Positions 1-64,000 of a stretch of 64,000 nt of DNA are shown here, one piece after another. Source of the stretch: Bosea sp. AS-1 (GTDB taxonomy: Bacteria > Pseudomonadota > Alphaproteobacteria > Rhizobiales > Beijerinckiaceae). The translations under genes and the position numbers were made by a program. Location of the stretch: positions 62,001-126,000 of the forward strand of contig NZ_CP022372.1 of the NCBI RefSeq assembly GCF_002220095.1. The letters run 5' to 3'. The notes beneath the pieces are model-generated. The model ran no database searches. It saw only the letters and a list, made by a program, of their open reading frames with translations, and was not told the DNA's origin. Position 1 is the first letter of the stretch. The number at the start of each line of letters is the position of its first letter.

Positions 1-168
1 AACGCCATACTTGCTCTGATCAGGGCACTGTCCAATCGACAAACGTCCCGGAGCGGGTGAGTTCAGCTTCCAGTCGTCGTCCCCAAAGCGGGGTAGTTCG
101 CCGCGTTCCCACGCGCCATCGCTCTCTGCCCTGAACTCCACGCTGTCCCATCTATTCGAGAAGCCCGA

Positions 169-2070
169 ATGACCACGACCGCCACGCCCGAGCATCGCAG
201 CTTCGAAGCCGACGTCTCCCGTCTGCTCCATATGATGGTGCATTCAGTCTATTCCGACCGGGACGTCTTCCTGCGCGAGCTGATCTCGAACGCAGCCGAC
301 GCGTGCGAGAAGCTGCGCTACGAAGCGATCGGCACCCCCGAACTCCTGGGGGATGACCCGAAGCTCGCGATCACCATCTCGGCCGATCCGGAGGCCGGCA
401 GGCTGACCATTGCCGACAACGGCATCGGTATGAGCCATGACGAGATGATCGAAGCTCTCGGCACGATCGCGCGCTCGGGAACACGCAGCTTCATGGAGCG
501 GGTCGCTAACACCGAAGGCAAGGACGGCGCGCAACTCATCGGCCAGTTCGGCGTAGGCTTTTATTCCGCCTTCATGGTGGCCGAGAAGGTCGAGGTTGTT
601 AGCCGCCGTGCCGGCAGCGCCGAAGCTTGGATATGGTCTTCGGACGGCAAGGGCGAGTTCACCGTGGCGCTTGCGGCGCTGGACGAGGCTCCGTCCCGCG
701 GGACGCGCGTGACGCTTCACCTGATGGAGGAGGCCAAGTCCTATGCTGAGCGCTGGACGCTGGAGCGCATCGTCAAGGAACAGTCCGGCCATGTACCGGT
801 CCCCATCTCGCTGATCACGGAGCCGGGCGCCGATGCGGTCGCCCTCTCCGACGGAGCCGCGCTCTGGACCAGGCCGAAAAGCGAGATCACGAAGGACGAA
901 TACGCCGATTTCTACCGCAGCGTTGCGGGGCAATATGACGAGCCGGCCGCTACGATCCATTTTCGCGCCGAAGGCCTGCACGAATATACCGCACTTGCCT
1001 TCGTCCCGGGCGCGCGTCCGTTCGATCTCTTCGATGCCGACCGCAAGGGACGGATCAAGCTCTATGTGAAGCGCGTCTTCATCACGGACGAAGCCGAGCT
1101 CCTTCCGCGCTACCTGCGCTTTGTGCGCGGCATCGTCGACACCGCCGACCTGCCGCTCAACGTCTCTCGCGAGATGATCCAGGACAGCCCGCTGCTCGGC
1201 GCGATCAAGAAGGGCGTCACCAGCCGTGTCCTCGCCGATCTCGCGAAACTGGCCGAACAGGATCCGGATACATTCCGTCTGATCTGGGACAATTTCGGCG
1301 TCGTCATCAAGGAAGGACTGTACGAGGATTTCGCGCGCCGGGAGCAACTGCTCGGCCTCGCTCGCTTTCGGACGACAGCCTCCGGCGAAGGGTGGCGCAG
1401 CCTCAAAGACTATGTCGCCGCGCTCAAGGACAACCAGACCGCGATCTACTACATCGCCGGCGACGATGCCTCCCGGATCGCCAACTCCCCGCAGCTCGAA
1501 GGTTTTCGGGCGCGAGGCATCGAGGTGCTGCTGCTGTCGGATCCGATCGACAGCTTCTGGGCCTCGGCAGCACCGGATTTCGAAGGCAAGCCGTTCAAGT
1601 CGGTGACGCAAGGGGCGGCCGATCTCGGTCTTATCCCGCTGCTTGATGGCGCGGCGCCTCCGTCGGCGGAAGCGAGCGAGAAGATCACCGCTCTACTTGC
1701 ATCGATGAAGGAGATTTTGGCCGAACAGGTTGCGGATGTCCGATCCTCCGATCGGCTGACCGAGAGCGCGGTCTGCCTTGTCGCGTCGGATAAGGGGCCG
1801 GATCGCCAGTTCGAACGCCTGCTCAGCGCCGCGGGGCGCGTCGAAAGTGCTGCCAAGCCGATCCTCGAGGTCAACCCTCGGCATGTGATGATCTCAGCTC
1901 TCGCATCAGATAACGATCATGTGCTGCGTTGCGATGTCGCCCACCTACTCCTCGATACCGCCCGCGTCTTGGACGGCGAGCGGCCGACCGACGCAAATGC
2001 ATTCGTGGAGAGGTTCAACCGGCTCGTGACACAAAGCTTCGGCGATAGCGGAGGGCAACGCAAAGGGTAG
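169..2070 (+). CDS. htpG: Chaperone HtpG (bacterial Hsp90)
   Basis: ATP-dependent cytosolic chaperone that acts as a dimer on late folding intermediates. The 633-residue product has the usual HtpG length. The N-terminal GHKL ATPase domain shows ELISNAADACEKLR (near residue 40), DNGIGM (near 85) and the lid motif GQFGVGFYSAFMVA (near 125). The middle domain carries the catalytic-loop region NVSREMIQD near residue 335, and the C-terminal dimerisation domain follows. The ATG is preceded by GAGAAG at normal spacing. It is monocistronic: the next gene is convergent. I saw no EcfG-type promoter in the 168 bases before it. Confidence 0.97.
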   Translation: MTTTATPEHRSFEADVSRLLHMMVHSVYSDRDVFLRELISNAADACEKLRYEAIGTPELLGDDPKLAITISADPEAGRLTIADNGIGMSHDEMIEALGTIARSGTRSFMERVANTEGKDGAQLIGQFGVGFYSAFMVAEKVEVVSRRAGSAEAWIWSSDGKGEFTVALAALDEAPSRGTRVTLHLMEEAKSYAERWTLERIVKEQSGHVPVPISLITEPGADAVALSDGAALWTRPKSEITKDEYADFYRSVAGQYDEPAATIHFRAEGLHEYTALAFVPGARPFDLFDADRKGRIKLYVKRVFITDEAELLPRYLRFVRGIVDTADLPLNVSREMIQDSPLLGAIKKGVTSRVLADLAKLAEQDPDTFRLIWDNFGVVIKEGLYEDFARREQLLGLARFRTTASGEGWRSLKDYVAALKDNQTAIYYIAGDDASRIANSPQLEGFRARGIEVLLLSDPIDSFWASAAPDFEGKPFKSVTQGAADLGLIPLLDGAAPPSAEASEKITALLASMKEILAEQVADVRSSDRLTESAVCLVASDKGPDRQFERLLSAAGRVESAAKPILEVNPRHVMISALASDNDHVLRCDVAHLLLDTARVLDGERPTDANAFVERFNRLVTQSFGDSGGQRKG

Positions 2071-2141
2071 ATTTTACCGCTGCGGATGGTTCTTGAATGT
2101 CCGGTTCCAAGTCCCTTCGAAATGTCTGATTGTGGCACGCC

Positions 2142-2834
2142 TCAGAACAACCGCCTCAAGTGGTTCATGACGCTAGATCGAACATTGTCGATGTGAGCTC
2201 GCATCGCATCCTGCGCACGTGTCACGTCCCGCGCCAAAACGGCATCGATGATCTCCAGATGCTCGTGCACCCCGGGCTCAAAACGCTCGGGCAACCGTCC
2301 CATGTCGAAGATTTTGGTCTTTTTGCGAAGATCGTCGATCATCTCCGCCAGCAGGCGGGATCCCGCAAGACCCGCAATGATTTGGTGAAGTCGATCATCA
2401 ACGGCCACATGCTCTTCAGGCGTAGGCTCGTAGCCATCGCGAAATTCGGCGATGCGAGCGGCGATCGCACGGAGTTCCGCAGATCCGCCCGTTTCGGCGG
2501 CTCGTCCGGCAGCCTCGACTTCGAGTAGTCGCCTGACATGCAGGATTTCGATGAAGTCGTCAGTGGAGAGACGGCGCACGACCGGGGTTAGCCCAGCAGT
2601 ACGTAGGACTAAGCCTTCCATCATAAGGCGCATCGTAGCTTCGCGCACTGGCGTGCGGGAAACCCCAAGACGCTCGGCGAGCTTCTTCTCCTGCAGCGAG
2701 GCCCCCGCCGGCAATTCACCATTGAGGATCATGTCGCGCAGCCGCTCATAGGTCGAGTGGCCGAGGGTCGAGATCGAACCTTGGTCGGCAGTCAATGCGG
2801 GGATCCCTTCATTCCTGGATTTGAGCTGCCGCAT
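2142..2834 (-). CDS. GntR-family transcriptional regulator, FCD (FadR) subfamily
   Basis: A 230-residue DNA-binding regulator. The N-terminal winged helix spans about residues 25-95 and includes ERLGVSRTPVREATMRL, the GntR recognition helix. The C-terminal all-helical FCD ligand-binding domain has the expected acidic and histidine metal/ligand residues (near DRLHQIIAGLAGSRL and EHLEIIDAVLARD). It is transcribed away from the amidohydrolase gene, with about 150 bp between the starts. That gap contains an ATAC-N5-GTAT palindrome that recurs in front of the ABC transporter operon 12 kb away. It is therefore probably the local regulator of the whole island, with a pathway metabolite as ligand (inference). 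Confidence 0.93.
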   Translation of the reverse strand: MRQLKSRNEGIPALTADQGSISTLGHSTYERLRDMILNGELPAGASLQEKKLAERLGVSRTPVREATMRLMMEGLVLRTAGLTPVVRRLSTDDFIEILHVRRLLEVEAAGRAAETGGSAELRAIAARIAEFRDGYEPTPEEHVAVDDRLHQIIAGLAGSRLLAEMIDDLRKKTKIFDMGRLPERFEPGVHEHLEIIDAVLARDVTRAQDAMRAHIDNVRSSVMNHLRRLF

Positions 2835-2929
2835 TTACTCGCCGGACGCAACGGGTGCCCGCCCAACGGTCACGGGCAATCTTGCACCGGAAGCCGCATT
2901 GAAAGGGTTCACGTCACGCCATCCCATAT

Positions 2930-2944
2930 GTATACCATCAGTAT
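2930..2944. promoter_or_regulatory. Candidate GntR operator, copy 1 (ATAC-N5-GTAT)
   Basis: GTATACCATCAGTAT lies between the divergent gntR and amidohydrolase genes, 42 bp before the amidohydrolase start. It contains the inverted half-sites ATAC and GTAT. Twelve of its 15 bases match the site at 15159-15173, and the differences lie only in the central spacer. Assignment to the adjacent GntR protein is inference. Confidence 0.6.
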
Positions 2945-2985
2945 GTTGGAGTCACGTAGCGCGTCGCTGCTGCAGGTCGAGGGAG

Positions 2986-4440
2986 ATGAGCTTGGCTGAT
3001 CTGATTGTAACGGGCGGCGTGGTCATCAGCATGGATGGTTCAAGACGCATCATCGATGACGGAGCCGTCGCGATCGTCGAGGACCGCATCGTCGATGTTG
3101 GCCCGAGCAAAGAGATCGGCAATCGGCATAGCGCTCGACGCGTGATCGATGCCCGGCGAAAGGCGATCATGCCCGGCTTGATCGACGGTCACGCCCATGC
3201 CGGCCACGGGTTGATCAAGACGATGGGCGGCGGCCGCAGCGACCTTTGGTACGACGCTTGCGAGCAGGCTTACACGGTGGGCTCGTCCGAAGCGTTCTGG
3301 CATGCCGAGGCCCAGCTTGCGGCCGTGGAGCGGCTTCGCTTCGGCGTGACGACCGGTGTATCCCTGCTCGGCGGCGGCGATAGCATCATGCGCACGGACG
3401 ATCCCGCCTATGCGGCTGCTCATTGCGAGGGAGTCGGCGAGGTCGGGACGCGCTCCATCGTCGCGATCGGCCCGACGCGGCCGCCGCACCCGCGAACCTA
3501 TGCACGCTGGGACGGTGACCGGCGCAGCGACACCAAGGTCGATTTCGATCGCCAGATGCAGACCTGCCGGGAAGTCATCGCGCGCTGGCACGGGGCGCTC
3601 GGCAACCGCATCCGCATCGCCATGCTCACGCCGACATTGCGCGACGAGCATATCGATAGCCTCGATCCCGTCATGCTTGAAGAAGCAAGGCGGCAGACGC
3701 TTGCCGCCCGCGCCCTGTCCCGTGAGACAGGGACGCTCTTCACGCAGGATGGTCACACGCGAAACAGCGTCGCCTATGCCCATGCGATGGGACTGCTTGG
3801 GCCCGATGCGCTGCTCTCGCACGCGACGAACCTGACGGAGCGCGAGATCGCTATTTGCGCCGAAACGGACACCCGGATCGCGCATAATCCGAGCGCAGTG
3901 GCCTCTATCCTTGGCCGCTGCCCGGCGACGGAGCTGCTCGACGCAGGCGTCACGGTCTGCCTCGGCTCGGATGCAACGGCGCCCGACCGCTCGGCCGACA
4001 TGTTCCGCCACATGCAGCAATGCATGCACTATCACCGCACGCATTTCCGCGACCCTGCCGTCCTCCCGCCTGGGCGCGTGCTCGAAATGACGACGATCGA
4101 CGGGGCCCGCGCGCTCGGGCTGGAGGCCGAGATCGGATCGCTGGAGCCCGGCAAGAAGGCCGATATCATCCTGGTCGACCTGGCACGGCCGCACATGGCG
4201 CCGATGAATATGCCCGCCTTCCGCGTCACCTGCTTTGCCAACGGCAACGACGTCGACACGGTGATCGTGGACGGCCGCGTGCTGATGCAGGACCGCCGCG
4301 TGCTGAGTGTCGCGGAGGATGCCGTGATCGCGGCGGCACAGCGCGAATGCGAGCGGATGCTGGAGCGTACCGGGCTGAGCCACCTGCTTGCGATGCCGGA
4401 AGACTTCTTCGGCCATACCCGCGCGAGCGGCGTCCACTGA
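2986..4440 (+). CDS. Amidohydrolase-superfamily metal-dependent hydrolase (cytosine deaminase/AtzA-like)
   Basis: A 484-residue cytosolic TIM-barrel hydrolase flanked by the small beta-sandwich made from its N- and C-terminal ends. The start is the ATG at 2986, where the conserved LADLIVTGGVVISMD strand begins; an earlier in-frame ATG at 2821 would add unconserved residues and overlap gntR. Metal motifs seen are HAH in GLIDGHAHAG (near residue 66), SHATNLTEREIAI (near 280) and the Asp in CLGSDATAPD (near 330). The beta-5 segment reads LFTQDGHT, where relatives usually have a His and a downstream Glu. First gene of a plus-strand run with hydantoinase, racemase and lyase. A deaminase or cyclic-amide hydrolase role is likely, but the substrate is unknown. 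Confidence 0.85.
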   Translation: MSLADLIVTGGVVISMDGSRRIIDDGAVAIVEDRIVDVGPSKEIGNRHSARRVIDARRKAIMPGLIDGHAHAGHGLIKTMGGGRSDLWYDACEQAYTVGSSEAFWHAEAQLAAVERLRFGVTTGVSLLGGGDSIMRTDDPAYAAAHCEGVGEVGTRSIVAIGPTRPPHPRTYARWDGDRRSDTKVDFDRQMQTCREVIARWHGALGNRIRIAMLTPTLRDEHIDSLDPVMLEEARRQTLAARALSRETGTLFTQDGHTRNSVAYAHAMGLLGPDALLSHATNLTEREIAICAETDTRIAHNPSAVASILGRCPATELLDAGVTVCLGSDATAPDRSADMFRHMQQCMHYHRTHFRDPAVLPPGRVLEMTTIDGARALGLEAEIGSLEPGKKADIILVDLARPHMAPMNMPAFRVTCFANGNDVDTVIVDGRVLMQDRRVLSVAEDAVIAAAQRECERMLERTGLSHLLAMPEDFFGHTRASGVH

Positions 4441-4462
4441 CCGCCCAGTACCGGAGACAGCG

Positions 4463-5926
4463 ATGACAGACATCCAATACGACACCGTCATTCGCAACGG
4501 TACGCTCGCCACCGCGACCGACGTCTTCAAGGCCGATCTGGCGATATCCGGCGAAAAGATCGCGGCGATCGGTTTCAACCTGCCTGCCGGGCGGCGCGAG
4601 ATCGATGCTGCGGGCATGCTCGTGCTGCCCGGGGGTGTCGACGCCCACTGCCATATCGAGCAGTTGTCGGGCGGCGGCCTGATGAACGCCGACACTTTCG
4701 AGACTGCAACGCGCTCGGCCGCCTTCGGCGGTACGACCACGGTCGTCTCATTCGCGGCGCAACACCGCGGCGCCAACCTCGTGACGGTCGTCGAGGACTA
4801 TGCGGCGCTGGCGCGAAGAGGGGCGATCATCGACTACGCCTTCCACCTGATGGTCGCCAACCCGGACGAGCAGACCATCGCGCTCGATCTGCCCGCCCTG
4901 ATCAGGGCCGGCCATCGCTCGGTCAAGGTCTTCATGACCTACGACGCGGTGCAGGTGAACGACCAGCAACTGCTCGACGTGATGGCGGCCGCGCGAGCCG
5001 AAGGCGCGCTGATCTGCGTCCACGCGGAGAATCACGGCCTGCTGAAATGGATGGGCGACAGGCTCGTCGCCCGAGGCTACGTCGCGCCGAAGTTCCACGC
5101 GGTAAGCCACCCGCGTGCCGCGGAGGTCGAGGCCTTCCACCGCCTGGTCGCCTTTTCCGAACTGCTCGACCAGCCGATCGTGATCTTCCACGTCTCGACG
5201 GCGGAGGGCGCGGCTGTGATCCGCGAGGCGCGCGGTCGCGGCGTCAAGATCTTCGCCGAGACCTGCCCCCATTATCTGCTGATGACGGCTCAAGATCTCG
5301 ATCGCCCCGGCCTCGAGGGCGCGAAATGGATTTGCTCGCCGCCGCAGCGCACGCAAGCGGATCAGGAAGCGCTCTGGCGGGCGCTGGCACTCGGCGATCT
5401 GCAGATCCTGTCCTCCGATCATGCACCCTACCGCTTCGACGCCAGCGGCAAGCTCAGCGCCGGCGACAATCCCAGCTTCAAGCAGATCGCCAACGGCATG
5501 CCGGGCCTTGAGATGCGCCTGCCCTTGCTGTTCGACGCCATGGTCTCCCGAGGCCGGATGGGGTTGTCGAAATTCGTCGAACTCACCGCGACTGCTCCCG
5601 CCCGCATCTACGACCTGCCCGGCAAGGGCTCGCTGGCGATCGGGGCGGATGCCGACATCGCCATCTGGGACCCCGAGCGCCGCGTCGAGCTCGCCGACGA
5701 GCTGCACGACAATGCCGGCTACAACCCGTTCGCCGGCCGCACCATCACCGGCTGGCCCGGCACCGTCGTCAGGCGTGGCGAAATCATCGTTGCCGAAGGC
5801 GCTCTCAACGCTCGGCCGGGCTCCGGCCGGCTCCTCCTGCGCCAGGCCGGCGAAGCGACCAAGCCGACCAGCCGGCTCTCTCCCGAATTCGATCCCGCGC
5901 GCAATTTCGGCGCCGATCTCTACTGA
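4463..5926 (+). CDS. Dihydropyrimidinase / D-hydantoinase-like cyclic amidase
   Basis: Predicted to open a cyclic diamide ring (hydantoin, dihydropyrimidine or allantoin type) to an N-carbamoyl acid. The product has 487 residues, slightly longer than classical hydantoinases (about 460). DAHCHIE (near residue 60) is the HxH metal motif. The lysine in RSVKVFMTYDA (near 155) is in the position of the carboxylated bridging lysine. CVHAENH and IFHVSTAEGA supply the other metal histidines, and SSDHAPY the catalytic Asp. The start is the ATG at 4463, with GGAGA eight bases upstream and 22 bp after the preceding stop, so the genes are probably cotranscribed. Allantoinase-like or hydantoinase activity cannot be told apart from sequence alone. 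Confidence 0.88.
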   Translation: MTDIQYDTVIRNGTLATATDVFKADLAISGEKIAAIGFNLPAGRREIDAAGMLVLPGGVDAHCHIEQLSGGGLMNADTFETATRSAAFGGTTTVVSFAAQHRGANLVTVVEDYAALARRGAIIDYAFHLMVANPDEQTIALDLPALIRAGHRSVKVFMTYDAVQVNDQQLLDVMAAARAEGALICVHAENHGLLKWMGDRLVARGYVAPKFHAVSHPRAAEVEAFHRLVAFSELLDQPIVIFHVSTAEGAAVIREARGRGVKIFAETCPHYLLMTAQDLDRPGLEGAKWICSPPQRTQADQEALWRALALGDLQILSSDHAPYRFDASGKLSAGDNPSFKQIANGMPGLEMRLPLLFDAMVSRGRMGLSKFVELTATAPARIYDLPGKGSLAIGADADIAIWDPERRVELADELHDNAGYNPFAGRTITGWPGTVVRRGEIIVAEGALNARPGSGRLLLRQAGEATKPTSRLSPEFDPARNFGADLY

Positions 5927-5944
5927 GGCTGAGGAAAGCTCCGC

Positions 5945-6607
5945 ATGAGCCGCACGATCTTCGTCATCAACCCGAACTCCTCGGAGTCGGTGACCGATGC
6001 CATCAATAGGGCTGTGGCGCCGCTACGCACTCCAGAGGGTCCGCAGATCGCCTGCCTGACATTGCCGGAGGGCCCCGCCGGCATCCAGAGCCAGCGTGAT
6101 GTGGATGGGGTCATCAGCCCCCTCCTGAAGCGAGCGAGAGAACTCGAAGACGAGGCTGCGGCGTTCGTCATCGCCTGCTTCAGTGATCCAGGCTTGCACG
6201 CGCTGCGCGAGCAGAGCCGGCACCCGGTCTTCGGCATCGCGGAAGCTGGCGTCCTGACCGCGCTCACACTCGGCCAGCGCTTCGGCGTCATTGCGATCCT
6301 GCCGACCTCGATCCCGCGCCACCTGCGCTATTTCGGCGCGATGGGCGTGATGGCGCGCTTCGCGGGCGACCTGTCGATCGGCCTGGGCGTGACCGAGCTC
6401 GCCGACGAGTTGCGCACCTATGAGCGCATGGTGGCGACCGGCCGGTCCCTGCGGGACAGCCATGCCGCGGACGTCATCGTGATGGGCTGCGCGGGCATGG
6501 CGCGCTATCGCGCCCGCCTTGAGGCCGAACTGGGCATCCCGGTCGTCGAGCCAACGCAGGCCGCGACAGCGATGGCGCTCGGCCGCGTGCTCCTCGCCGA
6601 TCTCTGA
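5945..6607 (+). CDS. Aspartate/glutamate/hydantoin racemase family protein
   Basis: A 220-residue protein of the family that includes hydantoin racemase and allantoin racemase. It starts with the typical strand RTIFVINPNSSESVTDAI. Two cysteines sit where the catalytic pair is expected: ACFSDPG (near residue 77) and MGCAGM (near 180). Lying 18 bp after the hydantoinase gene, it would plausibly racemise the ring substrate so that both enantiomers can be opened. The SD GAGGAAAG precedes the ATG. Other members of the family act on maleate or arylmalonate, so the substrate is inferred from the neighbours only. Confidence 0.85.
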   Translation: MSRTIFVINPNSSESVTDAINRAVAPLRTPEGPQIACLTLPEGPAGIQSQRDVDGVISPLLKRARELEDEAAAFVIACFSDPGLHALREQSRHPVFGIAEAGVLTALTLGQRFGVIAILPTSIPRHLRYFGAMGVMARFAGDLSIGLGVTELADELRTYERMVATGRSLRDSHAADVIVMGCAGMARYRARLEAELGIPVVEPTQAATAMALGRVLLADL

Positions 6608-6637
6608 TTTTACTCTCTGCTCGAAAGAACACGGCCC

Positions 6638-7567
6638 ATGCCACACATCAGCGAAACTGCGTCCGGCGTGTATGTCATCGCTGTCACCCCATTCACCGAC
6701 CAGGGCGCAATTGATTCCGCCAGTCTGGATTCGATGGTCGATTTCTACGTCGACAAGGGCGCTACGGGCCTCACGCTGCTCGGCATGATGGGTGAGGCGC
6801 CCAAGCTCACCGCCGCCGAATCGCTGACTGTCGTCAGACAGGTGCTGGCGCGGACCTCCGGCCAGGTGCCGGTTGTGGTTGGCGTTTCCGCATCGGGCTT
6901 CGCGCCGATGAAGGAGTTGAGCGACCAGGTGATGGATGCCGGCGCTTCGGGCGTCATGATCGCTCCTCCCTCCTCACTGAGAACGGACGACCAGATCTAC
7001 GCCTATTTCGAGACGGCCGCCGCGATACTCGGCGACATTCCGTTCGTACTGCAGGACTACCCGCTGGCGACGGGTGTGCAGATCTCGGCCTCGGTGATCC
7101 TGCGCATCGTTCGCAATCTCCCAAGCTGCGTCATGCTCAAGCACGAAGACTGGCCGGGCCTCAACAAGATCGGCGCGCTGCGCGCGGCAAGCGATCGCGG
7201 CGAGGCCCGCCGCATTTCCATTCTGTGCGGCAATGGCGGGGTCTTCCTGCCCGAGGAGCTGAGCCGCGGCGCCGATGGCGCGATGACCGGCTTCGCCTAC
7301 CCCGAAATGATGATCGATGTCTGCAAGGCGCATGCAGCGGGCGATGTCGAGCGCGCGCATGATCTCTTCGACGCCTATCTGCCGCTGGCCCGCTACGAAC
7401 TCCAGCCCGGCTTCGGTTTGCAGATCAGGAAGCACATTCTGGCGCGGCGCGGGGTCATTGCCTCGGCAGCGCTGCGCGCGCCCTCCGGTCGGCTTTCGCC
7501 CGGTGATCTCGCCGATATCGAGCGGCTGATCGAACGCCAGGAGCGGCGCCTGGCGGCTCTCGCGTAG
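6638..7567 (+). CDS. DapA-like class I aldolase/lyase (DHDPS/NAL family)
   Basis: A 309-residue TIM-barrel lyase that works through a Schiff base. The expected lysine is in CVMLKHED (near residue 167) and the partner tyrosine in LQDYPLATG (near 139). The GTTGE loop of true dihydrodipicolinate synthases is replaced by LLGMMGEAPKLT, so this is a catabolic or specialised family member rather than biosynthetic DapA. Last gene of the plus-strand run, 30 bp after the racemase gene. It might cleave or form a keto acid produced after ring opening (inference). Confidence 0.85.
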   Translation: MPHISETASGVYVIAVTPFTDQGAIDSASLDSMVDFYVDKGATGLTLLGMMGEAPKLTAAESLTVVRQVLARTSGQVPVVVGVSASGFAPMKELSDQVMDAGASGVMIAPPSSLRTDDQIYAYFETAAAILGDIPFVLQDYPLATGVQISASVILRIVRNLPSCVMLKHEDWPGLNKIGALRAASDRGEARRISILCGNGGVFLPEELSRGADGAMTGFAYPEMMIDVCKAHAAGDVERAHDLFDAYLPLARYELQPGFGLQIRKHILARRGVIASAALRAPSGRLSPGDLADIERLIERQERRLAALA

Positions 7568-7604
7568 ATCGGCGAGCGCAGCTTCGCCGCTCTGCCTGCA
7601 AGGC

Positions 7605-9050
7605 TCAGAGCGGTGGAAGCGCGCGAACGTCGAGCACGCCGTCGGTGTGCATCCGCCAGCCGGGATGGTCGCCGCGCAGACCGATCACCCGGCGATGGTT
7701 GTAGAGATAGAGCCAGGGCGGGTCCTGCTGCAGCAGGCGGTAGCATTGCCGGTAGAGCGCCTCGCGCTTCTCGGACGAGACCGTCGCGCGCGCCTCGTCG
7801 ATAAGCCGCTCGACGGCGGGGTTGGCGTAGCCCTCCCACCACGCGCCGCGGACGCGCGAATCGATCTTCTCGTGCAGAACGCGGAAGACGCTCATCGGGC
7901 TTGAATCGAAGACGCAGAGGTCGTGGATCGCCTTGAGCCGGACCTGATTGGCGTAGTGCACCCGGTCGGGTTCGATATGGCGTTCGAAGCGCACGTTCAG
8001 CTCCATCAACTGCGCCTCCACCGCATCGGCTAGCGCCAGCGCCTCGTCCGGCAAACGTGTCGGGCAATAGAGCTGCAGCGTGAGGCCGTTGTCGTGGCCA
8101 GCCTCGGCAAGGAGCCTTCGCGCCTGGGCCATATCGCGGGCGAAGGGCTGCGCCTTCGTATCGACGCCGTAATGCACGGGGCTGACGAAGCCATGCAGGG
8201 GCTGGCCCGCGCCGCCGAGCACCTCCCGGACCAGCGCCTCCCGATCGATAGCGAGGTTGAGCGCAAGCCGGACGCGAGGGTCGCGTGCGGGTCCTTCGGC
8301 GGCGTTGAACATCATGATCAGCGCCGTCGGCGCCAGAAAGTCATGCGTGGTGAAGCCGGGCGCGGCGAGCTCCGAGAGCGCCGAGCGCGGCAGGCCGTTG
8401 GCGACATCGGCGGAGCCTGTCCGCAGCGCCTCGGCGCGCGCCGGCGCCGTCTCGCCCTTGATCCACGCGAGCCGTTCGAAGCGGGGGGCTCCGTCGAAAT
8501 GGTTCGGGTTGGCAACGGCTTCGATCCGCTCGCCAGGGACATAGCGCTCAAGCCTGTAAGGACCGGTTCCGACCGCCCGTTTCGCGAGATCATCACCCGC
8601 CGCCTCGACGGCGGCCGGCGAGATGATGTGTCCGTAGGACAGGATGTCGAAGAGGTCCGCGAGCGGCTGAGCCAGTGTGAGCGTGATTTCGTGGCTGGCG
8701 ATGACCTCGACCGTCATTCCAGCAAGATACTGTGCGTAGACGCCCGGCGCGCCGAGCGTCGCGCCCATGTCCGGGCGCGCCATCCTCAGCAATGCGTAAC
8801 GCACCGCGTTCGCGTCGCAAGGCTCGCCATCATGGAAGACGACGCCCTCGCGCAGGCGGAAGGTGAAGTACCGCGCATCCTCCGATACCGACCACTGCGT
8901 CGCGAGTGAGGGACCGTAACCACCGCCGGGCACGCGCCGTACCAGCGTGTCGAACAACGCGCCGAAAACGGTGAGGACGTCATTGGAGTCCGTGCAGGCA
9001 TGGGGATCGTCGAGGGTGATCCGGGGCTGGCTGATCGTAACCGTTGTCAT
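7605..9050 (-). CDS. ABC transporter substrate-binding protein, family 5, without a signal peptide
   Basis: A 481-residue solute-binding protein of the dipeptide/nickel type (SBP_bac_5). Conserved stretches include LATQWSVSEDARYFTFRLREGVVFHDGEP near the N terminus and AVGTGPYRLERY. The N terminus goes straight into mature sequence (MTTVTISQPRITLDD), with no hydrophobic signal or lipobox. Its start overlaps the end of the upstream ATPase gene by 4 bp, so the start is well fixed and translation is coupled. This is the second binding protein of the operon; the other, at the operon start, has a normal export signal. Confidence 0.88.
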   Translation of the reverse strand: MTTVTISQPRITLDDPHACTDSNDVLTVFGALFDTLVRRVPGGGYGPSLATQWSVSEDARYFTFRLREGVVFHDGEPCDANAVRYALLRMARPDMGATLGAPGVYAQYLAGMTVEVIASHEITLTLAQPLADLFDILSYGHIISPAAVEAAGDDLAKRAVGTGPYRLERYVPGERIEAVANPNHFDGAPRFERLAWIKGETAPARAEALRTGSADVANGLPRSALSELAAPGFTTHDFLAPTALIMMFNAAEGPARDPRVRLALNLAIDREALVREVLGGAGQPLHGFVSPVHYGVDTKAQPFARDMAQARRLLAEAGHDNGLTLQLYCPTRLPDEALALADAVEAQLMELNVRFERHIEPDRVHYANQVRLKAIHDLCVFDSSPMSVFRVLHEKIDSRVRGAWWEGYANPAVERLIDEARATVSSEKREALYRQCYRLLQQDPPWLYLYNHRRVIGLRGDHPGWRMHTDGVLDVRALPPL

Positions 9051-10078
9051 GGATGAGTATCCGTCGAGGTGGCGAGCGCCGTACCGTCATGGAGATGGCA
9101 GGCGACGGACTGCCCGCCTGGTTTCGACCGCAGGACAGGGCGCTCCCGCGCGCAGCGATCGAAGGCAAGCGGGCAGCGGGTGCGAAAGCAGCAGCCCGAT
9201 GGCAGGTCGATCGCGCTCGGCACCTCACCCTTGATCTCATCGGCGGCCGCTGCGAGCGGCTCTCCGAGCACCGGCGCGGCTGCGAGCAACGCGCGCGTAT
9301 AGGGGTGTTTCGGGCTCTCGAAGATTGCCTCGGTCGGACCGGTCTCCACCATGAAGCCGAGATACATCACCCCGATCCGGTCGCTGATGTGACGGACCAC
9401 TGAAAGATCGTGCGTGATAAAGAGATAGGAGAAGCCGAACTCGTCCTTGAGATCCATCATGAGATTGAGGATCTGAGCCTGGATAGAAACATCGAGCGCC
9501 GACACCGGCTCATCCGCGATGATGAGCTTGGGTTCAACCGACAGCGCACGCGCGATCCCTATGCGTTGGCGCTGACCACCGGAGAACTGGTGCGGATAGC
9601 GATCGGCATGTTCGGGGCCGAGGCCCACCTTGGCGAGCAGCGCAAGCGCTTTCTCTTGCACATCGTGCACCTTGCCCGGCGCGTTTTCGAGATAGGGCTC
9701 CATCACGATGTCACGGACGCGCTGGCGCGGGTTCAGCGAAGCATAGGGGTCCTGGAAGATCATCTGCATCTTGCTGCGGATTGGCTGCATGAGAGCGAAC
9801 CCGTGGCGGGTGATGTCTTCGCCGTCGAGCAGGATGGAGCCGGCCGTCGGCTCGTGCAGCTTGATAACGGTCTTGGCGAGCGTCGACTTCCCGCAGCCGC
9901 TCTCGCCGACGATGCCGAGCACCTCACCGCGCTCGATCGACAGGCTCACCCCGTTGACGGCGTGTACAATGCGCCGAGGCGCCGTGATACGGCCGTTGCG
10001 CAGGCGCAGGCGTTCGAAGAAGCCGCCGCTCGCGTCGAAGCGCTGTTCGAGATTACTGACCTGCAGCAGCGGCGCCAT
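9047..10078 (-). CDS. Oligo/dipeptide-type ABC transporter ATP-binding protein (DppF/OppF-like)
   Basis: A 343-residue ATPase. Walker A is GESGCGKST (near residue 60), the signature is FSGGQRQRIGIARAL, and Walker B leads into LIIADEPVSALD. The C-terminal oligopeptide-transporter extension contains the cysteine-bearing segment CCFRTRCPLAFDRC. The start is the ATG at 10078, which overlaps the TGA of the preceding ATPase gene (TGATG). Longer in-frame starts would lie inside that gene. It pairs with the other ATPase to power one importer. Confidence 0.93.
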   Translation of the reverse strand: MAPLLQVSNLEQRFDASGGFFERLRLRNGRITAPRRIVHAVNGVSLSIERGEVLGIVGESGCGKSTLAKTVIKLHEPTAGSILLDGEDITRHGFALMQPIRSKMQMIFQDPYASLNPRQRVRDIVMEPYLENAPGKVHDVQEKALALLAKVGLGPEHADRYPHQFSGGQRQRIGIARALSVEPKLIIADEPVSALDVSIQAQILNLMMDLKDEFGFSYLFITHDLSVVRHISDRIGVMYLGFMVETGPTEAIFESPKHPYTRALLAAAPVLGEPLAAAADEIKGEVPSAIDLPSGCCFRTRCPLAFDRCARERPVLRSKPGGQSVACHLHDGTALATSTDTHP

Positions 10079-11097
10079 CAGAGTTTCGCTTCCAGCGGGA
10101 AATGACAGGCGGTGGCTTGGCCCGGCGCGAACTCGGTCAGCACCGGCTCGACCTCGCGGCATAGAGGTTGAGCCGCCGGGCAGCGCGGCGCAAAGGCGCA
10201 GCCGGGCGGCAGCTTTCGAATGTTCGGCACCGAGCCGGGAATCTGGTGCAAACGGCGCCGCGAGCGGTCGTCATGCGGGATCGAGTCAAGCAGTCCGCGC
10301 GTGTAATGATGGGCAGGGCTGCGGATCAAGCGCGCTGTCGAGCCCCGTTCGACGATGCGTCCGCAATAAAGGACAACCATCTTATCGGCCATCTGCGAAA
10401 CGGCCGCCAGATCGTGGGTGATCAGGATCAGCGAGGCAGAGGTCTGCTCGACCTGCCGCTTCATCAACCGCAGCAATTGCGCCTGAATGGTCACGTCGAG
10501 CGCCGTCGTCGGCTCGTCGGCGATCAGCAGGCGGGGGCCGGCGATCATCGCGATCGCGATGACGACGCGCTGGCGCATTCCGCCCGAGAACTGGTGCGGG
10601 TAGTTGTTCAGCCGTTCCTCCGGCTGGGAAATGCCGACCTCGCGCAGCATCTCGATGCAGCGGGCTCGTCGCGCCGCCGCCGGTAGATCGGTGTGCAGGC
10701 GTAGCATTTCCTCCAGCTGGTTGCCGACCGTGTAGAGCGGATTGAGCGCCGTCATCGGATCCTGGAAGATCATGCCGATGCGCTTGCCGCGAATACTGCG
10801 CATGCCGCCTTCGTCGAGCCGAACCAGATCCTGCCCTTCGAATCGGATCTCGCCAGCCTCGATGCGGCCCGGCGGGTCGATAAGCCCCATGATTGAGAAG
10901 CCGATCATGGACTTGCCACCGCCGGATTCTCCGACGAGACCGAGTATCTCGCCTGTTGCCAGGTCGAAATCGACGCCGTCGACCGCTTTCACCACTCCGC
11001 CGAAGGTGTGGAAGTACGTCTTCAAGCCGCGGACGGAGAGCAACGGCACATTCTCGGCGGTTTGGATCGCGCCGGTCTGGAGCGGGGCTGAGATCAT
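10078..11097 (-). CDS. Oligo/dipeptide-type ABC transporter ATP-binding protein (DppD/OppD-like)
   Basis: A 339-residue ATPase with Walker [10 protein letters not shown], signature [15 protein letters not shown] and Walker [13 protein letters not shown]. The C terminus has the cysteine-containing [12 protein letters not shown] segment typical of OppD/DppD proteins. The start is the ATG at 11097, inside an ATGA overlap with the upstream permease stop, so the order permease-ATPase-ATPase is translationally coupled. It works with the neighbouring permeases and the second ATPase. Confidence 0.93.
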
Positions 11098-11987
11098 TTG
11101 AGCCGCGGGTTTAGCTCGTCGCGCAGGAAGTCGCCGAGCAGGTTGATGCCGAACACGATCAGCATGATGAACAGCCCCGGGAATACCGAGATCCACCACA
11201 GGCCGGAGAACAGTACGTCGAAGCCGTTCTTGATGAGCAGGCCAAGCGAGGGCTCCGTGATCGGCACGCCGACGCCGAGGAAGGAAAGGGACGCTTCAAT
11301 CAAAATGAAGGTACCCACCTGGATCGTCGCCACGACGATCAGCGGCGTCAGCACGTTGGGCAGCACATGGCGTAGGATGATCTTGCGGTTCGGCAAGCCT
11401 GAAACCCGCGCCGCCTGGACATATTCCTTCTGCGTTTCGCGGAGCGTCGAACCGCGAACGATGCGCGCATAGACGACCCAGCCCACCGAGACGAGCGCGA
11501 TCAGCACCTTGTCGACGCCGGTTCCAAACGCCGACATCAGGAAGAGCGCGGTCAGCACCGAGGGAAAGGAGAGCTGGATGTCCGCGATGCGCATGATCAG
11601 GCTGTCGAGCCGGCCGCCGTAGAAGCCCGCGAGAAGCCCGAGCGTGGTGCCGAGCAGGCAGGAGCCCAACATCGCCGCGACTCCGATGAACAGCGATATG
11701 CGGCTGCCGTAAACGATGCTGGCGAGCACGTCGCGGCCCTGTCCGTCGGTGCCCAGCAGATATTGCGACGTCCCGCCTTCCAGCCAGACCGGCGGCTTGA
11801 AGGAATCCATCAGTTCGAGCTGGGCCACGTCATAAGGGTCCTGCGCGACGAGCCATGGGCCCAGCGCGATCATAACCGCGAACATCACAACGATCGCGCT
11901 GCCGAGGATGGCGGAACTGTTATGGCGGAAGTTGTGGAAGAACTCCGAGGCTGCAAAGCGGGAGATCGACGACGATAAAGCGTTCAT
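11094..11987 (-). CDS. Dipeptide-type ABC transporter permease (DppC-like)
   Basis: A 297-residue inner-membrane permease. An N-terminal cytoplasmic OppC-N region precedes a first membrane segment ([22 protein letters not shown]) and about five further segments. The EAA loop reads [22 protein letters not shown] and contacts the ATPases. The ATG at 11987 is chosen because it lies 10 bp after the DppB-like gene and fits the family N terminus; an upstream in-frame ATG would overlap that gene. Confidence 0.93.
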
Positions 11988-11997
11988 CGGCTGCGCT

Positions 11998-12963
11998 TCA
12001 CTTGATCTTGATGCGCGGATCGATGAGCGCATAAAGCATGTCCACGACGAAGTTCACGACGACGAACATGAAGGCTACGAACATCAGGTAGACGACGATC
12101 ACCGGTCGGTCGCCGCGATAGATCGAGTCGACCAGGAGCTTGCCGATGCCGGGCCAGGCGAAGATCGTCTCGGTCAGCGTCGCGAAAGCGATGAGATCGC
12201 CCAGCATCAGCCCGAATACGGTGACAAGCGGGATCAGCGCGTTCTTGAGCCCGTGCTTGAACAGCACGCCCCGCCGATCCGTGCCCTTTGCGCGGGCGAA
12301 CTTGATGTAGTCCTGCTTCATCACCTCCATCATCTCGGCGCGGATGATGCGCATCAGTATGGCGAGCGTGCCGACCGAGAGCGTCAGCGCCGGCAGGATG
12401 AGGTGGCGCAGGCCCTCCCAGCTCAGGAAACTGACCCGAATGCCGAGCCATTCCTGCGTCGGACCGCGTCCCGAGGAAGGAAAGAGCTGGAGCTTCACGG
12501 CGAAGACGAAGATCAGAACCATGCCGAGCCAGAAGCCCGGCAGGGAGATGCCGACGAGCGAGCCCGCCATCACGGCGCGGCTGCCCGCGCGCTGCGGGTT
12601 GGCACCGGCGTAGACGCCGAGTGGAATCGCCAGCACGAGCGCGATCGCCATGGCAAGAGCGACGATCTCAAGCGTCGCCGGCAAGCGCTCCAGGATCAGC
12701 TGCATCGCCGGCTGCCGAAACACGAAAGATCGGCCAAAATCGCCTTGCAGTAGGCTCGACAGGAAACGCCAGTACTGCACGAGATGGCTGTCATCCAGCC
12801 CAAGCAGCCGGCGCGCCTGCTCGATCTGCGCCTCGGTCGCATCGAGCGGGACCATCATGTACGTCGGATCGCCCGTGAAGCTCATCATCACGAAGACGAG
12901 CACGGACACGGCCCAGAGGACCACGATCATCTGGATCAATCGCTTGAGCAGATAGCCTAGCAC
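11998..12963 (-). CDS. Dipeptide-type ABC transporter permease (DppB-like)
   Basis: A 321-residue inner-membrane permease beginning MLGYLLKRLIQMIVVLWAVSV, the typical DppB start with the first membrane segment. It has about six membrane segments, an EAA loop (YIKFARAKGTDRRGVLFKHGLKNAL) and the GDLIAFATLTETIFAWPGIGK stretch of the family. First of the five tightly packed transport genes after the binding-protein gene. A strong hairpin lies in the 100-bp gap before it. Confidence 0.94.
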   Translation of the reverse strand: MLGYLLKRLIQMIVVLWAVSVLVFVMMSFTGDPTYMMVPLDATEAQIEQARRLLGLDDSHLVQYWRFLSSLLQGDFGRSFVFRQPAMQLILERLPATLEIVALAMAIALVLAIPLGVYAGANPQRAGSRAVMAGSLVGISLPGFWLGMVLIFVFAVKLQLFPSSGRGPTQEWLGIRVSFLSWEGLRHLILPALTLSVGTLAILMRIIRAEMMEVMKQDYIKFARAKGTDRRGVLFKHGLKNALIPLVTVFGLMLGDLIAFATLTETIFAWPGIGKLLVDSIYRGDRPVIVVYLMFVAFMFVVVNFVVDMLYALIDPRIKIK

Positions 12964-13012
12964 GAGGGCAAACTTTCAGGCGTGACGTGTCATTGGCGCG
13001 GGCGCCATAAGG

Positions 13013-13034
13013 GGCCGGCCTTGCCAGGCCGGCC
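13013..13034 (-). terminator. Strong intergenic hairpin between binding-protein and permease genes
   Basis: GGCCGGCCT, loop TGCC, AGGCCGGCC: a perfect 9-bp GC-rich stem in the gap between the first binding-protein gene and the permease genes. No T-run follows on the operon strand. This suits a partial terminator or an mRNA-stabilising structure that makes the binding protein more abundant than the membrane parts (known for ABC operons; inference here). Confidence 0.6.
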
Positions 13035-13063
13035 GGGCTATTTTCGTAAGCCGGGAACAGCCG

Positions 13064-14635
13064 TCAGCTGACATCCATCTCGTAGGCCCAGATGAACTTG
13101 TCCATGCGCGGCACGACCTTGATGCCTTTCTTGGCCGCGTAGATGTCCTGCTCGTAATGGAGCGGGATCATCGGGATCTCGCGGGTTGCAACCTTTGTCG
13201 CCTCCTGCAGGAAACCGTTACGCTGCTTGATATCCGCGGTGGCGTCTGCCTTGTCGATCCAGCCGTCGAACTCCTCGTTGCTGAACGCTCCGCGGTTGGC
13301 CTGGCCGAAGCCAGGCTTCTTGCCACGGCTGTACAGCAGCGTCGAATACATGTTGCCCGCATCGCCCGAGGGCGTATCCCAACCGCTCATGATGAAGCTC
13401 GACTTGTCGGACGGCACGCGGATGTACCCGAAGAAGTTCGACCGCGGCATCAGGTTGAGGTTCAGCTTGACGTTGATCCGCGCGAGCATCCCGGCCAGCG
13501 CCTGCGCGATCGCGCCGTCGTTGACATAGCGGTTGTTGGTCGTGTCGAGGGTCATGGAGAACCCCTTCTCGAACCCGGCTTCCTTCATCAGCGCCCGGGC
13601 CTTCTCCAGGTCGAACGGGTAGGTCTTCCGGAAATCGAGCCCTGGCACATATCCCAGGTGCGAGGACGGAACGTATTGCTCGCTCGGCGTGGCGAAGCCG
13701 TTCATCACGACGGTCTTTATGGCCTCGATATTGATGGCGCGCACCAACGCCTCGCGCACGCGCCGGTCACGCATCGGATTGCTCGGCAGGTCGATCGTCG
13801 GCGACTTTTCGCGCGTGTCGATCGCGATCACCATATTCAGCAGGCTGGGCCGCGTGATCACCTCGAAGGCCGGGTTCCCCTTGACGCTCGCCACGTCGCG
13901 CACCGCCAGGTCCTGGATGACGTCGACACCGCCAGTGAGAAGGGCAGCGGTGCGCGTCGCCGGGTTGGTGATCGGCTTGAAGGTGACCTTGTCGATCTTC
14001 GGCTTTCCGCGCCAGTAGTCGGCATGCGCGGCCAGCACGATGCGGTCTTCCTTGACCCATTCGGCGAGCTTGTAAGGCCCTGTGCCCATGGGCTTCAGGC
14101 CCATCTGTTCGTCGCCGATGGCCTTTGTGTATTTCTCGCTGACGATCAGCACCTCGGCCAGCGCCATATGCAGCACGGCGTAGGGCTTGGGCGTCTTGAT
14201 CTCGACCGTGTAGTCGTCGATCGCGCGAGACGAGGCGATATTGGCGACGAGATTCGACATCAGCGCCTTCTTCAGGCGCTCGAAAGTGAAGACGACGTCC
14301 GGCGCCTTGAGCTCGTCGCCATTGTGAAACTTCACGCCCTTGCGGAGCTTGAACACCCAGGTCGTGTCGTCCACCACCTGCCAGCTTTCGGCGAGACCCG
14401 GCTCGAAACCCAGCTCCGGCGTGCGTGCCACCAGCGGGTCATAGAAGTGGTAGAACATGATGTTGCCGGTGAGCTCGTTGGCCGCATGCGGGTCGAGGAT
14501 CACTGCATCCGCCGTCAATGCGATGGTGAGCGCCTTCTCCTGAGCACGGGCGGCGCCCGAAAGCGCAACTCCACCAAGCAGCGCCAGACCAAGTGCTCCT
14601 CGGCGCGACAAATCCGTGAGGCCATTTCTGATCAT
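13064..14635 (-). CDS. ABC transporter substrate-binding protein, family 5 (periplasmic)
   Basis: A 523-residue periplasmic binding protein of the dipeptide/oligopeptide type. The N terminus has RRGALGLALLGG followed by an ARAQE cleavage region, so a Tat-like signal peptide is likely (SRRG motif). Family sequence includes GLAESWQVVDDTTWVFKLRKGVKFHNGD and MGTGPYKLAEW. A GGGAG ribosome site precedes the ATG. It is the main exported receptor of the transporter encoded downstream. The ligand is probably a small amide, peptide or ureide given the neighbours, but it is not identifiable from sequence. Confidence 0.93.
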   Translation of the reverse strand: MIRNGLTDLSRRGALGLALLGGVALSGAARAQEKALTIALTADAVILDPHAANELTGNIMFYHFYDPLVARTPELGFEPGLAESWQVVDDTTWVFKLRKGVKFHNGDELKAPDVVFTFERLKKALMSNLVANIASSRAIDDYTVEIKTPKPYAVLHMALAEVLIVSEKYTKAIGDEQMGLKPMGTGPYKLAEWVKEDRIVLAAHADYWRGKPKIDKVTFKPITNPATRTAALLTGGVDVIQDLAVRDVASVKGNPAFEVITRPSLLNMVIAIDTREKSPTIDLPSNPMRDRRVREALVRAINIEAIKTVVMNGFATPSEQYVPSSHLGYVPGLDFRKTYPFDLEKARALMKEAGFEKGFSMTLDTTNNRYVNDGAIAQALAGMLARINVKLNLNLMPRSNFFGYIRVPSDKSSFIMSGWDTPSGDAGNMYSTLLYSRGKKPGFGQANRGAFSNEEFDGWIDKADATADIKQRNGFLQEATKVATREIPMIPLHYEQDIYAAKKGIKVVPRMDKFIWAYEMDVS

Positions 14636-14683
14636 CCGATCGCTCCCTGCGCCTGGTCTGGTCGTGATTGAAATATCGCGCGC

Positions 14684-15076
14684 TCAGACGAGCGCGGACT
14701 GAATCTCGATCTGGTAGCCTTCGGGATCGTTGAAGACGAAAGCGCGGATCTTGAGCTCGGCGCTGCTTCGTGGCTCGCGCAATCCAGCTGGTCCGACCTC
14801 GCGGATATAGGCGTACCAGGCATCGACATCGGCGACGCGCATGCAGATCTGCACCGGCTTGATGTCGTTGGCGCGGTGGCTGCCGCGTCTCTCGTCGACG
14901 AGCCCCACATAACCGTTCGGTGTGACGCGATAGATCTTCGACCAGCCCTGGTCGATCTCCAGCGTCAGCCCGATCACGTCCTCGTAGAAGCGCATCGCGG
15001 CTGGCAGATCGCGATAATACAAAAAAGTGATGAGCTTCTCAGTCGCCGCATGGGCAGGCCGCACGGGTGAACTCAT
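14684..15076 (-). CDS. VOC (glyoxalase/bleomycin-resistance) superfamily protein
   Basis: A 130-residue protein made of two beta-alpha-beta-beta-beta units: one around TFLYYRDLPAAMRFYEDVIGL and one around ICMRVADVDAWYAYIREVG, ending FVFNDPEGYQIEIQ with the metal-ligand Glu. The ATG at 15076 is preferred because the upstream in-frame extension is unconserved and covers the promoter region. First gene of the minus-strand transporter operon. It may isomerise or cleave a pathway intermediate; the chemistry is unknown. Confidence 0.82.
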   Translation of the reverse strand: MSSPVRPAHAATEKLITFLYYRDLPAAMRFYEDVIGLTLEIDQGWSKIYRVTPNGYVGLVDERRGSHRANDIKPVQICMRVADVDAWYAYIREVGPAGLREPRSSAELKIRAFVFNDPEGYQIEIQSALV

Positions 15077-15421
15077 CGCATAAACCCTCGCTTTGCTTCC
15101 TCGCCGTTCATCGACGTGGCAACCCAGCCGCGCCCCAAACGTTATTGTTATTCCAACGGTATACCACGCGTATTTCATGTCAAGCAACGATATCAGTCAC
15201 TCTCGCCTTGCCAGTTTTCGGGGCCAGCTGCGACGACAGCGGAGAGCTGAACCGGAGATACAGCTCGGACGCACCATAGAGAGATTTTTGGACACACTGA
15301 CGGTCGAGTGCGCCCCCGCGTCATGCAGAGCGAGATGCCGGGCAATGCGCGCATGCGCTTGCCCGGGAAACGCGCTTGGCGGATTTCTGCTGTGGTGATT
15401 TTACCGTTCTGAGGATTCGGC
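15077..15421. promoter_or_regulatory. Divergent promoter region between VOC/transporter operon and aminotransferase
   Basis: 345 bp without a credible gene. It holds the second copy of the ATAC-N5-GTAT palindrome at 15159-15173, 83 bp before the VOC start, so the GntR protein probably controls the transporter operon and possibly the aminotransferase. I see nothing else recognisable in it. Confidence 0.6.
15159..15173. promoter_or_regulatory. Candidate GntR operator, copy 2 (ATAC-N5-GTAT)
   Basis: GTATACCACGCGTAT matches the site at 2930-2944 at 12 of 15 positions, with the inverted half-sites ATAC and GTAT conserved. It lies upstream of the VOC-transporter operon. Confidence 0.6.
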
Positions 15422-16597
15422 ATGTCGCTCGCTAATGGCCGGCCGCTGCTCGCCATGCCAGGCCCCACTAACATTCCCGATCGTGTGCTTCAGGCGATGA
15501 TGCGGCCGGCTGAGGAACTCAGTTCCGACAGCATCGTCAGCCTGACCGAAACGGTTCTCTCCGATCTCAAGCGCGTCTTCCGGACTGGCGGCGAAACCTT
15601 CGTTTACGCCGCCAACGGCCATGGTGGATGGGAGGCGGCCTTCAGCAATGTTCTGTCGCGAGGCGACAGGGTTCTGGTGCTGGAAAGCGGCCGCTTCGCC
15701 GTCGGTTGGGGCGAGATGGCCCGCTTTATGGGCGTCGATGTCGAGATGCTCCCCGGCAGTTGGCGCCGGGCCGTCGATCCAGCCGCGGTCGAGGCCCGGC
15801 TGCGTTCTGACACGCAGCACACGATCAAAGCGGTGATGGTGGTCCAGATCGATACCGCAGCAGGCATCGTCAACGATATTCCGGCCATTCGCAGGGCCAT
15901 CGACGCCGCCGGCCACCCCGCTCTGTTCATGGTCGATGCCATTGCCTCCCTCGGTTGCATGGAATTCGAGATGGATGCCTGGCGCATCGACATCAGCGTC
16001 TCAGCCTCGCAGAAGGGCCTCATGTCCTCGCCAGGCCTCGCCTTTGTCGCGGCCAACGAGAAGGCTCTTGCCGCGCACAAGCGCGCCGATCTGCGCACTG
16101 GCTATTGGGATTGGAGCGGCCGGATGAACGTGCTGGCCTATATGAAGCATTGCGGCACTGCGCCGGAGCATCTCCTCTTTGGACAGCGTGCTGCGCTCGA
16201 CATGATCTTCGAGGAAGGGCTGGAGGCGATCTGGCGCCGCCACGCCGCCCTTGCCAAGGCGACGCATGCTGCCGTGGATCTCTGGTCGAGTGGTCAGGCT
16301 CTCACCTTCGGAGTGACTGATGGGGCAGACCGAGCGCCGTCTGTGACAGCTGTGTTAACGCCTGGCGTCGACGTAAGCGTCATCACAGCCTTCGCACGCG
16401 ACGTCTGTGGCGTAACGCTCGGCCTCGGGATTGGAGATTATCACGGCAAGGCCTTCCGGATCGCCCACATGGGTCATTTCAACGCCGCGGCACTTATTGG
16501 AGCTCTCGGAGCCGTTGAGATGGCGCTTCAGGCCAAAGAAATCCCGCACGGCTCGGGTGGTGTGGCAGCCGCAATTGCCAGCTTAGCCGCCGCGTGA
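15422..16597 (+). CDS. Class V aminotransferase (serine/alanine-glyoxylate or ureidoglycine-glyoxylate type)
   Basis: A 391-residue PLP enzyme. It begins with the family hallmark LLAMPGPTNIPDRVLQAM, has the substrate-loop region YAANGHGGWEAAFSNVL, the cofactor-binding Asp in MVDAIASLGC, and the Schiff-base lysine in SASQKGLMSSPG (near residue 197). This subgroup includes alanine-glyoxylate, serine-pyruvate and (S)-ureidoglycine-glyoxylate aminotransferases. Next to a hydantoinase/allantoinase-like enzyme and a racemase, the ureidoglycine-type reaction is worth considering, but the sequence does not settle it. GAGG precedes the ATG. Confidence 0.88.
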   Translation: MSLANGRPLLAMPGPTNIPDRVLQAMMRPAEELSSDSIVSLTETVLSDLKRVFRTGGETFVYAANGHGGWEAAFSNVLSRGDRVLVLESGRFAVGWGEMARFMGVDVEMLPGSWRRAVDPAAVEARLRSDTQHTIKAVMVVQIDTAAGIVNDIPAIRRAIDAAGHPALFMVDAIASLGCMEFEMDAWRIDISVSASQKGLMSSPGLAFVAANEKALAAHKRADLRTGYWDWSGRMNVLAYMKHCGTAPEHLLFGQRAALDMIFEEGLEAIWRRHAALAKATHAAVDLWSSGQALTFGVTDGADRAPSVTAVLTPGVDVSVITAFARDVCGVTLGLGIGDYHGKAFRIAHMGHFNAAALIGALGAVEMALQAKEIPHGSGGVAAAIASLAAA

Positions 16598-16711
16598 AAG
16601 AGACTGCGATCCTGCCGCATGAAGGACTTGAACAAATCAGGTGTCGCTCAACCCGACAGGTTCAGGCGACAGCTGAGTAGCTTTTTTACCCGCCCGTTCG
16701 GGGCGGCATAC

Positions 16712-17326
16712 TCACCGAAGCAGACCTTCAGCCTCAAACTCTTCCCAGCCGTCGAGGCCGGTTTCCTGTTCGTCCGGGCCGGGCGCTGCCTCACGGGATT
16801 TGGCCGAACGCTTGCCCGCGCGCGTCAAAGCCGCTTTTCCAGCTGCTCGCCGCCGGTTCTCCGCTGTCGTTGCGATATCCTCTTCCCGCCAGATTTCCGG
16901 CAGGCCGCTATCGAGGACATGCTCGATGAAGCCTGGGGTGAACACGTGAAAAGTGACGGCCTTGGCCCGACCACGTAGCTTGACCGTCTTTGTCCCCGCG
17001 CTCTGGAGCCGGCCGTCGTCGAGCCACTTATGACGCTCGCGAGATGAAATGGAGAGAATATCCTCGGCCTCGCTGGGGAGGATTGGCAACTCGGCAATTT
17101 CGGCCAACATATCCGCTACGATCGCAGACAGAGCGTCAAACTCAACAGCTTCGGCGTCCGGCATGTGAAGGATCGCTTTGCCGGTTTCGACCGTGAAATG
17201 CTTCCGCATTGACCAAGGAAGCCGCCGCCTGATTTCGCGCTCGATTCCCTTGGCGCGGATCGACGACCCAAGGGTGGCCGTTGATGGAAGAGGCCACTCC
17301 GCGATGTGCGTTGAGATGCGCTTCAC
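16712..17326 (-). CDS. Hypothetical protein, possible DNA-binding helix-turn-helix region
   Basis: 204 residues from a GTG start; no family recognised. The middle (LSISSRERHKWLDDGRLQS, near residues 90-110) resembles the short helix-turn-helix of excisionase-like or MerR-like proteins, where a binding domain reads a small DNA site. The C-terminal third is rich in Arg, Lys and Ala and ends acidic. It is not in an evident operon. It lies with the next gene in a 1.3-kb segment bounded by copies of ATCAGGTGTCG. The start is uncertain; internal Met codons are possible. Confidence 0.6.
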   Translation of the reverse strand: MKRISTHIAEWPLPSTATLGSSIRAKGIEREIRRRLPWSMRKHFTVETGKAILHMPDAEAVEFDALSAIVADMLAEIAELPILPSEAEDILSISSRERHKWLDDGRLQSAGTKTVKLRGRAKAVTFHVFTPGFIEHVLDSGLPEIWREEDIATTAENRRRAAGKAALTRAGKRSAKSREAAPGPDEQETGLDGWEEFEAEGLLR

Positions 17327-17471
17327 ATAATGCTCTGCTCAGGATTGCGGGTCCGGAATTAATTGCATGGATCAATCGCGTGTTCCCAGCTTCTACATTC
17401 CTGGTGGCTGCGGCAAATACGTTGCTCCTTAGACGTGGGCGTCCTGAAGGTCGTCGATCCGCTGTGGGTGA

Positions 17472-17789
17472 TCAGTTACCTCCCGACTTAAGCCACTCTT
17501 TTCGGAGCTTTTGTCGATCGAGTTGCGCTTCAGCGAGCTCCTCCCGGAGCCGTTTGTTCACGCCTTCCAATTCGGCGCGCAAGGTGCTTCGATCAAGTTC
17601 TGCAGGCATGGCTTCGCTGTTGACCGTCTGATCGAGAATATCTGCCAGCACGGTGTGAAGGAACTGGGAGCACTCCTCCTCGTTCTCCGGCGCTGGAACC
17701 AGGATCTGCGCCAGAAGGGCTAGCGCGAGCCCTCGCCAGGCGACCACCTCGTATGACTGCTGGACGATTTCGGTTGGATCCTCGGACAT
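17472..17789 (-). CDS. Hypothetical protein with C-terminal coiled coil
   Basis: 105 residues, not recognised. The N-terminal half is helical and partly hydrophobic (VVAWRGLALALLAQILV). The C-terminal half (LRAELEGVNKRLREELAEAQLDRQKLRKEW) has heptad-like spacing and probably forms a coiled coil. An AGGAG ribosome site lies just before the ATG. It sits between the unknown 204-residue gene and imuA, on the opposite strand to imuA, within about 150 bp of the imuA start. Confidence 0.6.
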   Translation of the reverse strand: MSEDPTEIVQQSYEVVAWRGLALALLAQILVPAPENEEECSQFLHTVLADILDQTVNSEAMPAELDRSTLRAELEGVNKRLREELAEAQLDRQKLRKEWLKSGGN

Positions 17790-17890
17790 TTGGTTCTCCT
17801 GCTCGGATGCACAGGCTGCTTCTCGGCAACCTCCCGTCGCGTCGCTGTGTTCCCGCCAAACAACGAGCTTGACTCTCAGCCTCTCGCTGA

Positions 17891-17905
17891 GAACATAAGA
17901 GGAAC
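17891..17905 (+). promoter_or_regulatory. LexA (SOS) box of alphaproteobacterial type
   Basis: GAAC-ATAAGAG-GAAC, an exact match to the GAAC-N7-GAAC (reverse GTTC-N7-GTTC) LexA site known from alphaproteobacteria, 30 bp before imuA. It implies damage induction of the imuA-imuB-dnaE2 cassette. Confidence 0.85.
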
Positions 17906-17935
17906 ATCAGGTGTCGTTCTAGCAGGTAAAGTCCG

Positions 17936-18688
17936 TTGCGGCCACAGCCGTTATTTCAGTCGCTCCGCGACCAGATCGAGCGGATCGAGGGCCGAGGCGC
18001 CCGCGGCCGGACGGTGCTGCCGTTCGGTATCGCGACGGTCGACTCACGCTTGCCTGGTGGAGGCCTCGCGCTAGGAGCACTGCATGAGGTCGCGGGCGGC
18101 GGCAACGGCGCGATTGACGGTGCAGCGGCGGCATTGTTCAGCGCCGGGGTTGCCGCGAGGAGTCGCGGCAAGGTGCTCTGGTGCCTCACCCGAGCCGATC
18201 TGTTCGCGCCGGCGATGGCGCAGGCGGGGTTGATCCCTGACCGCGTGATCTACGTCGAGGCCGGCGATGACAAAACGGTGCTCGCCTGCATGGAAGAGGG
18301 CCTGCGCCATGGCGGGCTGGGCTCCGTCGTCGGCGAGGTAGCCCGCTTGTCCATGACAGCGTCGCGTCGCCTTCAGCTCGCCGCGGAGGGGACAGGTGCT
18401 ATCGGCATCGCGCTGCGACGATGGCGACGCGAGGTCGACGCCTCTGATTTTGGTCAGCCCACGGCGGCGATGACCCGATGGCGGGTTTCGGTGCTTCCAT
18501 CGACAGCGCTGCCGGTGCCGGGGGTAGGGCGGTCACGCTGGCTTGTTGAATTGATTCGGGCCCGGGCAGGCGAAAGCGCAGATTTTGAGCTGGAGGCATG
18601 CGATGACACGGGTCGTCTCGGTCTTCCTCCCGAACTGGTCGATCGATCGGTTCCGGCGGATGGCTGGCGACGCGGCGCCTCCGCCTGA
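17936..18688 (+). CDS. imuA: ImuA, SOS mutagenesis accessory protein (RecA-like)
   Basis: A 250-residue RecA/SulA-like protein of the ImuA family, partner of ImuB and DnaE2 in damage-induced mutagenesis. Family features are the opening LRDQIERIEG, FGIATVDSRLPGGGLALGALHEV (near 35-55), and a RecA-like core (GKVLWCLTRADLFAPAMAQAGL). A TTG start at 17936 is the first possible start after an in-frame stop and follows AGCAGG nine bases upstream. The 3' end overlaps imuB by 86 bp. A LexA box lies directly upstream. Confidence 0.88.
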   Translation: MRPQPLFQSLRDQIERIEGRGARGRTVLPFGIATVDSRLPGGGLALGALHEVAGGGNGAIDGAAAALFSAGVAARSRGKVLWCLTRADLFAPAMAQAGLIPDRVIYVEAGDDKTVLACMEEGLRHGGLGSVVGEVARLSMTASRRLQLAAEGTGAIGIALRRWRREVDASDFGQPTAAMTRWRVSVLPSTALPVPGVGRSRWLVELIRARAGESADFELEACDDTGRLGLPPELVDRSVPADGWRRGASA

Positions 18689-20126
18689 GGCACCGCTCGT
18701 CCTCATCGTTCGCGACGGAAGCAGGAGGTTGGTGCAGGCAGCGAACGCCGCTGCGCTTGCCGCCGGGCTCCGCGTCGGCACGCCGGCGACGAAAGCGCAG
18801 GCGCTTGTGCCTGGCCTGCTGGTCGAGGAGGCAAATCCCGCTGCAGATGCGCAAGAGTTGGAGCGGTTGGCGATCTGGCTGCACCAGCGCGTAGCCCCGA
18901 TCGTTGCGCCGGACCCGCCCAATGGCATCGTCATCGACACGACGGGCGCCGACCGCCTCCATGGCGGTGAAGCCGATATGCTGACCGCCATCGTCGGCCG
19001 ATTGGCCATGTCGGGCGTCGAGGCGAAGGCTGCCATCGCCGATAGCTGGGGCGCCGCCCACGCCCTCGCTCGCTACGTTTCGGGGTCGACCATCGTCTCT
19101 CCGGCCGGGCACAAGGGCCATCCGCTGCAGCTTCTACCGCTGGAATGTTTGCGGCTGCCAGCGAACATTGCTGCTGAGCTGCGGGTCCTCGGCTTCGAGA
19201 CGGCTGGTGACCTGTTCACTCAGCCGCGTTCCCCGCTCATCTTGCGGTTTGGTCCCGAGATCGCCCGCCGATTGAGCCAGGCACTCGGTGAAATCGCAGA
19301 GCCAATCATCGCGATCCGGCCGCCTGACTTGGTCGAAGTTCGGCGCGCCTTTGCCGAGCCGATCGGCGCGCCGGAGACGATCGCGCGTTACGTCGGAAAG
19401 CTGGTTGCACAGCTCTGTGAGCGTCTCGAGGAGCGTGGCCTTGGCGCTCGGCGGCTCGATCTCGTTTGTCATCGCCTCGATGGCGGCCTTCAGACGGTTC
19501 GGGTCGGACTCGCTAAGCCGGTCTGTCAGGTCAAGCCGTTGACGCGGCTCCTTTGCGAGAAGATCGAGGTGATCGAGCCCGGGTTCGGCATCGAGATTAT
19601 GGCTTTAGCGGCGACGCTCGCCGAGCCGCTCGAACGGAAGCAAGCCGTGAACTGCCTGGTCGAGGAGGCCTACGGTGACGTTTCCGGCCTCATTGACATC
19701 CTCGCCAACCGCGTAGGCGAGCGCGCTGTCTATCGCCTAACCCCTGTCGCCAGCGATGTGCCCGAGCGCTCAGTTCGTCGCGTGGCAGCGCTGACCGAGG
19801 AAACCGGCGCGGTCTGGCCCGGCCACTGGCCGCGGCCGGCGAGGCTGCTGCCGCGACCGGAGCCGGTCGAGACCATGGCGCTGCTGCCGGACCATCCGCC
19901 GGCCTGGTTCAGCTGGCGCGGCATCCGCCGGCGCGTCCGTCGCGCGGATGGGCCCGAGCGCGTGTTCGGCGAGTGGTGGAAGCGCGAAGCCGAGATGGAG
20001 GCTGTGCGCGACTATTTCCGGGTCGAAGATGATGCTGGTGAGCGCTACTGGCTGTACCGCGCCGGCGATGGCGAGAACGTCGCCACCGGATCGCACCGCT
20101 GGTTCCTACACGGTGTGTTCGGATGA
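18603..20126 (+). CDS. imuB: ImuB, catalytically inactive Y-family polymerase homologue
   Basis: 507 residues. Y-family DNA polymerase fold that links DnaE2 to the beta clamp and ImuA in SOS translesion synthesis. The opening [17 protein letters not shown] occupies the place of the metal-binding DMDAFF-type motif of active enzymes, and the expected acidic residues are absent, as in the ImuB family. A lower-conservation C-terminal part ([11 protein letters not shown] end region) carries the partner-binding segments. The ATG at 18603 is chosen for its GGAGG site. The stop overlaps the dnaE2 start as ATGA. Confidence 0.9.
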
Positions 20127-23100
20127 GCGCCCGTTATGTCGAGCTGCAGGTCACCAGCCATTTCAGTTTTCTGCGCGGCGCCTCGTCGGCCGAGGAGCTC
20201 TTTGCCCAAGCAGCACTGCTCGGCATCGAGGCGCTCGCCGTCGCTGACCGCAATTCGCTGGCCGGGATCGTCCGAGCGCATGAGGCCGCAAAGACGACCG
20301 GCGTCAGGCTGATCGTCGGCTGCCGCCTCGATCTCACCGACGGCATGTCGCTGCTGGTCTATCCCACCGACCGGGCGAGCTATTCTCGGCTGTGCCGGCT
20401 CCTCTCCGTCGGCAAGGAGCGCGGGGGCAAGGGGCGATGCCACCTCGAATGGTCGGACGTCGCTGCCCATGCAGAAGCGCTGATCGCTGTCCTGATACCC
20501 GACCTGGCCGATGACGACTGTGCGTTTCGCCTCCGCCGACTCCGGGAAGGACTTGGCGACCGTGCCTATCTCGCACTGTCATTGCGGCGGCGGCCGAATG
20601 ATCACCTTCGCCTGCATGAGCTATCGAACCTTGCTACCCAAATGCGCGTGCCCACGGTCGTGACCAACGACGTGCTCTTCCACGAGCCGGCACGGCGGAT
20701 CCTGCAGGACGTCGTTACCTGCATCCGCCACAACGTCACGATCGACGCCCTCGGCGATCGGCGCGAGCGCCATGCCGACCGCTATCTGAAGCCGCCGGAG
20801 GAGATGCATCGGCTCTTCGCGCGCTATCCCGAGGCCTTGGCCCGGACGCTGCAGATCGCCGATCGATGCCGGTTCTCGCTCGACGAACTCGCCTATCAAT
20901 ACCCGGAGGAGCGCGACGATCCCACGCTGACATCGCAGGAGACCTTGGCCAAGCTAACCTGGGAGGGCGCTGCGCAACGCTATCCCGAGGGTCTGTCCGA
21001 AAGCGTCCGGGCAAGCCTGAACCACGAGCTGACGCTCATCGAGAGGCTCGGCTACGCGCCATACTTCCTAACAGTGAACGCGATCGTCCGTTTTGCCCGC
21101 TCGCGCGACATCCTCTGCCAAGGTCGTGGCTCGGCGGCAAACTCGGCCGTCTGCTTCGTGCTCGGTATCACCTCGATCGACCCGGGGCGCAACGACCTGC
21201 TGTTCGAGCGCTTCGTCTCGGAGGAGCGTCGTGAGCCGCCCGACATTGATGTCGACTTCGAGCATGAGCGCCGCGAGATCGTCATGCAGTGGGTGTTCGA
21301 CACCTATGGCCGGGATCACGCGGCCCTGTGCTCGACCGTCATCCGCTACCGAACCAAAGGTGCCTTGCGCGACGTCGGCAAGGCGCTGGGCCTGCCCGAG
21401 GACCTGATCGGGACGCTCTCTTCACAGGTCTGGGCCTGGTCCGAGGAGGGCGTCGAGAAGCGACACGTCAAGGAGCTCAACCTCAACCTTGCCGACCGAC
21501 GGCTGCGCCTGGCGCTCGATCTCGCCCGCCAGCTTCATGGCACCCCGCGACACCTCTCGCAGCATCCCGGCGGGTTCGTCCTCACGCATGACCGCCTCGA
21601 CGACCTTGTCCCGATCGAGCCAGCGGCAATGGCTGATCGTCAGGTCATCGAATGGGACAAGGACGATATCGACGCGCTGAAGTTCATGAAGGTCGACGTC
21701 CTCGCGCTGGGCATGCTGACCTGCATGAAGCGAGGCCTGGACATGCTCGCCGATCACAAGGGTATCACGCTCGACCTGGCCTCCATCCCGGCCGAGGATC
21801 CACGGACCTACGCGATGATCCGGAAGGCCGACACGCTCGGCACATTTCAGATCGAGAGCCGCGCGCAGATGTCGATGCTGCCGCGGCTCAAGCCCCGCAG
21901 CTACTATGACCTGGTCGTGCAGGTCGCGATCGTGCGTCCCGGTCCCATCCAGGGCGACATGGTCCATCCCTATCTGCGCCGGCGTGAGGGCCGCGAGCCG
22001 GTCCATTATCCCAAGCCCGAGCTGGAGAAGGTTCTGGGCAAGACGCTCGGCGTGCCGCTCTTCCAGGAGCAGGCGATGCGCGTGGCGATCGAATGCGCCG
22101 GCTTCACGCCCGGCGAGGCAGACATGCTGCGCAAGAGCATGGCGACCTTCAAGTTCACGGGCGGCGTGTCGAAGTTCAAGGAGAAGCTCGTCGCCGGCAT
22201 GGTCGCCAACGGTTACGAGGCCGAGTTCGCCGAGCAGACCTTCCGGCAGCTCGAAGGCTTCGGCTCCTACGGTTTCCCGGAGAGCCACGCGGCCTCCTTC
22301 GCTCTGATCGCCTACGCCTCGGCCTGGCTGAAGTGCTGGCATCCGGACGTGTTTTGCGCCGCGCTCCTGAACAGCCAGCCCATGGGCTTCTACGCGCCGG
22401 CGCAGATCGTGCGCGATGCCCGCGACCACGGCGTTGAGGTTCGGCCCGTGTGCGCGAACGCGTCTCGATGGGACTGCACGCTTGAGCCGACCGGCGATGA
22501 GAGGCAGTTCGCCGTTCGCCTGGGGCTCCGGATGGTGAAGGGTCTCGCCAACGGCCATGCCGCCGCGATCGTCACGGCCCGCGCCCGTCTACCATTCGAG
22601 TCGATCGAGGACCTCTGGCGCCGGGCTCGCGTCCCCGTCGCGGCTTTAGCCCAGATTGCCGAGGCGGACGGGTTCCGCCCCAGCCTCGGCCTGGCACGGC
22701 GGGAGGCGCTCTGGGCAATCCGGGTTCTGCGCGACGAGCCGCTGCCCTTGTTCGCGGCCACGGCGGATCGAAAAGCCGATGAAGCGCCCGAGCCTGCCAT
22801 CGCGCTCCGGCCGATGGCGACCGGCGGAGATGTAGTGGAGGACTATCGCCATGTCGGGCTATCGCTTCGCGATCATCCAGTCTCCTTCCTGCGGGAGGAT
22901 CTTCGGCGGAGGGGCATTGTCAGCTGTCAGGCCGCAATGGACGCGCGCGATGGACGCTGGCTGGAAGCCGCCGGCATCGTGCTTGTGAGGCAGCGGCCGG
23001 GCTCGGCCAAGGGCGTGATGTTCATCACCCTCGAAGACGAGAGCGGGATCGCCAATCTTGTCGTCTGGCCGAAAGTGTTCGAGCGCTTTCGCCGAACGAT

Positions 23101-23383
23101 CCTGTCGGCCGGGATGGTCGCGGTGCGCGGACGCATCCAGCGTGAGGGAGAGGTCGTGCATCTGGTGGCACAAAGGCTCACCGACCTGTCTGCCGACCTC
23201 GCCGGCGTTGGCAAACAGGATCAGCCATTCCCGCTTCCTCACGGACGTGGAGACGAATTCCACCATGGCTCGCCAACCCCGGACCCCCGCGATCTACCGC
23301 CGAAAGGAATGCGGACGCGCGACATCTACATCCCGGATCTGCACATCGACACGATCAAGGTGAAGACGCGGGATTTTCGATGA
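20123..23383 (+). CDS. dnaE2: Error-prone DNA polymerase III alpha subunit DnaE2
   Basis: A 1086-residue C-family polymerase of the usual DnaE2 length that carries out mutagenic translesion synthesis after damage. The N-terminal PHP domain ([20 protein letters not shown]) is followed by the polymerase core, with catalytic acidic residues in [13 protein letters not shown] (near residue 375) and further along ([10 protein letters not shown]). Finger and HhH regions come next, then a C-terminal OB fold ([20 protein letters not shown]). It is the third gene of the LexA-controlled cassette, translationally coupled to imuB. Confidence 0.96.
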
Positions 23384-23428
23384 TCGGGCTGCCGCGGCTC
23401 TTACAGCTGCGCTTCGACGAACGTGTCG

Positions 23429-23464
23429 CCCAAGTCGCCGCGCTTATCCGCCCGGCGACTTGGG
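23429..23464. terminator. Hairpin between convergent dnaE2 and hsp20
   Basis: CCCAAGTCGCCG and CGGCGACTTGGG form a perfect 12-bp stem with a 12-base loop in the gap between the two convergent genes. It lacks a T-run on either strand, so a bidirectional transcription block or mRNA 3' end protection is inferred rather than a classical terminator. Confidence 0.6.
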
Positions 23465-23482
23465 ATCATTATGGCAGTCCTC

Positions 23483-23959
23483 TCAGGCGGCGCGTTTGTC
23501 CGATTCAATCTGCGGGGCCTCTCCACGCGTCGAGGTCGTGCCGCTTCCGATCTTGATCCGACGCGGCTTCATTTCCTCCGGCAGCTCACGCTTGAGATCG
23601 ACCGTCAGCATTCCGTTTTCGAGGTTAGCGGCCACGATCTTGACATGATCCGCCAGCTCGAAGCGGCGCTGGAAGACGCGCTCGGCGATGCCGTGGTGCA
23701 AGTAGTGGCCGTTATCCTGGCCGGCCTTCTTTCCGGAGACGATCAGCAGGTTTGGCTCCTGCGTGATCGTGAGCTCGTCCTGCGAGAAGCCCGCGACGGC
23801 CATCGTGATGCGATAGTCGTCAGCACTCGTCTTGACGATGTCGTAGGGGGGCCAGTTTCCTGCCGTGTTCAAGCGGCTGGCTGTTTCAAGCGCTCCGAAT
23901 ATGCGGTCGAAGCCGATGCTCGACCGGTAAAGAGGAGAGAAATCAAAAACGCTGCTCAT
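23483..23959 (-). CDS. Small heat-shock protein, IbpA/Hsp20 family
   Basis: A 158-residue ATP-independent holdase. The N terminus SSVFDFSPLYRSSIGFDRIF is typical of IbpA-type proteins. The alpha-crystallin domain runs from about residue 35 to 130 (YRITMAVAGFSQDELTI, then ERVFQRRFELADHVKI and the end motif GMLTVDL), followed by a basic tail. The ATG at 23959 directly follows AGGAGG; an earlier in-frame ATG would remove that site. The leader looks like a ROSE RNA thermometer, so translation is probably temperature-controlled. Confidence 0.95.
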   Translation of the reverse strand: MSSVFDFSPLYRSSIGFDRIFGALETASRLNTAGNWPPYDIVKTSADDYRITMAVAGFSQDELTITQEPNLLIVSGKKAGQDNGHYLHHGIAERVFQRRFELADHVKIVAANLENGMLTVDLKRELPEEMKPRRIKIGSGTTSTRGEAPQIESDKRAA

Positions 23960-24060
23960 AACCACATCCTCCTTTGAGCAACATGGGTACAAGGTGAGCC
24001 ACGCCGACGATATATCTTACGTCGGCTGACCGTCCGATCCCTTGAAAAGGCGATCGGCAG
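23960..24060 (-). promoter_or_regulatory. ROSE-like RNA thermometer in the hsp20 leader
   Basis: Read on the minus strand, the leader holds three consecutive hairpins: CCGATC...GATCGG (24034-24057), GCCGACG...CGTCGGC (24003-24026), and a last one in which TTGCTC faces GAGGAT across an AAAG loop and buries the SD. That last stem reproduces the ROSE layout of UUGCU opposite the SD, with internal G-G and U-U mismatches that make it melt on heating (known for rhizobial and enterobacterial ROSE elements). Confidence 0.8.
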
Positions 24061-24175
24061 AAATCGATTTTGGAGCTGCTTGGCGGCTCTTCAAGGGGCT
24101 CCTTTCGATTTTTCTTGGCCTGCTTCGGCGCGTCCGCGAGGCTTGTCCGGCCAAACCGAGCGCCCAACGGGATCT

Positions 24176-24200
24176 GCCCCGCCAGCTTGGCGGGGCTTTT
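24176..24200 (+). terminator. Intrinsic terminator-like hairpin
   Basis: GCCCCGCCA, loop GCT, TGGCGGGGC, then TTTT on the plus strand. It lies directly beyond the stop of the small minus-strand membrane gene, whose transcript would also form the stem but without a T-run. A plus-strand transcript that it could end is not identified. Confidence 0.55.
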
Positions 24201-24201
24201 G

Positions 24202-24324
24202 CTATGTCATGATGATCGCGAGGATGAACGCGCTGGCTCCGGCCAGCATCGCCAGCGCTTTGAAGCGAGCCCAGTCGGCTTTGTCCAAATGCCGCCGGTA
24301 CCGATGAGATGCGACGTGAGACAC
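24202..24324 (-). CDS. Small single-span membrane protein (40 aa)
   Basis: From a GTG at 24324, a 40-residue protein begins SHVASHRYRRHLDKADWARF (basic, cytoplasmic) and ends in one hydrophobic segment, LAMLAGASAFILAIIM. A strong AGGAGG lies five bases before the GTG and overlaps the end of the upstream gene region, so it is probably made from the same mRNA as the 116-residue protein (10-bp gap). The function is unknown. Confidence 0.6.
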   Translation of the reverse strand: MSHVASHRYRRHLDKADWARFKALAMLAGASAFILAIIMT

Positions 24325-24334
24325 GTGAACCTCC

Positions 24335-24685
24335 TCATACGTAGACGAGGGTTCCGGGCGTGGCACTTCCGCTCGCGCCCTCATGGCCAAGCCGTTCGAA
24401 GACGTCACTGCTGTCGAGCTCAGCCAACGCACTCATGACCTCGTCGAAGCCAACTGGTCGAGCGGCGAAGTATGGATGTCGTAGTGCGGGACATGATTCC
24501 ACGGCACACGCGTCGGACGCCCATGACGACAAGATTGCCCGCTTCTCGGCGTTTGAAAGCGCCTTGTCATTTAGCACATCGCGAGGTCGTTCATAAAATC
24601 GGCTCGGATGTAATAGCCGGTCAAGGGCTGCGTCTTTCGTGTCCGGGCGAGCGGGCGGTAAGGGCGCGGTCAATGGCTGGCTCAT
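24335..24685 (-). CDS. Conserved hypothetical protein (116 aa)
   Basis: Soluble protein with a proline-rich start (SQPLTAPLPPARPD) and a conserved-looking core, RDVLNDKALSNAEKRAILSSWASDACAVES (near residues 35-65), seen in short uncharacterised proteins of rhizobia. No enzymatic motif is visible. The ATG at 24685 with a GGAGA site is preferred over an upstream in-frame start. A CTTGAAG-containing sequence upstream resembles one in front of hsp20, so heat induction is possible. Confidence 0.65.
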   Translation of the reverse strand: MSQPLTAPLPPARPDTKDAALDRLLHPSRFYERPRDVLNDKALSNAEKRAILSSWASDACAVESCPALRHPYFAARPVGFDEVMSALAELDSSDVFERLGHEGASGSATPGTLVYV

Positions 24686-25035
24686 CGCTATGTCTCCATA
24701 CGTTCCTTTCGATTGGCGCGGGTCGCGCGGCATGAATTTGGGTGGGGCAAGGGGAGCTTCAAGAGGCTCTTTAGACCTTGCCATCTGGCAAAATCGCGAT
24801 CGGTCAGCTGGCCTGAAAGCAGGGCATGAAGGTGCACGGACCGAGCACGATTGATCCCTGTCCCGAGACCAAGAAACCGCGGCCGGCCGGTGGTGCCCGA
24901 GTCGCGGAGCTCATCACTGAAACGAAGTTGGAACAGCTCTGCGCCTCGGTCGTTCAGTCTAAGACCGATCAGTCGGTCAACTCACCTCAAACCGAGATTC
25001 TCCGGCTCCTCGGAGAGCAACCTATGGAGCGAGTG
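24686..25035. promoter_or_regulatory. 350-bp intergenic region between divergent stress genes
   Basis: It holds the leader and possible heat-shock promoter (CTTGAAG, minus strand, near 24760) of the 116-residue protein gene and the EcfG-type promoter of the KGG gene at 24930-24954. An in-frame reading through part of this region has no family resemblance and I do not call a gene in it. Confidence 0.5.
24930..24954 (+). promoter_or_regulatory. EcfG-type promoter (exact, N16) for the KGG-protein gene
   Basis: GGAAC-N16-CGTT, an exact match to the known alphaproteobacterial EcfG consensus, 81 bp before the KGG-protein start. Confidence 0.8.
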
Positions 25036-25257
25036 ATGGCTCATAACCAAGGCTTCGCCAACAATCCCGACAAGGCCCGCGAGGCGGGCAAGAAGGGAGG
25101 CGAGCACGGCCAGCAGAACCAACGCGGGCAGCAGTCCGCGTCGAGTAGCGATCGCCACCAGAGCGGATCGCACGGCACCGAGCGTGGCGGATCGGGCAAC
25201 TTTGCCAATGACCGCGAGCGCGCGTCGGAAGCAGGTCGCAAGGGCGGCCAGCACTAA
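25036..25257 (+). CDS. KGG-repeat stress protein (YciG/Con-10-like)
   Basis: A 73-residue, very hydrophilic and probably disordered protein with two copies of the stress-protein repeat: FANNPDKAREAGKKGGEHG and FANDRERASEAGRKGGQH, separated by a Gln/Ser/His-rich linker. Proteins of this family accumulate under general stress, often under EcfG or RpoS. The ATG at 25036 follows GGAG by seven bases. An exact EcfG-type promoter lies upstream. Probably cotranscribed with the next gene (71-bp gap). Confidence 0.88.
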   Translation: MAHNQGFANNPDKAREAGKKGGEHGQQNQRGQQSASSSDRHQSGSHGTERGGSGNFANDRERASEAGRKGGQH

Positions 25258-25328
25258 CCACCGTCGTAGTGCGAATTGGGTGGGCGGGTCCTTCGGGGCT
25301 CGCCCTTCTCGCAAACAGGGAGGCCAGA

Positions 25329-25817
25329 ATGCTTCAAGTCCAGACGATCACCCGAACATACGAGACGTTCGAAGACGCGCGAAATGTCGTGGTCCGGCTG
25401 GCTGAGGCTGGCATTCAGCCTGAGAGGATCGGCCTGCTTGGACAGCAGGCTGGCGGTGACGACAATACGGCTGCGGCAGCGGGCGTCGGAGGTGCTGCGG
25501 GTGCTGCGACCGGGCTCGCACTGGGTTTGGGGGCCCTGACCATTCCGGGGGTGGGTCCGATCATTGCGACCGGCTGGTTCCTGTCCGGCGCGGTGACCGG
25601 CGCGTTGGCAGGAGGCGTTCTGGGCGCGCTGGTCGATGCCGGCGTACCAGCGAGTGACGCCGAACGTCACGCCAGCGAACACGCGCGGGGTCGGTCTGTG
25701 GTCTCTGTCCGTGTAGAAGAGCCCGACGTCGGGCTGGCAACGCAGATCATGGATGCCGCGATGCCCGTCGAAGCGGGTGAAGCTCCACAAACCGACCTCG
25801 CCAAGGTCGTGTCTTGA
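25329..25817 (+). CDS. YflT-like general stress protein with glycine-zipper membrane region
   Basis: 162 residues. The N-terminal domain (TRTYETFEDARNVVVRLAEAG, residues 6-50) resembles the YflT/general-stress-protein-17M domain. A long Gly/Ala region (about residues 55-105: AAGAATGLALGLG and then GPIIATGWFLSGAVTGALAGGVLGALV) could form a glycine zipper in the membrane. The C terminus returns to a soluble beta-strand (GRSVVSVRVEE). The ATG at 25329 directly follows GGGAGG. Role: probably envelope stress tolerance. Confidence 0.75.
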   Translation: MLQVQTITRTYETFEDARNVVVRLAEAGIQPERIGLLGQQAGGDDNTAAAAGVGGAAGAATGLALGLGALTIPGVGPIIATGWFLSGAVTGALAGGVLGALVDAGVPASDAERHASEHARGRSVVSVRVEEPDVGLATQIMDAAMPVEAGEAPQTDLAKVVS

Positions 25818-25844
25818 CCCCATTCTCGGCCGCAAAGCGTCCGG

Positions 25845-25869
25845 GGAACTAGTCCTGGCCGAGGCAGTT
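25845..25869 (+). promoter_or_regulatory. EcfG-type promoter (one mismatch, N16) for the SDR gene
   Basis: GGAAC-N16-AGTT, 67 bp before the SDR start. One base differs from the CGTT -10 consensus. Confidence 0.6.
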
Positions 25870-25935
25870 CGTCGACAACGCGCTGGGGGGCGAGTGGCTG
25901 GCGGCTGCGCCGCGGCCCGACCCAAGGAACGCCAA

Positions 25936-26787
25936 ATGTCCTCCAAAGACGCCATGATTCACGAAAGTGGCCTCCCGGGCCACGAATCCGCGCTGACGCC
26001 GAAGCCGGAATGGCAGCCGCGCTATCCGGGAAGTGATCGCCTCAAAGGAAAGGTCGCGCTCATCACGGGGGCGGACAGCGGCATCGGCCGCGCGGTTGCC
26101 GCGCTTTACGCTCGCGAAGGGGCGAACGTCGCGATCGTATACCTGAGCGAACATGACGATGCCAAAGAGACGGTGCGCATCGTTGAGCAGGAGGGTCGGC
26201 GAGCCATCGCAATCGCTGGCGATATCGGCGAGAAGTCGTTCTGCAAGACCGCCGTGTCCCGGACGATCGAGCAGTTCGGGCAGATCGACATTCTGGTCAA
26301 CAATGCCGGCGAGCAGCACCCGGACAAGGATATCACCGACATCACCGAGGAGCAGCTTCGCCGCACTTTCCAGACCAACATCTTCGGGATGTTTTTCATG
26401 ACGCAGGCGGCACGTCCGCATCTGAAAAGTGGCGCCGTCATCGTCAACTGCACATCGATCACCAGCTACCAGGGTTCCAGCGAGTTGCTCGATTACAGCT
26501 CGACGAAGGGCGCGATCACCTCGTTCACGCGAGCCCTTTCAGAGAACCTGGTTGGGAAGGGGATACGCGTAAATGCAGTTGCCCCAGGGCCGATCTGGAC
26601 GCCTCTCAACCCGATGGGCGGAGCAAGCCCGGAGAAGCTGAAGCACTTTGGTGAGAGCACGCCGATGAAACGACCTGGTCAGCCGAACGAGGTTGCGCCG
26701 AGCTTCCTGTTCCTGGCATGCGACGATTCCAGCTACATGTCGGGCCAGGTGCTACACCCGAATGGTGGTACGGTTGTGAACGGGTAG
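25936..26787 (+). CDS. Short-chain dehydrogenase/reductase, YdaD/YhdG general-stress type
   Basis: A 283-residue NAD(P)-dependent oxidoreductase of the extended-N-terminus SDR group. TGADSGIGRAVA (near residue 45) binds the nucleotide, NNAGEQ stabilises the fold, and Ser...Tyr-x3-Lys is seen as NCTSITSY...DYSSTKGA (Tyr near 194). The N-terminal part (PGHESALTPKPEWQPRYPGSDRLKGK) is typical of stress-induced members. The ATG at 25936 follows AAGGA. An EcfG-like box lies upstream. Confidence 0.92.
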   Translation: MSSKDAMIHESGLPGHESALTPKPEWQPRYPGSDRLKGKVALITGADSGIGRAVAALYAREGANVAIVYLSEHDDAKETVRIVEQEGRRAIAIAGDIGEKSFCKTAVSRTIEQFGQIDILVNNAGEQHPDKDITDITEEQLRRTFQTNIFGMFFMTQAARPHLKSGAVIVNCTSITSYQGSSELLDYSSTKGAITSFTRALSENLVGKGIRVNAVAPGPIWTPLNPMGGASPEKLKHFGESTPMKRPGQPNEVAPSFLFLACDDSSYMSGQVLHPNGGTVVNG

Positions 26788-26942
26788 GAGGACCGGATTG
26801 CCGACCAGCGCCGCCGAACGTCAGGCGAGCGTACACTCGATGCGGCAATGCCGCTCGAAGCGAGCGATTATCTCCGGAAGGCGACCTCTCGTAAGTCGTT
26901 TCCTGAAAGCGAAGGTCACATCAATCAGAGCAACCGCAGCAC

Positions 26943-27317
26943 TTACTTGGTCGGTTGGGAGCGCACTGTCAGCTTGTTCCCATCAGGGTCGCGAAGGTAT
27001 GCGACGAAGGCACCGTTGGGCCGCTCGCTCGGCGGGGTTTCGATCGATTTTCCGCCATGCGCCTCTCCGGCATCGTGCCAGGCCTGAACATACTCTCTGC
27101 TAGCCGCCGCGATGCCAATCGTGCCGCCGTTAGCGAAGGTGGCCGGATTGCCGTCGATTGGGGTCGTGATCATCAGCCTGCCGCCGCTGTGAGAGTAGAT
27201 CAGCCTGCCTCTGGCATCCACCTCACCGGGCTGGCCTCCCAACGCGACGAATGTTGCGTCGTAGAAGGCCTTGGATCGCTCCAGGTCGTTGCTGCCGATC
27301 ATGATGTGCGTGAACAT
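26943..27317 (-). CDS. VOC-family protein (first of a tandem pair)
   Basis: A 124-residue glyoxalase-fold protein: MFTHIMIGSNDLERSKAFYDATF opens the first unit, and the end FVAYLRDPDGNKLTV carries the typical DPDGN turn. The closest relative in the window is the neighbouring, broken copy at 27571-27944, which aligns along its whole length. Function unknown; these proteins are often small lactoylglutathione-lyase-like enzymes. Confidence 0.85.
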   Translation of the reverse strand: MFTHIMIGSNDLERSKAFYDATFVALGGQPGEVDARGRLIYSHSGGRLMITTPIDGNPATFANGGTIGIAAASREYVQAWHDAGEAHGGKSIETPPSERPNGAFVAYLRDPDGNKLTVRSQPTK

Positions 27318-27570
27318 GTTTCACTCCGAAAGGCCTGCGGGAGTTCGTCGGTGTCTACCCCTGCACCCTCTGAAAGCTGGTCACGATAGGAGCCGACGAG
27401 ACGGTGTGCCACAGTCCTTCTACCGCCGTCACTGGACTTCTAAAGCTTCGGCCTTCTCCGCGGAGTCCGGATTTCTCGCCTCTTGGAGACCAAGAGTCCG
27501 ATTTCTGGGGAAGGTCTGCGCGGAGAGACCACTATTTGCTGCGAACGGGTCACCGCGAGGCCGACTTTGG

Positions 27571-27944
27571 TTACTTCGTCGCCTGGGTGCGGGCGGTGAG
27601 CTTGTTGCCGTCGGGGTCGCGAAGGTAGGCCACAAAAGCTCCGTTCGGACGCTCGCTGGGTGGGCTCTCGATCGCTGTCCCGCCATGCGAGGTGCCGGCC
27701 TGGTGCCAAGCGAGGACATGGTCACGGCTCGCAGCGGCGATGCCAATTGTCCCGCCGTTGGCCGACGTCGCAGGATTGCCGTCAATCGGCTTCGTGATCA
27801 TCAGCCGGCCGCCCTCGTGGCATAGATCAGCCGTCCTCGGGCATCCATCTCGCCGGGCTCCCCGCCCAGCGGGGCGAATGTGGCGTCGTAGAAAGCGCGA
27901 GCCCGCTCCAAGTCGTTGCTGCCGATCATGACGTGGGTGAACAT
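27571..27944 (-). pseudogene. Second VOC-family copy, disrupted by a one-base frameshift
   Basis: Translation from the ATG at 27944 gives MFTHVMIGSNDLERARAFYD and continues to RGRLIY, then hits a stop 47 codons in. One base lower in the other frame, the reading continues as GGRLMI-type sequence, MITKPIDGNPATSANGGTIG, to the end FVAYLRDPDGNKLTA. A single missing base near 27821 explains this. The intact neighbour has the same order without a break, so this is a decayed tandem duplicate (or a sequencing error). Confidence 0.82.
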
Positions 27945-29076
27945 GCTTCTCTCCAATGACCTGTGCCGGACGATATCAGGCGCGCGCGGAATGATCGGCT
28001 ATCCGTGGCTCAATCTGCAGAAATACCGGTTTGCCCCTCAATCCCTCGGGCACGCCTTCGCAGACGGTAGCCGATTTTCCACTGTGGCGAGCACTAGGCT
28101 GAGTCAGGATTTTGCCGCTGTAGTCGGATTTGAGTCTGGCTTCTGCGGAAGTACTCTCCTTCGAGGTGATCTTTTTCCGTCAGCTGGGCTTCACGAGCCG
28201 AACTTTCTCGTGAAGCGATCGTCGGGTCGGTAGCATCCGTATCCTTGTGATCACGGGATTCCAGCTTGCGCAGGCGGCCCTGCCGAAATCAGCGGCCGCC
28301 TTCGGAACTGGAAATTCCCGTCGACCTGGCCGACGGTCCGTGCGGCCAACCTCCGGCATGCAATCCCCTGCCTCGAGGGCGTTTCGGCGGGCAAGCGCCG
28401 GGCTTCCGACCGCTCCGACTTGCTCAGCCATCGCCGAGGAGCTCGATCGAGATGATCGCGATACACCGGCCTAGCGCTCGACAAGCTCTTTCGCTGATCG
28501 GGGTCTGCTTTCTCCGGTCGGCGAAGCCACTGAGTCCGAGTTCTGCGGACAAACTCAGTGTCGGGATAGCTTTTCCAGTGAACTCAGGACGATGAATCAC
28601 GCTTTCGCGTGATAGTCGATTTGAAGGTCTAGCACTCCGGCGATCGCCCAGCTGCGCGCGAGCAGTCAAGAGAGCATTCTTGGCCTCCTCAGCAGCGGAT
28701 GAGCGGCGGTTCGAGGGAAAGGGCCAACGCGCGCGCTCCAGCCGAATGGGTCTGTCGCCTGCGGAGGCGCAGCGCTATCTCGGCTGCGCTGGAAGAACCG
28801 CTTTTCACGTCGCTCTAGCACCTTGAGTCAGGTTTTCCCGATCAATCAGAGATCTTGAGGCATGGTTCTGCTGCAATTTGCACGATAGGGGCTGTCTTCT
28901 CCGACATCCCGCGAACCTGGACGCGGGTCGTTAGGCGTTAAACGGGCCGAATGCCCGTGCCAGAGAAGCCCTGGAGAGCCAAATTTTGCGGGATTTTCCG
29001 ATGAGTCAGGCTTCTGCGAAGGTCCCTAGATCGAGTCTCGCAACTGCGTTTCGCGAGTCAGAGAATATCAAATGCC
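27945..29076. repeat. Gene-poor region with dispersed GAGTC-containing palindromic repeats
   Basis: 1.1 kb with no credible gene. It contains repeated units of the form GAGTC-N-GG-N-TTCTGCG. The clearest copies are at 28132-28156 and 28532-28556; each is 25 bases and ends in ACTC, so GAGT/ACTC are inverted ends. Partial copies start at 28101, 28825 and 29003, and two further GAGTC copies lie at 27463 and 27494. Perfect inverted repeats lie at 28190-28214 (TTCACGAG/CTCGTGAA) and 28596-28613 (ATCACGC/GCGTGAT). The nature of the element is unknown. Confidence 0.6.
28528..28560. repeat. Long imperfect palindrome within the repeat region
   Basis: CACTGAGT and ACTCAGTG form perfect 8-bp ends, and inside them GTCCG pairs with CGGAC around AGTTCTG. 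The unit overlaps the GAGTC repeat family and would fold into a stable stem in RNA or cruciform DNA. Confidence 0.6.
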
Positions 29077-30246
29077 TTAAGGCCAGACCCATTGATATTG
29101 CGAGGAAATCCCTGCAGAGAGAGTCAGAGATTTATGTTCCCCCACACAAACGGCAGACCGGACGTTCAGATTCGGCAGCCCCATCAAGGCCTGCGTCCGG
29201 TCGATCTCGGATTGCAGCAGCTTCACCACCTCGACGACGCCGTCCTCTCCGCCAACCGCGAGGCCATAGAGGGCGGCGCGGCCGATCATCACGGCATCGG
29301 CACCGGCCAGGCGCGCCTTGACGATATCCGTGCCGCGTCGGATGCCGCTGTCCAAGAGGATGGGGAGGCCCGGCGAGACCGCCTCCTCGAGCTGCGAGAG
29401 TGGTGCCGGGGCGGCATCGAGCTGCCGGCCGCCATGATTCGACAGCACGATGCCATCGACGCCGATCTCGGCCGCGCGGCGGATATCGGCTGGGTGGAGG
29501 ATGCCCTTGACCAGCAGCGGGCGCGGCCAGCGGTCGCGCAGCCGGGCGAGATCGTCCCAGGAAAAGCTCGCATCCATGTTGCGCGACAGCAGCGCCGCCT
29601 GGACGTTCGGATCTTTCGAGGCGGCACCGCCGAGATTGCCCATCGCTGGCGCGCCATGGCGCCCGACGCTCCAGAGCCAGCGCGGATGGCAAGCGATATC
29701 GAGCAGCGTATCGGGCCGCAGCCGGAAGGGCATGACGAAGCGATTGCGCAGGTCACGCTCGCGCTTGCCGCCGACCGGGACGTCCACGGTCAGGACGAGC
29801 TGGCTTGCGCCGGCCGCAAAGGCACGGTCCACCAGCTCGTCGGCCAGGGCGCGATGCATGACATAGAGCTGGAACCAGAATTCGGCGCCTGTGGCCGCCA
29901 CCTGCTCGATCGATGCATTCGACGCCGTCGAGAGCGTGAACGGAATGCCTAACCGCCGGGCGGCCCGCGCGAGTTTCAGATCGCCCTCGTGCCAGAAGAG
30001 GCCGTTCAAGCCGGTCGGCGCGATGACGATCGGCGTCGGCAGTCTTTTGCCGAGCCAGCCGACGGACTGATCGCGCTGTGCCACCGGGTTCAGGACGCGC
30101 GGCGTCAGGATCGGGTCCTCGAAGGCGGCGCGGTTGCGGCGCAGCGCGATCTCGTCCTCCGCGCCGCCGTCGAGATAGTCGAAGACGAAGCGCGGCAGCC
30201 GCCTGCGAGCGGCCGCGCGATAATCCTCGACATTGACGAGCGGCAT
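29077..30246 (-). CDS. FMN-dependent 2-hydroxyacid dehydrogenase (lactate/mandelate dehydrogenase-like)
   Basis: A 389-residue flavoenzyme oxidising an L-2-hydroxy acid to the 2-keto acid. Family motifs: LVNVEDYRAAARRRLPRFVFDYLDGGAEDE at the start, IVIAPTGL, TLSTASNASIEQV, the catalytic His in VLSNHGGRQLD (near residue 270), and LLDSGIRRGTDIVKARLAGADAVMIGRA for FMN phosphate. It abuts the ThDP enzyme (start at its stop). The last 20 or so residues (GEHKSLTLSAGISSQYQ) do not look like a family end and are encoded at the edge of the GAGTC repeat region. A mandelate dehydrogenase role is inferred from context. Confidence 0.88.
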   Translation of the reverse strand: MPLVNVEDYRAAARRRLPRFVFDYLDGGAEDEIALRRNRAAFEDPILTPRVLNPVAQRDQSVGWLGKRLPTPIVIAPTGLNGLFWHEGDLKLARAARRLGIPFTLSTASNASIEQVAATGAEFWFQLYVMHRALADELVDRAFAAGASQLVLTVDVPVGGKRERDLRNRFVMPFRLRPDTLLDIACHPRWLWSVGRHGAPAMGNLGGAASKDPNVQAALLSRNMDASFSWDDLARLRDRWPRPLLVKGILHPADIRRAAEIGVDGIVLSNHGGRQLDAAPAPLSQLEEAVSPGLPILLDSGIRRGTDIVKARLAGADAVMIGRAALYGLAVGGEDGVVEVVKLLQSEIDRTQALMGLPNLNVRSAVCVGEHKSLTLSAGISSQYQWVWP

Positions 30247-31961
30247 CAGCGCGCGATCCGGATCTCGACCAGCGCCTGGCGGCGATGCACCGTGACCTGC
30301 TCGATCGCCGCCCGAAGCGCGTTCGCCAGCTCGTCATGGCTCGCGACGCGGGCCGTCCAGGCGCGGCTCGCCTCGGCAACACGGGTGAAGTCAGGCGTCG
30401 GCGCGAGCGAGACCAGCGGCATCTCGTTGCTGGAGGCAGCGTAACCCTCCGGGTAGACGCCCGTCACCGACTGCCGCACCGCGCCCCATTCCTCGTTGTT
30501 CAGCACGAGGACCAGCAACGGGATCGCCATTGCCTCGGCGATCTGGTGGCAGGCGACGGGGTTGGCGAACATGTAGGAGCCATCGCCCATCGTCGCGATC
30601 ACGAGCCGCTCGGGCTGGGCGAGCTTGTAGCCCAGCCCGGTCGGGAACGACCAGCCAAGCCCACCCGAATGCGGCTCCTGATACCAGGAGCCCGGCTCGC
30701 GCAGCGTCAAGGGTTCCAGCGGCGCCCCGAGTTCCGACAGGATCGTGGCGGGCGTGTCGCCGAGCACCTCGGACAGGCACTGGCTGACGAAATCCTTGGT
30801 CATCAGCTCGCCACGCGGCGTGCGCGCATTGCGCAAGACCTCTTCGCGCCGCCTGGCGGCAGCGGCGGCGACCTTTTTGCGACGAGCCTCGCGCTTCTCG
30901 CCCGTCCCCTCGCAGGCGGGACGTGCCGCTGCTTCGAGCGCCACGATGACCCCGCCGGTCTCGCCCGGCAGCGACAGATCGGCCTGGAAATTGCGGATCG
31001 GGAAGCGGGAATAGAGCGGGTCCTGTCCGATATGCACGACCTTGCAGTCCGCCGGCAGCTTATGGATGTCGGGCGACCAGGGCGCGAGGCAGTCGATCAC
31101 CAGCACGAGATCGGCCTCGGCGAGCCAGGGGCCCGGATCGACACCGACCGACATCGGATGGTCAGTCGCGATGCCGAGCTGGATCGCCCAGTACTGGCAG
31201 ACGGGGATGCCCCAGTCCTGCGCCAGCCGCGACAGCGCCGCAAACCCCTCCGCATCCCCGGCGCCGCGCTGCACGATGATCAGCGGCCGCTCAGCCTCCC
31301 GCAGCAGCGCGGCGGCCTGATCGATATCGGCCGCGCGAGGGGCCAGGGTTGCCGGAGCGATCCTGCTCGGCCTCTCCAGTTCATCGGCCGGGCAGGGTTC
31401 GCACAACACCTCGCGCGGCAGGCTGAGATAGACCGGGCCGCGCGGTAGCGACGTCGCGATGGCATGGGCGCGGTCGACCACGTCGACAGCCTGCTCCGGG
31501 AACTTCAGCTCGTAATCCCATTTGGTGCATTCGCGGATCATCGCGGCCTGGTCGCGCATCTCCTGTCCCCAGCTGATCGGGACGGTGCGCGCGCCGAGGC
31601 GGCCCTGCTCGACCACCGGCGTCCGGCCCGAGAAGATCAGGACGGGGATATGTTCGGTCGCCGCGTTGATCGCGCCGATCGCGCAATTCGCCAGGCCGAC
31701 ATTGGTGTGCGCCATCACGGCCTGAGCGCGGCCGGTCGCGAGGTAATAGCCATGCGCCATGCCCATCGCCGCGTTCTCGTGCGGGATGACGATCGCGGTC
31801 GGCAGGGGGATATGCTTGGCCTTGGCTTCCGCGAGCCCCTCGATGATCGGCGGGAAGTCCGTGCCGGAATTGGCGAAGATGTAGTCGACACCGACCGCCT
31901 TCAGGCGGGCGAGGATGGCGCCGCCTGCGGTGATGCCGGGTTTCTTGGTTTCGGTCTGCAT
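30246..31961 (-). CDS. Thiamine-diphosphate-dependent decarboxylase (benzoylformate decarboxylase / acetolactate-synthase-like)
   Basis: About 571 residues with the three-domain ThDP fold. FANSGTDFPPIIEGL and the activating Glu in VIPHENAAMGMAHGYY are in the N-terminal PYR domain (near residues 30-70), and AHTNVGLANCAIGAI supplies the active-site His region. The ThDP-binding GDGSYMFANPVACHQIAEAMAIPLLVLVLNN motif lies near residue 460. A GTG at 31985 overlapping dctM is an alternative start. Together with the hydroxyacid dehydrogenase and aldehyde dehydrogenase it suggests 2-keto-acid decarboxylation to an aldehyde. Confidence 0.85.
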   Translation of the reverse strand: MQTETKKPGITAGGAILARLKAVGVDYIFANSGTDFPPIIEGLAEAKAKHIPLPTAIVIPHENAAMGMAHGYYLATGRAQAVMAHTNVGLANCAIGAINAATEHIPVLIFSGRTPVVEQGRLGARTVPISWGQEMRDQAAMIRECTKWDYELKFPEQAVDVVDRAHAIATSLPRGPVYLSLPREVLCEPCPADELERPSRIAPATLAPRAADIDQAAALLREAERPLIIVQRGAGDAEGFAALSRLAQDWGIPVCQYWAIQLGIATDHPMSVGVDPGPWLAEADLVLVIDCLAPWSPDIHKLPADCKVVHIGQDPLYSRFPIRNFQADLSLPGETGGVIVALEAAARPACEGTGEKREARRKKVAAAAARRREEVLRNARTPRGELMTKDFVSQCLSEVLGDTPATILSELGAPLEPLTLREPGSWYQEPHSGGLGWSFPTGLGYKLAQPERLVIATMGDGSYMFANPVACHQIAEAMAIPLLVLVLNNEEWGAVRQSVTGVYPEGYAASSNEMPLVSLAPTPDFTRVAEASRAWTARVASHDELANALRAAIEQVTVHRRQALVEIRIAR

Positions 31962-31981
31962 GAACGGACTCTGGATGGTGA

Positions 31982-33280
31982 TCACATCTGGCTCGGAAGC
32001 CAGGTGGCGAGGATCGGGAAGGCGACGAGGATCGCCAGGCGGATCAGATCCGTGACGATGAAAGGCGCGACGCCGCGGAAGATCGTCGAGAAGCTGAGAT
32101 CGCCGATGACGCTCTTGATGACGAAGACATTCATGCCGACTGGCGGATGGATCAAGCCGAGCTCGACCGTCATGACGATGATGACGCCGAACCAGATCGG
32201 ATCGAAGCCGAGCGCCGTGATGACCGGGAAGATGATCGGCACGGTGAGGATGATCATCGCCATCGCATCCATCAGGCAGCCGAGGACGATGTACATCAAC
32301 AGGATCAGCAGCAGCACGCCATAGCGGCCGATGCCGAGCCCGGTCATGAACTCGGTGATCTTCTGCGGCGTACCGGTGATGGTGAGGAAATAGCCGAAGA
32401 TCAGCGCACCGATCAGCACCGTGAACACCGCCGCGGCGGTGCGCGTCGCCTGCAGCAGCGATTGCAGGATCGCCTCCCGCGAAAGCTTGCGGCGCGCCAT
32501 GCCGATGATGAAGGCGCCGCCCGCGCCGACGCCGCCGGCTTCGGTGGGGGTGAACAGGCCGCCATAGAGACCGCCGATCACGAAGACGAAGAGCAGAAGC
32601 GGGGCCCAGACCTCGCCCAGCGCCCGGACGCGATCGCGCAGCGGCAGCTTCGGCCCCGCCGGCAGAAGGCCTGGCCGGGCGATGCCGATCAGCGCAATCG
32701 TGGCCATGTACATCATCACCGCGATCAGCCCGGGCACCACGCCGGCCATGAACAGGCGCGAAATGTCCTGCTCGGTGATGATCCCGTAGACGACGAGCAC
32801 AGTCGAAGGCGGGAACATCGCGCCGAGCGTGCCACCGGCGGCGATCGTGCCGGCGGCGAAGGATTTCGGATAGTTGTGCCGGCGCATCTCCGGATAGGCG
32901 ATCGTCGAGAAGGTGGCGGCCGTCGCGACCGAGGAGCCGGAGATCGCGGCGAAACCGCCGCAGGCGGCGATCGTGGCGAAGCCGAGCCCGCCGCGGGCAT
33001 GGCCGATCACGGCATTGGCGGCGCGAAACAATTCCCGGCTCATCCCGGAATTGGACACGAAGGCGCCCATCAGCAGGAACATCGGGATGACGCCGAAGGT
33101 GTAGTCGGTGACCGTGCGCATCGAGGTCTGGCCGATGAGCTTCAGAGCCGGGCCGAAGCCGGTGATCAGGCCGAAGCCGACCACGCCGACGAGACCCATC
33201 GCCATGCCGACAGGCACGCGCAGCAGCATCAGCGCGAAAAGGAGGACGAAGCCGCCGATGGCGACGAGATCTGGTGACAT
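31982..33280 (-). CDS. TRAP transporter large membrane subunit (DctM)
   Basis: A 432-residue inner-membrane protein with about 12 hydrophobic segments. Recognisable stretches are VPVGMAMGLVGVVGF at the start and TPTEAGGVGAGGAFIIG in the middle. It uses an ion gradient to import the acid delivered by DctP. It starts 4 bp after dctQ and overlaps the alternative start of the ThDP gene. Confidence 0.95.
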   Translation of the reverse strand: MSPDLVAIGGFVLLFALMLLRVPVGMAMGLVGVVGFGLITGFGPALKLIGQTSMRTVTDYTFGVIPMFLLMGAFVSNSGMSRELFRAANAVIGHARGGLGFATIAACGGFAAISGSSVATAATFSTIAYPEMRRHNYPKSFAAGTIAAGGTLGAMFPPSTVLVVYGIITEQDISRLFMAGVVPGLIAVMMYMATIALIGIARPGLLPAGPKLPLRDRVRALGEVWAPLLLFVFVIGGLYGGLFTPTEAGGVGAGGAFIIGMARRKLSREAILQSLLQATRTAAAVFTVLIGALIFGYFLTITGTPQKITEFMTGLGIGRYGVLLLILLMYIVLGCLMDAMAMIILTVPIIFPVITALGFDPIWFGVIIVMTVELGLIHPPVGMNVFVIKSVIGDLSFSTIFRGVAPFIVTDLIRLAILVAFPILATWLPSQM

Positions 33281-33284
33281 CGGT

Positions 33285-33839
33285 CTACTCGACGGGCTCG
33301 AGGGAATGCGCCTCGTTCACCCGTTCCGGATGGAAGATGAGGCGGAAGGTGCGCACCGCGATCAGGATCACGGCCGAGACGTCGCCCAGCCAGGCCAGCG
33401 CGAAGAACGGCCAGGTCGGCAGGTGCAGGTCGTAGGTCAGGACGTTCTGCGCCTTGGTCGCCACGACCTTGTCGAAGAGCATGATCGTCTGCACCGAGAC
33501 GACCAGCAGCAGGACGAGCGTGGCGAAGACGTCGATCAGCCGCTTGGCGCGCGGCTTGGCGATGTCCCAGATCAGATCGACGGTGATGTGGGTGCCGCGA
33601 TAGCTCGTCGCCGCGATGCCCCAGAAGATCAGGATGCCGAGGAAGAGCCGGCCGAAATCATAGCCGTCGGGAATCGAGACGGAGAAGAAATAGCGCAGCA
33701 GGACGGAGATGAAGATATCGGCCGCGACGAGGCCGACGAAGCCGGCTGCGATCCATTCGATGCCTTCGATGAACCTGTCCATGGCGTTCTTGGGCCGCTG
33801 CGGTTCGGCGGGCGGCCGAAGGCCTGCGTCGTCGCTCAT
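33285..33839 (-). CDS. TRAP transporter small membrane subunit (DctQ)
   Basis: 184 residues with four membrane segments (GIEWIAAGFVGLVAADIFISVLLRY first) and the conserved loop SYRGTHITVDLIW. The ATG at 33839 follows AGAGGAG and fits the family length; an upstream in-frame ATG would add unconserved sequence. It sits between dctP (67-bp gap) and dctM. Confidence 0.92.
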   Translation of the reverse strand: MSDDAGLRPPAEPQRPKNAMDRFIEGIEWIAAGFVGLVAADIFISVLLRYFFSVSIPDGYDFGRLFLGILIFWGIAATSYRGTHITVDLIWDIAKPRAKRLIDVFATLVLLLVVSVQTIMLFDKVVATKAQNVLTYDLHLPTWPFFALAWLGDVSAVILIAVRTFRLIFHPERVNEAHSLEPVE

Positions 33840-33906
33840 GACGTCGCTCCTCTCGACAAGGGGAATGGCCGGCACGGCTCGCGACGGAGCCGCGCCGGGT
33901 GAGGTC

Positions 33907-34962
33907 TCAGAAGCTGGCCTGGGCTTCCTGGAGCTTGGCCTTGAGCTCGCCGAGGATCGCCTCCGGATCGCCACCGACCTTCTTCACGCTCTCGGCCCAG
34001 CGCTCCTGCAGAGGCTTCACGGCGGCCCGCCAGGCATCGATCTGCGCGGCATCGAGCTCCACCACCTCGTGGCCCGGGGCCTTCTTCATCCGCTCGCGGC
34101 CAGCGAACTCGAAGTCGGTCCAGGGCGCGGAGAGTTTGGCGGCCCAGGCATTGTTGCAGTGGTCGTCGATGACCTTCTTCTGCGCCGCCGAGGCGCCGTC
34201 ATAGGTCGCCTTGTTCATCGTCCAGGTGTAGGCCGTGGTGTAGAGCGGCACGTCGAGGCTGAACTTCGTGACCTTCTCGATGCCGAACAGGAAGATCGAG
34301 TTCCACGGGAAGGTGATGGCGTCGGCCACGCCGCGCTCCAGCGCATCCCGCGATTCCGGCGCCGAGGCCTGGACATTGGTGCCGCCCAACGTCGTCACCA
34401 TCTCGCCGACCGTGACCTGGGCGGGGCGGACCTTCAGCCCTTTCACGTCGCCGGGCAGGACGATCTTCTTCTTGGAGTGGAAGGTGCCCGGATCATGGAC
34501 GAAGGCGAGGCAGAAATGCGTGTCGCCCATCTCCTTGGGCGCATATTTGCGGTACCAGGCGTCGACGGCGAGCGAGCCGCCCTTGGCGTTGCTGACCGTG
34601 AAGGGAAGCTGCGCCGCATTGATGATCGGGAACCGGCCGGGCTGGTAGCCGGGGCTGACATAGCCGACATCGGCGATGCCGTCGCGAACCATGTCGTAAT
34701 GGTCGAAGGCCTTGCCAAGTTGCTCGGCGGGGAAGACCACGCCCTTGATCGTGCCGCCGGACTGCTTCTCCATGTCGGCCGCCCAGTCCTTCGCGGCCTG
34801 GACCAGCGGATGGGCCGGCGGAACCCAAAGCGAAATCTTCAGAGTGATCGTCTTGTCCTGCGCCTTCGCACCAGGCGCCGCGGCGAGGCCCGCCCCGGCG
34901 AGAATGGTCCCGAGCGCCAGCATCGCGGCCCTGCGGGACGAGATCCGTCTCGTCGTCTTCAT
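33907..34962 (-). CDS. TRAP transporter substrate-binding protein (DctP family)
   Basis: A 351-residue periplasmic receptor. The signal peptide spans residues 1-35 (SSRRAAMLALGTILAGAGL, ending AKAQD; twin-arginine-like). The DctP core includes KISLWVPPAHPLVQAAKDWA and the conserved Arg region LKVRPAQVTVGEMVTTLG, whose Arg usually binds the ligand carboxylate, so an organic acid is likely. The ATG at 34962 follows GGAGG. Upstream in-frame sequence runs into marR and is not used. Confidence 0.94.
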   Translation of the reverse strand: MKTTRRISSRRAAMLALGTILAGAGLAAAPGAKAQDKTITLKISLWVPPAHPLVQAAKDWAADMEKQSGGTIKGVVFPAEQLGKAFDHYDMVRDGIADVGYVSPGYQPGRFPIINAAQLPFTVSNAKGGSLAVDAWYRKYAPKEMGDTHFCLAFVHDPGTFHSKKKIVLPGDVKGLKVRPAQVTVGEMVTTLGGTNVQASAPESRDALERGVADAITFPWNSIFLFGIEKVTKFSLDVPLYTTAYTWTMNKATYDGASAAQKKVIDDHCNNAWAAKLSAPWTDFEFAGRERMKKAPGHEVVELDAAQIDAWRAAVKPLQERWAESVKKVGGDPEAILGELKAKLQEAQASF

Positions 34963-35047
34963 GCTATGTCCTCCGTTGTGTTTCCTCGGCGGGCCTTGCC
35001 GCCTTCTTTCCCGTCTCGCGCGGGTTTGGGCCCTGGCGGCCGCTGCA

Positions 35048-35557
35048 TCAGGTCGGTGAGCCGTTCTCGTCTCCAAGTTCCGAGGCGATCCGGCGCAGGA
35101 TTTCGATGAAGCGTGCCTTGTCGGCACCGACGATGGCGTCGAGCCTTTCGTCATGGGCATGGGCGATGCGCCGCAGTTTCTCCAGCATGGCCTCGCCCTC
35201 GGCGGTGAGCCGCACGCCGTAGCTGCGCTGGTCGGCGCGGTTGCGCCGGCGGGAGATGAGGCCACGCGCGTTGAGGAGCTTGATCGTGCTGGTCAGGGTC
35301 GAGCGATCACGGCCCACTAGCCGGCTAATATCACTCGGCGGGAGGCCCGGATTCTCGGCGATGATGGTCAGAAGCGTGTACCAGCCAGGCTTCAGATCCT
35401 CGGCCCCCGCCCCCTTGCGGATCGCCTGGAAGGAGGACTCCTGGGCGATGCGCAGATAGTAGCCGATCAGGTCGTGGAAGCTGTCCGGGATCTGGAGTTC
35501 CGGACGCTCCGCAGCGCCGGTCCGTTCGGCGGGCTTGGCGGGGGGCGAGGAGGCCAT
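35048..35557 (-). CDS. MarR-family transcriptional regulator
   Basis: A 169-residue winged-helix dimer. The helix-turn-helix and wing are seen as LPPSDISRLVGRDRSTLTSTIKLLNARGLISRRRNRADQRSYGVRLT (near residues 70-115). It lies 9 bp after the aldehyde dehydrogenase gene in the same operon, so it probably autoregulates it, binding the 25-bp palindrome at 37107-37131 and releasing it on an aromatic acid (inference). Confidence 0.92.
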   Translation of the reverse strand: MASSPPAKPAERTGAAERPELQIPDSFHDLIGYYLRIAQESSFQAIRKGAGAEDLKPGWYTLLTIIAENPGLPPSDISRLVGRDRSTLTSTIKLLNARGLISRRRNRADQRSYGVRLTAEGEAMLEKLRRIAHAHDERLDAIVGADKARFIEILRRIASELGDENGSPT

Positions 35558-35566
35558 GTCGCGCTT

Positions 35567-37009
35567 TCAGAAGGGGTAGTGCTGGGGGCCTTCGATGGTG
35601 ATCCATCGCAGGTCGGTGAACTCGGCAATGCCAGCCTTGCCGCCGAAGCGGCCATAACCCGAGGCCTTGACGCCGCCGAACGGCATCTGGGCCTCATCCG
35701 CGACCGTCGGTCCGTTGATATGGCAGATGCCCGTTTCCAACCGGCGCGCCACCTCCATCGCCCGCTGGACGTCGCGTCCGAACACGGCCGAGGACAGCCC
35801 GTATTCGGTGTCGTTGGCGACGCGGATCGCCTCCTCGACGCCCCTGACCCGAATGACGCTCTTGGCCGGGCCGAAGGATTCCTCGCTGTAGATGCGCATC
35901 TCCGGCGTGACACGGTCGATAACGGTCGCGGTCACGATCGTGCCTTCGCGCGTGCCGCCGGCCCGGATCTCGGCGCCCTTGGCCCTGGCGTCGGCGACCA
36001 GCGCCTCAATCTTCTCCGCGGCCGCCTCGCTGACCAGCGAGCCGAGCACCACCGGGCCGCGCGGATCGCCAGCCGGCAGGGCGGCCGCCCGGGCCGCGAA
36101 CTTCGCGACGAAGGCGTCGGCGATCGTTTCGTCGACGATGATGCGCTCCGTCGACATGCAGATCTGGCCCTGGTTCATGAAGGAACCGAAGATCGCGGCA
36201 TCCACCGCCGCATCGAGATCGGCGTCATCGAGCACGATCAGGGGCGCCTTGCCGCCGAGCTCGAGCAGCACCGGCTTGAGATGGCGCGCCGCCGTCTCCG
36301 CGATGATGCGCCCGACGCGGGTGGAGCCCGTGAAGTTGATGCGCTTCACCGCGGGATGGACGATCAGGGCCTCGACCACCGCCGCAGCGTCGGCCGGCGC
36401 GTTGGTGACGACGTTGATGACGCCCTTCGGCAGGCCCGCATCGCGCAGAACTTCGCCGATCATGCGCTGGGTCGCCGGGCAGAGCTCCGAAGCTTTCAGC
36501 ACCACCGTGTTGCCGCAGGCGATCGGCAGCGCCACGGCGCGGGTGCCGAGGATCACCGGCGCGTTCCACGGCGCGATGCCGACGCAGACGCCGGCCGCCT
36601 GGCGGATCGCGAGCGAAAGGCAGCCCGGCTTGTCAGAGGGGATGACCTCGCCGCCGATCTGGGTGGTCATCGCCGCGGCCTCGCGCAGCATATTGGCGGC
36701 CAGCGTCGCATTGAACCGGCCCCAGGGCGTGGTCGCGCCGGTCTCGCGCGTCATCGTCGCGGCGAAATCGTCGGCGCGTGCGGCCATCAGATCCGCCGCC
36801 TTGAGCAGCAGCGCGCGCCGCGCCGTCGGGGGCGTCGCGGACCAGGCTGGAAAGGCCGCGGCCGCGGCCTCGACCGCGCGCACCGCATCGTCGACACCAC
36901 CGGCAGCCGCGCGCGAAGCGACATCGCCGCGGACCGGATCCCTGCGCTCGAAGGCGCCACCGGCACGCGCCGGCACATCCTCATTATCGATGAGGAGCCC
37001 AATATCCAT
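35567..37009 (-). CDS. NAD(P)-dependent aldehyde dehydrogenase (benzaldehyde/salicylaldehyde dehydrogenase-like)
   Basis: 480 residues. Cofactor site GIAPWNAPVILGTRAVALPIACGNTVVLKASE, general base Glu in LLELGGKAPLIVL (near 250), and catalytic Cys in FMNQGQICMSTERI (near 284). This sequence group includes salicylaldehyde, vanillin and benzaldehyde dehydrogenases. As the first gene of the operon it would oxidise the aldehyde formed by the ThDP enzyme to the acid. Confidence 0.93.
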   Translation of the reverse strand: MDIGLLIDNEDVPARAGGAFERRDPVRGDVASRAAAGGVDDAVRAVEAAAAAFPAWSATPPTARRALLLKAADLMAARADDFAATMTRETGATTPWGRFNATLAANMLREAAAMTTQIGGEVIPSDKPGCLSLAIRQAAGVCVGIAPWNAPVILGTRAVALPIACGNTVVLKASELCPATQRMIGEVLRDAGLPKGVINVVTNAPADAAAVVEALIVHPAVKRINFTGSTRVGRIIAETAARHLKPVLLELGGKAPLIVLDDADLDAAVDAAIFGSFMNQGQICMSTERIIVDETIADAFVAKFAARAAALPAGDPRGPVVLGSLVSEAAAEKIEALVADARAKGAEIRAGGTREGTIVTATVIDRVTPEMRIYSEESFGPAKSVIRVRGVEEAIRVANDTEYGLSSAVFGRDVQRAMEVARRLETGICHINGPTVADEAQMPFGGVKASGYGRFGGKAGIAEFTDLRWITIEGPQHYPF

Positions 37010-37312
37010 CGCGTTTCTCCCTTGGCCGGCGGCTTGGCCGCTTCGGCAGGCATCGAAGCCTCGTTAACCCGAACTAAGCGCAGAATCGGATCACGCGCAA
37101 GATGATTTGATATCCAATCATTGGACATCAAACTCTGACCCGCAGCGCTGCATGCCTCGGGAAGCGAATGTCTCAGCGGCGCGACAGCGGTCCTGCCGAC
37201 GAGACGGCAGTGGCCGCGCGGGCCGGGACGCTCCCACGCCTGCCTGCCCGGCATGGCGGCCTGCGTCACCGGAGCGCTTTCAGCGTTTCGGGATCGGCGC
37301 TATTCTCGAAGC
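37010..37312. promoter_or_regulatory. Divergent promoter region
   Basis: About 300 bp between the aldehyde dehydrogenase start (minus) and the small membrane gene (plus). It contains the 25-bp palindrome described at 37107-37131. Apart from that I see nothing recognisable in it. Confidence 0.5.
37107..37131. promoter_or_regulatory. Candidate MarR operator (25-bp palindrome)
   Basis: Twelve-base arms around a central C at 37119. The inner part is the exact palindrome TCCAAT-C-ATTGGA, and the arms extend to TTGAT/ATCAA with one mismatch pair. It is AT-rich in a GC-rich setting and lies about 100 bp before the aldehyde dehydrogenase start. Binding by the operon's MarR is inference. Confidence 0.7.
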
Positions 37313-37489
37313 ATGACCCAGACGGAGCATCCCTCCCGCGTCGAGGACGCCCGGCCCAGCCGAGGCGGCCTCCTGCTGCTCGGCGGCGGGGCTTTCGGCT
37401 TGCTGCTCGCCGGGCTGCTGCTGTGGTGGCGCGAGGGCAGCCTGCTGTTCACCGACGGTCTGATCGCCACCATCGTCGCCTGCTTCTAG
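37313..37489 (+). CDS. Small single-span membrane protein (58 aa)
   Basis: 58 residues: a hydrophilic start (TQTEHPSRVEDARPSR), one membrane segment (LLLLGGGAFGLLLAGLLLWW), then a second weakly hydrophobic stretch ending IATIVACF. It lies 33 bp before the SCO gene on the same strand and may be cotranscribed with it. Function unknown. Confidence 0.6.
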   Translation: MTQTEHPSRVEDARPSRGGLLLLGGGAFGLLLAGLLLWWREGSLLFTDGLIATIVACF

Positions 37490-37522
37490 CGGCCCGTCGC
37501 TCCTCTTGCCGGGATATCTTCC

Positions 37523-38119
37523 GTGAACCGCCGCCTCATCCTGCCCCTCGTCGTCTTCCTCGTCGGCGCGCTGGCGCTCGCCACAGCGGCGGTCATCACC
37601 TTCGCGCCCGGAAACCGCACGACCAGCAGCGGCACCGCGAGCGTCGGCGGCCCGTTCACCCTGACTACGCAGGACGGCAAGCCGCTCTCGGACACGGATC
37701 TACGAGGCTCGCCCTTCCTGGTCTTCTTCGGCTTCACCCATTGCCCCGATATCTGCCCGACGAAGCTCTTCGAGATTTCCGAAGCGCTGCGCGCCGCAGG
37801 AGACAGCGACAAGGCCAAGAAGCTGAGGGCCCTGTTCATCACGGTCGACCCCGAGCGCGATACGGTGGAGGCGATGAAGAGCTATCTCGGCTCCTTCGAT
37901 CCGCGCATCATCGGCCTGACCGGCGACCGGGCGGCGATCGACGCGACGATCAAGGCCTACCGCGCCTACGCCAAGAAGACGCCGCTCAAGGACGGCGACT
38001 ACACGATGGACCACACCGCGCTGGTCTATCTGATGGACAAGGACGGCAGCTTCGTCGGCGCCTTCAATATCGAGCAGACGCCCGAGCAGGCGGCGGCGGA
38101 GTGGCTGCGCCACTCATAG
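37523..38119 (+). CDS. SCO1/SenC family copper chaperone
   Basis: A 198-residue membrane-anchored thioredoxin-fold protein for copper delivery to cytochrome c oxidase (CuA). N-terminal anchor LILPLVVFLVGALALATAAV, metal-binding CPDICP (near residue 75) and the conserved His in DHTALVYLMD (near 165). GTG start with a GGGA site. The 3' end overlaps the convergent glycosyltransferase gene by 56 bp. Confidence 0.95.
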   Translation: MNRRLILPLVVFLVGALALATAAVITFAPGNRTTSSGTASVGGPFTLTTQDGKPLSDTDLRGSPFLVFFGFTHCPDICPTKLFEISEALRAAGDSDKAKKLRALFITVDPERDTVEAMKSYLGSFDPRIIGLTGDRAAIDATIKAYRAYAKKTPLKDGDYTMDHTALVYLMDKDGSFVGAFNIEQTPEQAAAEWLRHS

Positions 38120-40037
38120 CCGCCTCGGCAACTGACTGCGGCGCGCGCCGGCGCGCCAGCCCATGCTCGGTCTTGTTCCAGGCGAAACGCCGGTTGAAAT
38201 AATCGTAGAACGCCATCCAGGCCGCGACCGAGACCAGCCCGTAATAAAGTGGCAGCAGCGGCAGGAGCAGCAGCAGCCCCGGATCACGGCGGCGTAGCGC
38301 GCCGATCGCCGGCGGCAGGAAAAGCGCCAGCGTACCGAACAGCCAGATCGCCAGGGCAAAGGCCGAGGTCAGCGTGACGAGCGCATTGGCGGGAGCGAAG
38401 AGCGAGCCTTCCCAATAAGCGAAGACGGTCGCGACCGCGAAGATCGGATAGCCCAGCGCCGAGACGATCGTGCCCACCGCCAGCGAGGCGAAGGCGAAGG
38501 TCGCAGCAAAGCCGGCCTCGCGCAGCAGGCGCAGCGGCGCCCGGGCGTGCGTCACGGCCGTCTGCATGTAGCCCTTGATCCAGCGCGAGCGCTGCTTGAG
38601 CCAGGCCTTGAGCGTCACCGGCGCCTCCTCGCGCGTATCGGAAGGCAGGTCGCCGATGCGGTAACCGGCCCGGACCAGCCGCACCGCCAGGTCGGCATCC
38701 TCGGTAACGTTCCAGGCATCCCAGCCGCCGAGGGTGCGCAGCACTGCCGTGCGAAAATGGTTCGAGGTGCCGCCGAGCATGATCGGCAGTCCTGCCCGCA
38801 GCAGCCCCGGGTTGAGCACCTCGAACAGCCCGGCATATTCCAGGGCGAACAGGGCGGGCAGCAGGCCCTCCTCGGCATGATCGATCACCAGCCGCGCCTG
38901 GAGACAGGCCAGATCGTCGGGCGCGCGCGAAAACCGCGCCGCCGCCAGCCGCAATTGCTGCGGATCGGGAATATCCTCGGCGTCGAAGATGGTGAAAAGC
39001 GTCCCGCGCGCCTCGAGCAAGGCCAGGTTCAGCGCACGAGGCTTGGTGCGAGGCTGGCCGGGCGGAACGATCGTCACCGTGACGTGAGGCGGCAGGGACA
39101 GCCGTGCCAATTCGGCCTGCATGCCGGCATCATCGGCTTCGACCAGCAGGCGGATATCGAGCTTCGATGGCGGGTAGTCCAATTGCGACAGCGCCTTGAG
39201 CATCTGCCGCAGGACCGCCTCCTCCCGGTACATCGGCACGGCGACGGTATAGACCGGCAGGCGGCTATCGTCGGGACGCCAGCGCTGCGTGCGCCAGAGA
39301 TCGGGCATGGCGCGCTCCATCGACGCCGCAAGCCGCAGCAGGATCAGCCCGAGAAAAAGCGGCCCGAGCAGCAATGCGACGGCGAAGAAGGTCTGGAGCG
39401 GGGCGAAGATGCCGCCGAGCGTCGCCGCGGCAAGGGCGATGCCGGTCGCCACGACCTGGCCACGACTGGCTCCCGTGCGGGCACTGTCACGGACGAGCCC
39501 GTCTTCGTCGAGCCCCGCCACGCGCTGCGCGAGCCGCGCCTCGTTGGCGCCCCGCAATGCGGCCGCGAACTGGGCCGGCGTGGTGACCGCGACGTCCTCG
39601 CGCTGCCGCGGCCCGGCCTCGAGCATGTGACGCAGCGCAGGCCCCTCGGGAGCGAGCACGAAACGGAAGCGTCGCGAAATCCTGCCCGCCGTCGGCGCAA
39701 TGCCGCTGCGCAGGACGGACTCGTAAGTCCCGCCGGGGACGAGATCGAACGCTCCGGGGTGAAACGGCAGCCCGAGCTCGGCAGCGAGCGCGCGATAAAA
39801 GCCGTCCTTGTCGATCAGCCCCAGCGCAAGGAGCTCGCGGACGGGGTCGGTTCCATTGCGTCTGGCGCGCTGTGCGACGAGGGCGAGACTCGCGGGAGCA
39901 AACCCCTGGCGCGACAGGAACGCGATCTCGACAGGCAAGGCGGCAAAGCCGTAGCCCGGCGAAGCGGCAACGCTCTCCTGACCGTCGCCCCCCACGGCCC
40001 GGCCCCCTCGACGCAACACGATCCGGACGCCCAGCAC
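38064..40037 (-). CDS. Membrane glycosyltransferase, GT2 (XagB-like) with N-terminal MshEN/T2SSE_N-like domain
   Basis: 657 residues. The N-terminal part (LLALGLIDKDGFYRALAAELGLPF, near residues 68-90) resembles the GspE N-terminal domain found in XagB-type glycosyltransferases. Two membrane segments precede the GT2 catalytic domain, which has acidic motifs VEADDAG and FDAEDIPDP, the TEDADLAVRL motif and QRSRWIKG (QxxRW) for processive synthesis. Several C-terminal membrane segments follow. It probably makes a surface polysaccharide. The start (GTG 40037) is uncertain; a second GTG at 40019 is possible. Confidence 0.85.
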   Translation of the reverse strand: MLGVRIVLRRGGRAVGGDGQESVAASPGYGFAALPVEIAFLSRQGFAPASLALVAQRARRNGTDPVRELLALGLIDKDGFYRALAAELGLPFHPGAFDLVPGGTYESVLRSGIAPTAGRISRRFRFVLAPEGPALRHMLEAGPRQREDVAVTTPAQFAAALRGANEARLAQRVAGLDEDGLVRDSARTGASRGQVVATGIALAAATLGGIFAPLQTFFAVALLLGPLFLGLILLRLAASMERAMPDLWRTQRWRPDDSRLPVYTVAVPMYREEAVLRQMLKALSQLDYPPSKLDIRLLVEADDAGMQAELARLSLPPHVTVTIVPPGQPRTKPRALNLALLEARGTLFTIFDAEDIPDPQQLRLAAARFSRAPDDLACLQARLVIDHAEEGLLPALFALEYAGLFEVLNPGLLRAGLPIMLGGTSNHFRTAVLRTLGGWDAWNVTEDADLAVRLVRAGYRIGDLPSDTREEAPVTLKAWLKQRSRWIKGYMQTAVTHARAPLRLLREAGFAATFAFASLAVGTIVSALGYPIFAVATVFAYWEGSLFAPANALVTLTSAFALAIWLFGTLALFLPPAIGALRRRDPGLLLLLPLLPLYYGLVSVAAWMAFYDYFNRRFAWNKTEHGLARRRAPQSVAEAAMSGAATPPPPARASARY

Positions 40038-40107
40038 GCCCGGATAACCTATGGTTGCATCTTTCCGTCAGGAGAGTCGAGGGAGCGGCGGTTCGACTTT
40101 CGGCCGG

Positions 40108-40120
40108 CCGCTGACGTCCG

Positions 40121-40127
<7 letters not shown>
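40108..40127. other. Perfect 20-bp palindrome over the trpB stop codon
   Basis: CCGCTGACG-TC-CGTCAGCGG spans the TGA of trpB. No T-run follows in the trpB direction, so this would be an mRNA 3' end structure rather than a classical terminator. Confidence 0.5.
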
Positions 40128-41334
<1,207 letters not shown>

Positions 41335-41338
<4 letters not shown>

Positions 41339-42018
41339 GCGCTCGAGCTTTCCTGTCCTGCCGCGGCGGCCTTGCGGGCCGCCGCGATGAATTCCGCGAT
41401 CCGGGCCGGGTCCTTGACCCCCGGCGCGCTTTCGACACCCGAGGAGACGTCGACGCCCGCCGGCCGCGCGATGCCGATCGCCTGCGCGACATTGGCCGGA
41501 TCGAGCCCGCCCGATAGCATGAAGCGCTGCGCAGGGTCGAGGCCGGCGAGCAGGCTCCAGTCGAAGGGCCTGCCATGCCCGCCGGGGAAGGCCGCATCCT
41601 TCGGCGGCTTGGCATCGAGCAGGATGCGGTCGGCGACGCTATGGTAAGCGCCGACAGCGGCAAGGTCGGCCGCCTCGGCGATACCGAGCGCCTTCATCAC
41701 CGGCAGGCCGGTCGCGCGGCGCAGCGCAGCGACCTCGTCCGGCGTCTCGCGCCCATGAAGCTGCAGCCAGTCGGGCTTCAACGCCTCCGCGAGCTCAACC
41801 GCCCGCCGCTCGTCCCAATCGACGATCAGCACGACGATCTCGGTCTTCCCTCGTGCCATGGCGGCGAGCTCCCCGGCGCGCTCCAGGGTGACGAAGCGGG
41901 GGCTCTTCGGATGAAAGTTGAGCCCGATCATGTCCGCGCCGCCCGCCATGGCCGCTTCCAGCGTCTCTGGCGTCGACAGGCCGCAGATCTTGATCGCGAA
42001 GGAGGAGAGGTCGGTCAT
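41335..42018 (-). CDS. trpF: Phosphoribosylanthranilate isomerase
   Basis: 227 residues. Amadori rearrangement step of tryptophan synthesis, TIM barrel. Catalytic Cys in [12 protein letters not shown] (near residue 12) and Asp in [10 protein letters not shown]. Phosphate-binding end regions [12 protein letters not shown] and GVDVSSGVE. The ATG at 42018 after AGGCGAG is chosen since the upstream extension is unconserved. Confidence 0.96.
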
Positions 42019-42143
42019 CGGCTCGCCTTTAGCACAGTCGCATCGTCTGCGCAGGCCGTCGCCGGCATGCCACACTTGCGACACGCTGGCGAAGGAAGCC
42101 ATGGTGCGGAAGGGCGAAGACAAGGGGCGCGACAAGTTTCGCA

Positions 42144-43430
42144 ATGCAGCGGGGCGTTTTGACCATTGCGGCGACCGTGCTCGCCCTCATCGGCCTCGCA
42201 GCCACAGGCTTCTATTTCTACAGCCAGCCACGCACGTTGCGCCTCGCCGTCGGGCCGATCGGCTCCGAGGACGCGCGTATGGCGGCCGCCTTCGTCCAGG
42301 GCCTGAATCGCGACAAGGCCGACGTCCGCATCCGGCTCGTGCTCACCGATGGAGCCGAAGACAGCGCCAAGAAGATCGATGCCGGCCAGGCCGATCTCGC
42401 CTTGCTCAGGGCCGATATCGCCATGCCCTCGACGGCCGACACCGTCCTGATCACGCGCCGGACCTATCCCTTCTTCATCACGACGAAGGAGACGGGGATC
42501 AGCCGCATCGCGGACCTGCGCGGGCGCAGGGTCGGGGTCACGCGCAACCCCGCCGGAAACACGACGCTGCTGAAACGGGTGCTGGCGCAGTACGAAGTCA
42601 GGCCCGAAGAGATCGAGATCGTCGGCCTGACGCAGGAGGAGATCGTCACGGCCCCCAAGGAGAAGCGCATCGACGCCTTCTTCTCGATCAACGCGGTCGG
42701 CAAGCACACCAACAATGACGGGTTGCGCCGGCTGCGTTCGGCCTGGGGGGAGGATCCCGTGCTGATCCCGATCCGCGAGGCCGATGCGCTGGCGGCCCAT
42801 TATCGCTCGATCGAATCCGGAGAGATCGTGCGCGGCGCGCTGGGCGGCGACCCGCCCAGGCCGGCGGAGAGCCTGCAGACCATCTCGATCACCTCGCGCC
42901 TGGTCGCGGCGCAGAGCCTCGACGACACGCTCGTCGGCAACCTGACCAAGGATATTCTCGACCTGCGCCTGACATTGGCCACGGAGTTGCCGGCAATCCA
43001 GGCCCTGGAAACGCCAGCGACCGACAAGGACGCACCGTTGCCGGTCCATTCGGGCGCGGCCGCCTATATCGACGGCGAACAGGAAACCTTCTTCGACCGC
43101 TATGGCGACTGGTTCTATATCGGCGCCATGGTGCTCTCCGCGCTCGGCACGGGCGGGGCGGCGATCCTCGGCCGCGAGGGCGCCAACCGGCGCCGGCGCG
43201 CCATGGCCGGCCTCGACGAGCTCCTTGCCCTGCTCGCCGTCATCCGCTCCTGCGAGGACGAGACGGAATTGATGCGCCTGGGCCAGGAGGCCGATTTGAT
43301 CCTCAGCCACGTGCTTGCCGACTACGCCAAGGGCGATCTCGACACCGCCGCGCTCGCCGCCTACCGCCTCGCCATCGACCAGGTCGGGCGGGCCGTCGCC
43401 GAGCGGCAGCGGGCGCTGGCGGAAGGCTGA
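42144..43430 (+). CDS. TAXI-family TRAP solute-binding-like protein, membrane-anchored, orphan
   Basis: 428 residues. An N-terminal uncleaved-looking membrane anchor (TIAATVLALIGLAATGFYFY) is followed by a TAXI-type binding domain (LRLAVGPIGSEDARMAAAF, then RRVGVTRNPAGNTTLL and DAFFSINAVGKHT). A second membrane segment (WFYIGAMVLSALGTGGAAIL, near 320) and a cytoplasmic helical tail of about 80 residues follow. No TRAP permease gene is near, so a sensory or regulatory role is possible. Role unknown. Confidence 0.8.
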   Translation: MQRGVLTIAATVLALIGLAATGFYFYSQPRTLRLAVGPIGSEDARMAAAFVQGLNRDKADVRIRLVLTDGAEDSAKKIDAGQADLALLRADIAMPSTADTVLITRRTYPFFITTKETGISRIADLRGRRVGVTRNPAGNTTLLKRVLAQYEVRPEEIEIVGLTQEEIVTAPKEKRIDAFFSINAVGKHTNNDGLRRLRSAWGEDPVLIPIREADALAAHYRSIESGEIVRGALGGDPPRPAESLQTISITSRLVAAQSLDDTLVGNLTKDILDLRLTLATELPAIQALETPATDKDAPLPVHSGAAAYIDGEQETFFDRYGDWFYIGAMVLSALGTGGAAILGREGANRRRRAMAGLDELLALLAVIRSCEDETELMRLGQEADLILSHVLADYAKGDLDTAALAAYRLAIDQVGRAVAERQRALAEG

Positions 43431-43567
43431 AAAGCGCCTCGCGCATTCACCTTTCCGCATCGCCCGTGGTTGCCGAAAAGCCCGGCAGCGTTTATGTGCA
43501 GCGCAACGAATTCCAGATTCACGTGAAACGGGCTGCGCCGGCAGGGCATCGAACCTGACCGGCTCGT

Positions 43568-43585
43568 GGCCTTGAAAGCAAGGCC
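43568..43585 (+). other. Hairpin covering the probable typA ribosome site
   Basis: GGCCTTG-AAAG-CAAGGCC, a perfect 7-bp stem that ends eight bases before the typA ATG. The AAGG core in the 3' arm is the only plausible SD, so the stem could limit initiation. Confidence 0.5.
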
Positions 43586-43593
43586 CTTAACGC

Positions 43594-45417
43594 ATGTCCA
43601 TGCGCAACATCGCCATCATCGCGCACGTCGACCATGGCAAGACGACCCTCGTCGACAAGCTGCTGCAGCAGTCCGGCGCCTTCCGCGAGAACCAGCGCGT
43701 CGCCGAACGCGTGATGGATTCCAACGACCTCGAGAAGGAGCGCGGCATCACAATCCTGGCCAAGGCGACGTCGGTCGTCTGGAAGGATACGCGCATCAAC
43801 ATCGTCGACACCCCCGGCCACGCCGATTTCGGCGGCGAGGTCGAGCGCATCCTGAACATGGTCGACTCGGCCATCGTGCTGGTCGACGCTGCCGAAGGCC
43901 CGATGCCGCAGACCAAGTTCGTGGTCTCGAAGGCGCTGAAGCTCGGCCTCAAGCCGATCGTCGCGATCAACAAGGTCGACAAGCCGGACGCGCGTACCCA
44001 GGAAGTCATCAACGAGGTCTTCGACCTCTTCGCCGCGCTCGACGCCACCGACGAGCAGCTCGACTTCCCGATCCTTTACGGCTCGGGCAAGCAGGGCTGG
44101 ATGGCGGATTCGCCGGAAGGTCCGCAGGATCAGGGCCTGGCGCCGATGTACGACCTCATCCTGAAGCACGTTCCGGCGCCGAAGGTCGAGGACGGCCCGT
44201 TCCGCATGATCGGCACGCTGCTCGAGGCCAATCCCTATCTCGGCCGCATCATCACCGGCCGCGTCACCTCCGGCTCGGCCAAGCCGAACCAGACCATCAA
44301 GGTGCTCTCTGGCGACGGCTCGACCGTCGAGACCGGCCGCATCTCGAAGATCCTCGCCTTCCGCGGCCTCGAGCGCCAGCCGATCGAGGAAGCGGTCGCG
44401 GGCGACATCGTCTCGATCGCCGGACTGGTGAAGGGCACCGTCGCCGACACCTTCTGCGATCCGGCCGTTACCGAGCCGATCGAGGCCCAGCCGATCGATC
44501 CGCCGACCGTGTCGATGACCTTCTCGGTCAACGACTCGCCGCTCGCCGGCACCGAGGGCGACAAGGTCACCACCCGCGTCATCCGCGACCGCCTGTTCAA
44601 GGAGGCCGAAGGCAATGTCGCGCTGAAGATCGAGGAAGCCGCCGACAAGGACAGCTACATCGTCTCCGGCCGCGGCGAACTGCAGCTCGCGATCCTGATC
44701 GAGACGATGCGTCGCGAGGGCTTCGAGCTGGGCGTGTCGCGCCCCCGCGTCGTCTTCACCCGCGACGAGGCCGGCCAGCTGCTCGAGCCGATCGAGGAAG
44801 TCGTGATCGACGTCGACGAGGAGCATTCCGGCGTCGTCGTCCAGAAGATGTCCGAGCGGAAGGCCGACATGCTGGAGATGCGGCCCTCCGGCGGCAACCG
44901 CCAGCGCCTCGTCTTCCATGCGCCGACCCGCGGCCTGATCGGCTACCAGGGCGAGCTGCTGACCGACACGCGCGGCACCGCGATCATGAACCGGCTGTTC
45001 CACGCCTACATGCCCTACAAGGGCGAGATCGCCGGCCGCCGCAACGGCGTGCTGATCGCGATGGAGACCGGCGAGGCTGTCGCCTACGCTCTCTGGAACC
45101 TGGAAGACCGCGGCCCGATGATGATCGAGCCGGGCTGGAAGGTGTATCAGGGCATGATCGTCGGCGAGCACACCCGCGAGAACGATCTCGAGGTGAACGT
45201 GCTCAAGGGCAAGAAGCTCACCAACATCCGCACCACGTCGAAGGATGAGGCGGTGCGCCTGACCCCGCCGATCCGCATGACGCTGGAGCGCTCGCTGGCC
45301 TGGATCGACGACGACGAGCTCGTCGAGGTCACGCCGAAGTCGATCCGCCTGCGCAAGGGCATCCTCGATCCGAACGAGCGCAAGCGCGCCCAGAAGCAGA
45401 AGGCCGAAGTGGCCTGA
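43594..45417 (+). CDS. typA: Ribosome-binding GTPase TypA/BipA
   Basis: A 607-residue translational GTPase involved in ribosome assembly and in cold and stress adaptation. G1 [11 protein letters not shown]2 region ERGITI, G3 DTPGHADF, G4 NKVDKPDA. Domains II-III and the TypA-specific C-terminal domain ([19 protein letters not shown]) follow. Length matches the family (about 605). Followed by a strong intrinsic terminator. Confidence 0.97.
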
Positions 45418-45424
45418 GATCCGA

Positions 45425-45456
45425 TGCCCGGGCGCAAGCCCGGGCATTCTTCTTTT
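45425..45456 (+). terminator. Intrinsic terminator after typA
   Basis: TGCCCGGGC-GCAA-GCCCGGGCA followed by TTCTTCTTTT: a 9-bp stem with a T-rich tail. Confidence 0.9.
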
Positions 45457-45557
45457 GGGATCTGCGCCCAGCGCAGCCCGCGAATGATGCCTGCGACGAT
45501 TGCCCTCGCATCCGTGCTCTGATCCTCTGCCCGCCTCTCAGGGGAAGGATCATCGCC

Positions 45558-46490
45558 ATGCAGTTCCGCAATCTCGGCCGCTCGGGCCTGCGCGTCTCGC
45601 TCGTCGGCCTCGGCTGCAACAATTTCGGCGGCCGCATCGACCTCGACGCGACGCGCAAGGTCGTCGACGCCGCCATCGAGCACGGCATCACCCTCTTCGA
45701 CACCGCCGACATCTATGGCGAGAAGGGCGGCTCGGAGACCACGCTCGGCCAGGTACTGGGCACGCGCCGCAAGGACATCGTGCTCGCCTCCAAATTCGGC
45801 ATGAAGATGTTTCATGGCGGCGAAGGCGGCTCGCGCCGCTACATCATGAGCGCAGTCGAGGAATCGCTGCAGCGCCTCCAGACCGACTGGATCGACCTCT
45901 ATCAGTTCCACAAGCCCGACCCGCTGACGCCGATCGACGAGACGCTGCGGGCGATGGAAGACCTCGTGACGCAGGGCAAGGTCCGCTATATCGGCTGCTC
46001 GAACATGGTCGCCTGGCAGATCGCCGATGCGCAGTGGACGGCGCGCGACCTCGGCCTTTCCGGCTTCGCCTCCGCGCAGGACGAGTACAGCCTGCTGAAG
46101 CGCGGCGCCGAGAAGGACCTAATCCCGGCCATCGCCCATTATGGCATGGGGCTGCTGCCCTATTTCCCGCTCGCCAACGGCGCGCTGACCGGCAAGTACA
46201 AGCGCGGCGCGGCGATGCCGGAAGGCGCGCGCCTGACCAAGCTGCCGGAGCGCGCCGGCCAGATCTTCAGCGAGGACAACTGGCGCAAGATCGAGGGGCT
46301 GACCGCATTCGCCGAGCAGCGCGGCCACAGCCTGGTCGAGCTCGCCTTCTCCTGGCTCGCGGCCCAACCCGTCGTCTCGAGCGTCATCGCCGGCGCGACC
46401 AAGCCGGAGCAGATCGCGGCCAACGTCAAGGCGGCGGACTGGGCGCTCAGCAAGGAAGATCTCGCCGAGATCGACAAGATCACCGCTTAA
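45558..46490 (+). CDS. Aldo/keto reductase
   Basis: A 310-residue NADPH-dependent TIM-barrel oxidoreductase. Catalytic tetrad seen as the Asp/Tyr pair in LFDTADIYGEKGGSE (near residues 48-55), a Lys in LASKFGMKM and a His in IDLYQFHKPD. The cofactor-binding end is SSVIAGATKPEQIAANVKA. Monocistronic; substrate unknown. Confidence 0.95.
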   Translation: MQFRNLGRSGLRVSLVGLGCNNFGGRIDLDATRKVVDAAIEHGITLFDTADIYGEKGGSETTLGQVLGTRRKDIVLASKFGMKMFHGGEGGSRRYIMSAVEESLQRLQTDWIDLYQFHKPDPLTPIDETLRAMEDLVTQGKVRYIGCSNMVAWQIADAQWTARDLGLSGFASAQDEYSLLKRGAEKDLIPAIAHYGMGLLPYFPLANGALTGKYKRGAAMPEGARLTKLPERAGQIFSEDNWRKIEGLTAFAEQRGHSLVELAFSWLAAQPVVSSVIAGATKPEQIAANVKAADWALSKEDLAEIDKITA

Positions 46491-46499
46491 GACCGGTCT

Positions 46500-47165
46500 T
46501 CACAGGAAGCTTGCGATCTCCTCCAGCGGCTTCTTGCCGATGGCGGGGACGAGGCAATCCTCCTTCGGGTAGCCGACGACGAGCAGGATCAGCGCCTTCT
46601 CGTTGTCGGGCCGCCCGCAAATCTGGTTGAGGAAGTTCATCGGCGCCGGCGTATGCGTCAGCGTCGCCAGCCCGACGTCGTGCAGGGCGGCGATCAGGAA
46701 GCCGGTGGCGATGCCGACCGATTCCGGCACGTAATAGTGCTTCACCTTGTTGCCCTGCGCGTCATAGCCCCAGCGCTGGGCGAAGATGGCGATCAGCCAG
46801 GGCGCGGTCTCCAGGAAGGGCTTGTTCTCGTCCGTTCCGAGATGGGCGAGTGCATCCAGCCATTCCTCGCCGGCGCGGCCGGCATAGAAGGCGCGCTCCT
46901 CCTCCTCGGCGCCCGCTCGGATGAGCTTCTTGCGCTCCGGATCGGAGATGCAGACGAAGGTCCAGGGCTGCTGGTTGGCGCCGGAAGGGGCCGTGCCGGC
47001 GACGCGCACCGCGGTCTCGATCAGTTCGCGCGGCACCGGCCTGTCGGAATAGTCGCGCACGGTGCGGCGCTTGCGCATGCGGGCGAGGAAAGCCTCGGCG
47101 CGCGGCTGCATCTCGGCCTCGGGAACACCCTCGAAGACCAGAGGCATGGTGACATAGGGACTCAC
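46500..47165 (-). CDS. Nitroreductase family protein
   Basis: A 221-residue FMN-dependent flavoprotein (NAD(P)H oxidation of nitro compounds or quinones; some members are BluB- or iodotyrosine-deiodinase-like). FMN site [15 protein letters not shown] (near residues 30-45), [16 protein letters not shown], and the end VVGYPKEDC. The GTG at 47165 preceded by AGGAG is the better start; longer in-frame starts run into the polA promoter region. Confidence 0.9.
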
Positions 47166-47259
47166 GGCGTTTCGCTCCTGACGTGTTTTGGTGAGCTTGC
47201 TGCGAATCGCGGGCGGGATGCAATGGACCGGCCGCGCGCGCCCGCTTATGGTCCCCGCC

Positions 47260-50200
47260 ATGAGCGATAAAGCTGCAACCGCCCCCGCCCTGAAGCCCGG
47301 CGACCATCTCTTTCTGGTCGACGGCTCGAACTTCATCTTCCGGGCCTATTTCCAGTCGATCAACCAGGACCGGAAATACAATGCCCGTTCCGACGGGCTA
47401 CCCTCCGGCGCCGTCCGGCTTTTCGCGACGAAGCTCTTCCAGTTCGTGCGCGACGGTGTGCTCGGCGTCAGGCCGACCCATCTCGCCATCGTCTTCGACA
47501 AGTCCGAGAACTCGTTCCGCAAGGCGATCTATCCGGCCTACAAAGGCAACCGCTCCGATCCGCCAGCCGATCTCATTCCGCAGTTCCCGCTGATGCGCGA
47601 GGCGGTGCGCGCCTTCGGACTGATCCCGGTCGAGCAGGACGTCTACGAGGCCGACGACCTGATCGCGACCTATGCCAAGCAGGCGCGCGAAGCCGGCGCC
47701 GACGTGCTGATCGTCTCGGCCGACAAGGATCTGATGCAGCTCGTGCGGCCCGGCGTCGCCATGTACGACCCCGCCTCCGGCGACCAGAAGAAGGGCGCGG
47801 GCTTCCGGGCCGAGCGCCGCATCGGCGAGCCTGAGGTGGTCGAGTATTTCGGCGTGACGCCCGACAAGGTCACCGACGTGCAGGCGCTTGCCGGCGACGC
47901 GACCGACAACGTGCCGGGCGCACCGGGCATCGGCATCAAGACGGCGGCGCAGCTCATCGGCGAATATGGCGATCTCGAAAGCCTGCTGGCGCGGGCCGGA
48001 GAGATCAAGCAGCCGAAGCGCCGCGAGACGCTGACCAACCCCGAGGTCATCGAGAAGGTCCGCATCTCGCACAAGCTCGTCACGCTGGTCGACGACGTCG
48101 CGGTCGAGACGCCGCTGGAAACCCTCACGCTGGAGCAGCCCGACCCGGCCAAGCTGATCGCCTTCCTCAAGGCGATGGAATTCACCACCATCACTAAGCG
48201 CGTCGCCGAGGCCTATGAGGCCGATGTCGGCGCCGTCGATGCCGATCCGGCGCTGGCGCCGGGCGGTTCGCGCGCCGCCGAACTCAAGGCGCTCTATGCC
48301 GGCGCCGACGCGATCGAGGACGCCGTCTCCGATGTGACACCCGCTGCATCCTCCCCGGTCGCGACGGTGCCAGCTGCGACCGGCGGCGATGCGGGCTGGA
48401 TGAAGCCGGGCGATCTCGCCGTCGCCCGCAAGAACGAGGCAATCGCCGCCAAGATCGACCGCTCGACATATGAATGCGTGCGGACGCTCGCCGACCTCGA
48501 ACGCTGGATCGGCTGGGCCTACGAAGCCGGCCATGTCGCGCTCGATACCGAGACCAATTCGCTGGACGCCATGCAGGCAGATCTCGTCGGCATCTCGCTT
48601 GCCGTGGCACCGGGCCGCGCCTGTTACATCCCTCTCCAGCATCGCGCGGGCGATGGCGGGCTTTTCGACGAAGGCCTGCTGCCGGATCAGATCCCGCTGA
48701 CGCAGGCGGTGGCGGCACTGAAGCCGCTGATGGCGGATGCCGGCGTGCTCAAGATCGGCCAGAACCTGAAATACGATCTGCTCGTGCTGCAGCGTCACGG
48801 GCTCACCGTGTCCGGGATCGAGGACACGATGCTGATCTCCTACGCGCTCGATGCCGGCAGCAACAGCCACGGCATGGACAAGCTCTCGGAGCTGCATCTC
48901 GGCCACGAGACGATTCCCTATGCGCAGGTCGCCGGCAGCGGCAAATCGCAGATCACCTTCGACAAGGTGCCGCTCGACAAGGCGACCGACTACGCCGCCG
49001 AGGACGCCGACATCACGCTGCGTCTCTGGCTCGCGCTGAAGCCGCGCCTCGCCGCCGAGAAGAAGACCACCGTCTACGAGGTGCTGGAACGGCCGATGGT
49101 CGCCGTGCTCGCCAGTATGGAGACGCGCGGCATCGCCATCGACCGGCAGATCCTGTCGCGCCTGTCCGGCGATTTCGCGCAGGGGCTGGCCCGGCTGGAG
49201 GACGAGATCTACGAGCTCGCCGGCGAGAAGTTCACGATCGGTAGCCCGAAGCAGCTCGGCGACATCCTGTTCGGCAAGATGGGGCTGGAAGGCGCCAAGA
49301 AGACCGCGACCGGCCAATGGGCGACGGGCGCCGGCGTTCTGGAAGACCTCGCCGAGCAGGGCCATGCGCTGCCCTCCAAGATCCTGGAATGGCGCCAGCT
49401 CGCCAAGCTGAAATCGACCTATACCGACTCGCTGCCGGCCTATGTGAATCCGCAGACCAACCGGGTCCACACCTCCTATGCGCTGGCCGCGACCACGACG
49501 GGGCGGCTCTCCTCCTCCGAGCCCAACCTGCAGAACATCCCGATCCGCACCGAGGCCGGACGCAAGATCAGGACGGCCTTCGTGCCGGAACCCGGCTTCA
49601 AGCTGGTCTCGGCCGACTACAGCCAGATCGAGCTGCGCCTGCTCGCCCATATCGCCGAGATCCCGCAGCTCCGGCAGGCTTTCGCCGACGGCATCGACAT
49701 CCACGCAATGACGGCCTCCGAGATGTTCGGCGTACCGGTTCAGGGTATGCCGAGCGAGGTGCGCCGCCGCGCCAAGGCGATCAATTTCGGCATCATCTAC
49801 GGCATCTCGGCCTTCGGCCTCGCCAACCAGCTCGGCATCGGGCGGGAGGAGGCCAGCGCCTATATCCGCAAGTATTTCGAGCGTTTTCCCGGCATCCGCG
49901 ACTACATGGACCAGACCAAGACGCATGTGCGCGCCCATGGCCAGGTCACCACGATCTTCGGTCGCGTCTGCCATTTCCCGGCAGTCGCCTCGAAGAACCC
50001 GTCCGAGCGTGCCTTTGTCGAGCGGCAAGCGATCAACGCGCCGATCCAAGGCTCCGCCGCCGACATCATCCGCCGCGCCATGATCCGCATGGATGCAGCG
50101 CTCACGGCCGAACGGCTCAATGCGCGGATGCTGCTGCAGGTGCATGACGAACTGGTCTTCGAGGTTCCCGATGCGGAGGTCGAGAAGACCCTGCCGGTGA

Positions 50201-50301
50201 TCGAGAGGGTGATGGTCGAGGCACCCCACCCTGCGGTGCAGCTGCGGGTCCCCCTCGCCGTCGAGGCCCGCGCCGCTGGCAACTGGGACGAGGCTCACTG
50301 A
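47260..50301 (+). CDS. polA: DNA polymerase I
   Basis: 1013 residues with all three activities. N-terminal 5' nuclease domain ([25 protein letters not shown]). The 3'-5' proofreading domain appears intact: [21 protein letters not shown] and [10 protein letters not shown]. Polymerase motif [30 protein letters not shown] and [13 protein letters not shown]. The ATG at 47260 is chosen by homology; the in-frame upstream starts overlap the divergent nitroreductase. Confidence 0.98.
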
Positions 50302-50370
50302 GGCCGCCATTCCCCGATCTTACGGCGCCCGCCAAGCGGACACCAAAGGCAGGCGAGCCGGTTCCCTGAC

Positions 50371-50396
50371 GGAACAGAAACGGGGGCGCCCGCGTT
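50371..50396 (+). promoter_or_regulatory. EcfG-type promoter (exact, N17) for the DUF883-like gene
   Basis: GGAAC-N17-CGTT, 102 bp before the start of the DUF883-like gene. Confidence 0.78.
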
Positions 50397-50497
50397 GGCG
50401 CCACGAAGGAGGCTTGCGCCAAGCGAGTCTCTTGCGGCGAGCGGCCGGTCCGGCCACCATCGCGCCGCACGGTATCGAGCGACAGGGAACGAGCGTC

Positions 50498-50857
50498 ATG
50501 GCGAGAGCGACATCTTCGAAACGTTCGGCGGCCGCGGCTGCCAAGAGCGCCAAGGCCGAAATCGAAGCCGGCGCCGAGGATGTCGCGGCGGAAGCACGTC
50601 GCGCCGGTGCCCGGGCCAAGCGGCAGGCCAGCGCCCTCGAAGAGACCTTGACCCGCAGCGCCGAGGACATCGCCGCGACCGTCAGCGACCGCCTGCGCGC
50701 GGTCGGCGTCGATACCGACCGGATGGCCGATGTCGCCAGAGAGCAGGCGAGCGAGCTGCAGAAGCTGATCGAGGACGAGATCCGCGAGCGGCCCCTGCGA
50801 GCCCTGGGTCTGGCTGCCGCCGTCGGCCTCTTCGTCGGCTATCTTTCGGCGCGCTAG
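50498..50857 (+). CDS. DUF883/ElaB/YqjD-like membrane-anchored helical protein
   Basis: 119 residues. A long helical region (residues 10-90, rich in Ala, Glu, Arg) is followed by a C-terminal glycine-zipper membrane anchor, RPLRALGLAAAVGLFVGYLSAR, typical of the YqjD/ElaB/DUF883 family, whose members tether ribosomes or protect membranes in stationary phase. Followed after 3 bp by the next gene. An exact EcfG-type promoter lies upstream. Confidence 0.85.
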   Translation: MARATSSKRSAAAAAKSAKAEIEAGAEDVAAEARRAGARAKRQASALEETLTRSAEDIAATVSDRLRAVGVDTDRMADVAREQASELQKLIEDEIRERPLRALGLAAAVGLFVGYLSAR

Positions 50858-50860
50858 CCC

Positions 50861-51295
50861 ATGCTCGGGGGGCTCGGATCCTTCATCGCTTCGGAAGTCT
50901 CCGGAACGGTGAAACGCAATGCGACAGTCATCGGCCTGTTCGCCTTCGCCGCGCTGCTGCTGGTCTGCGCCGGGGGCTACGCACTCAGCGCGCTGCACAC
51001 CGTCCTGGCGGAGCGCTACGGTGCGGTTGCGGCCAGCCTCTGGATCGCAGGTGGGCTCGCCGCCACCGCGCTGATCGCGTTCTGCATCGGCCTCTTCGTC
51101 AAGAACCGCCCGCGCCCGCCGCGACCGGTTGCCGCGACCGCAGCGCTGGCCGCAGCGCCGCTCGCCGCCCGGATGCTGACCTCGAAGACCGGCTGGCGTG
51201 TGGTCGCGCTGGCGGGGATCGGCGTGCTGGGAACCATCCTCGGCCGCCAGCTTTTCTCGGGCTCCGACGACGGCGAGGGTGGGGACGAAGCCTGA
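50861..51295 (+). CDS. Putative membrane protein next to DUF883 gene (phage-holin/YqjE-like)
   Basis: 144 residues with two strong membrane segments (NATVIGLFAFAALLLVCAGGY and ASLWIAGGLAATALIAFCIGLFV) and a weaker third near the C terminus (VVALAGIGVLGTILGRQLF). The pairing with a DUF883 gene mirrors yqjD-yqjE. In the same transcription unit, so probably EcfG-dependent. Function unknown. Confidence 0.75.
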   Translation: MLGGLGSFIASEVSGTVKRNATVIGLFAFAALLLVCAGGYALSALHTVLAERYGAVAASLWIAGGLAATALIAFCIGLFVKNRPRPPRPVAATAALAAAPLAARMLTSKTGWRVVALAGIGVLGTILGRQLFSGSDDGEGGDEA

Positions 51296-51374
51296 CGCCG
51301 ATTCCGGCTTCAGGGTGGACGCGACCCGTCTTTTTACATAGGGATGCCATCCTGTGTCCTGTAACAGGATAGGC

Positions 51375-52754
51375 ATGTCTGCTCTGGCGAGGCCCCGCAA
51401 CCGCTTGCCGTTTCCCGCGTTTCCGAGGCTGGGCGCCCGCTTGCGCTCGGCGACCGTCACGATCATCGCGATCAGTGTCGTCGCCATCGCGGTCATCCTG
51501 GCGGCCTGGATCAATCTGCAGGCGCGCCGCGCCGCGGACAGCGTTTCGCATGCGATCGAGATCCGCGAACGGGCGGAACGCTTCCTGGGCCGGGTCCGTG
51601 ATGCCGAGACCGGGCAGCGCGGCTATCTGCTCACCGGCCAGGCCGCCTATCTCGAACCCTTCACCGAAGGCAGTGCTGCGGCCGTCCCGGAGCTCGAGGT
51701 GCTCGCGGCGCTGGTCGACGCCGACCCCGCCCAGAAGCAGCGGGCCGCGACGCTACGCGAGGCGACGCTCACGAAGCTCGCGGAACTGAACCAGACCGTG
51801 GAACTCGCGCGCAACGGTCGCCGCGACGAAGCCATCGCCGTGCTTCGCGACGGGCCCGGCGTCGCCACCATGGACAAGCTGCGCGATCTCGTCGGGGAGA
51901 TCCAGCAAGCGGAGAATATCCGTCTGCGCTCGCTTTATCGCCGCGAGGAACGCCGCCGCCTGTGGGGAAGCAGCGGCATCGTCGTCGCCCTCGCCGGGCT
52001 CGCCTTCGCCGCGTGGCAGGTGCTGCGCAGGCGACAGCGCCGCAGCACGCAACTCGCGGTCAGCAATGCCGAGCTGGAGCAGATCGTCAGCGACCGCACC
52101 CGGGAGCTCGAAAGCGAGCGCCTGCGCATCGAAGCCCTGCTGCGCGACGTCAACCACCGCGTCGGTAACAACCTCGCCATGGTGTCGGCACTGCTGAACG
52201 TACAGAGCCGCCAGACCCGCGAGCCAGCGGTCAAGGCAGCGCTGGCGCAGGCGCAATCCCGCATCCAAGCGATCGCCGCCGGGCAAAGGCGGCTGCGTCT
52301 CGACATCGAGACCGACGCGATCGATGCACGACCCTATATGGAGGATCTCCTCGCCGAGATCGGAAAATCAGCCGAGGGGCGGCCGATCTCGATCAATCTC
52401 GATATGGATTCGATCAGGCTGCCCGGGCGGGACGCCGTCTCCTACGTCGTCATCGTCAACGAACTCGTCACCAACGCGATCAAGCATGCCTTCCCGGACG
52501 GCATGACCGGGCAGATCGCGATCCGCCTGGCCCGCGTCGAGCAGGAGGGCGAGCCAGCCCTGTCGCTCTCGATCGAGGACGATGGGGTCGGCATGCCGGC
52601 GGAAATCCAGAACAAGGGGCTCGGCCAGACCGTGATCGCGAGCCTGCTTCGCAGCATGCGCGCGACAATGACGTCCCAGCCGCTTCATCCCGGCAGCGAA
52701 CGCCCCGGAACCCGCGTCACGGTGATTTTCCCGAAGCGCGACAGCGCAGCTTGA
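51375..52754 (+). CDS. Membrane sensor histidine kinase: CHASE3 + HisKA_2 + HATPase
   Basis: 459 residues. First membrane segment VTIIAISVVAIAVILAAWIN, CHASE3 sensor domain (ERFLGRVRDAETGQRGYLLTGQAAYLEPF), second membrane segment (SSGIVVALAGLAFAAWQVL) and a coiled linker. The HisKA_2 phosphoacceptor is DVNHRVGNNLAMVSALLNV (His near residue 264), followed by an intact HATPase with N box VIVNELVTNAIKHAFPDG and EDDGVGMP. HisKA_2 kinases often feed PhyR. No EcfG box is visible upstream. Confidence 0.9.
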   Translation: MSALARPRNRLPFPAFPRLGARLRSATVTIIAISVVAIAVILAAWINLQARRAADSVSHAIEIRERAERFLGRVRDAETGQRGYLLTGQAAYLEPFTEGSAAAVPELEVLAALVDADPAQKQRAATLREATLTKLAELNQTVELARNGRRDEAIAVLRDGPGVATMDKLRDLVGEIQQAENIRLRSLYRREERRRLWGSSGIVVALAGLAFAAWQVLRRRQRRSTQLAVSNAELEQIVSDRTRELESERLRIEALLRDVNHRVGNNLAMVSALLNVQSRQTREPAVKAALAQAQSRIQAIAAGQRRLRLDIETDAIDARPYMEDLLAEIGKSAEGRPISINLDMDSIRLPGRDAVSYVVIVNELVTNAIKHAFPDGMTGQIAIRLARVEQEGEPALSLSIEDDGVGMPAEIQNKGLGQTVIASLLRSMRATMTSQPLHPGSERPGTRVTVIFPKRDSAA

Positions 52755-52803
52755 GTTAGCCGAGAGCGGCTTTTCGCCCGGTCCTCTGGTGAATTCTGAA
52801 GCT

Positions 52804-53181
52804 TCAGGCCATGCTCTTGCGGCCCAGCCCCCCAATCGCCGCCATGACGAAGGCTGCGACCTCGCGCGTCGAGAAAGGCTTGCGCAGAAAGCGGGCCTGC
52901 CGCAAAGGCTTCGGCACCTCATGCGGCGCGGAACCGGACACAAAGGCGAAGGGGATGCCGGTCCTCTGCAGCGCATCCGCGACCTCGAAGGTCTTGCCAT
53001 CGAGAACATCGATATCGAGCAGAGCGCAGGAGAGCTGGCCGGCAGCCTCCCGCCGCGCCTGGGCGACCGACTCGACGACGATCAGCTCCGCCCGGTCACC
53101 GAGCTGTTCGGCCACGGCCGCCTCGATGTCCATGGCGATGAACGGGTCGTCTTCGACAATGAGAACGCGGATATCAGCCAT
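52804..53181 (-). CDS. Single-domain response regulator
   Basis: A 125-residue receiver domain alone. Acidic pocket IVEDDP (near 10), phosphoacceptor Asp in CALLDIDVLDGKTF (near 57), Thr/Ser position FAFVSGS, and Lys in FLRKPFS (near 104). It is convergent with the CHASE3 kinase. An exact EcfG-type promoter lies 38 bp before the ATG, so it may give feedback within the stress response. Confidence 0.92.
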   Translation of the reverse strand: MADIRVLIVEDDPFIAMDIEAAVAEQLGDRAELIVVESVAQARREAAGQLSCALLDIDVLDGKTFEVADALQRTGIPFAFVSGSAPHEVPKPLRQARFLRKPFSTREVAAFVMAAIGGLGRKSMA

Positions 53182-53218
53182 CGAACGGCTTTCTTACTCA
53201 CTTCAACCTGCTACCCCC

Positions 53219-53243
53219 AACGTAACAGGCAGACCGATGTTCC
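53219..53243 (-). promoter_or_regulatory. EcfG-type promoter (exact, N16) for the response regulator
   Basis: On the minus strand GGAAC-N16-CGTT, 38 bp before the start. Confidence 0.8.
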
Positions 53244-53334
53244 TGATCTTACGCGGATTCGGCCCTGGTTACGTCCCATTTGATTCAATTTTGCGGAGAC
53301 AAGGTTAGCGAAGCGTAAGCGATCGCTCCGGCCG

Positions 53335-53823
53335 TCAGCGCCGACGGCCGGCAGGGGCGAGCGTCAGCTCGAACTGCGTCACGCCGACGGCGACATTGAA
53401 GCCGCGCGTCGTTTGAACCACCCGCGGCCGCAGCGTGACCTTGTCCTCCTCGCCGCCGACGAGCGCGGATCCGCCCGTGCCGGCTCCGGGAGGGGACGAC
53501 GCGGCGTAACGTCCGTTCAAAGCCCCCAGCGGCGCGCGCGCATAGGGTCCGTAGACATGCCAGGCCATGGTGGTCCCGCGGATCGTGCCGAGATCGAGGC
53601 CGAATTGACGGACGATGCCGGTATAGTGCTGCGTCGGCCCCCGGCGCGGCCTGAAACGGCAATCGAGCGGTCGCTGCGATTTGATGCTGGCGCCCAGGGC
53701 CGTCCCGATCGAGCAAGACAAGCGCCCGGTCGGAGGCCCCGACTGGGCCAGTGCCGGAGCGGCCGAAAGGCAGGCAAAGGCCGCTGCTGCGCCCAGGCAC
53801 CAGCGGGAATATCGAATGCTCAT
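53335..53823 (-). CDS. Exported DUF992-family protein
   Basis: 162 residues. Signal peptide WCLGAAAAFACLSAAPALAQ, then DUF992-like sequence with paired Cys (GRLSCSIG, LDCRF) and a tail VGVTQFELTLAP. Periplasmic, function unknown. GGGAG lies before the ATG at 53823, and an exact EcfG-type promoter 32 bp upstream. Confidence 0.85.
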   Translation of the reverse strand: MSIRYSRWCLGAAAAFACLSAAPALAQSGPPTGRLSCSIGTALGASIKSQRPLDCRFRPRRGPTQHYTGIVRQFGLDLGTIRGTTMAWHVYGPYARAPLGALNGRYAASSPPGAGTGGSALVGGEEDKVTLRPRVVQTTRGFNVAVGVTQFELTLAPAGRRR

Positions 53824-53854
53824 GTTGATTGCTCCCGCGAGGTGACCGAACGAA

Positions 53855-53879
53855 AACGCCTCAAGATGCCCACAGTTCC
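53855..53879 (-). promoter_or_regulatory. EcfG-type promoter (exact, N16) for the DUF992 gene
   Basis: On the minus strand GGAAC-N16-CGTT, 32 bp before the DUF992 gene start. Confidence 0.8.
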
Positions 53880-53928
53880 GGCTTAATGGAACCACCGAGA
53901 CCTTGTTGCGTTGCGGCTTCATCTTGGC

Positions 53929-54180
53929 ATGGGAATGTCGATGTCCGTGAGTCGCCTGCGGGGAGAAACCCCAACAATCATGAACCCGGCCGGCGGGGAC
54001 GTCGTGCCTGTGCCACCGTTCTGGGAACTCGAGGACCTGATTGCGACCGGGCTCACACTCGACGACGCCCTGCTGATCATGGCCGCACGCCGCGCCGAGC
54101 TGATGCTGGTCGACGCCGACAAGCCGGACCGGCGCTCCTTCCAGCGGCTTGCCGCCTGGCGTTTCGGGCTGACGTTCTGA
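53929..54180 (+). CDS. Small hypothetical protein (about 83 aa), uncertain
   Basis: A short reading frame with a plausible helical C-terminal half (FWELEDLIATGLTLDDALLIMAARRAELML). No family recognised. Several in-frame ATGs are possible (53929, 53935, 53941 and 53980). Only the last has a GGGGAGA nearby, at a rather long spacing. It lies between two minus-strand genes, and a GGAAC at 53888 lacks a matching -10. Confidence 0.35.
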   Translation: MGMSMSVSRLRGETPTIMNPAGGDVVPVPPFWELEDLIATGLTLDDALLIMAARRAELMLVDADKPDRRSFQRLAAWRFGLTF

Positions 54181-54206
54181 TCCAGCCGCCGGCACCAGTC
54201 TTCCCC

Positions 54207-55034
54207 CTATTGGCAAAAGCGCGAGGCGCGCGAGCGCCGCTCCTGAATATCGACATGCAGGTGATTGGCGTGGGCGGCATCGGAGCCAGGGCCAAGCGCC
54301 GTCATGAAGGCGCCGCAGGCCGATTGGCGCACCGCGGTCAGAAAGCTGTTCTGCGCCAGCCCCATCGGTTTCTCGACCGCGACCTGAACCGCGGTCTTTC
54401 CCTCGCCTATCCGGAACGCGAAGATGTCGAGCGCCTTGCCGGTCGCATGCTCGCTGACGGGCCCGGCCGATGCCCTGTTGCGTCGCCGGCACTCATGCCC
54501 GCCACCAACGCGCAGGCTGGTCAAGTCATTGTCGAAATGCCCCCGAGCCAGTGGCTGGACGCTGTCGCCGAGCCAGTCGGCTACAGCCTTCGCCATCGCG
54601 CAGCCGAGCGTCACGGGCGGCTCGAAGGCAACGATCTGCGCCTTTCCCGACGCGCGCAGCGCGAGCGCCTTCACGACGACCGGCTCGCTGACGCGGCAGG
54701 CCGGCTCGCCCTGCGCGAGCTTCGGATCGGCGGCCTCGATGTTGTTGCCCGGTATCGTCTTGAGCCGAGCGAGACATGAATCGCCACCCCTGTCGGTGCT
54801 GGGCTCGGCTCGCTCGGCTGGACCTGGTTGCGCCGCCCCTCCGGACTCAGCCGGGCGCTGAACCGGCCTGTCGAGGACGGGCGCGCCAAACTCTACAGGC
54901 CGCCTCGGCGGAAGCTGCAGCGACAGCGCGGGCTCTACAGGTTTTTCCTGCGCGACAGCAAACACATCCCCGAGAAGGACGGTCACACTACAGAGCAGCA
55001 AAATCCGGAGGAGCCTGCGTCCGCGCCGGTTCAG
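54207..55034 (-). CDS. Exported extensin-like C-terminal domain protein
   Basis: About 275 residues. N-terminal hydrophobic export segment LLRILLLCSVTVLLGDVFAVAQ, a proline-rich linker (LQLPPRRPVEFG), then the extensin-like C domain: CLARL, LGCAMAKAVADWL, SEHATGKALDIFAF (His and Asp near 205-215) and the end ANHLHVDIQ. This resembles the metal/peptidase-like fold of such cell-wall proteins. No ATG fits. A CTG at 55034 overlaps the TGA of the upstream small gene as CTGA; a TTG at 55001 is the alternative. Confidence 0.7.
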   Translation of the reverse strand: MNRRGRRLLRILLLCSVTVLLGDVFAVAQEKPVEPALSLQLPPRRPVEFGAPVLDRPVQRPAESGGAAQPGPAERAEPSTDRGGDSCLARLKTIPGNNIEAADPKLAQGEPACRVSEPVVVKALALRASGKAQIVAFEPPVTLGCAMAKAVADWLGDSVQPLARGHFDNDLTSLRVGGGHECRRRNRASAGPVSEHATGKALDIFAFRIGEGKTAVQVAVEKPMGLAQNSFLTAVRQSACGAFMTALGPGSDAAHANHLHVDIQERRSRASRFCQ

Positions 55035-55195
55035 CCATCCAGGGCCGAGGCGCTCGCGACCGCAATGCTCGTCAAGGCTGCAAGCACCAGCGAGAGAAGC
55101 TCGCTGGTGAATGCACCGGGCTGCACGGTCCCCGAATACAACGCCGCGGCGACCGAAACAGCGCCTGCGGCGGTAGCCATGAACGTCGTCGCCAT
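55031..55195 (-). CDS. Small membrane protein (54 aa)
   Basis: 54 residues, ATTFMATAAGAVSVAAALYS then FTSELLSLVLAALTSIAVA: two hydrophobic stretches. The ATG at 55195 follows GGGGAGG. The stop overlaps the putative start of the extensin-like gene, so the two are probably translated in a coupled way. An exact EcfG-type promoter lies 47 bp upstream. Confidence 0.6.
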   Translation of the reverse strand: MATTFMATAAGAVSVAAALYSGTVQPGAFTSELLSLVLAALTSIAVASASALDG

Positions 55196-55241
55196 GGTCC
55201 ACACCCTCCCCAACTGCACGCCAACCCGACATGAAGTCGCG

Positions 55242-55266
55242 AACGCCTGATTGCGAGGCTTGTTCC
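55242..55266 (-). promoter_or_regulatory. EcfG-type promoter (exact, N16) for the small protein/extensin-like pair
   Basis: On the minus strand GGAAC-N16-CGTT, 47 bp before the 54-residue gene. Confidence 0.8.
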
Positions 55267-55330
55267 GCGGCCTTCGTCAAAAGAGGCCCCGCATCTCGGG
55301 CGCGGAGCCGATCGTGTTGCAAAACGGCGG

Positions 55331-56125
55331 CTATGCCGCCTTCCGGCCAGCCCGGCGATCGAAGAACAGCGCCTGGCTGATCGCCGCCTTCACCGCTTCC
55401 GGCTGGAACGGCTTGGTGATGAGGAAGGCCGGCTCAGGCCTGTCGCCCGTCAGGAGCCGCTCGGGGTAGGCGGTGATGAAGATCACCGGCACGTCGATCG
55501 AGGTCAGGATCTCATTCACGGCATCCAAGCCGGAGCTGCCATCGGCGAGCTGGATATCCGCAAGCACCAGCCCCGGACGCTTCTTGCCAACGAGGGCGAT
55601 CGCCTCGCGCTGGGTCCGGGCGACGCCGGTGACGCTGTGGCCGAGCTCCTCGACCATCGTCTCGATGTCGAGCGCGATGATCGGCTCATCCTCGATGATC
55701 AGGACATCCGTCGCGACCTGCTCGGCGATTTCCTGGCCCGCGGTCTGGACCAAGGCCGCGGCGTCCGCAGCCGAGACCTGCATGATGGCGGCAACCTCGT
55801 CGATCGAGAAGCCTTCCACCGTGCGCAGCAGGAAGGCCTGCCGCGGGCGCGGCGTCAGCGCCTCGAGGTTGCGCTCGGCCGACGAGCGCCCGAGCTCGAC
55901 CACCGGCTCGCTCGTGTCGAGTCCGACCGAGGACCAGAGCTTCAGAAAGACCCGGTAGAGCCCGATGCGCGGGTCGATGTCGCGCGGAAAGCCGGAGGGG
56001 TCCGCGACGAGCGCTTCCAGCATGGCGACGACATGAGCGTCTCCGCTGGCTTGCGTGCCGCTGAGCGCGCGCGCGAAACGGCGCAGATAGGGCAGGTAAG
56101 GCGCAATTTCCTTGGCAATCGACAT
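55331..56125 (-). CDS. phyR: PhyR, general stress response anti-anti-sigma regulator
   Basis: 264 residues with the diagnostic order sigma-like domain (APYLPYLRRFARALSG at the start; LTPRPRQAFLLRTVEGFSIDEVAAIMQV) followed by a receiver (VLIIEDEPIIALDIETMVEELGHSV; phosphoacceptor Asp in LVLADIQLADG; Lys in FLITKPFQP). When phosphorylated it binds NepR and frees EcfG. Divergent from nepR-ecfG. The ATG at 56125 follows AAGGA. I saw no EcfG box on its own strand. Confidence 0.97.
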   Translation of the reverse strand: MSIAKEIAPYLPYLRRFARALSGTQASGDAHVVAMLEALVADPSGFPRDIDPRIGLYRVFLKLWSSVGLDTSEPVVELGRSSAERNLEALTPRPRQAFLLRTVEGFSIDEVAAIMQVSAADAAALVQTAGQEIAEQVATDVLIIEDEPIIALDIETMVEELGHSVTGVARTQREAIALVGKKRPGLVLADIQLADGSSGLDAVNEILTSIDVPVIFITAYPERLLTGDRPEPAFLITKPFQPEAVKAAISQALFFDRRAGRKAA

Positions 56126-56202
56126 TAATGCGTCCTTTTTATCGTGCGCGCATAATGGCTTAGGCCTTGCAAGAGACAAGCGATTTATTTTTGCACGCGA
56201 TG

Positions 56203-56227
56203 GGAACATTTCGATGTGACGCCGGTT
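56203..56227 (+). promoter_or_regulatory. EcfG-type promoter (N16, GGTT variant) for nepR-ecfG
   Basis: GGAAC-N16-GGTT, one base off CGTT, 112 bp before nepR. It suits autoregulation of the sigma factor operon, as known in relatives. Confidence 0.65.
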
Positions 56228-56339
56228 TAAAAGGCGTATTGGTGTCGCCATCGCCATCCGGGATCGGCTCCGCCATCATTGGAACTCTGGATCCGGGACC
56301 TGCTGGAAAAGCAGGCCTGGCTTTGGCGCGAGGGCTGAA

Positions 56340-56561
56340 ATGACGAATCTGGATGCTGCGATGCCCGACCCCGGAGGCGATAACGACGACTTCGACATGA
56401 TTCTCGATCCGAAGGTGCAGGAATCGATCGGCCGCTCGCTGAAGGCGCATTACGACGACATCGTGAATGCCCCCGTGCCCGACAAGTTTCTCGTGCTGCT
56501 GGCGCAGCTGGAAGCGACGGAACAGCGCGCAGCCGGAGCGTCGTCCGATGAGCGGAAATGA
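56340..56561 (+). CDS. nepR: NepR anti-sigma factor
   Basis: A 73-residue acidic helical protein with the NepR core LDPKVQESIGRSLKAHYDDIVNAPVPDKFLVLLAQL. It sequesters EcfG until PhyR takes it away. Follows GAGGG. Overlaps ecfG by 14 bp. Confidence 0.93.
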   Translation: MTNLDAAMPDPGGDNDDFDMILDPKVQESIGRSLKAHYDDIVNAPVPDKFLVLLAQLEATEQRAAGASSDERK

Positions 56562-57120
56562 TTTCGCGACCGAGTTCAAGGATGGCCTGATCAGGGAAAT
56601 CCCCAATCTGCGCGCCTTCGCGGCGTCGCTGTCGGGGTCGATGCAGCTTGCCGATGACCTGGTGCAGGACACGCTGCTGAAGGCCTGGGGCAATTCCGAC
56701 AAGTTCGAGCCGGGGACCAGCCTGCGCGCCTGGCTCTTCACCATCCTGCGCAACACCTATTATTCGCTCTACCGCAAGCGCGGCCGCGAGGTGCAGGACA
56801 GCGAAGGGACCTATGCCGAGCGCATGGCGACCCAGGGCAACCAGGAAAGCCATCTCGACCTCGCCGACTTCCGCAAGGCCCTGGCCAAGCTGCCGGAGGA
56901 GCAGCGCGAAGTGCTCATCATGGTCGGAGCCACCGGACTCTCCTACGAGGAAGCTGCGGATATCTGCGGCGTCGCCATCGGCACCATCAAGAGCCGCGTC
57001 AACCGGGCTCGAACAAAGCTTGCCGAACTCCTTTCCATAGGCAGCGTCGACGATCTCGGGCCGGATCGGACCAGCGCGGCCGCGATGCAAAGGGCGGGTT
57101 CCGAAACAGTCGGGTTCTGA
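56548..57120 (+). CDS. ecfG: EcfG-type extracytoplasmic-function sigma factor
   Basis: 190 residues. Region 2 (LADDLVQDTLLKAWGNSDKFEPGTSLRAWLFTILRNTYYSLYRK) and region 4 (LPEEQREVLIMVGATGLSYEEAADICGVAIGTIKSRVNRAR). This is the ECF15/EcfG form without an extra C-terminal domain. It directs transcription from GGAAC-N16/17-CGTT promoters. The ATG at 56548 overlaps the nepR end. Confidence 0.96.
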   Translation: MSGNDFATEFKDGLIREIPNLRAFAASLSGSMQLADDLVQDTLLKAWGNSDKFEPGTSLRAWLFTILRNTYYSLYRKRGREVQDSEGTYAERMATQGNQESHLDLADFRKALAKLPEEQREVLIMVGATGLSYEEAADICGVAIGTIKSRVNRARTKLAELLSIGSVDDLGPDRTSAAAMQRAGSETVGF

Positions 57121-58773
57121 ATGCGTCTGGCGCGGTTCCGTACTGTCCGGGGGCGTCTTCTGGCGCTCCTGATCGCGATCGCGCTCCCGATCGGCTGCGT
57201 GACAGCCTTGGCTGCGGCTACCGCCTACCGCACCATCACAGGGGCCATCGAGGCCTCGCAGATTCAGGCGGCGGACGACTTCGCCGTCCGGACGCGGATC
57301 TGGTATCGCGGCGCGTTGCGCGCGCTCCTGTCCTTCGGCGCGACGGTCGCCGATGCCGGGCTGTCGCCCGAGCAGTGCAAGCAGGTGGGCGCCAAGACGC
57401 TCACCCAGGTCAGCGGCTTCACCGCCGCCCTGATCCGCACCGCCGACGGACGGTCGTGCACGGCGACGCTGGATGCCAGCATCGATGCGCAGACCCTGAC
57501 CCAGACGGCCACAAAGCTGCGCGACCTGCCGGCCATCGTCCCCTGGGGCGGCGTCGAGCTCGGCAAAGCCCATTACAACCAGGTCGCAATCGGAAGCCGC
57601 CGCTATCTCACCGTCCATGCCGAAGATCCCGCGGCAACCGGGTCGAGCATGCAGGAAGCCCTGCTGCTGATCGACCCGGAGGTGCTCGAGAGCGTCTTCG
57701 ACCTCGGCGAAGGCGGCGACGGCATGGATGTCGCGCTCGTCTCGCAAGGCAGCGGCGTGGTCGCCAGCCGCGGGCGCAACGAGCCCGAGTCGTGGCTGCC
57801 GCGCGAAGCCCATCTTCCGCAGGGGCTCGAGCGCTGGCGTGCGCCGAGCCGTGACGGGACCGAGCGCGTCTACGCGGCCCGCAAGGTCGCCGAGCCCGCC
57901 TTCTACGTCATCGCCACCTTCGACGATTCGCGCGAGCGTGCGGCGCGCATCCAGTTCGCGGTCCTGCTCCTTGCGCCGCTCGCAACCTTGACGTTGTTGT
58001 GCCTGGTCTATCTGCGCGCCATCGATCGTCACTGCGTGCGCTGGCTGCGCAGCATCGAGGCGGCGGCACGCTCCCGCGCCTCAGCAAAACGCGCGCGCGC
58101 CGCCGTGGCCGACGACATGCCGAGCGACATCCGCAGCGTCGCCGAAGCCTTCAATATCATGGTCGACGAACAGGAAGTGCGGCAGCGGCGCCTGCAGACC
58201 GCGCTCGACGACAACCGCTTCCTGGTGCGGGAACTGCACCATCGGGTGAAGAACAGCCTCCAGGTGGTGCAGAGCTATATCGGGCTCAGCAAGCGCGACT
58301 ACCGGGACGAGGCCAGGCTCGCCCTGGCGGACGCCGAATGCCGCGTCCATGTATTGTCGGCCGCGTATCGGTTCACGCTCGCCGACGGCGAGATGCAGCC
58401 GGTACGGGTCGACCTGTTCCTGGAGGACGTGGTCTCGATGATCTCCAACCTGATCCGGCGCCGCGACCAATGGATTTCCAGCCGGATCGAGACGGCCGCG
58501 ACATTATCCGTCGACCGCATCATCCCTCTCGGCTTCCTCGTGGCCGACGTCGCCTCGCGGGTGTTGCGCAATACGCCCGGTGCGCGGATCACCGTGACCG
58601 TCAACGATGTCGATGAATCGACGATCGAGGTCGCGCTGGAGGCCGATCGCCCGATCGCCCATCAGGAGCCGCCACGCCTGTTCGCGGGCCTGCTGGCCCA
58701 GATCGAAGCAGTCCAGAGCGGAAAGGCCGAGGGCAGCGATCTCGGGCGTTGGCGCGTCAAGCATCGCGGCTGA
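57121..58773 (+). CDS. PhyK-like membrane HisKA_2 sensor kinase with a divergent ATPase region
   Basis: 550 residues, starting on the base after the ecfG stop. Two membrane segments (LLALLIAIALPIGCVTALAA and QFAVLLLAPLATLTLLCLVYL) flank a periplasmic sensor domain of about 240 residues. A HAMP-like linker and the HisKA_2 box RELHHRVKNSLQVVQSYIGL (His near residue 377) follow. The ATPase region has LGFLVADVASRVLRN where an N box with VNELVTN is expected, and no clear G-box is seen. It may phosphorylate weakly or act as a PhyR phosphatase. Confidence 0.85.
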   Translation: MRLARFRTVRGRLLALLIAIALPIGCVTALAAATAYRTITGAIEASQIQAADDFAVRTRIWYRGALRALLSFGATVADAGLSPEQCKQVGAKTLTQVSGFTAALIRTADGRSCTATLDASIDAQTLTQTATKLRDLPAIVPWGGVELGKAHYNQVAIGSRRYLTVHAEDPAATGSSMQEALLLIDPEVLESVFDLGEGGDGMDVALVSQGSGVVASRGRNEPESWLPREAHLPQGLERWRAPSRDGTERVYAARKVAEPAFYVIATFDDSRERAARIQFAVLLLAPLATLTLLCLVYLRAIDRHCVRWLRSIEAAARSRASAKRARAAVADDMPSDIRSVAEAFNIMVDEQEVRQRRLQTALDDNRFLVRELHHRVKNSLQVVQSYIGLSKRDYRDEARLALADAECRVHVLSAAYRFTLADGEMQPVRVDLFLEDVVSMISNLIRRRDQWISSRIETAATLSVDRIIPLGFLVADVASRVLRNTPGARITVTVNDVDESTIEVALEADRPIAHQEPPRLFAGLLAQIEAVQSGKAEGSDLGRWRVKHRG

Positions 58774-58788
58774 CGGGGCCTGGCCCGC

Positions 58789-59679
58789 TCAGCCGGTCTG
58801 CACGGTTGCCCCTTCGTCGGGCTCGATCAGGACACCGACGGAAAGTCCCACGAAGGAGCCCGGTGGACCGGTGAAGCTGCCGGCGATCGGTGAGGCATCC
58901 TCCGGCACGCGTGCGACCGCGATCCGCAGCAGTTGATGGTCGGCGACGAGATCGTTGGTCGGGTCGAATTCGACCCAGCCATCTCCCGGGATGAAGACGT
59001 CCGCCCAGGCATGGGTCAGGCCGACGGGCGAGACGAGGCCGGCGGCGTCCGGAGACTGGTCGTGGATATAGCCGGTGACGAAACGCCCCGCGAACCCCAT
59101 GCGCCGGGCCAGCTCGATGAACAGCCAGGCATAGTCGCGGCAGGAACCCTGGCCGAGCCGCAGCGTGTCGGCCGGGTGCTGGGTGCCCTCGTCATAGCGC
59201 ACCGCGTAATGCAGCTCGGTATAGATCGCGTGGGCAAGATCGCGCAGGAGATGGCCGGACCCCTCGCCGAGCCGGGCGCGAAAATCGGCGAGCCAGCGTT
59301 CGATCACCCCGTCGGGGTCGGCGGCCGCCCGCGCGAGATAAGGCTGCAGCACGATCCGTTCGCCATCGCTGTAGACAACTCCGGTCAAGGCCGCGCCGGG
59401 TTCGAGCCGGCTGCGTGGCAAGGCCGAGCCGAACCGCTCGACCGTCAGTTCGCTGACGATCTCGAGCGTGTCGGCGGGGGTCGCAAAATCGGCGATGGCG
59501 ACCGGATTGCCATAGACATCGTGCATCCAGCGCAGGTTCGCCTGAGGCGAGATCGCCAGGGCGGTATCCACCAGCCGCAGGTCAAAACTGTCGCGCGGCC
59601 GCAGCATCAGCCGATGCAGGCCGAAGCTGACGGGCGTGGCGTAACGATAGGTCGTCGCGTGGCGGACGCGCAGATACAT
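58789..59679 (-). CDS. Transglutaminase-like cysteine protease family protein
   Basis: 296 residues with the bacterial transglutaminase-like N-terminal domain (YLRVRHATTYRYATPVSFG) and the Cys-His-Asp core. Cys is in LGQGSCRDYAWLFIELARRMG (near residue 180), His in GLTHAWADVFI and Asp in WVEFDPTNDL. The start is the ATG at 59679 with AGGA before it; a further in-frame start upstream would lie inside a terminator-like T-run. Cytosolic by sequence. An EcfG-type promoter lies upstream, with a hairpin between. Confidence 0.9.
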   Translation of the reverse strand: MYLRVRHATTYRYATPVSFGLHRLMLRPRDSFDLRLVDTALAISPQANLRWMHDVYGNPVAIADFATPADTLEIVSELTVERFGSALPRSRLEPGAALTGVVYSDGERIVLQPYLARAAADPDGVIERWLADFRARLGEGSGHLLRDLAHAIYTELHYAVRYDEGTQHPADTLRLGQGSCRDYAWLFIELARRMGFAGRFVTGYIHDQSPDAAGLVSPVGLTHAWADVFIPGDGWVEFDPTNDLVADHQLLRIAVARVPEDASPIAGSFTGPPGSFVGLSVGVLIEPDEGATVQTG

Positions 59680-59702
59680 GACTCTTCCTGGCCGCAGGGG
59701 GC

Positions 59703-59732
59703 GAACAAAAAACAAGCCGCCCGAAGGCGGCT
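59703..59732 (-). terminator. Intrinsic terminator between the 91-aa gene and the transglutaminase gene
   Basis: On the minus strand: AGCCGCC-TTCG-GGCGGCT and then TGTTTTTTG, a 7-bp GC stem with a T-run. It ends the upstream gene, but it also lies downstream of the EcfG-type box at 59764-59788 and upstream of the transglutaminase start. Confidence 0.85.
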
Positions 59733-59763
59733 CGAAGTGCAGCGCGAGGAGCGCCGCGCGGTC

Positions 59764-59788
59764 AACGCGCGGTGCGTGGAACGGTTCC
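59764..59788 (-). promoter_or_regulatory. EcfG-type promoter (exact, N16) facing the transglutaminase gene
   Basis: On the minus strand GGAAC-N16-CGTT, 85 bp before the transglutaminase start and just after the stop of the 91-residue gene. A terminator-like hairpin lies between it and the gene. Confidence 0.78.
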
Positions 59789-59795
59789 GTCCTCC

Positions 59796-60071
59796 TCAGC
59801 GAAGAATGACGCGACGCTCGCTCTCGGCCATCGCCTGCTTGGACGCGGCGGGAATAGCGCGATGAACGACGCTCTCGCTGCGATCCGACCGATCGACAGC
59901 AGCAAATTGCGCTTCATTCGGCTGAGCGCCTCGCAGCTGAGCGACCGTCGTCGAACTCTGGTCGGCCGGCAGTTGCAAGCCGGCGCCGAAGGTCAGGCCG
60001 GCCACCACCGCCGCCATGCAACCGAAAAAAATCAAAGCCCGCTTGGCGGGGGCCAGGCTGTCATTCAGCAT
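59796..60071 (-). CDS. Small membrane-anchored protein (91 aa)
   Basis: 91 residues. A cytoplasmic start LNDSLAPAKR, one membrane segment (LIFFGCMAAVVAGLTFGAGL) and a 60-residue hydrophilic, probably periplasmic tail. No family recognised. GGGAG lies before the ATG. An exact EcfG-type promoter 53 bp upstream makes it a probable general-stress gene. Confidence 0.75.
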   Translation of the reverse strand: MLNDSLAPAKRALIFFGCMAAVVAGLTFGAGLQLPADQSSTTVAQLRGAQPNEAQFAAVDRSDRSESVVHRAIPAASKQAMAESERRVILR

Positions 60072-60123
60072 CTTTGTCTCCCAACGCCTCCACCGACCCG
60101 AATAGGCCGGCTGTCACAAGCAA

Positions 60124-60148
60124 AACGCAATTCCACGAGCCAGGTTCC
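60124..60148 (-). promoter_or_regulatory. EcfG-type promoter (exact, N16) for the 91-aa gene
   Basis: On the minus strand GGAAC-N16-CGTT, 53 bp before the gene start. Confidence 0.8.
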
Positions 60149-60206
60149 CGAGAAGGCGTTTCGAACGCGAGAGACAACGACATGAAGTGGGAAAGCCGGC
60201 CGCAAG

Positions 60207-60232
60207 GGAACGGCGGAGAGGCTGGCAGCGTT
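60207..60232 (+). promoter_or_regulatory. EcfG-type promoter (exact, N17) for the Crp/Fnr gene
   Basis: GGAAC-N17-CGTT, 49 bp before the Crp/Fnr start and divergent from the box at 60124-60148. Confidence 0.8.
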
Positions 60233-60280
60233 ATCTTGGTGTCGACGCGGTTCTGCGTCGCCAGGGGGTCGAATCCAGTG

Positions 60281-61036
60281 ATGCATCTCAAAACCAGGCC
60301 AAGCCGCCTCGGGCCTGCCTGTCTCGCCTGCCCGCTTCGCGTGATGCCGGCGTTCGAAGACAAGACCGATGACGAGCTTCGCTTCATCCAGGCGATGAAG
60401 ATCGATCATCGAAGCGTGTCGGCCGGCAGCGACATCATTCATCCGGGTCAGGAAGACGCCGAACTCTACACGCTCTATTCGGGCTGGGCATTCCGCTATA
60501 AGTCGCTGGCAGACGGGCGCCGCCAGATCCTCAACTTCCTGCTGCCGGGCGATCTCGTCGGCCTCCAGGCTTCGCTGCTCGACGCGTCGGACCACGGTGT
60601 CGAGGCGCTGACGGATGTCGAGCTTTGCGTGTTTCCGCGCAAGCGGATCTGGGACCTGTTCGTGCGGATGCCCAACCTCGCCTATGAGCTCGCCTGGCTG
60701 GGCTCGCGCGAGGAATCGATCGTCGACGACAACCTGACATCGGTTGGCCAGCGCACCGCCAGCGAACGCATCGCAGCCATGGTCATCACGCTCTATCGTC
60801 GCGCCGATGCGCTCGGGCTGGTGAACGAAGGCAGCTTCGCCTTTCCCCTGTCGCAGCAGCAGCTCGCGGACGCGCTAGGCCTCTCGCTCGTCCATACGAG
60901 CAAGACTTGGTCGAAGCTGCGCAAGGCGGGGCTGTTCGCCATGTCCGGCGGCCGGCTGACACTGCTCAATCCGCGCCTGACCGCCCGCATGGCGGCCATC
61001 TACGAAAGGAACAAGGCGCCGCGGCCCCTCATCTGA
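60281..61036 (+). CDS. Crp/Fnr-family transcriptional regulator
   Basis: 251 residues. A cyclic-nucleotide-binding-like beta-roll (SGWAFRYKSLADGRRQILNFLLPGDLVGLQA) and a helix-turn-helix of Crp type (FPLSQQQLADALGLSLVHTSKTWSKLRKAGL, near 185-215). A single CxxC (GPACLACPLR) lies near the N terminus, not the four Cys of Fnr. The ATG at 60281 (or the GTG three bases earlier) is chosen because the EcfG-type promoter at 60207-60232 would exclude longer forms. Confidence 0.9.
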   Translation: MHLKTRPSRLGPACLACPLRVMPAFEDKTDDELRFIQAMKIDHRSVSAGSDIIHPGQEDAELYTLYSGWAFRYKSLADGRRQILNFLLPGDLVGLQASLLDASDHGVEALTDVELCVFPRKRIWDLFVRMPNLAYELAWLGSREESIVDDNLTSVGQRTASERIAAMVITLYRRADALGLVNEGSFAFPLSQQQLADALGLSLVHTSKTWSKLRKAGLFAMSGGRLTLLNPRLTARMAAIYERNKAPRPLI

Positions 61037-61156
61037 CGTGGCTCCGCATCCTTGCAAAGAGGCTTGCCGAGTAGCTGGACTTGACCCCATATGCCGGGCG
61101 AGTAACGTTTCCGCGACGCTGGAATGCGGGCCGCTTTGCAGCGTACAAGGGGTATC

Positions 61157-61951
61157 ATGTCTTCGACGACTCGACATCGTCCGCCGCGCGCGGGCTCGAT
61201 TGCGGCCCGGCTTGGCCAATCGCGCGTGGCCAATCGGCTGGAAGGCGAAGTTCGGGTCACGGCGGCTGATCTCGTCGATTGCGTGGCCGAGGCGAAGCTC
61301 AAGGTCGCGGCCGTCCGTTACAAGGTCGAGGGCGAGGTCCGCAACAAGGCGGAGAAGCTGAAAAGCCGCGTCACCGAAGCGAAGACGAAGCTCGGCGACG
61401 AGGCACGCTTCATCAAATCCTGGATCGACGACCCGTTGCGGACCGGCTCGGTGACGCCGTCGAGCCCGGCGCTCGCGCGACGCATGGCCTCCTATGTCGA
61501 CCCGGAGCAGCCTGGCCCGGTCATCGAAATCGGCCCGGGCACCGGCCCCGTCACCGAAGCCCTGATCGAGCGCGGCATCGAGGAGGAGCGGCTGATCCTG
61601 GTGGAGTACAGCCCAGAATTCTGCGAGCTGCTGCGCCAGCGCTTTCCGCGGGCCACGGTCGTCCAGGGCGATGCCTATGCCCTGTCGACCACGCTGGCCG
61701 GACACCTGACCGAGAAGGCCATCGCCCTGGTCTCGAGCCTGCCGCTGTTCAACCGCCCGCCGCCGGCCCGCTCGGCTCTGGCGAAGGAAGCCTTTCCGCT
61801 GCTGGTGGAGGGCGCGCCCTTCATCCAGTTCACCTATTCGGTGATCTCGCCGATCCCGCGCAAGGGCTCGGGCCTGAAAGCCTTTGTCTCCGACTGGATC
61901 CTGCGCAACATCCCGCCGGCGCGCGTCTGGGTCTATCGCGAAGCGAATTGA
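61157..61951 (+). CDS. SAM-dependent methyltransferase, phospholipid N-methyltransferase-like
   Basis: 264 residues. N-terminal helical, basic region (residues 1-90, rich in AKLKVAAV and KAEKLKSRV), then the methyltransferase core: SAM motif VIEIGPGTGPVTEALIERG (near 115), acidic residue in LILVEYSPEFCELLRQRF, and VVQGDAYALS. LVSSLPLFNRP is the typical Pmt/rRNA-dimethylase-like motif IV. Probably methylates phosphatidylethanolamine. The start follows AAGGGG. The N-terminal extension is unusual. Confidence 0.8.
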   Translation: MSSTTRHRPPRAGSIAARLGQSRVANRLEGEVRVTAADLVDCVAEAKLKVAAVRYKVEGEVRNKAEKLKSRVTEAKTKLGDEARFIKSWIDDPLRTGSVTPSSPALARRMASYVDPEQPGPVIEIGPGTGPVTEALIERGIEEERLILVEYSPEFCELLRQRFPRATVVQGDAYALSTTLAGHLTEKAIALVSSLPLFNRPPPARSALAKEAFPLLVEGAPFIQFTYSVISPIPRKGSGLKAFVSDWILRNIPPARVWVYREAN

Positions 61952-61971
61952 GCCCTGCGCGCGCGCAGGGC
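61952..61971. other. Palindrome after the methyltransferase gene
   Basis: GCCCTGCGC-GC-GCGCAGGGC directly after the stop; a perfect 9-bp stem but no T-run on the gene strand, so a possible transcript 3' end only. Confidence 0.5.
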
Positions 61972-62081
61972 CGACCATGCGGAACCCGCAGGCCTGTCAC
62001 ACTGAATCGTAACCACTTCATACTAAGCCCCACCTCGCTGGGGTAGCGCCGCCTGTCCGCAGCGAGGAGCTCGACCGGCCT

Positions 62082-63272
62082 ATGAGTGGTGTAGCCCTGC
62101 GTTACAGTTTGCCGCGCTGGCGCGTCACGCGCTGGCTGGCCGACGCAGGTCCGGACGTTCCCGCCGAAATCAGGACCGCCCTGGTCGCCAGCCTGTTCGG
62201 CACGCTGCCGATCTTCGCCGGCGGCGTCATCAATTCGCTCGCCGTCTCCTTCCTGATCGCCTGGCGCATCCCGACCCTGCCCTTCCAGCTCTGGTGCGCC
62301 TTCGAGGTGCTGTGCTGCCTGATCCGGCTCTACGTCCTCGTGACCTCCCGTCGAAAGGCAGAGCGCGGCGAGCCGACCTGGACCGATACCTACCTTCTGC
62401 TCGGCGTCGCCTGGGCGGCCGGCATCGGCGCCGGCACCTTCCTGAGCCTCACCAGCGGTGACTGGGTCGCGGCGACGCTGGCGTGCCTTTCCGCAGCCGC
62501 CATGGTCGGCGGCATCTGCTTCCGGAATTTCGGAGCGCCGCGCATGGCCGGCGTCATGATCGCGCTGACGCTGGGGCCGTGCTGCTTCGCGGCGCCGTTC
62601 GGCCACGAGCCGATCATGTTCATCACCTTCATGCAGATCCCGTTCTACCTGCTCAGCATGACGATGGCGGCCTACAAGCTGAACGCCATGCTGATCTCGA
62701 CCATGCGGGCCGAGCGCGAGAACGCCTTCCATGCCCGGCACGACATGCTGACCGGCCTGTCGAACCGCGCCGGGCTCATCCGCGCCTTCACGACCCGCTT
62801 CGGCGATCCGGCGGCGCCTCAGGGGCTCGCGCTGATCTATCTCGACCTCGACGGCTTCAAGGCCGTGAACGACACCTATGGCCATCCGGCCGGCGATGCG
62901 CTGCTGCAGCTCGTCGCCGAGCGGCTGCGGGCACTCGTGCGCAGCTCCGACATCGCCGCGCGGATCGGCGGAGACGAGTTCGTGGTGCTATCGGAGCAGA
63001 CCGAGCGGGTGCAGCTCCAGCGGATCGGCGAGCGCCTCGTCAAGGAGATCTCGGAGCCCTACGAGCTCGATAGCGGCCACCGGCTGCATATCGGCGCCTC
63101 GGTCGGCATCGCACTCGCGCCCGAGCACGGTAGCGACATGAGCGCCGTGATGGCAGCGGCGGACGCAGCACTCTACCAGGCGAAATCGCGCGGAAAGGCG
63201 CTTTGCGTCATTGCCGCCCAGCGCGCCGCCATCGATGGACAGGGCCCCGCCGAGACCCGCCTCCTTCACTGA
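62082..63272 (+). CDS. Membrane GGDEF diguanylate cyclase
   Basis: 396 residues. About six membrane segments (LFGTLPIFAGGVINSLAVSFLIAW first) form the sensor part; then the GGDEF domain: DMLTGLSNRAGLIRAF, DLDGFKAVNDTYGHPAGD, and the active-site RIGGDEFVVL (near residue 305), so it is likely active in c-di-GMP synthesis. No I-site RxxD is obvious just before it (RSSDIAARIGGDEF contains R..D, five residues before GGDEF, which may serve). No EAL domain. Confidence 0.92.
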   Translation: MSGVALRYSLPRWRVTRWLADAGPDVPAEIRTALVASLFGTLPIFAGGVINSLAVSFLIAWRIPTLPFQLWCAFEVLCCLIRLYVLVTSRRKAERGEPTWTDTYLLLGVAWAAGIGAGTFLSLTSGDWVAATLACLSAAAMVGGICFRNFGAPRMAGVMIALTLGPCCFAAPFGHEPIMFITFMQIPFYLLSMTMAAYKLNAMLISTMRAERENAFHARHDMLTGLSNRAGLIRAFTTRFGDPAAPQGLALIYLDLDGFKAVNDTYGHPAGDALLQLVAERLRALVRSSDIAARIGGDEFVVLSEQTERVQLQRIGERLVKEISEPYELDSGHRLHIGASVGIALAPEHGSDMSAVMAAADAALYQAKSRGKALCVIAAQRAAIDGQGPAETRLLH

Positions 63273-63360
63273 GGCCGCGCGCCTCCTGTCGCCACGCCCG
63301 CTTGACCCGGGCCCGCGCATCGGTGTTGCCTGATCGCGACGGAAGAGCTGGAGGGGAAAC

Positions 63361-64000
63361 TTGGCGGATCTGGCGCGCCTCGTGCAGGACATCGCCGCCG
63401 ATATGCGCGATGCAAGCGAGCGCGGCGAGGTGGCGAGCTATATCCCGCCGCTGGCCCGCATCGACCCGCGTCAGTTCGGACTCTGCATCGTCACCGCCGA
63501 TGGCAATCTCCACGTCGCCGGAGAGAGCGAAGAGCCCTTCTCGATCCAGAGCATCTCCAAGGTCTTCGCCCTGACGCAAGCGCTGGGCAAGGTCGGCGAC
63601 ACGCTCTGGCGCCGCGTCGGGCGCGAGCCCTCGGGCACCCCGTTCAACTCGATCGTGCAGCTCGAGCGCGAACAGGGCATCCCGCGCAATCCCTTCATCA
63701 ACGCCGGCGCGCTGGTCGTCTCCGACATCAATCTCGCCGGCCACGAGCCGCGCGTCGCCATCGGCGAGCTGCTGCGCTTCGTGCGCTATCTCGCCGACGA
63801 CGACAGCATCATCATCGACGAGGCCGTGGCGCGCGCCGAACAAGCCACCGGTTTCCGCAACATCGCGCTCGCCAACTACATGAAGGCCTTCGGCAATATC
63901 CAGCACGCGCCGGAGCTGACGCTCGGCGTCTATTTCCATCAATGCGCCATCGCCATGAGCTGCCGCCAGCTCGCCATGGCGGGGCGCTACCTGATGCATG
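63361..64000 (+). CDS. glsA: Glutaminase (cut by window end)
   Basis: At least 213 residues, open at the end of the window. Converts glutamine to glutamate and ammonia with a beta-lactamase-like fold: the nucleophile is in [12 protein letters not shown] (SxxK, near residue 60), and INAGALVV and the [16 protein letters not shown] segment are family typical. A TTG start at 63361 with GGAGGGG six bases upstream fixes the beginning. It follows the GGDEF gene by 88 bp, on the same strand. Confidence 0.92.

What the first reader, a model, noticed from the sequence alone, without database searches (positions are those of the whole stretch)
50371..60232. Dense EcfG regulon around the phyR-nepR-ecfG locus
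Eight GGAAC-N16/17-CGTT-type boxes lie in 10 kb (seven exact, one GGTT variant). Every one is in an intergenic gap, points at the next gene, and sits 30-115 bp from its start. Exact matches of this length are expected about once per 64 kb by chance on both strands. Targets include unknown envelope genes (DUF992, a 54-aa protein with an extensin-like protein, a 91-aa membrane protein), a lone receiver and a Crp/Fnr regulator, so the map proposes new stress functions.
Basis: partly seen in the sequence, partly recalled or inferred. Interest (0 to 1): 0.75.

Follow-up and report, generated by a model that had tools for sequence, protein, structure and literature searches.

The report
Stress-regulon hub with candidate small RNA
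Around the master switch of the stress response in this Bosea genome lies a conserved cluster of stress-type promoters, and one of them appears to drive a tiny regulatory RNA rather than the neighbouring gene.

Summary
The boxes are real. The genome has 103 exact sites; no other 9.9-kb stretch among the listed places holds more than three. In 38 Bosea-like phyR loci the boxes recur upstream of the same genes (DUF883 28 of 28, p54 18 of 18, lone receiver 34 of 38, p91 37 of 37 with GGTT allowed) and upstream of eight neighbouring control genes only once in 253 cases. An EcfG regulon hub is well supported by sequence; expression could not be tested.

It looks like the promoter of a ~51-nt RNA resembling GsrN of Caulobacter; the same scan recovered Rfam's CC3552 sRNA in Brevundimonas. 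(2) A kinase, an SdrG-like receiver and a PhyT-like phosphotransferase lie beside phyR, so a whole phosphorelay may sit in one locus. (3) phyR has no box in any of the 38 Bosea-like loci but has one in 32 of 41 others. Crp/Fnr is a weak target (11 of 34).

The parts
50371..50396 (+). EcfG-type box, N17, upstream of DUF883 gene
   Evidence: exact box in 28 of 28 orthologous upstream regions
50498..50857 (+). DUF883_C (ElaB/YqjD-like) protein, 119 aa
   Evidence: Pfam PF19029 4.7e-08
50861..51295 (+). holin-superfamily-like membrane protein, 2-4 bp behind DUF883 in 28 of 28 loci
   Evidence: Pfam Phage_holin_3_6 below cut-off; gaps
51375..52754 (+). CHASE3-HisKA_2 histidine kinase (HK1) with intact ATP-binding motifs; candidate phosphorelay entry kinase
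   Evidence: Pfam; HRxxN and N-box invariant in 30 of 30 rows
52804..53181 (-). single-domain receiver, SdrG-like, 125 aa
   Evidence: best PDB sequence match SdrG 5ieb, 1.4e-11; D56 in 39 of 39 rows
53219..53243 (-). EcfG-type box, N16, upstream of the receiver
   Evidence: exact box in 34 of 38
53335..53823 (-). DUF992 protein
   Evidence: Pfam PF06186 3.1e-32
53855..53879 (-). EcfG-type box, N16, upstream of DUF992
   Evidence: exact box in 28 of 37, GGTT in 2
53888..53912 (+). EcfG-type box, N16, divergent, 8 bp from the previous one
   Evidence: exact box in 23 of 25
53941..54180 (+). small protein gene (53911-54180 as the longest ORF; start uncertain), no Pfam match
54207..54986 (-). extensin-like C-terminal domain protein (start uncertain)
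   Evidence: Pfam PF06904 6.3e-43; box within 450 bp upstream in 30 of 34
55031..55195 (-). 54-aa small membrane-like protein
   Evidence: no Pfam or NCBIfam match
55242..55266 (-). EcfG-type box, N16, upstream of the 54-aa gene
   Evidence: exact box in 18 of 18
55331..56125 (-). PhyR anti-sigma-factor antagonist
   Evidence: Pfam PhyR_sigma2, PhyR_sigma-like, Response_reg
56203..56227 (+). variant box GGAAC-N16-GGTT upstream of nepR-ecfG
   Evidence: 16 of 38 exact; the other 22 all GGAAC-N16 with one change in the -10
56340..56561 (+). NepR anti-sigma factor; only NepR match in this genome
   Evidence: PF18557
56548..57120 (+). EcfG sigma factor
   Evidence: Pfam
57121..58773 (+). PhyT-like HisKA_2 protein (HK2): phospho-acceptor motif HRxxN present, ATPase domain degenerate
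   Evidence: no HATPase match; HHRVKN in 39 of 39
58789..59679 (-). transglutaminase-like protein
   Evidence: Pfam PF01841, PF08379
59707..59757 (-). candidate ~51-nt EcfG-dependent small RNA: 5' hairpin with C-rich loop, then terminator (59713-59734)
   Evidence: 5' end inferred from the box
59764..59788 (-). EcfG-type box, N16, promoter of the candidate RNA
59796..60071 (-). 91-aa protein, all named homologues found are from Bosea
   Evidence: 35 homologues
60124..60148 (-). EcfG-type box, N16, upstream of the 91-aa gene
   Evidence: exact 28 of 37 and GGTT in the other 9
60207..60232 (+). EcfG-type box, N17, upstream of the Crp/Fnr gene
   Evidence: exact 11 of 34, GGTT 2
60281..61036 (+). 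Crp/Fnr-family regulator (start uncertain)
   Evidence: Pfam cNMP_binding, HTH_Crp_2

Best explanation
This is the core general-stress-response locus of a Bosea and the densest part of its EcfG regulon. Inferred mechanism: stress makes HisKA_2 kinases (HK1 here among them) phosphorylate the SdrG-like lone receiver; the degenerate kinase HK2 passes the phosphate to PhyR; PhyR~P takes NepR off EcfG; EcfG with RNA polymerase reads the nine boxes. These drive nepR-ecfG, the receiver itself, DUF883-holin (perhaps through to HK1), DUF992, a small protein divergent from it, p54-extensin, p91, in some species Crp/Fnr, and a ~51-nt terminated RNA (59757-59707) whose C-rich loop would pair with G-rich ribosome-binding regions, as GsrN does in Caulobacter. 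Shown: sites, genes, conservation, RNA-like structure. Inferred: sigma dependence, phosphate flow, RNA existence and action.
For: Density: 8 exact boxes in 9.9 kb, P about 2e-11. Conservation in 38 Bosea-like loci: exact boxes at the targets listed in the parts, 1 box in 253 upstream regions of eight control genes, reversed pattern 0 at the targets. In an unconditional test the box is the best or second-best retained gapped 9-mer of 495 for DUF883, receiver, DUF992, small gene, p54 and p91. Across 110 loci fetched first, 534 exact boxes against 29 reversed (30 of those loci overlap others). Relay: HK1 motifs intact, HK2 HRxxN invariant without HATPase match, receiver nearest to SdrG in the PDB. 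RNA: box-hairpin-terminator order in 18 of 20 loci with a box; in the own genome model R1 scores 75.7 bits here and 27.1 at the next place; 20 of 37 same-genus genomes have a match of 38 bits or more, and in the 14 of these whose phyR place is known it lies 3.6-4.6 kb away; RNAalifold gives the same two hairpins.
Against: No expression data. Genome-wide the pattern is barely above its reversed control (103 against 96). nepR's own box ranks 76 of 495 in the retention test because its -10 varies, and the transglutaminase-side box ranks 6. The receiver lacks the FATG motif (FVSG in 37 of 39 rows) and reaches no SdrG-family cut-off. C-rich hairpins arise in 15% of shuffled leaders (561 of 3800); of 20 loci with a box, L009 and L028 fail the hairpin test; L008 matches the model (47.8 bits) without a box. 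Covariation is modest (4 pairs; on A2, pair and type counts are within the shuffles). Model R1 was built with the window's own sequence.
Confidence: 0.75

Rival explanations
1. The 59764 box is the promoter of the transglutaminase gene; the hairpin and terminator are a leader through which some transcripts read, perhaps regulated as an attenuator.
For: Every one of the 20 loci with box and RNA-like leader also has the transglutaminase gene downstream, and six loci without that gene (L012, L014, L015, L049, L052, L060) also lack the box. In three Phreatobacter loci the box again lies 115-138 bp before it.
Against: A terminator-like hairpin lies between box and start in 18 of 27 such loci and in none for the eight other targets. 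Pairing of the leader with the terminator's 5' arm is short and changes from locus to locus. Ten of 20 leaders have no ATG or GTG, the window's among them.
Confidence: 0.25
2. The 5' hairpin and terminator are only the 3' end of the p91 transcript; the box between p91 and terminator is a chance or weak site.
For: The terminator stands behind p91, 9 of 9 loci with a CGTA remnant and 2 of 9 without a box keep it, and L008 keeps an RNA-like match without a box.
Against: Box and C-rich hairpin go together: 18 of 20 with a box, 1 of 18 without (not corrected for kinship). The spacing between box and hairpin is constant to a few bases. The blind box-plus-terminator scan found 14 of 280 boxes in Bosea-like loci, all 14 at this site, and 0 in the mirrored control.
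Confidence: 0.12
3. The boxes cluster only by shared ancestry or base composition and most are not used by EcfG.
For: Conservation alone does not show transcription; the genome-wide count is near background.
Against: Retention far above other gapped 9-mers of the same regions, spacer switching between N16 and N17 with the box kept, orientation always towards the gene, and the same box known for EcfG elsewhere (PMC6599016, passages).
Confidence: 0.05

Closest known systems
EcfG/PhyR/NepR general stress response of Alphaproteobacteria
   Same: PhyR, NepR and EcfG domains, gene arrangement and the GGAAC-N16/17-CGTT box.
   Different: phyR has no box in 38 of 38 Bosea-like loci, against 32 of 41 others with one; nepR-ecfG has an off-consensus -10 in 22 of 38; many small unknown genes carry boxes here.
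[quoted passage not shown] introduction)
   Same: A HisKA_2 protein with HRxxN and a degenerate ATPase domain beside phyR, a single-domain receiver, HisKA_2 kinases.
   Different: In S. [quoted passage not shown] here receiver and one kinase sit at the phyR locus and the receiver has its own conserved box. The receiver has FVSG in place of FATG.
GsrN sRNA of Caulobacter (PMC5869019: passages; section 14) / Rfam RF01529 CC3552
   Same: EcfG-type box, closeness to the phyR locus, 5' C-rich loop, intrinsic terminator; the predicted 51 nt equal the stable 51-54-nt 5' isoform of GsrN.
   Different: About half the full length; no Rfam match; only the general plan is alike. That RF01529 is gsrN is inferred from name, length and place, not read in a call.
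mmgR (suhB family RF00519)
   Same: Also a C-rich loop with a terminator; secondary R1 matches of 31-41 bits (L306, L308-L310) look like it.
   Different: The window's RNA scores 16.6 bits against a cut-off of 41. The mmgR label for those loci is recalled, not searched.

Membership tests
PhyR-NepR-EcfG general stress response locus | PhyR with sigma-like and receiver domains, NepR, EcfG side by side | tested here: met
   Pfam hits over cut-off
PhyR-NepR-EcfG general stress response locus | EcfG box before nepR-ecfG | tested here: met
   GGTT variant in the window; 38 of 38 loci have GGAAC-N16 with at most one change in the -10
PhyR-NepR-EcfG general stress response locus | EcfG-dependent transcription of the targets | not testable with these tools
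   needs RNA data
PhyT/PhyP | HRxxN in the DHp domain and degenerate ATPase domain, encoded at phyR | tested here: met
   HHRVKN in 39 of 39; no HATPase match; adjacent to ecfG
PhyT/PhyP | phosphotransfer between receiver and PhyR | not testable with these tools
   biochemical
SdrG / FAT GUY single-domain receivers | nearest relative SdrG, phospho-acceptor Asp | tested here: met
   5ieb best PDB match; D56 in 39 of 39 rows
SdrG / FAT GUY single-domain receivers | PFxFATG[G/Y] motif | tested here: not met
   FVSGS in 35, FVSGA in 2, no match in 2 of 39 rows; the 2 are non-orthologous hits of loci lacking the gene. It may work like SdrG; it is not filed as a FAT GUY member
GsrN | EcfG box and closeness to phyR | tested here: met
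GsrN | exposed C-rich 5' loop | tested here: met
GsrN | sequence/structure family RF01529 | tested here: not met
   no match at gathering or up to E 1; hence GsrN-like, not GsrN
GsrN | base pairing with target mRNA and stress protection | not tested
   no target search made

The most novel reading that the evidence does not exclude
The 59764 promoter makes a minimal, about 51-nt EcfG-dependent sRNA conserved in many Bosea and, with another stem, in Phreatobacter: an unprocessed counterpart of the active 5' half of GsrN, sitting inside a locus that also encodes the complete phosphorelay feeding PhyR, with feedback placed on the receiver instead of on phyR.
Probability: 0.5. Interest if true: 0.65.

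Novelty: new member of a known kind. Interest (0 to 1): 0.5.

Why it matters
It gives a conserved, ranked list of EcfG targets in a genus for which the searches found no dedicated study (one paper holds 'Bosea', 'general stress response' and 'PhyR'; one holds 'Bosea', 'sRNA' and 'general stress'; both seen as listings). It attaches a stress role to families without known function (DUF992, p54, p91) and proposes a very small sRNA whose design can be tested directly against GsrN. It also makes a wiring question testable: what changes when the sigma factor no longer feeds back on phyR but on the receiver.

Tried and rejected
Considered and rejected: that the genome-wide count is informative by itself (103 against 96 reversed); position was needed. 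Own genome outside the window: 90 listed boxes, 34 inside predicted genes, 56 outside, 42 of these pointing at a start within 250 bp, 17 pointing away from one; second Bosea genome G012: 92 boxes outside its cluster, 26 inside, 66 outside, 51 pointing at, 36 away (a home-made gene finder). Conserved box-gene pairs between both genomes: 17 of 42 and 51; the mirror control also gives 8, mostly divergent neighbours of the same sites.

HK1 as part of the DUF883 operon: left open, since gaps of 52-235 bp and a weak terminator-like site (51317-51331) lie between. A sigma-70 promoter for phyR: a TTGTC element is kept upstream in the rows shown, but the consensus scan found none in the region. The first alignment A1 misplaced the loop in some rows, so only 11 of the 20 sequences went into A2 and model R1. 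PhyT structure search in the PDB by sequence gave nothing. RNA target prediction was not attempted. No structure was predicted.

Positive control for the RNA scan: of 13 Brevundimonas or Caulobacterales loci with box plus terminator, 11 match RF01529 at gathering and L070 and L074 do not; L064 has RF01529 but the scan missed it, L076 has neither. Three Phreatobacter and two Kiloniellales-type loci found by the scan match no Rfam RNA there.
Full report
What is there. The window is part of a Bosea genome: the nearest PhyR loci in named genomes are Bosea, and the assembly G000 has 5,838,389 bases in three contigs. Between 50371 and 60232 lie eight exact GGAAC-N16/17-CGTT boxes and one GGTT variant. 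Genes: DUF883 and a holin-like protein, a CHASE3-HisKA_2 kinase, a lone receiver, DUF992, a small protein, an extensin-like protein preceded by a 54-aa protein, PhyR, NepR, EcfG, a second HisKA_2 protein, a transglutaminase-like protein, a 91-aa protein and a Crp/Fnr regulator. The genome has one NepR and a second EcfG-like sigma factor at 51% identity.

More than chance. The genome holds 103 exact matches against 96 for the reversed pattern, so the pattern alone is near background; the cluster is not (8 against 0.17 expected, P about 2e-11; the next densest stretch of that size among the listed places has three). Across the 80 named loci and 30 short ones fetched first, 534 exact boxes stand against 29 reversed.

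Conservation. I defined 38 Bosea-like loci as those with PhyR at 83% identity or more (some carry other names, such as L020 Methylobacterium sp. and L027 Beijerinckiaceae). Exact boxes within 250 bp upstream: DUF883 28 of 28, lone receiver 34 of 38, DUF992 28 of 37, small gene 23 of 25, p54 18 of 18, p91 28 of 37 (the other 9 have GGTT), nepR 16 of 38, transglutaminase 15 of 30, Crp/Fnr 11 of 34. Controls: holin 0 of 28, HK1 0 of 29, phyR 0 of 38, ecfG 0 of 38, HK2 1 of 38, methyltransferase 0 of 37, GGDEF 0 of 21, polA 0 of 24. In an unconditional test, every gapped 9-mer of the window's upstream regions was sought in the orthologues: the box ranks first of 495 for DUF883, receiver, p54 and p91, second for DUF992 and the small gene (the first there being the neighbouring box), third for Crp/Fnr, sixth for the transglutaminase and 76th for nepR. 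nepR's -35 is kept in all 38 with one change in the -10 in 22.

Wiring. No box with up to one mismatch points at phyR in any of the 38 loci, while 32 of 41 other loci have one with C or GGTT; the nine without are mostly the nearest relatives (six of them L032, L033, L035-L038). In S. melonis PhyR, NepR and PhyT depend on EcfG (PMC6599016, passages). HK2 resembles PhyT: HHRVKN in 39 of 39 rows and no ATPase domain match, as described for PhyT in PMC5898713. HK1 keeps HRVGN and NELVTNAIKHA in 30 of 30 rows. The receiver's nearest PDB relative is SdrG, but all 37 orthologous rows carry FVSG where SdrG's group has FATG, and within the genome it leads the next receivers only slightly in a related model, 35.4 against 33.5 bits, none over the cut-off. 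The relay is therefore a proposal.

The 59764 box. A terminator scan of 50300-60400 showed a 9-pair stem with six T at 59734-59713 on the minus strand, between this box and the transglutaminase start. A terminator-like hairpin lies in that place in 18 of 27 loci and in none for the eight other targets. The 75 nt behind the box fold at -38.6 kcal/mol, z -3.0. In 20 loci including the window the leader begins with a short hairpin, 6-9 nt behind the box, with a loop such as TCCTC or TCCCCTC, then ACTTC and the terminator. The stem changes with pairing kept: GGCGC/GCGCT, CGATG/CATCG, GGCAC/GTGTC. On the model-fitted alignment 95.8% of cells pair, four pairs have changes on both sides, and 2 of 500 shuffles reach the covariation score; the count of cells with double changes is reached by 26 and the count of pair types by 97 of 500; on the smaller A2 the pair and type counts are reached by 76 and 441. 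RNAalifold predicts the same structure.

Distribution of the RNA. Model R1 gives 75.7 bits at this place and 27.1 at the next in the own genome. Of 61 genomes searched, 60 have some match at E 0.1 or better, mostly weak; 20 of the 37 same-genus genomes have one of 38 bits or more, and the 14 whose phyR place is known have it 3.6-4.6 kb from phyR. One other genome of the order, G055, has 40.9 bits at a place that has no box nearby and looks like mmgR (label recalled). Three Phreatobacter loci have an exact box and, by eye, a hairpin with loop TTACCCTTCCC or alike before the terminator, at 18-26 bits. Of 38 p91 loci, 18 of 20 with a box have the C-rich hairpin and 1 of 18 without (Fisher 2e-7, not corrected for kinship; the hairpin rule is met by 15% of shuffled leaders).

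Control. The same blind scan (box followed by terminator within 170 nt) found 14 of 280 boxes in Bosea-like loci, all at this site, 18 of 190 in the others, 1 of 90 and 0 of 92 elsewhere in G000 and G012, and 0, 1, 0 and 0 in the mirrored controls. Of the 18, 13 are Brevundimonas or Caulobacterales loci, 11 of which match Rfam RF01529, which I take to be gsrN. PMC5869019 reports gsrN-like genes near the phyR locus in Caulobacteraceae and proposes others in Rhizobiaceae, Rhodopseudomonas and Bradyrhizobium (section 14); Bosea is not named in that section.

Rest of the regulon. Outside the window 42 of 56 intergenic boxes of G000 point at a start (mirror 17), and 17 box-gene pairs are shared with G012, among them Ku, a PNPOx-like protein, a zinc peptidase and a nucleotidyltransferase. 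So the cluster holds a sizeable part of the exact-consensus regulon, but not most of it. In other clades the boxes near phyR stand mostly before other genes, which suggests repeated recruitment to this locus.

Verdict. An ordinary system in its core, confirmed and extended; the small RNA is the part most worth an experiment.

Noticed in passing
G012 C1:3786004-3827523 (L255-L259): A second dense box region in another Bosea genome: 13 exact boxes in 41.5 kb against 0.96 expected, with glycogen/alpha-amylase family genes and DUF892.
   Followed up: partly
L043:12105 and L046:7308 (minus strand): Kiloniellaceae and Denitrobaculum loci have a box followed by a C-rich stretch and a strong terminator, another possible EcfG-driven RNA; no Rfam match.
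   Followed up: no
56126-56202: Upstream of phyR a TTGTC element after an A/T-rich stretch is kept in the rows shown of the alignment, possibly a housekeeping promoter.
   Followed up: no
53855-53912: Two divergent EcfG boxes lie 8 bp apart and are both conserved in Bosea.
   Followed up: partly
G000 C3:1179435-1182034 (L125): Three exact boxes in 2.6 kb, one of the two densest other places of the genome.
   Followed up: no
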